Shown here: piece by piece, positions 1 through 38,299 of the stretch
Layout of the letters: every line of letters starts with the position of its first letter
Numbering within the stretch: the first letter of the stretch is position 1
Notes under the pieces: generated by a model
The model's database searches: none
The model's input: the letters and a program-made list of their open reading frames with translations, nothing else
What the model was told of the DNA's origin: nothing
DNA from: Verrucomicrobiota bacterium
GTDB taxonomy: Bacteria > Verrucomicrobiota > Verrucomicrobiia > Limisphaerales > UBA9464
DNA length: 38,299 nt
Reading direction: 5' to 3'
NCBI GenBank assembly: GCA_016871615.1
Contig: VHCX01000031.1
Location: 1-38,299, forward strand
Program-made: the position numbers and the translations under genes

Positions 1-844
1 GGAACTTATTCAGATTATTGAAATGCCGGATTCCTGTCAATTGCAAACAGCAACTCGAAATCGCTTGGCCAGTTTCGAGCGCGCAGCCCGAAAAAGCCGT
101 CCTCGCGCGACCAGGGCAGAGAGATGGGAGTGACGAATCGGGGTTTCGGTCACGTCCGATCCAACTCGCGGCCCTCGTAAAGCGCATCCTACCCAGGTTT
201 TTCGGCTAGGATTTGAGGCGGGGGTCCCTCGCGACCCAATCGCGGGAATTCGCCCCCTCCCACCCCTACCCCGTGAGGACGGTCCGGGCCGCAAAAAAGG
301 GATCCCTTGGGGGCTGATTGTCCAGGGCCCGCAGGGAAACACTCACCCTACGATGCTGGCGCTAAATGGCATCACCATTCTGGCCGCCGAACTGTCCGAG
401 GCTTTCAGCGGAAAGCGGTTTAGGTGGCCAAGCAAATGGGGATTTCTTGATCCCTGTCGTGGATACACTTCCGGATACACTTGTGGATACACTTTAAGCC
501 TTTTCAACCCCGAGGCCACAAGTCAACTGACTGGGGACATTGTCCTAGATTCGCCCTGATTTTACTGCGCTTTTTGAAACCCAAAGCGACGAAATGAAAA
601 CGCTAATTTTGGATTTTTAAGTCCCCTGTGTCTGCCATTTCACCACCGCGGCGACCGAAGGCGGGCTCGGAGCGACCTTCGAACCGGGGGAGCCTCCCCG
701 GGCGAGGAGTTGGGCACGTTGGTCTCGAGGAACCGGACGGCCTCCCTCCGGTTCGGATGCCATTCTACGGGCAGGCCGTCCGACACCGCAACCCTCGTTC
801 CCCAGGGTGAAGAGCCGGCGGGATCTCCCGGGGCCCGTCGCGGT
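1..844. other. Gene-poor stretch at the window start
   Basis: No reading frame here looks like a real protein: the open frames are short, low in hydrophobic patterning and match no family I recognise. Roughly 340-640 is visibly richer in A and T than the rest of the window, which suggests a different origin or an old insertion remnant. It contains a triple GGATACACTT repeat (461-494). The end next to position 845 is simply downstream of the flavoprotein gene on the minus strand. I see no tRNA cloverleaf or clear terminator. Confidence 0.5.
461..494. repeat. Three copies of GGATACACTT with a 12-bp period
   Basis: GGATACACTT occurs exactly at 461-470, 473-482 and 485-494, separated by two-base spacers (CC, GT). 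Read on the plus strand the unit encodes a Gly-Tyr-Thr triplet repeated every four codons. This could be a decayed coding repeat, for example a recombinase tail, or a set of protein-binding sites slightly more than one helical turn apart. The sequence shows only the repeat; function is not determined. Confidence 0.8.
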
Positions 845-3388
845 TCACCGCAGGATGCGGTTCCGCTCCGGATCGACCGGGGCCCGCAACGTGAGGCGGG
901 CCGGGCGACGCACACCATCCTGCAGGATCTCGTAGTGGCCGGCCTCCAGCCAGGCGATGTCGACGCCCAGGGCGGCCTCCTCGGGCGGCCGCTTGAGGTA
1001 GGCCATGGCCACCGGGGCCGAGAGCGTCGGCGAAAAGGCGGCGCTGGAGGTGTACCCGGCCAGGCGTCCGTCCCGGTAGACCGGCTCGTTGCCCCAGAGG
1101 GTCACGGTCGGGTCGTCGCAAGCCATCACCAGCGACACCAGGCGCTTGCGCAGGGGACGCCCTCGGAGGGCCTGCAGGGCCGGGCGGGCGAGGAAGTCGC
1201 GATCCCAGTCGATGGCGAAGGACAGGCCGGCCTCGAAGGGGTTCTCGTCGACGGAGAGTTCGTGTCCCCACGCCCGGTAGGCCTTCTCGATGCGCATGGC
1301 GTTGATGGCATAGGTGCCGGCGGGTCCGATGCCCTCGGGACGCCCCGCCCCGTCGAGGGCGGCCCAGACGGCGGCCATGGATGCGGCGGGCCCGTGCAGC
1401 TCCCAACCCAATTCACCGACGTAGGTGACCCGGAGCGCCAGGACCGTGCCAGGGACCCCGGCCATGCGGATCTCCGCGCTGTGGCCGAAGGGGAAGGCCG
1501 TGGCGGACAGGTCGGTGCCCGTGACGCGCTGCAGGACCTCGCGGGCCCGCGGCCCCATGATCGAGACCACTCCCATCGCATCGGTGACGTCCGAGAGATG
1601 GACGTCGGCCGCATCGGGCACGTGGCGGAGGATCCAGTCGGCATCGTGGCGCACCTGCTGGGTGGGAGCGATGACCCGGAAGCGCTCGTCGCCCAGGCGC
1701 ACCACCGTGACATCGCTCTCGTAGGTTCCACGGGCATTGAGCAAGCCCGTGTACACGATGCGGCCGACGGGCACGTCGATGCGGTTGCCGCAGAGGCGTC
1801 CCAGTCCGGAGAGGGCATCCCGGCCCGAGATCTCGTACTTGGCGAAGGTAGACTGGTCGAGGAGCGCCACCTGCTCGCGGCAGCGCCGGACCTCGGCCGC
1901 CACGTGCGGTGCCCAGTTCTGCTTGGCGAAGGAGTAGCCGAGGACGGGCTCGACCCCGGCGGGCGCGTACCACAGGGGGCGTTCCCAGCCGGCCGTCTGC
2001 CCGAAGCAGGCCCCGGCCTCGCGGGTCACCTCGTGCAGGGGCGTGCCGCGCAGGCCTCGCGAGGTCTCCATCTCGCGGTTGGGCCAGGCCATCTGATAGT
2101 GCAGCCCCAGCACCTCGCTGGCCCGGGCCTGGAGGAAGTCCCGCCCGTTCTGGGCCGGCACGAAGCGACGGACATCGACGCTCCACAGGTCCATCGGCAT
2201 CTCGCCCGTCTCGAGCCACGGCACCGCGAATCGGCCGACGCCCCCGGCGCTGGCGATGCCCACCGAATTGAAGCCGGCCAGCACGAAGAGCCCCTCGGTG
2301 CAAGCCGGGGTTCCCATGAGGAAGTTGTTGTCGGGTGTGAAACTCTCCGGACCGTTGACGAACTTCGGGAACCGTGCGGACCGCAGGGCCGGGATGCGGT
2401 GCTTCCCGGCGGCCCACGGCTCGGCGAACTTCTCCCAGTCGTCGGGCAGCAGGCCGAAGGCGAAGTCGCCCGGCACGGTGTCGCCGATCTCCCAGGGCTT
2501 GGAGCGCCATTGGAAGGCGCCCAGCTTGATCGAGCCGTCATCGAGCGTCCGGAAGTAGATCGCTGCGTCGGGATCACGGGCGCACGGCAGGGTGGGCAAC
2601 GCGCCCTCGAGGGGTTCGCTCAGCACGTAGTGGTGCTCCACCGGGTACAGCGGCAGGTCCACCCCGACGGCCAGGCCAAGCTGCCGGGCCCACATGCCGC
2701 AGGCCAGCACCACCCAGTCGGCCCGGATCTCGCGGCCTGCGTCGAGGCGGACGCCGGTGATCCGCCGGCGGCCCCGCGGTCCCGGGGAATGCGTGAGCGC
2801 GGCGACCCGGGTGCGGTCAAACATCCTCACCCCGCCGGCAATCGCACCTTTGGCCAGGGCCACGGTGCACTCACCGGGGATGACCCGGCCATCGCCCGGC
2901 AGGTAGACCGCGCCCAGCACGTCGTCCACCTGGATGAGCGGCCAGAGCGCTTGGGCTTCCTTGGGCCCCACCAGGTGGGCCTCAACGCCGAAGACCTCGG
3001 CCATGGCCGCCGTGCGGCGAAGTTGCGTCATGCGCTCCGGGGTCGTGCCGAGGGTCAGGCCGGTGGTCCGGACCCAGCCGACGTCGTGGCCCGTCTCGGC
3101 GGCGAGGGTCGGGTAGAGCTGGGCCGAGTACCGATTGATCTGCGTCATGCTGTTGCTGGCCCGCAACTGGCCGACCATGCCGGCGGCATGCCAGGTCGTG
3201 CCGCCGCTCAATCCCCCCTGCTCCAGCAGGACCACGTCCTTCCAGCCGGCCTTGGCCAGGTGGTAGGCCATGGAGCACCCCACGATGCCGCCCCCGACGA
3301 TGACCACCCGTGCCAATGATGGCGGCTCCCCGGGCGGCAACTGGAACTCGGAGCGGACCGGGGTGTTGAGGACATGGGTCGTGGTCAC
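845..3388 (-). CDS. Sarcosine/dimethylglycine dehydrogenase-like FAD oxidoreductase with GcvT-type C-terminus
   Basis: A two-part flavoprotein of about 847 residues. The N-terminal half is a DAO-type FAD domain with the dinucleotide motif GGGIVG at residues 32-37 and the sequence TTWHAAG. Its His67 aligns with the histidine that binds FAD covalently in dimethylglycine and sarcosine dehydrogenases. From about residue 430 onward it resembles the aminomethyltransferase (GcvT) fold that passes the one-carbon unit to tetrahydrofolate. Known members demethylate N-methylated glycines; the exact substrate cannot be told from sequence. I chose the GTG at 3388 because the frame continues upstream only to a TTG at 3424, and neither has a good ribosome site. 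No glycine-cleavage or folate genes are adjacent and the gene stands alone, divergent from the prepilin gene at 3564. Confidence 0.85.
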
Positions 3389-3563
3389 GGGCCCAGACTC
3401 TGGGACCGCTCCGTCGAGGCTCAATGGCGAAATCGCCCGAGACCCGTGTGGCGAGCCGGGACCGGGCCGGTCGGGCCGCCCGAATGCCCCTGCCCGCGGA
3501 CTTTTTCATGGAAAGGCCGGCGCCGACCGCTACCCTCCCCATCGATCCCTGAGGACTTCCGCC

Positions 3564-4307
3564 ATGAACACCGCGCGTCCCATCCCCCCATACCATCGCC
3601 TGAGGTCCGCCCACGGCTTCACCCTGATCGAGCTATTGGTGGTCATCGCCATCATCGCCATCCTCGCCGGCATGCTGCTGCCGGCCCTGGCCAGCGCGAA
3701 GCAGAAGGCCCACACAGTCAAGTGCATGAGCAACCAGAGCCAGATCGGCAAGGCCTACTTCATGTACACGGACGACAACCGCGACTTCTATCCGGCGATC
3801 AACGACTGGGCCTCGACCGGCGGCAAGAACGGCACCTACGACGTGTTCACGGCGGCCACCAACCGCCCCTTGAACATCTACGTGGGCAACGCCTTCGAGA
3901 CCTTCCGCTGCCCCTCCGACAAGGGGGACTTCTGGTCGCTGGCCGGGCGCGGGGTCAACTGCACCAACGCCTACATGCAATACGGCAACAGCTACCTCAC
4001 CGAATTCGGCTTCGACTACTACAAGGTGAAGATGGTCTGCGGTCCCCGGAGCAACCCCAATCTGCCCTCGATCAAGGCCTCCGAGGTGGCCCTGCGCCCA
4101 TCGACCAAGATCATCCAGGGCGACTGGATCTGGCATGCGAACCGCGACGTGCTCAAGCCGCGCAGCCAATGGCACAACTACAAGGGCAAGAACCGCATGA
4201 TGATGCTCTTCGGCGACTCCCACGCCGAATTCTTCAACTTCCTGCCGACGGGCCAGATGGAGGCCTTGGCAGGCCAGAAGCCGGATCCCGACTTCCTTTG
4301 GTGGTGA
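3564..4307 (+). CDS. Type II secretion prepilin-like protein with C-terminal DUF1559-like region
   Basis: A 247-residue protein with a classical class III signal: a short basic leader, then [18 protein letters not shown] starting at Gly18. Peptidase cleavage is expected between Gly18 and Phe19, leaving Glu at mature position 5. The hydrophobic helix is followed by the usual spacer ([15 protein letters not shown]) and a globular domain with a late FGDSHAEFF segment. That matches the H-x9-DG/DUF1559-type proteins that are abundant in Verrucomicrobiota and Planctomycetota. These are probably pseudopilins or surface proteins, but their role is not established. The ATG is preceded by GAGG at 3551-3554, nine bases upstream. 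The frame stays open further upstream, but that part is antisense to the flavoprotein gene. Confidence 0.85.
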
Positions 4308-4320
4308 GCCGAAGGCAGGG

Positions 4321-4338
4321 GTCCAAGGTCCAAGGTCC
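4321..4338. repeat. Short GTCCAAG tandem repeat
   Basis: Two full copies and one partial copy of GTCCAAG lie just after the prepilin-like gene, in the gap before the convergent DUF1501 gene. This may be a simple slippage repeat. No stem-loop or T-tract accompanies it, so I do not call it a terminator. Confidence 0.6.
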
Positions 4339-4388
4339 GTGACCCTGGTTGCCCCCGGTGCCCTCGATGCCAACACCGGTCCGGCAAC

Positions 4389-5864
4389 TCAGGAGGCCAG
4401 GAGTTCCCGAACCACCCGGGCGGGCTTGTTGTCGGTGAGGCTCAGTTCCCGGCCGGCACGGCGATAGACCAGCCGCGCGTGGTCCAGCCCGAAGAGATGC
4501 AGCAGGGTCGCGTGGAGGTCGTGGTGGGTGACGATGTCCTTCACCGCGTGGTGGCCCCACTCATCGGTCTCGCCGTGGGTCATGCCGCCCCGGACCCCGC
4601 CACCGGCCAGCCAGTGGGTGAACCCATAGGTGTTGTGGTCGCGGCCGACCTTCTCCTTGGGCCCGTCGTTCTGGATGACCGGCAGGCGGCCCATCTCGCC
4701 GCCCCAGTGGACCAGCGTGGTGTCGAGCAGGCCCAGCGCCTTGAGGTCCTGGACCAGTGCGGCGACCGGCTGGTCGGTCTTGGCGCAGAGGTCGGGCAGG
4801 GCCGTGTAGAGATTGCTGTGCTGGTCCCAGCTCTGGCCGTTGTTGACCACCTGCACGAAGCGCACGCCCCGTTCCACCAGCCGACGGGCGATCAGGCACC
4901 GGGTGCCGTAGTCGCGGGTGCGCTCCTGGTCGATGCCGTAGAGCCGGCGCGTGGCCGCAGATTCCGAGCGGATGTCCATCGCCTCCTTGGCCGCGGTCTG
5001 CATCCTGGCCGCGAGCTGGTAGCTGGCGATGCGGGCGTCGAGATCGCTCTCGCCGGGATGCTCGAGACGGTGGTCGTGGTTGAGTTCGCCCAAGAGCCCG
5101 AGCTGCCGCTCCTGGGGCGCCCCGCGCAGGTGGGGGGCCGGGTCGAGGTTGAGCAGGCGCGGCTCGGTGGGCCGGACGACGGTCCCCTGGTAGATCGAGG
5201 GCAGCCAGCCTTGGGACCAGTTGGCCTCGGCCAGCAGCGGCAGGCCCGACGGGTGGGTTATCGTCATGAAGGCCGGCAACTCCTGGCTCACGGTGCCGAG
5301 GCCGTAGCCGAGCCAGCTGCCCAGCGTGGGCGCCCCGGCGGTGATCCGGCCATTGGTGAGCGCGTGGAGCGACTGACCGTGGTTGTTGACCCCGGTGCGC
5401 ATGGACCGGATGACGCAGACGTCGTCCACCACGTGGGCCAGATGGGGGAGCAGCGACGACAGCTCCGTGCCGCACTGGCCGTGTCTGCGGAATTCCCAGA
5501 GGCCCGGCATGACCTTGGAGCTGGCCTGCCCGGCGTTGTCGAACTTCAGCTCACCCGGGAACGGTTTGCCCGCCCAGTCCTTGAGCAACGGCTTCGGGTC
5601 GAAGAGGTCCATCTGGCTCGGGCCCCCGATCATCAGGAGGGAGATCATGGCCCGGGCCCGGGCCGGGTGGTGGCCGGCCTTGGGCTTCAGGTCGTAGGTG
5701 CGCTGCTCGAGCTCCGGCCGGGCCGGGGCGGCCAGGAGACCGTCCTGCTGCAGGAGCCAGGCCAGCGCGGTGGAGCCGAGGCCGAAGGCGCTCCCCGCCT
5801 GCAGGAAATGGCGGCGGGAACAGAACCCAGGAGGGCGGCAGGCGTGGGAATCGTTCGGGTTCAT
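4389..5864 (-). CDS. DUF1501 protein, Tat-exported
   Basis: A 491-residue member of the DUF1501 family, which belongs to the alkaline phosphatase/sulfatase-like superfamily; no activity has been assigned with certainty. Near the N-terminus, CSRRHFLQAG is followed by a hydrophobic stretch, a twin-arginine export signal. Family-typical stretches are visible, including MIGGPSQMDLFDPK early in the protein and HWGGEMGRLP near the C-terminus. The ATG at 5864 is ten bases after the stop of the DUF1549/DUF1553 cytochrome gene, so the two are almost certainly co-transcribed and co-exported. This pairing is common in Planctomycetota and Verrucomicrobiota. The frame extends upstream to 6140 only as overlap with the preceding gene. 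Function in the pair is inferred, possibly handling of sulfated or phosphorylated polymers. Confidence 0.9.
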   Translation of the reverse strand: MNPNDSHACRPPGFCSRRHFLQAGSAFGLGSTALAWLLQQDGLLAAPARPELEQRTYDLKPKAGHHPARARAMISLLMIGGPSQMDLFDPKPLLKDWAGKPFPGELKFDNAGQASSKVMPGLWEFRRHGQCGTELSSLLPHLAHVVDDVCVIRSMRTGVNNHGQSLHALTNGRITAGAPTLGSWLGYGLGTVSQELPAFMTITHPSGLPLLAEANWSQGWLPSIYQGTVVRPTEPRLLNLDPAPHLRGAPQERQLGLLGELNHDHRLEHPGESDLDARIASYQLAARMQTAAKEAMDIRSESAATRRLYGIDQERTRDYGTRCLIARRLVERGVRFVQVVNNGQSWDQHSNLYTALPDLCAKTDQPVAALVQDLKALGLLDTTLVHWGGEMGRLPVIQNDGPKEKVGRDHNTYGFTHWLAGGGVRGGMTHGETDEWGHHAVKDIVTHHDLHATLLHLFGLDHARLVYRRAGRELSLTDNKPARVVRELLAS

Positions 5865-5874
5865 GGCGGGAAAC

Positions 5875-8610
5875 TCAGTCCAGGTAGAGGAAGCGGTTGG
5901 ACCCGAGCACGACCTGGCAGAGGGCGGCCAGCGCGCGCTCGTCGGGCGTCGCCGCCGGGGCCTCGGGGGCCTTGGGCTTGGCATCCTGGGAGGGCGGCGG
6001 CGAGGCCGGGTTCCCGGAGGCGTCACCGGGGGAGGCCCAGCCGGTGCGCAACTCCGCCAGGAAGCGCCGGGAGCGTTCCAGGTCGGCCGGCTTCGGAGGC
6101 ACGGCGAAGACCAGGCGCCAGAGGCGCTCCAGCTGGGCACGCTCGTCCCCCGGGGCCTCGCGGCGCAGGCGGCGGGCGAGGTCCAGCGAGCGGTCGAGCA
6201 CGAAGCCGTCGTTGAGGAACATCAGCGACTGCGGGGCGGACGTGGAGACCGGACGGGCCTCGCAGTTGGGATTGACCACCGGGGCGTCGAAGGTCTCCAG
6301 CACCCCGACAGGCGTGCTGCGGCGCACCTTGACGTAGACGCTGCGCCGGAAATCGGCCGTGCCGACGGATTCCACCCCGACGGCATCGCCGTTGCCGTCG
6401 CGCTTCTGAACCCCCACCACGAACTGCCCCTGCGCGTTGACCGCCACGGGCACCGGGGGGCCGGAGGGCGTGGGGTCGAGCCGGCCGCTCACCGCCAGCA
6501 GGCTGTCGCGGAGGCCCTCGGCGTCGAGGCGGCGCAGGCGGTACCGGCCGAGCAGCCGGTTGTCGGGATCCTTGCGCTGGGCGGCCGGGTTCACCGTGCC
6601 CTGCCGGTAGGCGGTGCTGGTGACGATGAGCCGGTGCAGACGCTTGTTCTTCCAGCCGTGGTCCATGAAGTCGGCGGCGAGCCAGTCGAGGAGTTCCGGA
6701 TGGCTCGGCCGCTCGCCCAGCACGCCGAAGTCGCCAGGGGTGCCCACCAGGCCCATGCCGAAGTGCTGGTGCCAGAGCCGGTTCACCCAGACCCGGGCCG
6801 TGAGCGGATTGCGCCGGTCGGTGAGCCGCCAGGCCAGCTCGAGACGGCGACCGGTGGTCCGGCGGCCCGGCACCACCTCCGGCAGGTCCACCTCGAGGCC
6901 GCCCAAGCCCATCACGGAGAGCAGCCCGGGCCGCATCGTCTCGCGGGGTTGCTGCGGGTCGCCCCGGTGGAACCGCACGGTGGCCACCGGCTCGGCCGAG
7001 GCCTCGACCAGGGCCTGCACCATGGGGTCGGCGGGCTTGAGGGCCCGGTCGGCGGTGGCGCGCTTGCGGATCTCGTCCACCCGGTTGGCCCCCTCGCGGT
7101 CGATCTCCCCGAGGAGGATGTGGTCCTGGAACATCGGGAACTCCCGAAGGAGCTGGAGGTGTTCGGGGGTGCGCTGGGCAGCCGGGGTCCGGCGCGCGCC
7201 GAGGACCGCCTCGCGCCGGGGCTCGGGCACCAGGAGGAGCTGCTTCTGCACGAACTTCTCGATGAGTTCGTCGTGCAGCCGGGTGGCCTCGGCGTCATGC
7301 ACCCTCGCCGCCTGCTCGATGCAGTCAGCCATCGAACGGTCCGCCGGGGGCATCAGGGACACCAGCCGCTGGCCCGGGTTCTTCCAGCGCTTCCAGTCGA
7401 AGGCCGGCTCGAACACCGCGCGCAGGCGGTAGTAGTCGGCCTGGGGGATGGGGTCGTAGCGGTGGTCGTGGCACTGGGCGCAATGGACGGTGAGCCCGAG
7501 CAGCGACGACGAGACGATCTGGACCGTGTCGGCGATGACCTGGTTGCGGGCCAGCTCCGGCTCGGGCGCGCCGTCGCCCGTGGGGTCGGGAGCCATGCGC
7601 AGGAACCCGGTGGCCACCAGGCGGTCGAGGTCGCGACCGGAGAGGTCGGGGGTGATGGCCGGCAGCAGCTCGTCGCCCGCCAGTTGCTCGGTGATGAACT
7701 CGTCGAAGGGCCGGTCGTCGTTGAAGGCGCCGATGACGTAATCGCGGTAACGCCAGGCCCACGGGCGCTCGGAATCGGCCTCGACCCCGCCGTTGGAGTC
7801 GGCGTAGCCGGCGACATCGAGCCAGTGGCGCCCCCAGCGCTCGCCATAGGCCGGCGAGGCCAGCAGGCGGTCCACCAGGCGCCCGTAGCCCGCGTCGGAC
7901 GGATCCTGGAGGAATTGATCGACCTCTTCCGGCGTCGGAGGCAGCCCGGTCAGGTCGAGGGTGACGCGGCGGATCAGGGCCTCCAGTCGGGCCTGTGGGG
8001 CGAAGCCGAGGCCGTCGCGACGGAGGCGCTCCAGCAGGAAGGCGTCGATCGGCGTCCGGACCTGCTTGCCGTACCGGATCACCGGCGGCGTCGGATGACC
8101 CACCGGCTGGAAGGCCCAGAACGCGCGTTCCTCCTCGGTGATGACCCAGCGGGGCACCTCGTCGGGCTCCGGCCGGAAGGTCGGCGCTCCCTGGGCGATC
8201 CACCGCTCGAGGATGGCCACCTGCTGGGGCGACAAGGGCTTGCCCCCCTTGGGCATCTCTCCCGACCTCACCGCCTCCAGCAGGCGGCTCTGGGCGGGGC
8301 GCCCGGGCACGATCGCCGGGTCGGCCTTGGGATCGGCATTCCGGAGCATCAGGCGACGGAGCCTCAGGTCGATGCCGCCCTTGGGTTTCTCCTCCTCGCC
8401 ATGGCAGTGGAAGCAATGGGCCTTCAGGATCGGGCGGATGTCGCGCTCGAAGACCGGGCGGGCCGGGATCTTGGCCGACGCGGTCTCCTGCGCTCCGGGA
8501 AGCCCGAGGGTGACGATCAGAAATGCCAGAGCGAGCCAACCCGCCCGCCCGCGACCTGCAGCGGCACACAGGGCCGGGAGCCGGTACAACGGGGGAATCA
8601 TGAGGCGCAT
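5875..8610 (-). CDS. Secreted cytochrome c-like PSD1 protein (PSCyt1, DUF1549, DUF1553)
   Basis: A 911-residue protein with an N-terminal hydrophobic segment (about residues 22-40) consistent with export. The PSCyt1-type domain follows, with the heme motif CFHCH at 66-70 and a later MPKGG segment that could supply the distal ligand. DUF1549 comes next, including LTGLPPTPEEVDQFL and a second CxxCH (CAQCH, 377-381). The C-terminal third is DUF1553, with ARVWVNRLWHQHFG, and the protein ends in RFLYLD, typical for the family. The family is large in Planctomycetota and Verrucomicrobiota, is presumed periplasmic or surface-located and is biochemically uncharacterised. It is the first gene of a two-gene unit with the DUF1501 protein. 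ATG 8610 was chosen; a second in-frame ATG lies at 8601. Confidence 0.92.
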   Translation of the reverse strand: MRLMIPPLYRLPALCAAAGRGRAGWLALAFLIVTLGLPGAQETASAKIPARPVFERDIRPILKAHCFHCHGEEEKPKGGIDLRLRRLMLRNADPKADPAIVPGRPAQSRLLEAVRSGEMPKGGKPLSPQQVAILERWIAQGAPTFRPEPDEVPRWVITEEERAFWAFQPVGHPTPPVIRYGKQVRTPIDAFLLERLRRDGLGFAPQARLEALIRRVTLDLTGLPPTPEEVDQFLQDPSDAGYGRLVDRLLASPAYGERWGRHWLDVAGYADSNGGVEADSERPWAWRYRDYVIGAFNDDRPFDEFITEQLAGDELLPAITPDLSGRDLDRLVATGFLRMAPDPTGDGAPEPELARNQVIADTVQIVSSSLLGLTVHCAQCHDHRYDPIPQADYYRLRAVFEPAFDWKRWKNPGQRLVSLMPPADRSMADCIEQAARVHDAEATRLHDELIEKFVQKQLLLVPEPRREAVLGARRTPAAQRTPEHLQLLREFPMFQDHILLGEIDREGANRVDEIRKRATADRALKPADPMVQALVEASAEPVATVRFHRGDPQQPRETMRPGLLSVMGLGGLEVDLPEVVPGRRTTGRRLELAWRLTDRRNPLTARVWVNRLWHQHFGMGLVGTPGDFGVLGERPSHPELLDWLAADFMDHGWKNKRLHRLIVTSTAYRQGTVNPAAQRKDPDNRLLGRYRLRRLDAEGLRDSLLAVSGRLDPTPSGPPVPVAVNAQGQFVVGVQKRDGNGDAVGVESVGTADFRRSVYVKVRRSTPVGVLETFDAPVVNPNCEARPVSTSAPQSLMFLNDGFVLDRSLDLARRLRREAPGDERAQLERLWRLVFAVPPKPADLERSRRFLAELRTGWASPGDASGNPASPPPSQDAKPKAPEAPAATPDERALAALCQVVLGSNRFLYLD

Positions 8611-8762
8611 TCAACCCCGGGGAACAGGCCGGCGCAAGCGGGGGTTGCCGCCAAGACCGGGGACGCCGTCCCGGGAAAACGACCCCCAACACCCACCCAA
8701 CAACACCCGCCTGCCGACCCATCACCGACGCCGGAGGTCCACTCCCGCCCGGGCCGTTCCCC

Positions 8763-10007
8763 TCAGGCGGGCGGTTCGAAGCGCAGGAAGGCGGCCTTGA
8801 GGTAGCGCGCCTCGTCGAAGGTCGCCGGATGGTCGGGGGCGTGGCCGGTGTACACCGGTTCGCCGAAGGATCGCCCGCTGCGATGGGCGGCCTCGGTCAC
8901 CGCCGCGTAGAACTCCTCGGGCGTCACGTGCGCCGAGCAGGAGGCCGCGAGCAGCAGGCCCCCGGGGCGGACGCGGGCGATGGAGTGCATCGCCAGCCGG
9001 TGATAGGCCTCGATGGCCCCGGCCCGCTCCGCCTCGCGCTTGGCAAGGGAGGGCGGATCGCAAATCACCACGTCGAAACGGTCGCCCGAGCGCTCCAGCC
9101 ATTCGAAGGCGTCGGCCTGCACCGAGTCGTGTTGGGCCACGCCCACCCCGGGGTCGGCGGCATTGAGGGCGAAGTTGCGCCGGGCCGCCTCTAGGGCATG
9201 CGGCGAGATGTCGAGGTCGGTCACGCTGCGGGCCCCGCCCCGGGCCGCGTGCAACGAGAAGCCACCGCTGAAGCTGAAGGCGTTGAGCACGTCGAGCCCC
9301 CGGGCCGACGTGCCGACGCGCCGGCGGTTCTCGCGCTGGTCGAGGAAGAACCCGGTCTTCTGGCCCTTGACCACGTCGGACCAGAACCGCAGGCCATCCT
9401 CGAGGAAGACCACGGAGGCGTCCGACGCGTCGCCCAAAAGGTTCTGGCCGTCACGAAATCCCGCCTGCTCGAAGGTCGGAGCCGCATTGCGGCTGAGCCG
9501 CAGCACGATGCGCTCAGGCTGCAGGGCCTCGCCCAGCCACCGGACGAGGTCGGCGATCCGGGGCAGCCACACGGCCGAGTAGAGCTTGAGCACGAGCGTG
9601 CCGTTATACTGGTCGACCACGAGGGCGGGCCAGCCGTCGGATTCGCCGTTGACCCACCGCAGGCCGTTGGTCCGCGCGTCGTGGACCCCGGTGCGTCGGG
9701 CGATCGCCGCCGCCAGCCGGGCGCGCCACCAGGCGTCATCCACGGTCACGGGCTTCCCGGCATGCAGCACCCGCAGGCGGATCGGCGAGTCGGGGTCGTA
9801 CAGGCCGAGGGCCAGGAAGCGGTCGTTGCGGTCGTAGACGACGGCGAGTTCGCCGGACAGGCCTTCGCGGTTCCGCTCCCGGAGACGCTCGGCGTACACC
9901 CAGGGATGCCCGCGGCGGACGGCCGTCTCGGCGGCCGGGCTCAGACGCAGTCGCAGGCGGGGTTGCGGGGCCGGCGTGCCCGCGGGGGCCGCTCCGAGGA
10001 GGCTCAT
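8763..10007 (-). CDS. RlmI-like class I SAM-dependent rRNA methyltransferase
   Basis: A 414-residue protein with the layout of the RlmI/YccW group. An N-terminal PUA-like RNA-binding part contains [12 protein letters not shown], a central region follows, and then comes a Rossmann methyltransferase. SAM-binding motif I is visible as [14 protein letters not shown], the acidic motif as TDLDIS, and the catalytic motif as CDPPSLAK. Known members make 5-methylcytosine in 23S rRNA; the position modified here is not provable. The start codon overlaps the stop of the nucleotidyltransferase gene as ATGA (10004-10007), so translation is probably coupled. Open frame upstream of 10007 belongs to that neighbour's shadow. 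The functional link between the two genes is not obvious. Confidence 0.88.
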
Positions 10008-10753
10008 GCCTGGAGCGAGGCCAGCACCTCGGGGTCCCGCACATCGACCCAGCGTCCGGCGATCCGGAGACCGGCCAGCACCTGGCCACCGGCGATCATG
10101 TCGGCCAGCGCGTCGGTCAGCTCGTACTCGCCCCGGGGCGACTTCTTCAGGCGGGCCGTGAACTCGAACAGCGACGGCCGGAAGAGGTAGATGCCTGCGT
10201 TGTACCAGACGGGCCGGCCGGGGCGGATCCACCCGTCGACACGCAACCGATCCAACTGGGCGGCATCGGGCTTCTCGACCAGCCGGGTCAGGCAGAAGCG
10301 CTCGTCGTCGAAGAAGAACAGGCCGCCCTTGGTCACATCCTCGCCGGCGGTGACGGTGAGCACGCCGTCGAACGGGCCGGAGCGCCAGCGCTCGATCATC
10401 TGGGCATAGGTCTCAGGCTTGACCAGGATGTCGCCGTAGGTGAGCACAAAGTCGTCCTTGCCGACGAAGTCCTTCGCCAACTCCGGGGCCTTGCCGGTGC
10501 CATCCTGCACGACCTGCCGGGAATAACTGATCCGCACCCCAAACCGGTACCCGTCGCCGAAGTGCGACTCGATGACCTCGGCCCGCCATCCGGTGACGAG
10601 GTGGAACTCCCGCACGCCGACCTCCTTCAGGCCCTCGACGATGTGCTCCAGGATCGGCCGGCCCTGGACCGCCAGCATGGGCTTGGGAATCTCCTGGGTG
10701 AGGTCCCCCATTCGGGTGCCCTTTCCGGCGGCGAGGATGACGGCCTTGGTCAT
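10004..10753 (-). CDS. Nucleotidyltransferase (sugar-1-phosphate type)
   Basis: A 249-residue single-domain nucleotidyltransferase. The N-terminus [20 protein letters not shown] is the hallmark nucleotide-binding loop of the RmlA/GlmU/mannose-1-phosphate guanylyltransferase superfamily. It is followed by the lysine-proline and sugar-phosphate binding region and a later [11 protein letters not shown] end. It lacks the left-handed beta-helix of GlmU and RfbF-like bifunctional enzymes. It probably makes an NDP-sugar for cell-envelope or exopolysaccharide synthesis; sugar and nucleotide specificity cannot be read from sequence. ATG 10753 places the GAGKGTRM-type loop right at the N-terminus, as in the family, and longer frames upstream have no support. 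The gene is ATGA-coupled to the RlmI-like gene downstream. Confidence 0.85.
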
Positions 10754-10905
10754 GTTTGTCGGCCGCAGTCTGGCCGAAGCGGCGGCGGGAAGGAAGCCCC
10801 GGGGGCGGAATCCAGAGCGGAACCCCGGCGACCTCTTGAACCCGGGGGCCCGGGGACCCTGCAGGTTCCCCGGCCCCGTTGCGACGCCCGGTGGGCGGTG
10901 GACGA

Positions 10906-11982
10906 TCAGGCGAGCTTCACGGCCTTCCTGAGGCGGGCGCTCTTCACGGCCGCATCGACGATCTCCTGGCCGATCCGGCTGATGGGCAGGCTCACCGGGC
11001 CCTCCAGCGGCACGCCCTTGTCGAGGCAATGCAGCAGGTACTGGACGGGGTTCTGGTTCGGCGCCTTCGGGGCCGGGGCCGGTACCTGGTGGGGCACCGG
11101 CTTCCTTCGGGTCTGCACCGTGACGTGGTCATCGTAGTCGTAGCTGGCGATCGTGCCCTCGGTGCCCAGGATCACGAACCCGCACTTGGGCTGCGGTTGG
11201 ATGATCCAGGGGTCGGTGAAGGTGCCCCAGCGGGTCTCGAACTTCGAGAGGCCGTGCGCGTAGCGGGCCACCACGATGCTGTGCTCATCGACCTCGAGGC
11301 CGGCGGGTTCGTCGACCACGGCCGTCACTTCGAGGGGCCGACGCCCGCCCTGGAACCAGGTTCCCAGGGTGGTGCCGTAGCCGAGGTAGTCGAGCAACGA
11401 GCCGCCGCCGTGGGCCTTCTTGTAGAACCAGGAATGCGGCTTCTCCTGGGCGACCTGCGCGGGCGTCTTCTCGTCCTTGTCGGCCCCGTGGAACAACGGG
11501 CCGCGGTTCCCGCCGATGTGCCAGACATTGAGCACCTCGCCGATCTTGCCGCCGGAGACCAGTTCAAAGGCCTTGCGGTGCGAGGCCACCCACTGCAGCG
11601 GCCAGTTGATCATCAGGCGCTGATCCTTGCCCATGCACTGGACCATCGCATCGGCTTCCTTGAGGGACGCGGCGAAGGGCTTCTCGACCATCAGGTGCGC
11701 TCCACACGGAGCCACCTTCTTGACCCACTCTCCGTGCTTCGAGGCGGCGGGACAAAGCAGCACCACGTCGGGCTTGGTCTTTTCGAGGCACTCGCGGAAG
11801 TCGGTGAAGGCCCGGTCACGGCCGACCAGGCCCTTGCGCACGGCCTCCTCCATGCGGGCGGGTTGCTCGTCGCTGATGCCGACGATCTCGGCGTTCGGGT
11901 GCTCGTGGGCGTACCGGAGGAGGTCGCCCATGTGGAAGTGGTCGAAGTTGATTCCGGCGATTTTCCAGGATCGTTTTTTCAT
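10906..11982 (-). CDS. Gfo/Idh/MocA family oxidoreductase
   Basis: A 358-residue NAD(P)-dependent dehydrogenase of the Gfo/Idh/MocA group. The N-terminal Rossmann domain begins WKIAGINFDHFHMGDLL, and the conserved MVEKPFA (the EKP motif with the catalytic-site lysine) sits near residue 98. The C-terminal half is the alpha/beta substrate domain, with the H-rich GGGSLLDYLGYG stretch. In these phyla the family is greatly expanded and usually acts on sugars, inositols or their acids. The first residues deviate from the textbook GxGxxG as AGINFDHFH, seen in some family branches. The gene is divergent from the cytochrome lipoprotein gene at 12128 and 152 bases upstream of the nucleotidyltransferase gene on the same strand. 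Confidence 0.88.
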   Translation of the reverse strand: MKKRSWKIAGINFDHFHMGDLLRYAHEHPNAEIVGISDEQPARMEEAVRKGLVGRDRAFTDFRECLEKTKPDVVLLCPAASKHGEWVKKVAPCGAHLMVEKPFAASLKEADAMVQCMGKDQRLMINWPLQWVASHRKAFELVSGGKIGEVLNVWHIGGNRGPLFHGADKDEKTPAQVAQEKPHSWFYKKAHGGGSLLDYLGYGTTLGTWFQGGRRPLEVTAVVDEPAGLEVDEHSIVVARYAHGLSKFETRWGTFTDPWIIQPQPKCGFVILGTEGTIASYDYDDHVTVQTRRKPVPHQVPAPAPKAPNQNPVQYLLHCLDKGVPLEGPVSLPISRIGQEIVDAAVKSARLRKAVKLA

Positions 11983-12095
11983 GGTTGGCGGTGCCCCTCC
12001 TACGGTGGTGCGAAAGGCTTCGCGAGCGAAGCGGAAAAATCAACCCGGGCGCCGGAACCCACCCCGCCGCGGGAACCCCCGAATTTGGCCATTGA

Positions 12096-12130
12096 TCCGC
12101 CGACGGATTTGGCGGAAGGAACCCCTTGTG
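12096..12130 (+). promoter_or_regulatory. Ribosome binding site with adjoining hairpin that fixes a GTG start
   Basis: GGAAGGA at 12114-12120 lies seven bases before the GTG at 12128, one of the few strong Shine-Dalgarno sites in the window, and it decides that start. TCCGCC (12096-12101) can pair perfectly with GGCGGA (12111-12116) over a nine-base loop, so the first part of the ribosome site would be inside a stem. Whether this tunes translation is an inference. Confidence 0.6.
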
Positions 12131-14536
12131 AGACTGGGATGGTTCCAATGGATCGCGGTCGGCGTCGCGGGACTTGCCTTGGCCGCCTGCGGGGGCCGAC
12201 GCGGCGTGGGCGGCGGGTCGGCCGTGGGATCGGCGTCGACCGGACCGGCCGGGCTTGCCGGACCGGCCCGCTCCGGCGAGACCATCTACCGCGAGGACTG
12301 CGCCCGCTGCCACGGACCCCGGGGCGAAGGCGTGGCCGGCAAGTACGACGAGACGCTGCACGGCGAGCAATCGGTCGCTTCCCTCGCCCGGTACATCCAC
12401 CGGACCATGCCGGACGACCGCAAGGAGAAGACCCCGGAGGCCGAGGCGCTCGCGGTGGCCGGGTTCATCCACGGGGCCTTCTACTCGCCACAGGCGCGGG
12501 CGGCGCTGGGTTCCCCGGCCCGGGTCGAGTTCGCGCGGTTGACCCAGCGGCGCCACCGCGAGGCGGTGGCCGATCTCCTGGCGGGGTTCGCTCCCCAGCG
12601 GCGGGCGACGAATTCCGGTGGGCTCCAGGCCGAGTACTTCCAGTCGAAGGGCATGAACAAGAAGGACCGGTCGGTGGTCCAGCGCATCGACCCGGTCGTC
12701 CGCTTCGACTTCGGCACCAACCCGCCGGTCGCGGGCATCACTGCCGACCAGTTCTCCATCGCCTGGACGGGCTCGCTCCTGGCTCCGGATTCGGGCGAGT
12801 ACCAGTTCCGGGTCACCACGCCGAACGGAGCCCGGCTCTACCTCAACACCGACCTCGCGGCGGGCGACTCCAACCGCCGCGACGACTCGGACGCCAAGCG
12901 CGAGGTGGCGCTGGTGGACCTGTGGGTCAGCTCCGGGGGAACCGAACGACAGGGCTCGGCCTCGCTGTACCTGCTCGGCGGTCGCACCTATCCGCTGAGG
13001 CTCGACTGGTTCAAGTTCAAGGAGAAGACGGCGGCCGTGCGCCTCGAGTGGAAACCGCCGGGTGGCCCATGGACCCCGGTGCCGTCGTCGGTGCTCTCCC
13101 CGGAACCGTCCACCGCCACGGTGGTGCTCGGCACGGCCTTCCCCGCCGACGACGGCAGCCAGGGCTATGAGCGAGGCACGTCGGTCTCACGGGAGTGGTG
13201 GACGAGCGTCACCCGAGCGGGTGCCGAGGCGGCCGAGCGGGTCGCCGGGCGCTTCCACCGCCTGGCCGGCATCCCGCCCGGGCAGACCAACCGCGTCGAG
13301 GTGGAGCGGCGGGTGCGGGAGTTCTGCGCGGAGTTGGCCGCGCGCGCCTTCCGGCGGCCGCTGGACGACGACTCGCGTCGCCGTTACGTCGACGCCTGGT
13401 TCCAGCCGGGAATCGCCCTGGAGGACTCGGTCCAGCGTTCGGTGCTCGCCACGCTCACCTCGCCCCGCTTCCTCTATCCCGAGGCCGCGGCGGGTTCCGA
13501 CGCGCATGGGACGGCCGCGCGGCTGGCGCTCGTGCTGTGGGATTCGCTACCCGACGCGCCGCTCCGCCAGACCGCCGACGCCGACGGGCTCGAGACCCCC
13601 GAGGCCGTGCGCGCCGAGGCCCGGCGCCTGCTCGGGGATCCCAGGGCCCGGGCCAAGCTGCGGGGCTTCTTCGACCACTGGCTCGACGCCGGCGAGGCCG
13701 ACGAGATCGCCAAGGACCCCAAAGCCTACCCCGGGTTCGACGCCGAGCTGGTGCAGGACCTGCGGACCTCGCTGAACCGCTTCGTGGACTCGGTGGTCTG
13801 GGACGGGTCCTCCGACTACCGACAGCTGCTGCTCAGCGACGAGCTCCACCTCAACGGCGGACTGCGCCGCTACTACGGGGTCGGCGGATCGGTCACCAAC
13901 GTGCCCGACGACGTCTTCGTGCCCGTGCGATTCGACCCACAGCAGCGGGCCGGGGTGCTCACGCATCCGTTCCTGCTCTCGGTCCATTCGTACTACCGGT
14001 CCTCGTCGCCGATCCACCGCGGGGTATTCCTGACCCGCAAGGTGCTGGGCCGCTTCCTCAAGCCCCCGCCGATGGCCATCGAGTTCATGGACGACCGCTT
14101 CGACCCGTCGCTGACCATGCGCGAGAAGGTCACGCAGCTGACCGACAAGCCCCAGTGCATCGGCTGCCACCAGACCATCAACCCGCTCGGATTCAGCCTC
14201 GAGCAGTTCGACGCGGCCGGGCGCTTCCGCCTTGAGGACAACCGCAAGCCCGTCGACCCCACCGCCGAATACCAGACGGCCGACGGACGGACCCTCACCT
14301 TGCGCGGGCCTCGGGATGTCGCCCGGCATGCGGCCGAGAGCCCGGAGGCGCGCCGCGGCTTCGTCCGGCAGCTCTTCCACCACGCTGTGCAGCAGGATCC
14401 AACCGCCTACGGCCCCGGGACGCTCGAGTCGCTCGATGCGGCCTTCGCGGCCTCCGGGTGCAGCATCCGCGAACTCCTGGTGGACATCGCCGTGCACGCG
14501 GCCACCTTCCGATCGGACAGCAGCCCACGGAAATGA
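12128..14536 (+). CDS. Cytochrome c lipoprotein with PA14, DUF1592, DUF1588 and DUF1585 domains
   Basis: An 802-residue exported protein. The N-terminus has a hydrophobic helix ending in LALAAC, a lipobox with Cys21 as the expected lipidated residue. The cytochrome motif CARCH follows at 58-62. A PA14-like beta domain starts around residue 165 ([12 protein letters not shown]) and may bind carbohydrate. DUF1592 follows ([11 protein letters not shown]), then DUF1588 ([22 protein letters not shown]). The second CxxCH, CIGCH at 677-681, comes with [17 protein letters not shown], and DUF1585 closes the protein. This is the usual order for these verrucomicrobial and planctomycete proteins, whose chemistry is unknown. 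The start is the GTG with a strong ribosome site. Its TGA overlaps the ATG of the DUF1552 gene, so the products are probably made in fixed ratio. Confidence 0.92.
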
Positions 14537-15858
14537 AGCCACCATCCACGAACCTTGTCCGCCGGCGCTTCCTGCGCGACCTCGGCGTGTCGGCGGCCGT
14601 GCTGCCCTTCCTCGGAGGCCTGCCCTCCCTGCAGGCCGGACCCAGGCGGCGCCCGCAGCCGCGCATCGTATTCGTCTTCAGCCCCAACGGCACGGTCCCC
14701 CCGTCCTTCTGGCCCGAGACGTGGGGTTACGATTTCGAACTCAAGCCCATCCTCGAGCCGCTGGCCTCCTACCGGGACCGCATGCTGGTGCTCAAGGGCC
14801 TGTGCAACCGCGTCCGTGGCGACGGTGACGGGCATATGCGGGGCATGGGCTGCCTGCTCACCGGCCTCGAACTGCTCCCGGGCAACATTCAGGGCGGCTC
14901 CGACACGCCGGCCGGTTGGGCCAGCGGGCCGTCGATCGATCAGGCGCTCAAGGGCTTCCTGCAGGGACGACCCGAGACGCGGACCCGGTTCGGGTCGCTG
15001 GAGCTGGGGGTGGGTGTACCCCACCGTGCCGACCCGTGGACGCGCTGGACCTATGCCGGTTCCAACCAACCGGTGGCACCGCTGTCCGACCCCTACGAGG
15101 TCTTCGAGAAGCTCTTCGGCCAGGTGCGGGACCGACAGAACCTCGGGAGCGTGCTCGACGGCGTTCGGTCGGACCTCCGGACGGTGTCCCGCAGGCTGGG
15201 TCGCGAGGAACGCGCCCTGCTGGACCGCCACGCCACCCTGGTGCGCGAGATGGAGCGCGAGATCGCCGAGGCCGGACGCCAGCGGCTCCGGGTGCCCGCG
15301 CCCGCGCTGGAACCCGGGGTGGGCACCGAGAACGACTCGATGCCCCAGGTCTCGCGCATGCAGGCCGACCTGCTGGTCAACGCCTTCGCCAACGACCTGG
15401 CCCGCGTCGCCTCGCTGCAATACACCAACTCGGTCGGGCAGGCCCGCATGCGCTGGCTGGGCATCGACGACGGGCACCATTCGCTCTCACACGATCCCGA
15501 CCTGAACGCCGGCTCGCAGGAGAAACTGGTCAAGATCAACTGCTGGTTCGCCGGCGAGATCGCCGACCTGGCCCGGAAGCTCTCGACCACCCCGGACCCC
15601 TCGGGTCAGGGATCGCTGCTCGACCACACGACGATCCTGTGGACCAACGAACTGGGCAAGGGGAACAGCCACACCCATGAGAACATCCCCTTCGTCCTGG
15701 TGGGAGGCGGCCTCGGGTTCCGGACCGGCCGGTGCCTGCACCTCGAGAAGACCCCGCACAACCGGCTCTGGCTGTCGATTGCCCGATCCTTCGGGCTGGA
15801 CCTGGCCACCTTCGGCAACCCGTCGCTCTGCGCCGCCGGACCGTTGGACCTCGCCTGA
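14533..15858 (+). CDS. DUF1552 protein, Tat-exported
   Basis: A 441-residue DUF1552 family protein. The N-terminus [12 protein letters not shown] followed by a hydrophobic segment is a twin-arginine signal, so it is exported folded, possibly with a cofactor or metal. The body carries family-like blocks such as [27 protein letters not shown] and [19 protein letters not shown]. The family is distantly similar to DUF1501 and sulfatase-like proteins, but no reaction is assigned. ATG 14533 overlaps the upstream stop (ATGA at 14533-14536), showing translational coupling with the cytochrome lipoprotein. The frame extends further upstream only within that gene. A T-tract follows about 50 bases after the stop. 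Confidence 0.9.
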
Positions 15859-15860
15859 GG

Positions 15861-15911
15861 ACGGCGGCGGGCGGCCACGGGCCGGGAATTGGCGCGGCCG
15901 TCGGGTTTTTT
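15861..15911 (+). terminator. Possible terminator after the DUF1552 gene
   Basis: ACGGCGGCG (15861-15869) can pair, with one mismatch, with CGCGGCCGT (15893-15901), and six T residues follow at 15906-15911. The loop is long and the arms are imperfect, so this is a moderate call based on stem plus T-run and position just after an operon. Confidence 0.4.
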
Positions 15912-15929
15912 GGCGGATCGCCGGCGCAC

Positions 15930-15957
15930 TTGACCCGTTCCGGGGTCAATCTAGGAT
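15930..15957 (+). promoter_or_regulatory. Putative korAB promoter overlapped by a palindromic operator
   Basis: TTGACC (15930-15935) and TAGGAT (15952-15957) are spaced by 16 bases and resemble a housekeeping promoter. The -35 box is also the left arm of a perfect inverted repeat, TTGACCC-N6-GGGTCAA (15930-15949), whose right arm fills the spacer. A dimeric regulator bound here would block RNA polymerase. The position, about 100 bases before korA and after the preceding operon's T-run, supports this reading. The regulator is unknown. Confidence 0.5.
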
Positions 15958-16048
15958 TCTAAGCGCCACGCAGCGTCCGCCGGACGGGCTCACCAAGGGT
16001 TGCCCGCAGGCCGATGAATGCGAAGCCCGGACACATCCACCTTCATCA

Positions 16049-17851
16049 ATGAGCACTGCCGCTTCCCCGCAATCTTCGCCCAGGATTTCCAAAATCTCCG
16101 AGGCCGTCATCCGCATCGCCGGCAATTCCCAAGACGGCATCCAGGCAATCGGCGGCTTCCTCGCCCGGCTCGCGGGCCGTTCCGAGCAGGAGGTCATGAC
16201 CTTCATGACCATCCCGTCCACGATCTCGGGCGGGCCGTCGATCTTCCAGGTGCGCATCGGTTCGGGGGAGGTGCTCTCGGCGGGTGACCAGGCCGACATG
16301 CTGCTGGCCTTCTACGACCATAGCTACAAGGCGCACCTGGGCTCGCTCAAGCCCGGCGGCATCGTGATCTATGATTCCGACCACCTGAAGGCCGAGGACA
16401 TCCCGGCCGAGAACCTCGGCAAGTACCGCCACGTCGGCGTGGCCATCTCCTCCCTGACCGTGGAGGCGATCGGCGGCACCGGCCGCGACAAGGGCAAGAA
16501 CGTCTTCGCACTGGGTCTCCTGGCCAAGATGTTCGACCTCAACGTGCCCAAGCTCACCAGGCTGCTGACCGAGCGCTTCACGGGCAAGGACCCGAAGGTG
16601 GCGGAGACGGCCCTCAACGCCTTCAACGCGGGCTACAACTACCAGCTGGCCACGGCGCCGGAGCTCTTCCAGTTCACCCCGGGCGAGAACGTCGGCCAGA
16701 GCCAGGTGGTGATGAGCGGCAACGAGGCCCTCGCCTACGGCCTGATCGCCGCCGGCGTCCGTTTCGGTGCCGGCTACCCGATCACCCCGTGGTCCGACAT
16801 CATGGAACTTCTGCGCCGCGAGCTGCCCAAGTACGGGGGCATGTTCCAGCAGTGCGAGGACGAGATCGCCTCCATCTCGATGGCCATCGGCGCCAGCTGG
16901 GGCGGGCGGGTCGCGGTCACCGGCTCCTCCGGCCCCGGCATCTCGCTCAAGACCGAGGCCCTCGGCTGGGCCGTCATGGCCGAGATGCCCCTCATCGTGG
17001 TCGACGTGCAGCGCGGCGGCCCCTCGACCGGCATGCCGACCAACATCGAGCAGTCGGATCTCAACATCGCCTGCTTCGGCGGCCACGGCGACAGCCCGCG
17101 CGTGGTCATCGGGCCCTCCTCCGTCGAGGACTGCTTCTACAGCGCCATCGAGGCCGTGGACATCGCCCGGAAGTACAGCACGCCGGTCGTGCTGCTCACC
17201 GACCAAGGCATCGCCACCCGGATCGAGGCCTTCAAGGAGCCCGACCTGCAGAGGGTCGTGCAGGACATCACGCCCGACCTGAGCCCGGTGGCCGACCACA
17301 AACCCTACGATCTGTCCGCGCCGGACGGCATCACCCGCCATCTGGCCCCGGGCACCCGGGTCGCCAGCGGCAAGTACCCGGTCGTCACCGGCCTCGAGCA
17401 CGATGAACTCGGCCACCCGACCGGATCGCCGAAGCTCCACGTACAGATGGTCGCCAAGCGCCGCAACAAGCTCCGGAAGCTGGCCGCCGAGTTGCCGAAG
17501 CCCACGGTCTTCGGCCCGGCCGAGGGCCAGATCCTCCTCGTCAGCTGGGGCTCGTCGAAGGGTCCCGTCCAGGAGGCCGTCAAGCTGGCCAGGGCGGCCG
17601 GCCACGCCATCTCCTCGGTCCACATCAAGTACGTGCATCCCATGCCCCACGGCCTGGAGGAGATCTTCGCCGGTTTCCGCCACGTCTTCGTGGTCGAACT
17701 CAACGACGAGGGCTTCGCCGGCATCGGACAGATGGGCGGGTTGCTCCGCTCGCACATCCCGGACGCCAAGATCCGCGGCATCACCAAGACCGACGGCCTC
17801 ACCTGGAAGGTGAAGGAGATCATGGATCGCGCCCTCGAGATGGCCAGGTGA
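16049..17851 (+). CDS. korA: 2-oxoacid:ferredoxin oxidoreductase, fused gamma-alpha subunit
   Basis: A 600-residue subunit of a CoA-dependent 2-oxoacid:acceptor oxidoreductase, most like the 2-oxoglutarate type. Residues about 15-190 form the gamma domain (IAGNSQDGIQAIGGFLARL). The alpha part follows, with GNEALAYGLIAAGVRF, the YPITP-like motif GYPITPWSD near residue 242, and DVQRGGPSTGMPT. With KorB it oxidises a 2-oxoacid plus CoA to an acyl-CoA and CO2 and reduces ferredoxin, using thiamine diphosphate. There is no 4Fe-4S delta domain in either subunit, as in other two-subunit enzymes. Substrate preference (2-oxoglutarate or pyruvate) is not certain. The start at 16049 has no ribosome site, like many genes here; upstream frame is shadow of the DUF1552 gene. 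KorB follows after 61 bases. Confidence 0.92.
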   Translation: MSTAASPQSSPRISKISEAVIRIAGNSQDGIQAIGGFLARLAGRSEQEVMTFMTIPSTISGGPSIFQVRIGSGEVLSAGDQADMLLAFYDHSYKAHLGSLKPGGIVIYDSDHLKAEDIPAENLGKYRHVGVAISSLTVEAIGGTGRDKGKNVFALGLLAKMFDLNVPKLTRLLTERFTGKDPKVAETALNAFNAGYNYQLATAPELFQFTPGENVGQSQVVMSGNEALAYGLIAAGVRFGAGYPITPWSDIMELLRRELPKYGGMFQQCEDEIASISMAIGASWGGRVAVTGSSGPGISLKTEALGWAVMAEMPLIVVDVQRGGPSTGMPTNIEQSDLNIACFGGHGDSPRVVIGPSSVEDCFYSAIEAVDIARKYSTPVVLLTDQGIATRIEAFKEPDLQRVVQDITPDLSPVADHKPYDLSAPDGITRHLAPGTRVASGKYPVVTGLEHDELGHPTGSPKLHVQMVAKRRNKLRKLAAELPKPTVFGPAEGQILLVSWGSSKGPVQEAVKLARAAGHAISSVHIKYVHPMPHGLEEIFAGFRHVFVVELNDEGFAGIGQMGGLLRSHIPDAKIRGITKTDGLTWKVKEIMDRALEMAR

Positions 17852-17912
17852 GCCACGGCACGACCACCACGGACCCCACGCCCTCCCAGAACCGCTTCCC
17901 GAACCCCAGACC

Positions 17913-18869
17913 ATGACCGAATCCGCCATCCTGAGCCTCGTTTCCCAACGCGGCCCGAACACCAGCACCGCGCCGGTCGCCCCGCTGCTCGACGCCGACC
18001 GGAAGCCCCTTACCAAGAAGGAGATCTCGGCCGACCATCCGACGTGGTGCCCCGGCTGCGGCGACTTCGCCGTGCTGGCGCTGTACTTCAAGCTCATCGA
18101 GCGGCGCAAGATGCTGCACGAGAAGATCACGACCGTGGCCGGCATCGGCTGCTCGTCGCGCTTCCCCTACTTCGTGCAGGCGCACGGCGCCCACTTCATC
18201 CACGGCCGCGCCCTGCCCTTCGCCTCGGGCGTGTCGCTGAGCCGCCCCGACCTGCATGTCTGTGTCTTCGGCGGAGACGGCGACGCCTTCTCCATCGGCG
18301 GCAACCACTTCACCCACACCGCGCGCAAGAACATCAAGCTGACCTACGTGGTGATGGACAACAGCGTGTACGGCCTGACCAAGAACCAGACCTCGCCCAC
18401 GTCGCCCATCGGCTTCAAGTCGAAGACCGACATCTGGGGCTCCAAGGACCGTCCCATCAACCCGATCAAGCAGGCCATCGCCGCCGGTGCCACCTTCGTG
18501 GCCCGCACCTCGGCGACCAACCCCAACCACGTGCTGGCCATGATGGAGGCCGCCATGGACCACGACGGGTTCAGCTTCATCCAGTGCCTGAGCGAGTGCG
18601 TGGAATTCTATCCGGGTGCCTTCGACGCGGCGATCCCCCGCAAAGGCGGCGTCTTCAACGAGGTGTCCAAGGAACATGATGTGACCGACGAGTACGCGGC
18701 CTACAAGCTGGCCGACACGGCCTGGCCTGGCCTCTTCGGCGTCTATTACAAGACCCAGCGTCCCACCAAGAACGCCAATGAACAGGCCATCATCAACGAT
18801 CTGCAGGGCAAGGCCGCCGGCCTCGAGCCCTGGCAGATCCTCAAGAAGAACTTCGAGCGGATGAAGTGA
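17913..18869 (+). CDS. korB: 2-oxoacid:ferredoxin oxidoreductase, beta subunit
   Basis: The 318-residue thiamine diphosphate-binding beta subunit. CPGCGDF at residues 46-52 and GIGCSS (Cys80) give three of the cysteines that bind the 4Fe-4S cluster. Cys225 or Cys229 in CLSEC is the probable fourth. GDGDAFSIGGNHF starts the thiamine diphosphate motif and MDNSVYG ends it. The late region PGAFDAAIPRKGG is typical of the beta family. It forms the catalytic core with the fused gamma-alpha subunit encoded just upstream. Together they replace or complement the 2-oxoacid dehydrogenase complex and supply reduced ferredoxin. A clear stem-loop terminator lies about 100 bases after the stop. Confidence 0.93.
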   Translation: MTESAILSLVSQRGPNTSTAPVAPLLDADRKPLTKKEISADHPTWCPGCGDFAVLALYFKLIERRKMLHEKITTVAGIGCSSRFPYFVQAHGAHFIHGRALPFASGVSLSRPDLHVCVFGGDGDAFSIGGNHFTHTARKNIKLTYVVMDNSVYGLTKNQTSPTSPIGFKSKTDIWGSKDRPINPIKQAIAAGATFVARTSATNPNHVLAMMEAAMDHDGFSFIQCLSECVEFYPGAFDAAIPRKGGVFNEVSKEHDVTDEYAAYKLADTAWPGLFGVYYKTQRPTKNANEQAIINDLQGKAAGLEPWQILKKNFERMK

Positions 18870-18928
18870 TCGACAGGGAGGCCGAGGCCGCCTTCAGGGC
18901 GCCCCCACGGCCGTAGCGTGTTGTTCTG

Positions 18929-18961
18929 GAGCCGACGTAAACAGGTCGAACAGGTCGGCTC
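18929..18961 (+). other. Stem-loop between korB and its terminator
   Basis: GAGCCGAC (18929-18936) and GTCGGCTC (18954-18961) form a perfect eight-base stem. The 17-base loop holds a direct repeat of ACAGGTCGA type. It has no T-tract and sits directly before the terminator, so it may protect the korB message end. Confidence 0.5.
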
Positions 18962-18964
18962 ACG

Positions 18965-19004
18965 AAACGAGCAGGGTGTCCCCACGGACCCCTGCTCGTT
19001 TTCT
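18965..19004 (+). terminator. Rho-independent terminator of korAB
   Basis: AACGAGCAGGG on the left pairs with CCCTGCTCGTT on the right around a short GC-rich loop with a one-base bulge. The right arm runs straight into TTTTCTT. It is the best candidate end for the korA-korB transcript; the opposite strand has only a three-base T-run. Confidence 0.8.
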
Positions 19005-19126
19005 TCCCCTCGATCCGACCCCGACTGCCTCGTCCGCCCCGTCCACCTCGTGGCCCAACGGCCCTGAGAGCCTGTCTGAGCCCGGTGGGGCTGGAGATCC
19101 CGCTGGAGACGGAGTCACTCCGGGCG

Positions 19127-20548
19127 TCATTCCGCGCTCGCGACCCGGACCAGCGCGGCGTCGGTGTTGTCCGACCACCGGCTGCCCCATTCGATCAGGT
19201 ACAACGCCCCGTCCGGCCCCAGCCGCAGGCAGATCGGGCGGCGGAATTTCGCCCCCGTCAGGAGGGGCTTGAGCCGGGTGACCCGGTCCTGCCCATCGAG
19301 CCAGGCCCCAAGGATCCAGCCACGTTCCCAATCGAAGAGGAAGGTGGCCCCATCCCACTCGGCCGGGAGTTTGGCCGGTGAGTCCAACCCCGCGGAAAAA
19401 TGATACGTGGGGCCGGCCATGGCGGACCGGGGCCCGGACCCCACCTCGGGCCACCGTGCCGACGGCCCCGGCGGATACCACAGGAAGGCCGGTCGGGCCG
19501 GCGGCAATTCCCGGCGGCCGGTGTTGAACGGAGACTCGTTGACCGGGTGCTCCGGATCGTAGGCCTCCCCCGCCCTGCGCGTGCCGAAGTCGAACCGCCG
19601 ATACGGCCGGTTGTCGGCGATGGAGTAGGGCCACCCGAAATTGCCTGCGGTGCGGGTCACATGGAACTCGTCGAAGCCGGCCGGACCTCGCTCGGGATCG
19701 GGCTGGATGGCGTCGGGACCCACATCCCCCCAGAAGAGGCGTCCGCCCGGTCCATCGAAGCTGAGGCGGAAGGGGTTTCGGCAACCCATGGCGTAGATCT
19801 CCGGCAGGGCCTTGGGATCACCCGCCGGGAACAGGTTGCCCGCGGGAATGGTGTAGGTGCCGTCGGGCTCCGGATGGATCCGCAGGATCTTCCCGCGCCA
19901 GTCGGCCGTGTTGGCGGCCGTGCGCTCGGAATCGTTGAATTCCTGGCCGGGGCGATGATCGAGGGGGGCGAAGCCCTCGGATCGGTCCGCATCGGTGTAG
20001 TCGCCGGTGCCCAGGTACAGGTGGCCGGCCGGATCGAAGGCCAATCCGCCGCCCGAGTGGTTGGGCTTGGGGATCCGCGTCGGCACCCGCAGCAGGATGC
20101 GTTGGGAGGCGGGATCCAGGAGTCCCTCCTTCACCGTGAACCGCGAGAGGCGGTTCTCAAGGACCCCCGGTGTGCCGTGATAGCAGAAGACCCATCCGTT
20201 GGTGACGAAGCCCGGATGCAGGGCCAACCCGAGGAGGCCGTCCTCCGGGCCGGTGAACACGTTCAGCGAAGCGATGGTCCGCAGACCGGGATCACGGGGA
20301 TCCCAGAGGACGATCCGGCCCCGGCGCTCCGCGAGCATCACCCGGCCATCGGCCGCCACGTCGAGGGTGATGGGTTCACGAAGCCCCTCGGCCAGGACGC
20401 TGCGTTGCAACCCGGACGGCGGCCTCCCAGCCCCCAGGCCCTGGAGCGCGAAGGCGACGGCGAGTGCCGCAAGGCGAAGGACCGACCCACATCCCGCCAG
20501 CCATCCCCGGGAGGATGGGACGCGGCCCACCTGGCGGCTCGGCACCAT
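19127..20548 (-). CDS. Secreted PQQ-dependent sugar dehydrogenase (glucose/sorbosone dehydrogenase family)
   Basis: A 473-residue protein with an N-terminal signal segment (about residues 20-42) and a six-bladed propeller of the soluble glucose/sorbosone dehydrogenase type. Family marks are GLREPITLDVAADGR at the start of the propeller, GLLGLALHPGF, and KPNHSGGGLAFDPAGHLYLG, where the His and Gly-Gly are near the PQQ site. YAMGCRNPFRLSFD comes later and NFGWPYS after that. It would oxidise a sugar or polyol in the periplasm, but the substrate is unknown and some homologues have no proven activity. It follows the NYN-LOTUS gene by ten bases on the same strand, so the two are probably co-transcribed. 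It faces the korAB terminator. Confidence 0.88.
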   Translation of the reverse strand: MVPSRQVGRVPSSRGWLAGCGSVLRLAALAVAFALQGLGAGRPPSGLQRSVLAEGLREPITLDVAADGRVMLAERRGRIVLWDPRDPGLRTIASLNVFTGPEDGLLGLALHPGFVTNGWVFCYHGTPGVLENRLSRFTVKEGLLDPASQRILLRVPTRIPKPNHSGGGLAFDPAGHLYLGTGDYTDADRSEGFAPLDHRPGQEFNDSERTAANTADWRGKILRIHPEPDGTYTIPAGNLFPAGDPKALPEIYAMGCRNPFRLSFDGPGGRLFWGDVGPDAIQPDPERGPAGFDEFHVTRTAGNFGWPYSIADNRPYRRFDFGTRRAGEAYDPEHPVNESPFNTGRRELPPARPAFLWYPPGPSARWPEVGSGPRSAMAGPTYHFSAGLDSPAKLPAEWDGATFLFDWERGWILGAWLDGQDRVTRLKPLLTGAKFRRPICLRLGPDGALYLIEWGSRWSDNTDAALVRVASAE

Positions 20549-20558
20549 GGGCGGCCGT

Positions 20559-21410
20559 TCAGGGAATCGGTCGGACCAGGTAGCCGCCGCTCTTGGCGTC
20601 GGCCTCCATGTCGATGAGCCCCCGCTTCTTGGCTTCGATGAGCAGGTCGTTGAAGGAGCGGAACCCGCAGGCGCGCTCGTTGAAGCCGGGGTTCCGGCGC
20701 TTGATGGCCTGCTTGATCATGGAGCCCCAGATCACGTCGTCCTCATCGCGCTCCCCGGCGAGGTCCTCCACGGTCTCCACCACCTGGTCGAAGGTCTTCT
20801 CCAGCAGCGCCGCCTTGGCGTCCACCGGGGCTGCGGCAGCGACCTTTGCGCCGGCCGTGGACGCCGACGAGGCGGCGGCGGATGCCGGGGCGACCACCGA
20901 GGCCCGGGGCCTGGCGCGGCCGCGCGCGGGGGCCGTCTGGACGAGATCATCGTAGTAGATGAACGTGTCGCAGTTGTTGATGAAGAGGTCGGACGTCGAG
21001 TTCTTCACACCGACACCGATCACCGTCTTGTCGTTCTCGCGCAGCTTGGACACCAACGGCGAGAAGTCGGAGTCACCGCTGAGGATCACGAAGGTGTCGA
21101 CATGGCCCTTGGTGTAGCAGAGGTCCAGCGCGTCCACGACCATGCGGATGTCGGCCGAGTTCTTGCCCGACATGCGCAGGTGCGGGATCTCGATCAGCTC
21201 GAAGGCCGCCTCGTGCAGGTCGCGCTTGAACTCCTTGTAGCGGTCGAAGTCGCAGTAGGCCTTCTTGACGACGATGTGGCCCTTGAGCAGGAGGCGCTCG
21301 AGCACCTTCTGGATGTCGAACCGGGGAAACCGCGCATCGCGCGCCCCGAGGGCGATGTTCTCGAGGTCGAGGAAGACCGCCATGGTCGAATCGGAAGCGG
21401 AATGGCTCAT
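20559..21410 (-). CDS. NYN-domain (PIN-like) protein with C-terminal LOTUS/OST-HTH domain
   Basis: A 283-residue LabA/DUF88-type protein. The N-terminal NYN domain has the acidic and polar residues expected of PIN-like ribonucleases: FLDLEN (Asp15, Asn18), NSADIRMVVD (Asp87) and SGDSDF (Asp113, Asp115). After an Ala/Pro/Arg-rich linker at about residues 155-205, the last 75 residues form a LOTUS/OST-HTH fold. That fold includes IKQAIKRRNPGFNERACGFRSF and ends in YLVRPIP. LOTUS domains bind RNA, including G-rich RNA, so a small RNA-processing or RNA-sequestering enzyme is the most likely role; the target is unknown. ATG 21410 is used. Met10, which would start right at the NYN beta strand, is an alternative. 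The gene is divergent from the GreA/B-like gene. Confidence 0.88.
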   Translation of the reverse strand: MSHSASDSTMAVFLDLENIALGARDARFPRFDIQKVLERLLLKGHIVVKKAYCDFDRYKEFKRDLHEAAFELIEIPHLRMSGKNSADIRMVVDALDLCYTKGHVDTFVILSGDSDFSPLVSKLRENDKTVIGVGVKNSTSDLFINNCDTFIYYDDLVQTAPARGRARPRASVVAPASAAASSASTAGAKVAAAAPVDAKAALLEKTFDQVVETVEDLAGERDEDDVIWGSMIKQAIKRRNPGFNERACGFRSFNDLLIEAKKRGLIDMEADAKSGGYLVRPIP

Positions 21411-21461
21411 AAGGCGCCAAGAGACTACCCGGATCGGCCGGTGGCGACAGCGTTTCTTTGG

Positions 21462-22040
21462 ATGACGGCCATCTCCGGGTTTGACAGGGAGGACCCCGGG
21501 TCGCCATTGCTGGGGACAGGCCCGCCCTGGGCGGATCCACCGCCCGTCGGCCCCGAAACCTTGGACAAGACGATCCTCATCCAGCGTATCGTGGAGAAGC
21601 TCTCGGCGGACCTGGCCCTGTATGCCAAGGCGGCCGGCGCGGCGCGTGCCGAGGCCACCCACGAGCAGAGCCGGGCCGAGAACAAGTACGACACGCGCGG
21701 CCTCGAGGCGTCGTACCTCGCCCGCGGCCAGGCCCGGCAGGTCGCCGAACTGGAGGCGTCCATCCAGCAGGTGCGCACGCTGCCGCGCCGGACGTTCGGC
21801 CCGGCCGACCCCATCGACCTCGGCGCGTATGTCGAGACCGGGCGACGCGGCGGCACCTCCTGCTATTTCCTCGCGCCTCGGGCCGGCGGCACGGAAGTCA
21901 CGATCGACGGGCGCGAGGTGCTCGTCATCACGCCCCAGTCGCCGCTGGGCCGCCAACTCCTGGGCCATCGTCAGGGCGACCCGGTGAAGATCGAGCTGGC
22001 CGGGCGCACGGAGACCCACCGGGTCGAACGGGTGCTCTGA
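21462..22040 (+). CDS. GreA/GreB C-terminal domain-like protein
   Basis: Up to 192 residues. A helical N-terminal part carries the conserved block ENKYDTRGLEASYLARGQARQ and is followed by a small beta domain ending VLVITPQSPLGRQLLGHRQG. That domain resembles the C-terminal FKBP-like domain of GreA/GreB transcript cleavage factors. It is shorter than GreA, and its acidic coiled-coil tip is not obvious. It may bind RNA polymerase without the usual cleavage function. The first ATG (21462) gives a Gly/Pro-rich 33-residue leader that family members lack. A TTG at 21561, beginning LDKTILIQRI, would give the usual length of about 159 residues and may be the true start. Neither start has a ribosome site. 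Confidence 0.75.
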   Translation: MTAISGFDREDPGSPLLGTGPPWADPPPVGPETLDKTILIQRIVEKLSADLALYAKAAGAARAEATHEQSRAENKYDTRGLEASYLARGQARQVAELEASIQQVRTLPRRTFGPADPIDLGAYVETGRRGGTSCYFLAPRAGGTEVTIDGREVLVITPQSPLGRQLLGHRQGDPVKIELAGRTETHRVERVL

Positions 22041-22206
22041 GCCGGAACGATGTAGTTGGGAGGAAAGGGGTGGCGTGGCGGATTCTTTCGCAAGACGAGG
22101 CGAGAGCGAGGCGCGGGCCGATGGAAGGCCCGTAACGAGCGAGCAACGAAGCCATTGCGGAAGAAGACGCAGCCAGCACGACCGATCCAGCGGCATCGTT
22201 CCGGCT
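22040..22206. repeat. 167-bp element with perfect 13-bp terminal inverted repeats (MITE-like)
   Basis: AGCCGGAACGATG at 22040-22052 is repeated as its exact reverse complement at 22194-22206. The interior is an imperfect palindrome around the hairpin CGGGCC-N7-GGCCCG (22114-22132), with CTTTCGCAAG to the left and a similar inverted TTGCGGAAG to the right. It has no transposase and lies in the gap between two genes; one end touches the stop codon of the GreA/B-like gene. It is most likely a small non-autonomous mobile or REP-type repeat. I cannot check copy number from one window. Confidence 0.65.
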
Positions 22207-22288
22207 GAGCCGGCGGTGCCCCCGGGGTGGATCCGGCCGCATCGCCCCGGACTTGCGGAGGAACCGGCCGGAAGGGATGGTCGTGTCC

Positions 22289-23830
22289 ATGCCGACCCGG
22301 TTGCCCGCCTGCAGGATCCCCGCCCGGCTCGCGGCCCTGCTGCCTGCGATCCTCCTCGCCCTCAGGTTGCCCGCCGACACGACGGCGCCCATCCCCGTGC
22401 GGCCGGAGGCGTTGAAGTTCCCGCCCCTGTCTTACGAGCCGCCCGATCCCCGCGACCACCGCGTGGTCCTCAAGGCGGGCCCCGTGGCCTATCTGGTGCC
22501 CGACCGCGAACTGCCGCTGGTGACCATCTCGCTGCTGGTGCGCACCGGCGCCTACCTGGAACCCGAGGGGAGCGAGGGCCTGGCGGCCTTCACCGGCGCC
22601 CTGCTCGTCCGGGGCGGCACGGAATCGCGCACCGCCGAGGCGCTGGACGAGCGCCTGGCCTTCCTGGCGGCGCAGATGTCGTCGTCGATCGGCGACGACC
22701 TGGGCACGGTGAGTCTGAACCTGCTGTCCAAGGACCTGCCCGAGGGCATGGCGATCCTCCGCGAGGTGCTCACCCGGCCGCGCTTCCAGGCCGACAAGCT
22801 CGAACTGCAGCGCCAGCAGACCCTGCAGGCCCTGCAGCAGCGCAACGACGACGCCTCCTCCATCGAGGCCCGCGAACTCGAGAACCTGAGCCTCGGCAGC
22901 GGATTCTGGGCGGCCCGCCAACCCACCTCGCGCAGCATCGGATCGATCCGCCGGGAGGACCTGCAGGCCTTCCACCGGCGGTGCTTCCACCCGTCCAACC
23001 TCGTCGTGGCGGTCAGCGGCGACTTCGACCGCGACGTATTGAAGCAGACCCTCGAGAGGCTCTTCGCCGACTGGCCGTTCCCAGGCGAGAAACCGCCGGC
23101 GATCCCCGCAGACCTCAAGCCCGCCGGTCCCGGGGTGTACCTGGTCGACAAGGACGTCCCGCAGGGCCGGGTGTCCATCCTGCTGCCCGGGGTGATGCGC
23201 GACGACCCCGACTACCTCGCCATCCTGCTGATGAACGACATCCTCGGCGGCGGCGGGTTCACCTCGCGCCTCATGAACCGGGTCCGCAGCGACGAGGGGC
23301 TGGCCTACTCGGCCGGAAGCTCGTTCCCGGGTGGCGTCTGGTACCCGTCGACCTTCCGGGCCGGGTTCCAGAGCAAGAGCCGCACGGTGGCCTATGCCAC
23401 GAGCATCGTGCTCGAGGAGATGAAACGCATGGCCACGGGCCCGGTGACCGACGAGGAAATTCAGACGGCCAAGCGGTCGTTCATCGACAGCTTCCCCGAG
23501 AACTTCAACACCAAGGCCAAGGTCGCCGGCATCTTCGCGCGGGAGGAGTTCACCGGCCGCTTCGCCAAGGCGCCCGACTTCTGGAAGGTGTTCCGGCAGC
23601 GCCTGGAGAAGGTCGGCCGGGAGGATGTCCAGCGGGTGGCCGCCAGGCACCTGCATCCGGACCGGGTGGCCATCCTCGTGGTAGGGAACCGCGAGGAGAT
23701 CCTGAAGGGGCACCCCGATTATCCGGCCTCGCTGGAGAAGCTCGTTCCCGCACCGCTGACCGTGCTGCCGATGCGCGATCCGCTGACGCTCGAGCCGAAG
23801 AGCCCGCCGCCGGCCAAACCTTCGAACTAG
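22289..23830 (+). CDS. M16 (insulinase-family) protein lacking the zinc-binding motif
   Basis: About 513 residues: a signal peptide (residues about 10-30), an N-terminal M16 domain and a C-terminal M16 domain. In active members the first domain carries HxxEH. Here the aligned segment reads GLAAFTGALLVRGGT, placing Ala100, Gly103 and Ala104 where His, Glu and His should be, so zinc cannot be bound there. The second domain keeps the family block ILGGGGFTSRLMNRVRSDEGLAYS. Periplasmic M16 proteins often occur as an active and an inactive partner in adjacent genes, but no active partner is present in this window. ATG 22289 follows GAAGGGA by about 11 bases; ATG 22277 and TTG 22253 are alternatives. 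Confidence 0.85.
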   Translation: MPTRLPACRIPARLAALLPAILLALRLPADTTAPIPVRPEALKFPPLSYEPPDPRDHRVVLKAGPVAYLVPDRELPLVTISLLVRTGAYLEPEGSEGLAAFTGALLVRGGTESRTAEALDERLAFLAAQMSSSIGDDLGTVSLNLLSKDLPEGMAILREVLTRPRFQADKLELQRQQTLQALQQRNDDASSIEARELENLSLGSGFWAARQPTSRSIGSIRREDLQAFHRRCFHPSNLVVAVSGDFDRDVLKQTLERLFADWPFPGEKPPAIPADLKPAGPGVYLVDKDVPQGRVSILLPGVMRDDPDYLAILLMNDILGGGGFTSRLMNRVRSDEGLAYSAGSSFPGGVWYPSTFRAGFQSKSRTVAYATSIVLEEMKRMATGPVTDEEIQTAKRSFIDSFPENFNTKAKVAGIFAREEFTGRFAKAPDFWKVFRQRLEKVGREDVQRVAARHLHPDRVAILVVGNREEILKGHPDYPASLEKLVPAPLTVLPMRDPLTLEPKSPPPAKPSN

Positions 23831-23848
23831 GTCAGGTCCACCGGGTGC

Positions 23849-26008
23849 TCAAGGGTGTCCCGGCAGGGCGAAGGCGACATAGGCATCGCCGCTGGGCGTG
23901 CCCATCTTGCCACCGCCGCAGGCGATGACCACGTATTGACGGCCATCGACGGCGTAGGTGGCCGGGGTGGCATAGCCACCGGCCGGCAGCGCGGCCTTCC
24001 AGAGTTCACGCCCGGTCCTCCGGTCGAAGGCCCGGAGATGGGCATCCCGGCTGGCGGCGATGAAGACCAGACCGCCGGCCGTCACCAAGGGGCCGCCGTA
24101 GTTCTCCGTGCCGGTGGGCGGCACGCCCTGGGCGGTCAGTTCCTTGAACTCGCCCAGCGGCACCTTCCATCGGATCGAGCCGGCGTTCAGGTCGATGGCG
24201 TTGAGCGTTCCCCAGGGCGGCTTGACCGCCGGATACCCGTTGCTGTCGAGCCACCGGTTGTAGCCGGTCATCGAGTAGGGGATCCTTCCCAACGCGTCGG
24301 CGGCCGCGGCCCCGGCGTCGGCGGCGGGCTCGGGCTCGTCGCGGAGGAAGGCCATCAGCCGGGACTTCTGCGCCTCCGACAGGAAGTCGAAGGAGGGCAT
24401 CACGCCCTTGCCCGTCTGCAGCAGCCTGTGGAGGTCGGCCGCCTGGAGCCGCTTCCCCACCCCGACCAGCGAGGGCACGTTCTGGCCCGGGTTGCCCTGG
24501 CGTTCGGGCCCATGGCAGATCCCGCAGATCTGCTGGTAAAGCGCCGCCCCGGAGGCCGAGGCGGCCGCGTCCTTGGACCGGGTTTCCACCATGGTGAGGA
24601 TCCAGGGCATCTCGTTGCCGTTGACGTACAGGATGCCGTCGGGATCCACTGCGGCCCCGCCCCACTCCGCCCCGCCGTCGAAGCCCGGGAACACGATCGT
24701 CCCCTCGCGACTGGGAGGCTGGAACGGCGTGTGCGGCCGGATCCGAGAGAAGCGCTCGAGCACCTGCCGGTGCGACTCGGGCGAGAGGTCGGTGACCTCG
24801 TCGTGGGTGAACAACTGGCGCGAGAAGGGCGGCGGCCGCAAGGGCACCGGCTGCGTGGGCCATGCCGATTCGCCCGACAGGTCGGAACCGGGCACGGGGA
24901 TCTCCTGCACCGGGAAAAGCGGCTGCCCCGTCACCCGGTTGAAGACGAAGACATGCCCCGACTTGGTCACCTGGGCCACGGCATCGATCCGGCGGCCCTG
25001 GTGGGTCACGGTGACCAGGTTGGGCGGCGCCGGCAGATCGCGGTCCCACAGGTCGTGGTGCACGAACTGGAAGTGCCAGATCCGGCGGCCGGTCCGCGCA
25101 TTCAGGGCCAGCAGGCAGTTGGCGTAGAGGTTCTGGCCGATGCGGTTGCCCCCCCAGAAATCGAAGGCCGCCGAACCGGTCGGGCAGTAGACGATGCCCC
25201 GGGCGGCATCGAGGGCGAATCCCGTCCAGACGTTGGCCCCGCCGACATACCGGTGGGCCTCCGGCGGCCAGGTCTCATGGCCGGGTTCGCCGGGCTGCGG
25301 GATGGTGTGGAAGCGCCAGACCAGCCTGCCGGTGCGGACGTCGAAGGCACGGATCGGTCCTGGGGCCGCCGGGGCGGGGCCTTCGCCCAATCGCATGCCC
25401 ATGATGAGCAGGTTCCCGAAGACCACCCCGGGCGTCGTCGCCTGCAGCGACAAACCCGAGGCATCGCGACCCAGACCCTCCTTGAGGTCGATCGATCCGT
25501 CGCGGCCGAAGCCCGGGATGCGTCGCCCGGTGACCGCGTCGACCGCATGCAGGAAATGATCGTTGGCATAGAGGATCCGCCGGTCGTTGCCATCGGCCCA
25601 GTAGGCGAGGCCGCGGTTCACGCCTCCCTTGGTGATGCCCTCGCAGGCGGCCGGATCGAAGCGCCACTTCTGCACGCCGCTGGTGGCGTCGAGGGCGAAG
25701 AGCTTGAGGTCGGCCGTGGTGCCGTACACCACCCCGTCGATGACCAGGGGGTTGCACTGGATTTGAGATCGGTTCTGGGGATCGGCCCAGCCCCCCTGAT
25801 AGGTCCAGGCCACCTTCAGTTGCGCCACGTTCCTGGACTGGATCTGCTCCAGGCGCGAATAGTGGCTGCTCTCGGCGTCCCCGAGGTACACCGGCCAATC
25901 CACGGTGCCCTGCGGGACAGCCGGTACCGCCCCGGCCGGAGGCCAGGGCGACGCCATCAGGAGCGCGCCCACCAGGGCTGCCTTCCCACCTCGTTGGAAT
26001 CCTTTCAT
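23849..26008 (-). CDS. PQQ-dependent dehydrogenase with embedded cytochrome c domain
   Basis: A 719-residue secreted quinoprotein. After a signal peptide (ends near VPAVPQG), an eight-bladed propeller of the glucose/alcohol dehydrogenase type begins DWPVYLGDAESSHYSRLEQI, the classical first-blade pattern. A heme-binding cytochrome c module interrupts the propeller near residue 490 (CGICHG, with MPSFDFLSE supplying a likely methionine ligand). The final blades resume with GTLNAIDLNAGSIRWKVPLG and end in the conserved ATPATYAVDGRQYVV. Electrons from PQQ would pass directly to the built-in heme and on to the respiratory chain. The substrate (sugar or alcohol) is not identified. It is the last gene of a tight unit with a prepilin-like gene six bases upstream, and convergent with the M16 gene 18 bases away. 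Confidence 0.9.
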   Translation of the reverse strand: MKGFQRGGKAALVGALLMASPWPPAGAVPAVPQGTVDWPVYLGDAESSHYSRLEQIQSRNVAQLKVAWTYQGGWADPQNRSQIQCNPLVIDGVVYGTTADLKLFALDATSGVQKWRFDPAACEGITKGGVNRGLAYWADGNDRRILYANDHFLHAVDAVTGRRIPGFGRDGSIDLKEGLGRDASGLSLQATTPGVVFGNLLIMGMRLGEGPAPAAPGPIRAFDVRTGRLVWRFHTIPQPGEPGHETWPPEAHRYVGGANVWTGFALDAARGIVYCPTGSAAFDFWGGNRIGQNLYANCLLALNARTGRRIWHFQFVHHDLWDRDLPAPPNLVTVTHQGRRIDAVAQVTKSGHVFVFNRVTGQPLFPVQEIPVPGSDLSGESAWPTQPVPLRPPPFSRQLFTHDEVTDLSPESHRQVLERFSRIRPHTPFQPPSREGTIVFPGFDGGAEWGGAAVDPDGILYVNGNEMPWILTMVETRSKDAAASASGAALYQQICGICHGPERQGNPGQNVPSLVGVGKRLQAADLHRLLQTGKGVMPSFDFLSEAQKSRLMAFLRDEPEPAADAGAAAADALGRIPYSMTGYNRWLDSNGYPAVKPPWGTLNAIDLNAGSIRWKVPLGEFKELTAQGVPPTGTENYGGPLVTAGGLVFIAASRDAHLRAFDRRTGRELWKAALPAGGYATPATYAVDGRQYVVIACGGGKMGTPSGDAYVAFALPGHP

Positions 26009-26014
26009 GCGAAA

Positions 26015-26803
26015 TCAGTTCAACCGTGCATCCCGGAACCAGGCGGCGCTGCCGTCGAGCATCAGCCGGTTGCGCCCTCCCCGATGGGCGGACCGGCCGG
26101 CCAGCCCGGGAGCGACCGTGGGGATCGTCCGCGGGAAATACGCATCCACGGCCATCTCGACCCCGGACGGTCCATCGGGCGGGACCGAGCCGGAGTTGAG
26201 CAATGAAGTCCCCAGGTCGGCCAACGCCGATTCGGGAGTCTTGTTCCAGAAGTTGTCCAGCGCCACCTCGGCGTCGGCCCGGTCAAAGCGCCAGAGCCAG
26301 AACGCGGTGCGGATCCCGGGATGCCCGTCGCCCACCCCCGGAACCCGCTGGACCACCTGCGGTGCCTCGGCGAGGACGCCCTGGCCGATGCCTGGGCACC
26401 ACCCCGCCCCGCCGCCCGCCCGGGCCAGCGCCTCGACCGTCCAGCCGCCCCGTGGGTCCGAGGGGGGCCAGTCCGACCATGGCCGGTAGCCCAGCGACCG
26501 CTTGAGGTCGCGCCGGTCGGGCAGGCGATCCTGATGATCGCCCAGATAGAGCGCGAACCCGAGGCCGAGCTGGTGCAATTGCGACAGGCAGGCCACGCGG
26601 GCCGACTTGGCCCGAGCCGCGGCCAGCGCCGGCAACAGCAGGGCGGCCAGCGCGGCGACGAGGGCGACGACGACGAGAAGCTCGACCAGCGTGAAGGCCG
26701 CACGACGGCGCCGGCCCTGTCCTGCCGTCGCGGCGGCTGCCGGCCATCCCGGTCTGGTTCCGGGGAGGGCACTGGGCGTCGGGCAAGGGGCGGCACGCTT
26801 CAT
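26015..26803 (-). CDS. Prepilin-like protein with Ala at the cleavage site
   Basis: A 262-residue type II secretion prepilin-like protein with an unusually long basic leader of 36 residues. The hydrophobic signal AFTLVELLVVVALVAALAA follows. The residue before the expected cut is Ala36 instead of the usual Gly; Phe37 and the Glu at mature position 5 (Glu41) are kept. The globular part has QLHQLGLGFALYLGDHQDRLP after the helix, the spacer seen in H-x9-DG-type proteins, and ends SAAWFRDARLN. The start is certain: GGAGGTG sits a few bases upstream of ATG 26803. It lies between deoC (17 bases away) and the PQQ dehydrogenase gene (six bases away), so it is in an operon. Confidence 0.82.
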   Translation of the reverse strand: MKRAAPCPTPSALPGTRPGWPAAAATAGQGRRRRAAFTLVELLVVVALVAALAALLLPALAAARAKSARVACLSQLHQLGLGFALYLGDHQDRLPDRRDLKRSLGYRPWSDWPPSDPRGGWTVEALARAGGGAGWCPGIGQGVLAEAPQVVQRVPGVGDGHPGIRTAFWLWRFDRADAEVALDNFWNKTPESALADLGTSLLNSGSVPPDGPSGVEMAVDAYFPRTIPTVAPGLAGRSAHRGGRNRLMLDGSAAWFRDARLN

Positions 26804-26820
26804 CGCACACCTCCGGCGCC

Positions 26821-27627
26821 CTAGTACCCTCCGCCACCGAGAGCCGGAGCCGGGGCGGTCCCCAGGGTGCCGGCGGCCTCGCGACGGCGGAACTCGTCCA
26901 GCATGGTGGCCGTGGCCGTGGCCCCGCACCGGGAGGCTCCCAGGGCCCGCACGCGGAGCAGCCCATCCAGGTCCCGAACCCCTCCCGCCGCCTTGACCTG
27001 CACCCGCTCCGAGACCGTCGCCCGCATCAGGGCGAGGTCGTGCTCGGTGGCGCCCTGGTAGTCGTAGCCCCCGCCGGGGCGCTTCACGAAGCCGAACCCG
27101 GTGGAGGTCTTGACCCAGTCGGCCCGGGCCGCCTCGCACAGCCGGCAGAGGGTGCGCTTGAGTTCGTCGCCATCCAGCCCGGCTCCGCCGGCATGCAGGT
27201 AGTCCGTCTCGAGGATGACCTTCACCCGAGCCCCATGGCGGTGGGCGATCTCGCACACCCCGCGTATCTCCCCCTCGACATACTCCCAGTCGCCCGAGAG
27301 CGCCTTGCCGACGTTGATGACCAGGTCGATCTCGGCAGCCCCCTGCGCGCAGGCCAGTTCGGTCTCGTGCCACTTCACCTCGGCCGCGCTTCCTCCGTGG
27401 GGAAATCCCACCACCGTACCCACCGCCACGCCGCTGCCCGCCAGCCACTCCACGGCTTGCGGCACCGCATGGGGCTTGATGCAGACCGACGCCACCCGGT
27501 AGCGGGCCGCCACGTCGCATCCGGCCTTCAGGTCGGCATCCGTCAGGGTGGGATGCAGCAGCGAGTGGTCGATCATCCCGGCGAGGTCCTCGTAGGTCGG
27601 CTTCATGGGCTTGAGTCCCCATGTCAT
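26821..27627 (-). CDS. deoC: Deoxyribose-phosphate aldolase
   Basis: A 268-residue class I aldolase that splits 2-deoxyribose 5-phosphate into glyceraldehyde 3-phosphate and acetaldehyde in the cytoplasm. Catalytic residues are visible: Asp101 in AAEIDLVINVG, the Schiff-base Lys173 in WVKTSTGFG, and Lys212 in VKAAGGVRD. MIDHSLLHPTLT near the N-terminus is typical. ATG 27627 has GGAGG seven bases upstream. A second ATG at 27606 would also give an intact enzyme. It heads a probable operon with a prepilin-like protein and a PQQ dehydrogenase. No other nucleoside-degradation gene is nearby. Confidence 0.93.
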   Translation of the reverse strand: MTWGLKPMKPTYEDLAGMIDHSLLHPTLTDADLKAGCDVAARYRVASVCIKPHAVPQAVEWLAGSGVAVGTVVGFPHGGSAAEVKWHETELACAQGAAEIDLVINVGKALSGDWEYVEGEIRGVCEIAHRHGARVKVILETDYLHAGGAGLDGDELKRTLCRLCEAARADWVKTSTGFGFVKRPGGGYDYQGATEHDLALMRATVSERVQVKAAGGVRDLDGLLRVRALGASRCGATATATMLDEFRRREAAGTLGTAPAPALGGGGY

Positions 27628-27726
27628 GCCCCCGCCTCCGCGAAAGGCAAGCCGGGATGCATCGGGATGCGATCGGACCTTTGGTCCGGGGCTTGCCGAC
27701 GCCACGCCTCGGGGCACGATGAGGAC

Positions 27727-28146
27727 ATGGCACAGCGCTATTGGCTGGTGAAGCAGGAACCCGAGGCCTATCCGTGGTCGCAGCTGGTCGCCGACGGGAA
27801 GACCGCGTGGACGGGGGTGCGGAATTTCCAGGCCCGCAACCACCTGCGGTCGATGAAGGTCGGCGACGCGGTGCTCTATTACCACAGCGTCACCGGCAAA
27901 CAGGTCGTCGGGATCGCCGAGGTCGTGCGCGAGGCCTACCCCGACCCGACCGCGACCGAGGGCGACGACTGGTCCGTGGTGGACCTCGCCCCCAGGAAGC
28001 CCCTGGCCCGCCCGGTGGACCTGGCCACCCTCAAGGCCGACCCCATCACCCGGGACATGCCCCTCATCCGCCAGTCCCGCCTCAGCGTCATGGCCCTCGA
28101 GGCCGCCGTGTACCGCCGCATCCTCGACCTGTCGGGCACGCGCTGA
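27727..28146 (+). CDS. EVE domain-containing protein
   Basis: A 139-residue single-domain protein. YWLVKQEPEAYPWSQL at the N-terminus, GVRNFQARNHLRSMKVGDAVLYY in the middle, and a conserved tail around MPLIRQSRLSVM are the marks of the EVE (PUA-like) family. EVE domains bind modified bases in DNA or RNA; stand-alone bacterial versions have no firm function. Here the neighbours, divergent deoC and convergent lolD, give no hint of a modification-restriction role. ATG 27727 is supported because family members start right at the YWLVK strand, and GATGAGGA lies just upstream. Confidence 0.9.
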   Translation: MAQRYWLVKQEPEAYPWSQLVADGKTAWTGVRNFQARNHLRSMKVGDAVLYYHSVTGKQVVGIAEVVREAYPDPTATEGDDWSVVDLAPRKPLARPVDLATLKADPITRDMPLIRQSRLSVMALEAAVYRRILDLSGTR

Positions 28147-28174
28147 AATCCCGGCGTCCAAGGCCCTTGACGTC

Positions 28175-28206
28175 GCGGATGGCGCGGATGGCGCGGATGG
28201 CGCGGC
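28175..28206. repeat. GCGGATGGC tandem repeat
   Basis: Three complete and one partial copy of a nine-base unit lie between the convergent EVE and lolD genes. It is a simple repeat prone to slippage, useful as a strain marker at most. Confidence 0.75.
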
Positions 28207-28230
28207 CGGACCGACGTGGCCCGGACCGCC

Positions 28231-28926
28231 TCAGCCGTCGACCACCACGCCATCCACCAGGGTCACCACCCGGTCGGCGCGGTCGGCCAGGCGGGCGTCG
28301 TGGGTGGCGACCACCAGCGTCACGCCGCGTTCGGCGCGGATCTCCAGGAGCAATCGCACGATGTCCTCGCCCGTCCGCGAGTCGAGGTTGCCCGTGGGTT
28401 CGTCGGCCAGGATGAGCCTCGGGCGGTTGACCAGGGCCCTGGCAATGGCCACCCGCTGTTGCTCGCCGCCGGAAAGCTCGCCAGGGCGATGGTCCAGACG
28501 GTCCTCCAGGCCCACCCGCCGCAGCAACACCCCGGCCTCGGCCATGACCTCGCCCATCGGACGGCGGGCCATGCGCCCCGGCAGCGCCACGTTCTCTAGG
28601 GCGTCGAACTCGGGCATCAGGTGGAAGGCCTGGAAGATCAGGCCCACGTCCCGGTTGCGGAACCGCGCCAGTTCCGACGGCCCGAGCGACGGCAGGGCGA
28701 CGCCAGCAACCTGCACGGAGCCACGGTCCGGCTGGTCGAGTCCCCCGATGAGATGCAGCAGGGTGCTCTTGCCCGCACCGGAAGCCCCCCGCAGCGCGAC
28801 GAACTCGCCGGCATCGACCATCAGGTCCACGCCCCGGAGCACCTCGAGGCGGCGACGGCCCAACGAGTAGCCCTTGTGGACGGAGTCGGCCCGGACCAGG
28901 GGGCCACTGGCGGGAAGCTCACTCAT
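28231..28926 (-). CDS. lolD: LolD-type lipoprotein-releasing ABC transporter ATPase
   Basis: A 231-residue ABC ATPase. Walker A GASGAGKST is at residues 47-55, the signature LSGGEQQRVAIARAL lies in the second half, and Walker B LILADEPTGNLD follows. The PTGNLD sequence and short length place it in the LolD/MacB/FtsE subgroup. With the adjacent permease it would extract lipoproteins from the inner membrane for transfer to the outer membrane. Its start overlaps the permease stop by eight bases, so the two are coupled. A MacB-like role is less likely because the partner lacks a long periplasmic linker domain. Confidence 0.9.
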   Translation of the reverse strand: MSELPASGPLVRADSVHKGYSLGRRRLEVLRGVDLMVDAGEFVALRGASGAGKSTLLHLIGGLDQPDRGSVQVAGVALPSLGPSELARFRNRDVGLIFQAFHLMPEFDALENVALPGRMARRPMGEVMAEAGVLLRRVGLEDRLDHRPGELSGGEQQRVAIARALVNRPRLILADEPTGNLDSRTGEDIVRLLLEIRAERGVTLVVATHDARLADRADRVVTLVDGVVVDG

Positions 28927-30196
28927 GGCGTAGGGCCTGAACGGGTTGGAGCCAGGCGGCGCGCAAGGCCGGGATCACGCCGGCCAGCAGGCAGATCACC
29001 AGCGATCCGCCGCAGATGATCACCACGTCGGAGGTCACGATCCGGGCGGGAAGTTCGCGGAACTGGTAGAGTTCCGGAGGGAACAGGTCGAGGTTGAAGG
29101 TCCGGTTCATGAAGTGCAGGAAGTCGTTGCGGAACCGCACCCCGGTCCACCCGAGGCCGAAGCCGCTGATCACCCCGACCACCCCGACCACCAGGCTCTG
29201 CGACAGGAACACCAGCGCCACCTGGGCCGGCGTCGCACCGAGGGCCTTGAGCATGCCGATCTCGCGCGTCTTCTGGACCACGAAGGTGATCAGGGCGCTC
29301 ATGATCCCGAACGCCGCCACGATCACGATGAAGAACAGCAGGTAGAACATCATGTTCTTCTCGACCACCAGCGCCCCGAGCAGTTGCCGGTTGTCCTGCA
29401 TCCAGGAGACGACCTGGAACTCGCCGCCCAGCGCCGAGGTGATCTCCGACTGCACGCGGGACGTGGTGGGCATGTCGGGGCTGTGCAGCATCACCGACAT
29501 GCCCGTCACATCGTCCTCGATGCCGTGCAGGTCCTGCGCATCGCCCAGGCCGGTGATCATCGAGGACATCTCGAGTTGGTAGAGACCGGCATCGAACACG
29601 CCGGCGACGTGGAATTTCTGCGGCGGATCCACCTCCTTGCGGCCGGCCTCCCAGGCCTCGTGCATGCGCTTGAGCGCCGGCAGCGAGTAGACGGCCAGCG
29701 AGTCGCCCACCTTGAGACCAAGCGCCTCGGCCAGCGACACGCCGACCAGCACCTGGTTGGGGCCGACATCGAAGCGGCCCGAGATCATGCCGCGAGGCAC
29801 CTCGGACACCCGGGGCTCCAGCAGCGGATCCACCCCCCGCAGCACCGGGGCGAAGGGCCTCGGATTGCCCGACTCGGGCTGGGTCTCCATGAGCACCTGC
29901 GTGTGCACGTAGGGGGCCACGGCCCGCACCGATGCGTTCGACGAGATCGTGGCGGCCACCTCGCGCCATCGGGGGAGCGGCTGGCCGACGGCCTCCACCC
30001 GCAGGTGCGCGTTGAAGCCCAGGATGCGCTCGCGCAACTGCTCGCCGAACCCGGTCATCACCGCGATGACGATCATCAGCACCGCCACCCCGAGGGTGAC
30101 CCCCAGCACGCAGATGAGCGTGATGATCGACACGAAGGTGCGCTTGGGCCGCAGGTAGCGCAGGGCCAGGGCGATCTCGTAGGGCAGCGGCGACAT
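28919..30196 (-). CDS. LolC/LolE family ABC transporter permease
   Basis: A 425-residue inner-membrane protein. The first membrane helix is near residues 20-45 (IITLICVLGVTLGVAVLMI), then comes a large periplasmic MacB_PCD-like domain, and three helices sit in the last 150 residues. The cytoplasmic block KTREIGMLKALGATP is the conserved coupling site with the ATPase. A single permease sits beside LolD, as in organisms that use one LolF-type or homodimeric permease instead of LolC plus LolE. ATG 30196 begins MSPLPYEIALALRYLRPKR, the family's usual start. It is transcribed before lolD and divergently from glnD. Confidence 0.9.
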   Translation of the reverse strand: MSPLPYEIALALRYLRPKRTFVSIITLICVLGVTLGVAVLMIVIAVMTGFGEQLRERILGFNAHLRVEAVGQPLPRWREVAATISSNASVRAVAPYVHTQVLMETQPESGNPRPFAPVLRGVDPLLEPRVSEVPRGMISGRFDVGPNQVLVGVSLAEALGLKVGDSLAVYSLPALKRMHEAWEAGRKEVDPPQKFHVAGVFDAGLYQLEMSSMITGLGDAQDLHGIEDDVTGMSVMLHSPDMPTTSRVQSEITSALGGEFQVVSWMQDNRQLLGALVVEKNMMFYLLFFIVIVAAFGIMSALITFVVQKTREIGMLKALGATPAQVALVFLSQSLVVGVVGVISGFGLGWTGVRFRNDFLHFMNRTFNLDLFPPELYQFRELPARIVTSDVVIICGGSLVICLLAGVIPALRAAWLQPVQALRHE

Positions 30197-30327
30197 GGTC
30201 TTTCCGGAGCGGCGACGGTGGCCGGCCGGGGGCGGCCTGACAAGGCACGAGCCGGCCCGGTGGCCCCGGGGCGTCCGGACCGGGGCCTTGCCGGGTCGGT
30301 TGGATCGGCTCACGGTCCCGGCTTCCG

Positions 30328-33093
30328 ATGAATCCCCTGATCGCCAAGATCGAAGAAAGCGCGCGACGGCATCTGGTGCTTCCGCCCTTGAGCAAGCCGT
30401 CCGACGAGCTGCCGAGGTACAAGCGCTTCCTCAAGGTGGAGGGGCACCGGCTCAAGATCCTCCACCGGGGCGGGGCCGGCGGCCTCGAGGTGTGCCGGGC
30501 GCGGTCGGCGATGATGGATGTCCTGGTCCGCCACCTCTGGAGCTCCATCCAGAGCGTGTTCCCGGCGCCGAAGGGCAAGTCGCCCAAGGTGGCGCTGGTC
30601 GCCTTCGGCGGTTATGGACGCGGGGAACTCAACCCCTGCAGCGACATCGACCTGATGTTCCTCCATGCCGACGGCCTGGGCCCGGAAGGACCCGAACTCA
30701 AGGCCTTGGCCGATTGGACCAGCGGCCTGCTGTACACGCTGTGGGACATCGGGCTCAAGGTGGGGCACGCGGTCCGCACCGTGGACGACTGCATCCGCCT
30801 GGCCAACGAGGACATGCAGGCCAAGACGGCCCTCCTCGAGGCCCGTCGCATCACCGGCGACGAGGCGCTCTCCGAGAGGCTGCAGCGCGAGGTGCAGCGC
30901 CAGTGCGTGCGCGGCCATGAGGACGAGTACATCGCCCAGCGCCTGGCCGACCAGGCCACCCGCCGGGCCAAGCACGGCAATTCGCCGGCGCTCCAGGAAC
31001 CCAACATCAAGAACGGCGTGGGCGGCCTGCGTGACTACCAGAACCTGCTCTGGATGGCCTATTTCAAGCACGGCACGCGGTCGTTGATGGACCTCCAACG
31101 GGCCGAGTTCCTCGGCCCCGCCGAGCGCAAGCAGATGGAGGCGGCCTACGATTTCCTGCTGCGCACCCGCAATGAGCTGCATCACCAGGCGGGCCGGGCC
31201 GCCGAGGTGCTCACGCCCACGGTCAAGCCCGCCGTCGCCCATGGCCTGGGCTTCACCGACCGGTCGCCGCGGGCCCGTACCGAGGCGTTCATGCGCGAGT
31301 ACTACACCCACGCGCGCAACCTGTACCTGACGGCCCGCACGCTGGAGCAGCGGCTGGCCCTGGTGCCCAGCCCCGGGAAGTCGAAGGCTTCCAAGACCAA
31401 GACCCGGCGGGGCGCCGCCAAGCCGGCGGAGGAGTTCGACGGGTTCCGGATCGTCGACGGCCAGCTCCACATGGTCGACCGGGGCATCCTCCGCCAGGAC
31501 CGGGGGAGGATCCTCCGGGCCTTCCTCGAGGCGCAGCGGCGGGGCCTGGCGATCCACCCGGACCTTGCCCAACTGCTGCGGCAGCAGGTCTCGCTGGTGG
31601 ACCGGGGCTTCAAGGCCAACTCCCACTACCAGGCCACCTTCCTGGAGATCCTCAACCAGCGCGGCAACGTGGCCCCGTATGTCCGGGCCATGCATGAAGT
31701 GGGACTCCTCGGGCGGTTCCTGCCCGAGTTCGACCGCATGACCAACCTCGTGCAGCACGAGTTCTACCACCAGTACGCGGTCGACGAGCACACGCTGACC
31801 TGCGTGGCCAAGCTGGACCAGGTCTGGGGGTCCGAGACCCGGCCGTTCTCGGGCTACGCCGAGCTGCTGCGCCAGGTGGAGCGCCCGTTCGTGCTGTACC
31901 TGGCCCTGCTCCTGCATGACTGCGGGAAGGCCTTCCCGGGACGACGCCACGAACTCGTGGGCGCCGAGCTGGCGATCAAGGTGGCCAAGCGCTTCCGGCT
32001 CGACGGCGCGACCGCGCACACCCTGTCGCTGGTGATCGAACACCACCTCACGATGGTGCAGACCTCCCAGCGGCGGGACCTCGACGACCCGGAGGTGATC
32101 CGCACCTTCGCCTCCCAGGTGCAGAGCCTGGAGAACCTCGACCTGCTGACCCTGCACACCTTCGCCGACTCGATGGGCACGAGCGACACGCTCTGGAACA
32201 GCTTCAAGGACTCCCTGCTGCGGACCCTCCACAAGCGGACGACGGCGGTCCTCCGGGGCGGCCCGGAGTTCATCGAGGCCGAGTTGCGCCAGCGGCAACT
32301 GCTCCGGGAGCAGGTGCAGGCCCTGCTGCCCCGCACTTTTTCCGAAGAGGAGATCTCGGCCCACTTCGATGGCCTGCCGGGGCGTTACTTCCAGATCCAT
32401 TCCCCGCGCCAGATGGCCCGCGACCTGACGCTGGTCCACCAGTTCATCCACCTGCAGCTCACCCAGGAGGACCGGGCCCTCGAACCGGCCGTGCTGTGGA
32501 ACGAGGACAAGGATCGAGGCTGGACCCGCGTGCACTTCTGCACCTGGGACCGGCCCGGGTTGTTCACAAAATTCACAGGCGCCCTCACGGCGGCCGGGCT
32601 CAACATCCTGTCGGCCCAGATCTTCACCCGGGCCGACGGGGTGGTGCTCGACAGCTTCCACGTCACGGATGCGCGCACCGGGGCCGCCCCCGATGCCGCC
32701 GTCCGGGAACGGTTCGAGCGACTGATCCGGGAGGTGCTGGCCAAGGGTACCGATGTCCGGCCGGCGGTGCGGCGGATCGCCGCGCAGACACGACCGCTGT
32801 ACCAGGCGCTGGCGGGGGAACGCCTGGAGCCGGACATCCGCTTCGAGCGGTCGGCACCCCACGGACCGACCATCATCGACCTCGAAACCGAGGACCGGGT
32901 GGGCCTGCTTTTCGCGCTGTCCCAGGCCTTGACCGAATTGGGCCTCAATCTGGTGCTCGCCAAGATCGTCACGGAGAGGGGGGCGGCCATCGACACCTTC
33001 TATGTCACCGAGCGCGACGGGTCCCCGGTGGACGCCCCCGGACGCCAACAGCAGATCGCCGAGGAACTGAGGCGGGTGATCCACGACCTGTAG
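30328..33093 (+). CDS. glnD: [Protein-PII] uridylyltransferase/uridylyl-removing enzyme
   Basis: A 921-residue GlnD. The nucleotidyltransferase domain has FGGYGRGELNPCSDIDL, with Gly94-Gly95, Asp106 and Asp108 as the metal-binding pattern. The GlnD-type helical region follows (GGLRDYQNLLWMAYF). The HD domain has His530-Asp531 (LLLHDCGKAF). Two ACT domains close the protein, starting near residues 732 and 852. It senses glutamine through the ACT domains and adds or removes UMP from PII proteins to control nitrogen metabolism. No PII gene is in the window. A Lys/Arg-rich linker, with SKTKTRRGAAK near residue 355, looks like an insertion relative to proteobacterial enzymes. The gene is monocistronic, divergent from the Lol genes, with the porin promoter starting about 55 bases after it. 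Confidence 0.95.
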   Translation: MNPLIAKIEESARRHLVLPPLSKPSDELPRYKRFLKVEGHRLKILHRGGAGGLEVCRARSAMMDVLVRHLWSSIQSVFPAPKGKSPKVALVAFGGYGRGELNPCSDIDLMFLHADGLGPEGPELKALADWTSGLLYTLWDIGLKVGHAVRTVDDCIRLANEDMQAKTALLEARRITGDEALSERLQREVQRQCVRGHEDEYIAQRLADQATRRAKHGNSPALQEPNIKNGVGGLRDYQNLLWMAYFKHGTRSLMDLQRAEFLGPAERKQMEAAYDFLLRTRNELHHQAGRAAEVLTPTVKPAVAHGLGFTDRSPRARTEAFMREYYTHARNLYLTARTLEQRLALVPSPGKSKASKTKTRRGAAKPAEEFDGFRIVDGQLHMVDRGILRQDRGRILRAFLEAQRRGLAIHPDLAQLLRQQVSLVDRGFKANSHYQATFLEILNQRGNVAPYVRAMHEVGLLGRFLPEFDRMTNLVQHEFYHQYAVDEHTLTCVAKLDQVWGSETRPFSGYAELLRQVERPFVLYLALLLHDCGKAFPGRRHELVGAELAIKVAKRFRLDGATAHTLSLVIEHHLTMVQTSQRRDLDDPEVIRTFASQVQSLENLDLLTLHTFADSMGTSDTLWNSFKDSLLRTLHKRTTAVLRGGPEFIEAELRQRQLLREQVQALLPRTFSEEEISAHFDGLPGRYFQIHSPRQMARDLTLVHQFIHLQLTQEDRALEPAVLWNEDKDRGWTRVHFCTWDRPGLFTKFTGALTAAGLNILSAQIFTRADGVVLDSFHVTDARTGAAPDAAVRERFERLIREVLAKGTDVRPAVRRIAAQTRPLYQALAGERLEPDIRFERSAPHGPTIIDLETEDRVGLLFALSQALTELGLNLVLAKIVTERGAAIDTFYVTERDGSPVDAPGRQQQIAEELRRVIHDL

Positions 33094-33147
33094 GGGTCCT
33101 TCCCGGACCGCAACCCCAGCGGGCCCCGACCGATCGCAAAAAAAGTG

Positions 33148-33177
33148 TTGGCACTCCATCAACCCTGTTCCTATTGT
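33148..33177 (+). promoter_or_regulatory. Putative sigma-70 promoter of the porin gene
   Basis: TTGGCA (33148-33153) and TATTGT (33172-33177) are 18 bases apart and follow an A-rich stretch that could act as an UP element. The leader to the ATG is about 100 bases. It carries two small hairpins (33192-33206 and 33230-33249) and a good ribosome site, CAGGAG at 33269-33274. Confidence 0.5.
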
Positions 33178-33281
33178 CCCGCCCAGGATTTCCGCCATTT
33201 CGGCGGGGGTCGGGGACTGTGTCTCCGTCCTTCAACGTGATTATTGAAGTCAAACACAACGCAGTACTCAGGAGTAACAAC

Positions 33282-34490
33282 ATGAAGTTCAACAAATGGA
33301 CAGTCGCACTGGCCGCCACCGGCGTGGTGAGCCTCGCTTCCGTGGTGCAGGCCGATGAGTCGCACCCGGTCAACACGGCGCTCAGCTCGACCACCCTCAG
33401 CGGTTACGTCGACACCTCGGCCATCTGGAACTTCGGTTCCGGTTCGGCTCAGGCCAACCGCTTCGCCAACACCGGTGCGGACCGACAGGACGGCTTCAAC
33501 GTCAACACCGTCAAGATTCAGCTCGAGAAGCCCATCGACGAGGGCACCTGGAGCGCCGGCTACAAGTTCGAGACCATGTTCGGCCCCGACGCCAACGTGA
33601 TGCCGGGTGCCCTGACCTCCGGCGTGGCGATCAAGCAGGCCTACGCGGCGCTGCGCGCCCCGATCGGCAACGGCATCGACTTCAAGCTCGGCCAGTTCGA
33701 CCCGATCGTCGGCTACGAGGTCACCGATTCCTACGCCAACCCGAACTTCTCCCGCAGCCTCGGCTTCAACAACCTCGAGCCGTTCGGTCACACCGGCATC
33801 CTCGCCAGCTACCAGGTCAATGACATCATCGGCGTGTCCGCGGGCGTTGCCAACGGTGACACCAACTTCGGCCTGAACGGCGGCAGCCTCACGGCCGCCG
33901 GTTTCCCGAGCAACAACAACCCTGCAGGGACTGGCTTCCAATCCGGTCAGGCGGGCAGCAGCTTCCGCGGCCTCCTCGCCGAGTCGTCCAAGGTGTACAT
34001 GGGCTCCGTGGTCATCAAGGCCCCGGAGAGCACCGGTTGGCTGGCCGGCAGCTCGCTGTACGTCGGCGCCGTGAACGGCGACGCCCAAGGCAAGAAGAAC
34101 GACCCGACCCTCCTGTACGTCGGCGTCTCGCTCGCCACCCCGATCAAGGAACTGTCGCTCGGCGCCAGCGCCGACCTGCTGTTCAACGCCGGGGTCGGTG
34201 GCCAGAGCTACGCCAACGCCTACGCGTTCTACACCGGCTACCAGATCACCGAGAAGCTCAAGGCCAACAACCGCTTCGAGTACGCCACCTCGGGTTACGG
34301 TGCCTTCCTGCCCGGCCGCGCCGAGGACAAGATCATCGGTGAGACCTTCACCCTGGACTACGCCCTCTGGGCCAACGTGCTGACCCGCGGCGAGTTCCGC
34401 TGGGACCGTGCGGTGGACGGCGGTGCCAATCCGTTCAACGGTCAGCGGAACGACCTGAGCTTGACCGCCAGCGTCGTCTACAAGTTCTGA
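33282..34490 (+). CDS. Outer membrane porin (OmpL-like beta-barrel, BBP2 type)
   Basis: A 402-residue secreted protein with a signal peptide cut after VVQA (residue 24). The rest alternates hydrophobic and polar residues as in transmembrane beta strands and ends in a C-terminal Phe (SVVYKF), the usual sign for outer-membrane assembly. The pattern near the start (VKIQLEKPIDEGTWSAGYKFE, LGQFDPIVGYE) matches the OmpL-like beta-barrel porin family. It probably lets small solutes into the periplasm; specificity is unknown. The codons are strongly biased toward C-ending forms. Together with a clear ribosome site, a promoter and a strong terminator, this suggests an abundant protein. The frame upstream of 33282 is shadow of glnD. 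Confidence 0.9.
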   Translation: MKFNKWTVALAATGVVSLASVVQADESHPVNTALSSTTLSGYVDTSAIWNFGSGSAQANRFANTGADRQDGFNVNTVKIQLEKPIDEGTWSAGYKFETMFGPDANVMPGALTSGVAIKQAYAALRAPIGNGIDFKLGQFDPIVGYEVTDSYANPNFSRSLGFNNLEPFGHTGILASYQVNDIIGVSAGVANGDTNFGLNGGSLTAAGFPSNNNPAGTGFQSGQAGSSFRGLLAESSKVYMGSVVIKAPESTGWLAGSSLYVGAVNGDAQGKKNDPTLLYVGVSLATPIKELSLGASADLLFNAGVGGQSYANAYAFYTGYQITEKLKANNRFEYATSGYGAFLPGRAEDKIIGETFTLDYALWANVLTRGEFRWDRAVDGGANPFNGQRNDLSLTASVVYKF

Positions 34491-34533
34491 TCGGCCGATC
34501 CCTGCGATCGGAAGGTTCCAAGTCCGTCCTTTC

Positions 34534-34563
34534 AACCCCTCCCCGAAACGGGAGGGGTTTTTT
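34534..34563 (+). terminator. Rho-independent terminator of the porin gene
   Basis: A perfect ten-base stem, AACCCCTCCC with GGGAGGGGTT, encloses a six-base loop and runs into six T residues. It lies about 45 bases after the porin stop and is the clearest terminator in the window. Confidence 0.92.
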
Positions 34564-34568
34564 CATGC

Positions 34569-34651
34569 CCAAAACCGATCCAAAACCGACCTTACGCTAA
34601 CCTCCTCGTTCCAAAACCTCGTCGTTCCCGATCCCACGCCGGCCCAAAACC
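34569..34651. repeat. Four CCAAAACC octamers (GGTTTTGG on the minus strand)
   Basis: Exact CCAAAACC occurs at 34569-34576, 34580-34587, 34611-34618 and 34644-34651, in the convergent gap between the porin terminator and the Nif3-like gene. The plus strand of the whole gap is poor in G. On the minus strand the four GG-T4-GG blocks could form a two-layer G-quadruplex. No gene fits here; the open minus-strand frame has no family character. Confidence 0.7.
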
Positions 34652-34722
34652 ATCCCAAGCCGCGCAGTCCTCCCCGGGCCACCACCCCACCGCCAACCCC
34701 GCGAGCGAACGGGATTCCCCCC

Positions 34723-35484
34723 TCACAACCCGCTGGGATGGTCAATGAACTCCCATGCCACGCCGAACCGTCGGGCCAATTTCCCGGCGAGGGCCTGCAC
34801 CCCGAAGGTCTCGGTGGCATAGTGTCCCCCGTAAAACACATTGAGTCCCACCTGCTCCGCCAGCGCGTGGGTCCAATGAGGCCCCTCACCGGTCACGAAA
34901 CAATCCACCCCCTCGGCGGCCGCCTGGGCCAACTCGGCCCCGGCCCCCCCGGTGCAGATGCCCACCCGGCGACAGGTTGGGCTTCCCCCGGGCAACAGGA
35001 TCGGCGCGCGACCGAGCACCTCCCCAAGCCGGTGGCCCAACGCCTCACGGTCCAGGTTCGTCTCGCCCTGCCATCCGATCGGGCGACCCTCATGCTCGAA
35101 GAACGGCTTGAGCCGCCGCAACCCGATCCGTCGAGCCAAGAGCGCGGCGTTGCCCAGGGTCGGGTGGGCGTCCAGCGGCAAGTGCATCGAGTAGACGGCC
35201 AGATCGGCCTCGAACAGCGCCCGGATCAGGGCCATCCGGGGCCCGGTCCAGGGCCGGGTCTCGCCCCAGAACAGCCCATGGTGGACCACCATCAGGTCGG
35301 CACCGGCCGCGGCCGCCTTGCGCACGGTCGCCAGCGAGGCATCGACAGCCGCCGCGATGCGGTGAACCCGGCCCCGGTTCTCCACCTGCAGGCCGTTGTG
35401 CGCCCGATCGTAGTCCCGGAATCGCTCCGGCTGGAGCCACGACTGGCATTGCGCGACCAGGACCGCGAGATCGACGGACTTCAT
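34723..35484 (-). CDS. Nif3-like dinuclear metal-centre protein
   Basis: A 253-residue member of the Nif3/DUF34 family, whose members form a toroidal hexamer with two metals per subunit. Metal ligands are visible: the His pair in VVHHGLFW, an Asp in MHLPLDAH, and His and Glu in GGHYATETFG near the C-terminus. Family members have been proposed to act as GTP cyclohydrolase-like or repair enzymes, but no general function is settled. It has normal bacterial length without the middle PII-like insertion. ATG 35484 begins MKSVDLAVLVAQCQSWL, as in relatives. It is divergent from the sigma-factor gene. Confidence 0.92.
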   Translation of the reverse strand: MKSVDLAVLVAQCQSWLQPERFRDYDRAHNGLQVENRGRVHRIAAAVDASLATVRKAAAAGADLMVVHHGLFWGETRPWTGPRMALIRALFEADLAVYSMHLPLDAHPTLGNAALLARRIGLRRLKPFFEHEGRPIGWQGETNLDREALGHRLGEVLGRAPILLPGGSPTCRRVGICTGGAGAELAQAAAEGVDCFVTGEGPHWTHALAEQVGLNVFYGGHYATETFGVQALAGKLARRFGVAWEFIDHPSGL

Positions 35485-35595
35485 GCGCCGCAGGGAAGCA
35501 GCCGGGCCGCCCGTAAGGAAGATCCAAAAGAGCCCGTGCGGCCGACGCCCCCCTCGGGCATTGTAACCGAAGCTCCCACCGGGCGGTCGCCTGGA

Positions 35596-35601
35596 TTGAC
35601 A
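35596..35601 (+). promoter_or_regulatory. TTGACA box 22 bases before the sigma-factor start
   Basis: A perfect TTGACA hexamer precedes the ATG at 35623, but no -10 hexamer follows at normal spacing. Similar TTGACT boxes precede the hydrolase (37032) and esterase (38131) genes. It may be a -35 element for an alternative sigma factor, perhaps this gene's own product; this is inference only. Confidence 0.3.
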
Positions 35602-35622
35602 GGGGTGCTCAGAGAATCGGGC

Positions 35623-36210
35623 ATGGACGAACCGGTGCTGGACGTGACCGCCTGCGTGGAACGCGTGCGGGCGGGCGATGAGGATGCGGCTCGCGTCCTC
35701 ATGCGACATCTGCATGGGTTGATCGTCAAAATCGTCCGGTCGCACCTGCCCCGAAGAACCAGCGAGGAAGACCTCATCCAGGCCGTGTACGTCAAGGTGT
35801 TCACCCGAATCGACCAATACCGCGGAGCCGTGCCCTTCGAGCACTGGGTCTCCCGCGTGGCGGTCAACACCTGCCTCAACCAGATCGCCCACGAGAAGAT
35901 CCGCCCCGAGTGGCGTCTCTCCGACCTGAGCGAGGAGGAGGAGCAGGTGGTGCAGAACCTGGCCTCCACCGAAGGGGAACTCTCGCCCGAGGACGGCTTG
36001 GCATCCCGCGAACTCGTGCAAAAGATGCTGGCAAGGCTCAACCCGGAGGATCGCCTGGTCGTCACGCTGCTCCACCTCGAACAAAAGTCCGTCGAAGAAG
36101 TCCGGCAAGTCACCGGATGGAGCGCCGCGCTGGTCAAGGTCCGTGCCTTCCGAGCGCGGGCCAAGATGAAGAAGCACCTTTCCGAATTGATGGAGGAAGT
36201 GAACCGATGA
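35623..36210 (+). CDS. ECF-like sigma-70 family RNA polymerase sigma factor
   Basis: A 195-residue sigma factor with only regions 2 and 4. Region 2 spans residues about 25-95 and includes SEEDLIQAVYVKVFTRIDQY and FEHWVSRVAVNTCLNQ (core and -10 recognition). An acidic linker follows (LSDLSEEEEQVVQNLA). Region 4 (about 130-190) holds LNPEDRLVVTLLHLEQKSVEEV and the helix-turn-helix ending VRAFRARAKMKKHL. It directs RNA polymerase to a small regulon, typically for cell-surface stress. It is the first gene of a three-gene unit linked by ATGA overlaps, which points to control by the membrane protein encoded next. Confidence 0.9.
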   Translation: MDEPVLDVTACVERVRAGDEDAARVLMRHLHGLIVKIVRSHLPRRTSEEDLIQAVYVKVFTRIDQYRGAVPFEHWVSRVAVNTCLNQIAHEKIRPEWRLSDLSEEEEQVVQNLASTEGELSPEDGLASRELVQKMLARLNPEDRLVVTLLHLEQKSVEEVRQVTGWSAALVKVRAFRARAKMKKHLSELMEEVNR

Positions 36211-36515
36211 AGACCCATCCCCTCGATCGACTGCTCCGCTCGGCCGCCTCGGCCCGGAGGCCCGAATGTGCCGTATCCGCCGCCACGGCCCCGGTGCCCG
36301 ATCCCGTGCTTGAGCAACGGGTCCTGGCCACCGTCCGGCGCGCACGGGCCGATGCCGACAGTCTCGGATTGCTCGCCGTCCTCCGCTGGGGCGTGGCCTT
36401 TGCCGGATGCGTCGCCCTGTGCGCCATCCTGGTCGCGGTGGGAACCCCGGCCGGCCACTCCCTCGACGAAGCCTTCGCGGTGCCCGAACCCGAGACCTAC
36501 CTCGCCCTGCAATGA
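36207..36515 (+). CDS. Small single-helix membrane protein, candidate anti-sigma factor
   Basis: A 102-residue protein of no recognised family. The first 50 residues are soluble, basic and Ala-rich (HPLDRLLRSAASARRPE, then VLEQRVLATVRRARADAD). A hydrophobic helix follows at about 55-77 (VLRWGVAFAGCVALCAILVAV), and a short acidic tail ends PETYLALQ. A cytoplasmic N-terminal part, one membrane helix and a short outside tail fit an anti-sigma factor layout, though no zinc-binding HxxxCxxC motif is present. Its ATG overlaps the sigma stop and its own stop overlaps the next ATG, so all three proteins are made together. The assignment rests on gene order and topology only. Confidence 0.7.
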   Translation: MKTHPLDRLLRSAASARRPECAVSAATAPVPDPVLEQRVLATVRRARADADSLGLLAVLRWGVAFAGCVALCAILVAVGTPAGHSLDEAFAVPEPETYLALQ

Positions 36516-36931
36516 ACCCCCTCAGCCGCAACGCGATCATCGGCTACCTGGCCGCCACCTTCGTCGCGGGCGCGGTGGCGGGTGTCTTCGGGGCCAAGGC
36601 CTTCCCCGCCAAGCCGCCCCCCCGTCCTCCCAGGCCCAGCGGCGGCATGTCCGAGCGCATCCTGCAGCGATGGACCACCGACCTGCACCTCACGCCGGAG
36701 CAGGTCGGCAAGATCGAGCCCATCCTCAAGCGGTCCGAGACCGAGGTTTCCGGCATCCACCAGGAGACCGAACGGCGGATGAAGGCCTCCTTTGAGCGCA
36801 TGCACCAGGAGGTGACCCCGCTGCTCGACGAGGAGCAACGCCGCCTGCTCGATGAGCTCCGGAAGAAGATGGACCGCCGGAAGACCGACCGATCGCACGG
36901 CACCAACGCGCCAACGCCCCCTGCCCGTTGA
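36512..36931 (+). CDS. Spy/CpxP-like periplasmic protein, membrane-anchored
   Basis: A 139-residue protein with an N-terminal hydrophobic helix (residues 9-28, IIGYLAATFVAGAVAGVFGA), a Pro-rich spacer, and a long helical part. The helical part holds LHLTPEQVGKIEPILKRSE and VTPLLDEEQRRLLDEL, two LTxxQ-like repeats typical of Spy/CpxP and heavy-metal-resistance sensors. These bind unfolded proteins or metals in the periplasm and can damp stress signalling. The helix has no cleavage site that I can identify with confidence, so it may stay anchored. It is ATGA-coupled to the one-helix protein, which suggests that it feeds the envelope state to the sigma factor. Confidence 0.8.
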   Translation: MNPLSRNAIIGYLAATFVAGAVAGVFGAKAFPAKPPPRPPRPSGGMSERILQRWTTDLHLTPEQVGKIEPILKRSETEVSGIHQETERRMKASFERMHQEVTPLLDEEQRRLLDELRKKMDRRKTDRSHGTNAPTPPAR

Positions 36932-37041
36932 CCCCGGCCCATGAACCTTGGGGGCCTGCCGGAGACGCCTTCAGGACAGGCCGCCTCCGGCTCGGGCCGC
37001 ACGCGCGGTGTCTCGGGTTGGATCCTTCGGTTTGACTTGCA

Positions 37042-37060
37042 CGGGCGCACGACGCGCCCG
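37042..37060 (+). other. GC-rich hairpin in the leader of the hydrolase gene
   Basis: CGGGCGC and GCGCCCG form a perfect seven-base stem around ACGAC, ending 15 bases before the ATG at 37076. There is no T-tract. It follows a TTGACT box at 37032-37037. It may be a transcription-factor site or an RNA structure near the ribosome site; the role is unknown. Confidence 0.55.
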
Positions 37061-37075
37061 ACAACGGGAACACGC

Positions 37076-38023
37076 ATGATCCCTCCCCGCCTCCTCTCCA
37101 ACGTCCGCCCGTCTGGGCGCCGCCTTCGACTCCCCGGGCTTCCCACCCTGCTCGCCCTGGGCGCCCTGCTGGGCCTGACCATGGACCTGATCCAGGCCGC
37201 CGACCTGCCGGGCCTGCGCCGCACCGAGGTCATCTACGGCCGGAAGTTCGGCACGGCGCTGACCCTCGATGTCCTGCAGCCCGCCCGGACCAACGGCCTC
37301 GGCGTGATCTGGGTCATCAGCGGCGGCTTCTATTCCGACCACAACAACATCAACCCCGCCTACTGTCAGGCGCTCTTCGACGCGGGCTACACGGTCTTCG
37401 CCGTCGTCCACGGCTCCCAACCCCGGTACACCATCCTCGAGATCGCGGACGACCTGCACCGGGCGGTGCGCTGGATCCGGCACCATGCGGCCGACTACTC
37501 CGTGCATCCCGACCGCCTGGGCGTCTTCGGGGCCAGCGCGGGCGGACACCTGTCGCTGACCCTCGGGACCCAGGGCCGCGACGGCGACCCCAAGGCCAAG
37601 GACCCGGTGGATCGGCAAGGCAGCCGAGTGCAGGCCGTGGCCTGCTTCTTCCCCCCGACCGACTTCGAGAACTGGGGGGCTCCCGGGGACACCCAGGTCG
37701 GCGTCGGCAAGGTCGGCCGGCAGTTCTACGGGGCCTTCGGGTCCCCGTCCGACACCCTCGAGGGGCGGCTCGAGTACGGTCGCCGGATCTCGCCGATCCA
37801 CTTCGTCACCCGGGACATGGCTCCCACGCTCGTCATCCACGGCGAGGCCGACGGGCTCGTGCCGATCCATCAGGCCGAGATCTTCGAGACCAAGGCCCGG
37901 GAGGCCGGGGCGGTCTTCCAACTGGTGCGCCTGCCCGGCAAGGACCATGGCTGGCCCGGCATGGAGAAGGACATCGCCCAGTTCGCCCAGTGGTTCGACC
38001 GGCACCTGAAACCGGCCCGGTGA
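37076..38023 (+). CDS. Secreted alpha/beta hydrolase
   Basis: A 315-residue protein with a long signal region ending near QAAD (residue 42) and an alpha/beta hydrolase fold related to the BD-FAE/prolyl-oligopeptidase-like group. The nucleophile elbow is GASAGG with Ser154. The acid is Asp259 in HGEADGLVP and the base is His291 in KDHGWPG, a complete triad at sensible spacing. VISGGFYSDHNN early in the domain supplies the oxyanion region. Substrates are unknown; relatives are esterases or peptidases acting on polysaccharide esters. ATG 37076 leaves a standard signal peptide; a longer frame begins at 36941 but lacks sequence character. It follows the sigma module by 144 bases and could be a regulon member. 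Confidence 0.88.
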   Translation: MIPPRLLSNVRPSGRRLRLPGLPTLLALGALLGLTMDLIQAADLPGLRRTEVIYGRKFGTALTLDVLQPARTNGLGVIWVISGGFYSDHNNINPAYCQALFDAGYTVFAVVHGSQPRYTILEIADDLHRAVRWIRHHAADYSVHPDRLGVFGASAGGHLSLTLGTQGRDGDPKAKDPVDRQGSRVQAVACFFPPTDFENWGAPGDTQVGVGKVGRQFYGAFGSPSDTLEGRLEYGRRISPIHFVTRDMAPTLVIHGEADGLVPIHQAEIFETKAREAGAVFQLVRLPGKDHGWPGMEKDIAQFAQWFDRHLKPAR

Positions 38024-38167
38024 CGGCGGTCTTGCCCGGGGCAGGTCCTTGGGACCCACGGACGGAATGCCGACCCAGGCCACCGGGCCCGCAGCAGGCG
38101 CGGATGGCGCCCCGGAGCCCACCTCCGCATTTGACTCCGGTGCGGGGGCTTCCGGAGACTGTCCGGC

Positions 38168-38299
38168 ATGAACCCCCTCCTGCTGGCCGCAGCCCTCGTG
38201 GCCTTCGGTGTGTCCACCGCCCGGGCCATCGACAACTACCCTCTCGGTGCCGAGTCGACGAACCGCGCGCCCGGCGTGGTGAAGGGCCGGGTGGAGACC
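38168..38299 (+). CDS. Start of a secreted esterase-like protein (cut by the window edge)
   Basis: Only the first 44 codons are present. They encode a clean signal peptide (LLLAAALVAFGVSTARA, cut near residue 20). IDNYPLGAESTNRAPGVVKG follows and resembles the first lines of enterochelin esterase-like proteins of Planctomycetota and Verrucomicrobiota (YPLGPDS...GVPKG). The family call is tentative because the catalytic part lies outside the window. A TTGACT box is at 38131. Confidence 0.6.
   Translation, partial: MNPLLLAAALVAFGVSTARAIDNYPLGAESTNRAPGVVKGRVET

Follow-up and report, generated by a model that had tools for sequence, protein, structure and literature searches.

An ECF sigma factor, a probable zinc-free anti-sigma factor and an anchored Spy-like protein form a conserved, CnrYXH-like operon in Verrucomicrobiota with a predicted MacAB-type efflux target

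Operons that join a sigma factor to a small protein and a periplasmic partner are already known, among them CnrYXH, a sigma/anti-sigma/Spy operon in Phocaeicola, and a sigma/hypothetical/heavy-metal-sensor operon in Azospirillum. In CnrYXH of Cupriavidus metallidurans (pMOL28) the genes overlap in the order Y-X-H, the ECF sigma factor CnrH controls the adjacent cnrCBA genes for a metal RND pump, and CnrX is a membrane-anchored, helical periplasmic protein with GxxxG in its transmembrane stretch and a metal site made up of His, Glu and Met. Its anti-sigma factor CnrY, about 95 amino acids long, is described as zinc-free, with one transmembrane segment and two short cytosolic helices, and as belonging to class II (PMC4598750, PMC7406223); the first helix binds sigma4 and the second sigma2 (PMC7406223, PMC4598750). 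The CirY/CirZ/Spy genes of Phocaeicola vulgatus are reported as one co-transcribed, self-inducing operon of sigma factor, anti-sigma factor and Spy-like protein, the last being treated there as a chaperone, and the reported targets may act on peptidoglycan (PMC13114119). The RpoE8 operon of Azospirillum brasilense, mentioned in the cited passages only among upregulated genes, comprises by description a sigma factor, a hypothetical protein and a periplasmic heavy metal sensor, in that order (PMC12826043). Two further systems bear on parts of the locus described here, namely the class I pair RpoE/RseA and Caulobacter sigmaF, for which the cited text gives the promoter GTAACC-N16-CGAA and the six-transmembrane anti-sigma factor NrsF (PMC3511200).

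The operon lies on the forward strand of a 38,299-nucleotide stretch of verrucomicrobial DNA, referred to as the window. It begins with a gene for a 195-amino-acid protein (35623-36210; ATG at 35623, TGA at 36208-36210), followed by the gene for a 102-amino-acid protein (Y; 36207-36515) and that for a 139-amino-acid protein (X; 36512-36931, where its stop codon ends). The first product is, judged by its profiles, a two-domain ECF sigma factor (Sigma70_r2 1.5e-10, Sigma70_r4_2 2.5e-9), closest among PDB profiles to RpoE (1or7, E 3.7e-21) and also matching CnrH (4cxf, E 7.3e-9). A preliminary description of this DNA had read the stretch as three genes joined by two ATGA overlaps and encoding a two-domain sigma factor, a single-helix protein devoid of a zinc anti-sigma motif and an anchored Spy/CpxP-like protein; its coordinates proved exact, both junctions within the trio are ATGA (36207-36210 and 36512-36515), and each assignment was borne out, Y having one hydrophobic helix and no HxxxCxxC, and X an N-terminal transmembrane segment with a Spy-like LTPEQ. 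Upstream, a 138-bp intergenic stretch holding a candidate promoter separates the sigma gene from a divergent NIF3-like gene (34723-35484, minus strand; DUF34_NIF3 2.4e-54), and the downstream neighbour, an esterase gene (BD-FAE 1.6e-31), is not coupled to X.

The earlier proposal would have lost its footing had Y not stayed beside the sigma factor in relatives, and searches from both ends of the operon found that it does. A search with Y alone across 96 genomes gave a match in 39, the window's own included, and X adjoined Y at all 39 loci and the sigma gene did so at 38, two of these sigma genes being cut by contig ends and one having a broken frame; at the 39th locus (L026) the contig starts just before Y. 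A search of named genomes with the sigma factor alone retained 80 loci out of at least 548 relatives, most of which come from records whose titles name Verrucomicrobia or one of its groups, with X recognised by profile at 79 and Y at 73. The gene after sigma was an open reading frame of 94-122 amino acids with a transmembrane-like segment at 79/79 loci, a count that leaves out both entries for genome G010 (L005 and L047), in which the sigma frame breaks near the C-terminus and is matched to residue 183 only, through assembly error or mutation. In a sample of the phylum, 28 of 240 genomes (window included) had the sigma factor at E <= 1e-38, and all 28, two of them from another class, carried a Y-like frame and X; one such frame (L158) is 149 amino acids long. 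An order-wide sigma search matched 202 of 217 genomes, many of the matches being of a more distant paralog type.

Removal of near-duplicates left 196 loci, 30 found through Y and 166 found through sigma, the latter forming an unbiased subset. Y was recognised by size and transmembrane segment at 179 of the 196 and by profile at 145, and X by profile at 187; the corresponding counts in the unbiased subset were 151, 116 and 158. The four-base overlap between sigma and Y recurs at 136 of 179 loci, and that between Y and X at 121. The association of the three genes is far beyond chance. Within the window's own genome, Y and X were found by profile at two of the 11 PF08281 sigma loci, namely the window locus and a paralog on contig C41. 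Both partner genes are missing at six sigma paralogs of family f20 (L254, L263, L266, L267, L270, L273), two loci have no X by profile (L265, L238), and a few have odd downstream genes. The paralog on C41 is a second, diverged sigma-Y-X trio (L399, G000 contig C41:11000-16000; also L127 and L160), with a sigma match of 156 bits, a Y-like frame of 116-119 amino acids and X by profile at 5e-11. The operon also occurs in MAG records from the environment that bear the name Akkermansia muciniphila or Candidatus Solibacter (L061, L063, L067, L075, L072), titles that look mislabelled.

Reading the regions upstream of the sigma genes revealed a shared sequence of the ECF promoter type, TGTAACC-N16/17-GGTC, which in the window appears as TGTAACC-N16-GGTC (35562-35588, plus strand), with a -35 element GTAACC at 35563-35568 and a -10 element GGTC at 35585-35588, 34 nt 5' of the sigma start codon. 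The pattern GTAACC-N14-19-GTC precedes the gene at 107 of the 128 loci where the sigma factor is close (at least 260 bits) and occurs in 12 of 3417 control windows. When widened to GTAAC[C/T]-N16/17-GTC, a form chosen after the misses had been read, it is found at 123 of the 128 close relatives against 6/3417 controls, indicating that the sigma-Y-X operon is very probably autoregulated; at more distant sigma factors it is present at 10/59 loci and at the most distant at 0/9. The GTAACT variant belongs mainly to the phylum sample and to records titled Opitutia, Opitutae and Opitutaceae. At many Opitutales-type loci (L093, L098, L099, L106, L111, L114 and others) the sigma promoter has GTAACT-N16/17-CGTC where others have GTAACC, in effect a natural test of how the promoter is recognised. 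The diverged second trio (L399) has no such promoter before its sigma gene; a GTAACC-N17-GTC site (L399:2304-2329) lies upstream of its Y start codon at a distance of 10-19 nt, through cross-talk or chance. The window promoter shares its -35 element and spacing with that of Caulobacter sigmaF and differs from it in the -10 element, here GTC, and in the type of anti-sigma factor.

The same site points to targets beyond the operon. The strict motif is not enriched in the window's own genome (10 sites, the reversed pattern giving 29), but an exported open reading frame begins 10-80 nt after the site in 5/10 cases compared with 0/29 controls (Fisher p 4.4e-4, with a criterion set after the real sites had been seen). 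A gene that narrowly fails this criterion, P294, encodes an exported 248-amino-acid protein of no family and has the site before 16/16 of its orthologs in the genus. The main predicted target is an operon for a MacA adaptor (HlyD_D23 4.3e-23) followed by a MacB-type ATPase and an FtsX-type permease. ATPase and permease have MacB PRK10535 as best NCBIfam match, each below the equivalog cut-off, and the adaptor matches an RND_mfp subfamily best and MacA second. Within the genus the site precedes MacA directly or via P294 at 15 of 18 loci: 12 have a close site of their own, and at three more (G004, G013, G014) MacA lies directly behind a site-bearing P294; of the rest, G006 has only 262 nt of upstream sequence, G008 has a far site at -311 and G009 has none. 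Outside the genus, the 17 loci examined (from 24 matched genomes in the family's other genera) all carry the site, which stands before MacA in 12 of them at 75-216 nt and before a P294-MacA pair in five. Since only 3 of 26 MacA-like loci in distant families (3/21 genomes) carry it, while 172,333 control bases contain no match, the predicted MacA-MacB target is mainly a family-level feature, and a phylum-wide MacAB regulon was rejected. In two fragmented drafts (G017, G013) target genes carry sites, but the best sigma matches (E 1e-47 and 1.6e-43) are not close.

A second exported gene, P295, encodes a highly charged helical protein of 124-127 amino acids, the window genome's copy of which belongs to no family; the site lies 51-57 nt upstream in 9/19 genus genomes (L295 (G000:C17), L303, L313, L319, L323, L324, L327, L328, L329). 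Other sites in the window's own genome precede genes for a CotH-kinase/EF-hand exported protein, a prepilin-like protein and an exported glycine-rich protein (L298, L299, L292), and in two genus genomes (L309, L318) one lies 28-31 nt before a gene for an Rrf2-family (NsrR/RirA-like) regulator. Footprinting supports P294, MacA and P295 as targets, and the shared promoter sequences suggest that the sigma factor activates its own operon together with a MacAB-type pump and further exported proteins. Conserved linkage and probable autoregulation lend support to the compact envelope circuit envisaged in the preliminary description, and we consider it fairly probable that the operon is a self-amplifying envelope-stress switch, in which the sigma factor is held by Y, released via X, and then drives its own expression together with efflux and export.

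The AlphaFold model of X (mean pLDDT 87.9) predicts a transmembrane helix at residues 6-29 (36527-36598) and further helices at 46-58, 62-104 and 107-129. The membrane helix carries G20xxxG24, of which residue 20 is small in 172/176 sequences and G24 is invariant (176/176), so that X resembles CnrX in being an anchored helical protein with GxxxG in its membrane stretch. Two motifs follow, LTPEQ at residues 60-64 (36689-36703), with Q64 in 175/176, and LDEEQ at 105-109 (36824-36838), where L105 is kept in 175/176, Q109 in 176/176 and T106 in 129/176 relatives; both LTxxQ motifs are present in 131/176 sequences under a pattern in which S may stand for T in either motif and D for the T of the second. 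Q64 and Q109 form, at the level of primary structure, the double LTxxQ signature of Spy/CpxP. The window's X itself scores 18.8 bits with LTXXQ, short of the Pfam threshold of 24.3, LTXXQ being matched by 12/27 family members at E <= 0.01, and the X profile matches Spy (3oeo) at E 3e-5 over the whole sequence, its two single stretches giving 0.14 and 0.15. The top PDB profile matches of X (5il7, 8r4b) were rejected as repeat artefacts. A Foldseek search with the model returned no solved fold at E <= 0.001, and the matches listed by VIA-align (best Z 5.2) were unrelated helical proteins, with Spy, CpxP and CnrX not among them, which is no evidence either way.

These Spy-type motifs, together with the lack of a conserved metal site, would also suit an X that acts as an effector chaperone, leaving sigma and Y as the switch, operated through Y's own transmembrane segment or tail or by proteolysis, and making X the most proximal target, as is Spy in CirY/CirZ/Spy. 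We regard this as possible though rather unlikely. The Phocaeicola Spy is reported to be strongly upregulated on deletion of the anti-sigma factor with which it is co-transcribed (PMC13114119). Speaking against a pure chaperone are the N-terminal membrane helix of X with its invariant G24 and small residue 20, unlike soluble Spy, and the roughly 25 periplasmic residues of Y, which give it little to sense with.

A sensor X, as favoured here and proposed in the preliminary description, need not sense metal. The three-component design is that of CnrYXH, X members match Metal_resist (PF13801) more often than any other family (14/27 at E <= 0.01, best 1.3e-7) and an efflux pump is predicted as the target, all of which would fit a CnrYXH/NccYXH-type system in which X binds a metal ion as CnrX does and the regulon exports metals. 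We nevertheless hold such a system to be very unlikely, because across 176 X sequences no listed column exceeds 36% His, Cys or Met apart from Met1, which leaves no conserved metal site of the CnrX kind, and because the order here is sigma-Y-X and the target is an unlinked operon of MacB/FtsX type rather than an adjacent RND pump. With the metal-site and gene-order tests failing and the Y-CnrY profile match not significant, the verrucomicrobial trio is best described as CnrYXH-like in layout rather than as a demonstrated member.

The remaining component, Y, matches no Pfam family (best E 0.29) and has no convincing match in NCBIfam or the PDB, one NCBIfam anti-sigma model reaching E 0.018 and 15 bits against a cut-off of 100. 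The zinc motif HxxxCxxC is found in none of the called Y frames (a frame was called in 190 of the 196 loci with room for one), and of 179 sequences 171 have one hydrophobic segment, seven have none above threshold and one has two. AlphaFold (mean pLDDT 75.5) predicts helices at residues 5-16 (36219-36254) and 33-49 (36303-36353), a transmembrane helix at 53-79 (36363-36443; the best 19-residue hydropathy window starts at residue 62) and a short helix at 95-101, the chain past the membrane helix amounting to about 25 residues that are presumably periplasmic. Across the 179 sequences helix 1 carries the block [L/W]6-x-R8-L9-L10-x-x-A13 (L9 87%, A13 94%) and helix 2 the block P32-[F/Y]-G-F-x-x-R38-V39-x-A41-x-W43 (R38 91%, V39 73%, A41 79%). 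By a moment test helix 1 is amphipathic (5/300 column permutations reach its value) and helix 2 is not (135/300); an amphipathic role for the C-terminal tail is unsupported (53/300).

Two short cytosolic helices before a single membrane segment constitute the layout of CnrY. In class II anti-sigma factors, such as CnrY and NepR, a pair of helices embraces sigma2 and sigma4. Profile-profile comparison (hhalign) with CnrY gave E 0.22 (A1) and 0.048 (A4), and comparison with RseA E 0.069, none of them significant. Matrices built on the two helix blocks both match CnrY and keep their order along the chain, that for helix 1 at residues 4-14 (p 0.039) and that for helix 2 at 31-44 (p 0.027), and among 608 unrelated windows of 46 amino acids four score as high with both matrices, none of them in the same order. 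In RseA the helix-2 matrix finds residues 51-64 (p 0.003) and the helix-1 matrix finds no match (p 0.91). These matrix tests on CnrY and RseA were picked after the proteins had been seen and are suggestive only. RseA 51-64 is the sigma2-binding fourth helix of that protein. The likeness to RpoE/RseA lies in the sigma profile and in Y helix 2; unlike that system, helix 1 is unmatched, Y is too short for a class I domain, and no RseB-type gene is present in the operon.

Taken together, these features indicate that Y is probably a zinc-free anti-sigma factor that holds the sigma factor inactive. That Y might instead be a membrane adaptor or stabiliser, with sigma controlled otherwise, would accord with the fact that neither the comparisons with anti-sigma proteins nor the family searches gave Y a significant match, but we consider this extremely improbable given its position and gene overlap, its co-occurrence with sigma (151/166 sigma-found loci), its conserved cytosolic residues, the two-motif resemblance to CnrY and the want of any other anti-sigma candidate in the operon. 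The anti-sigma type had been called new in the preliminary description; this holds for the sequence family and not for the design, which is already that of CnrY. Mutual information between sigma and Y (MI-APC, 176 trios, Neff 128) exceeds neighbour shuffles, but so does that between X and Y and that between sigma and X, two proteins not expected to be in contact, and phylogeny therefore explains at least part of the signal. The top pairs link an acidic residue at sigma 151 to W at Y 6 or R at Y 14 and reflect only three independent changes; coevolution as proof of a sigma-Y contact was dropped as confounded by phylogeny and based on too few such changes.

Under the favoured reading of a self-amplifying switch with X as sensor, Y would keep the sigma factor at the membrane as long as there is no signal, helix 1 capping sigma4 and helix 2 sigma2 in the manner of CnrY and CnrH. 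X would be anchored beside Y via its GxxxG-bearing membrane helix, with its Spy-like hairpin in the periplasm keeping Y engaged. X would change in response to a signal in the periplasm, of which the likeliest kinds are unfolded or aggregated protein and membrane-active compounds, a metal being less likely, and Y would then let go of the sigma factor. Freed sigma would then transcribe from GTAAC[C/T]-N16/17-GTC promoters, that of its own operon providing feed-forward while fresh Y and X reset the switch; in this family of Verrucomicrobiota it would also drive the MacA-MacB-type efflux operon and other exported proteins.

One extension of this circuit may be offered as speculation. Among the 35 MacA orthologs of the family (L360-L377, L404-L420), 22 carry a Spy-like LTP[E/D]Q segment with a glycine-rich stretch right behind it; the segment is found in none of the 26 MacA-like loci of distant families, which mostly lack the promoter too. 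Conceivably, X senses and MacA captures for export the same class of ligand through a shared LTxxQ-type module, with Y a separately evolved minimal two-helix anti-sigma family that has spread through Verrucomicrobiota; we think such a sense-and-export circuit unlikely.

Among the matches listed in searches of the open-access literature, we recognised no paper on this operon of Verrucomicrobiota, nor any on MacAB controlled by an ECF sigma factor linked to Spy. Within those listings the verrucomicrobial family, the small anti-sigma sequence family, the promoter and the regulon with its MacAB-type pump seem to be new. For a phylum with little characterised sigma regulation, the operon provides a concrete stress circuit consisting of a sigma factor, a probable anti-sigma factor, a probable sensor, a promoter and targets. 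It also suggests CnrYXH to be a single case of a broader module of sigma factor, small anti-sigma factor and Spy-like protein in which metal sensing is not required, and it would link Spy-type sensing to a MacAB-type efflux pump.
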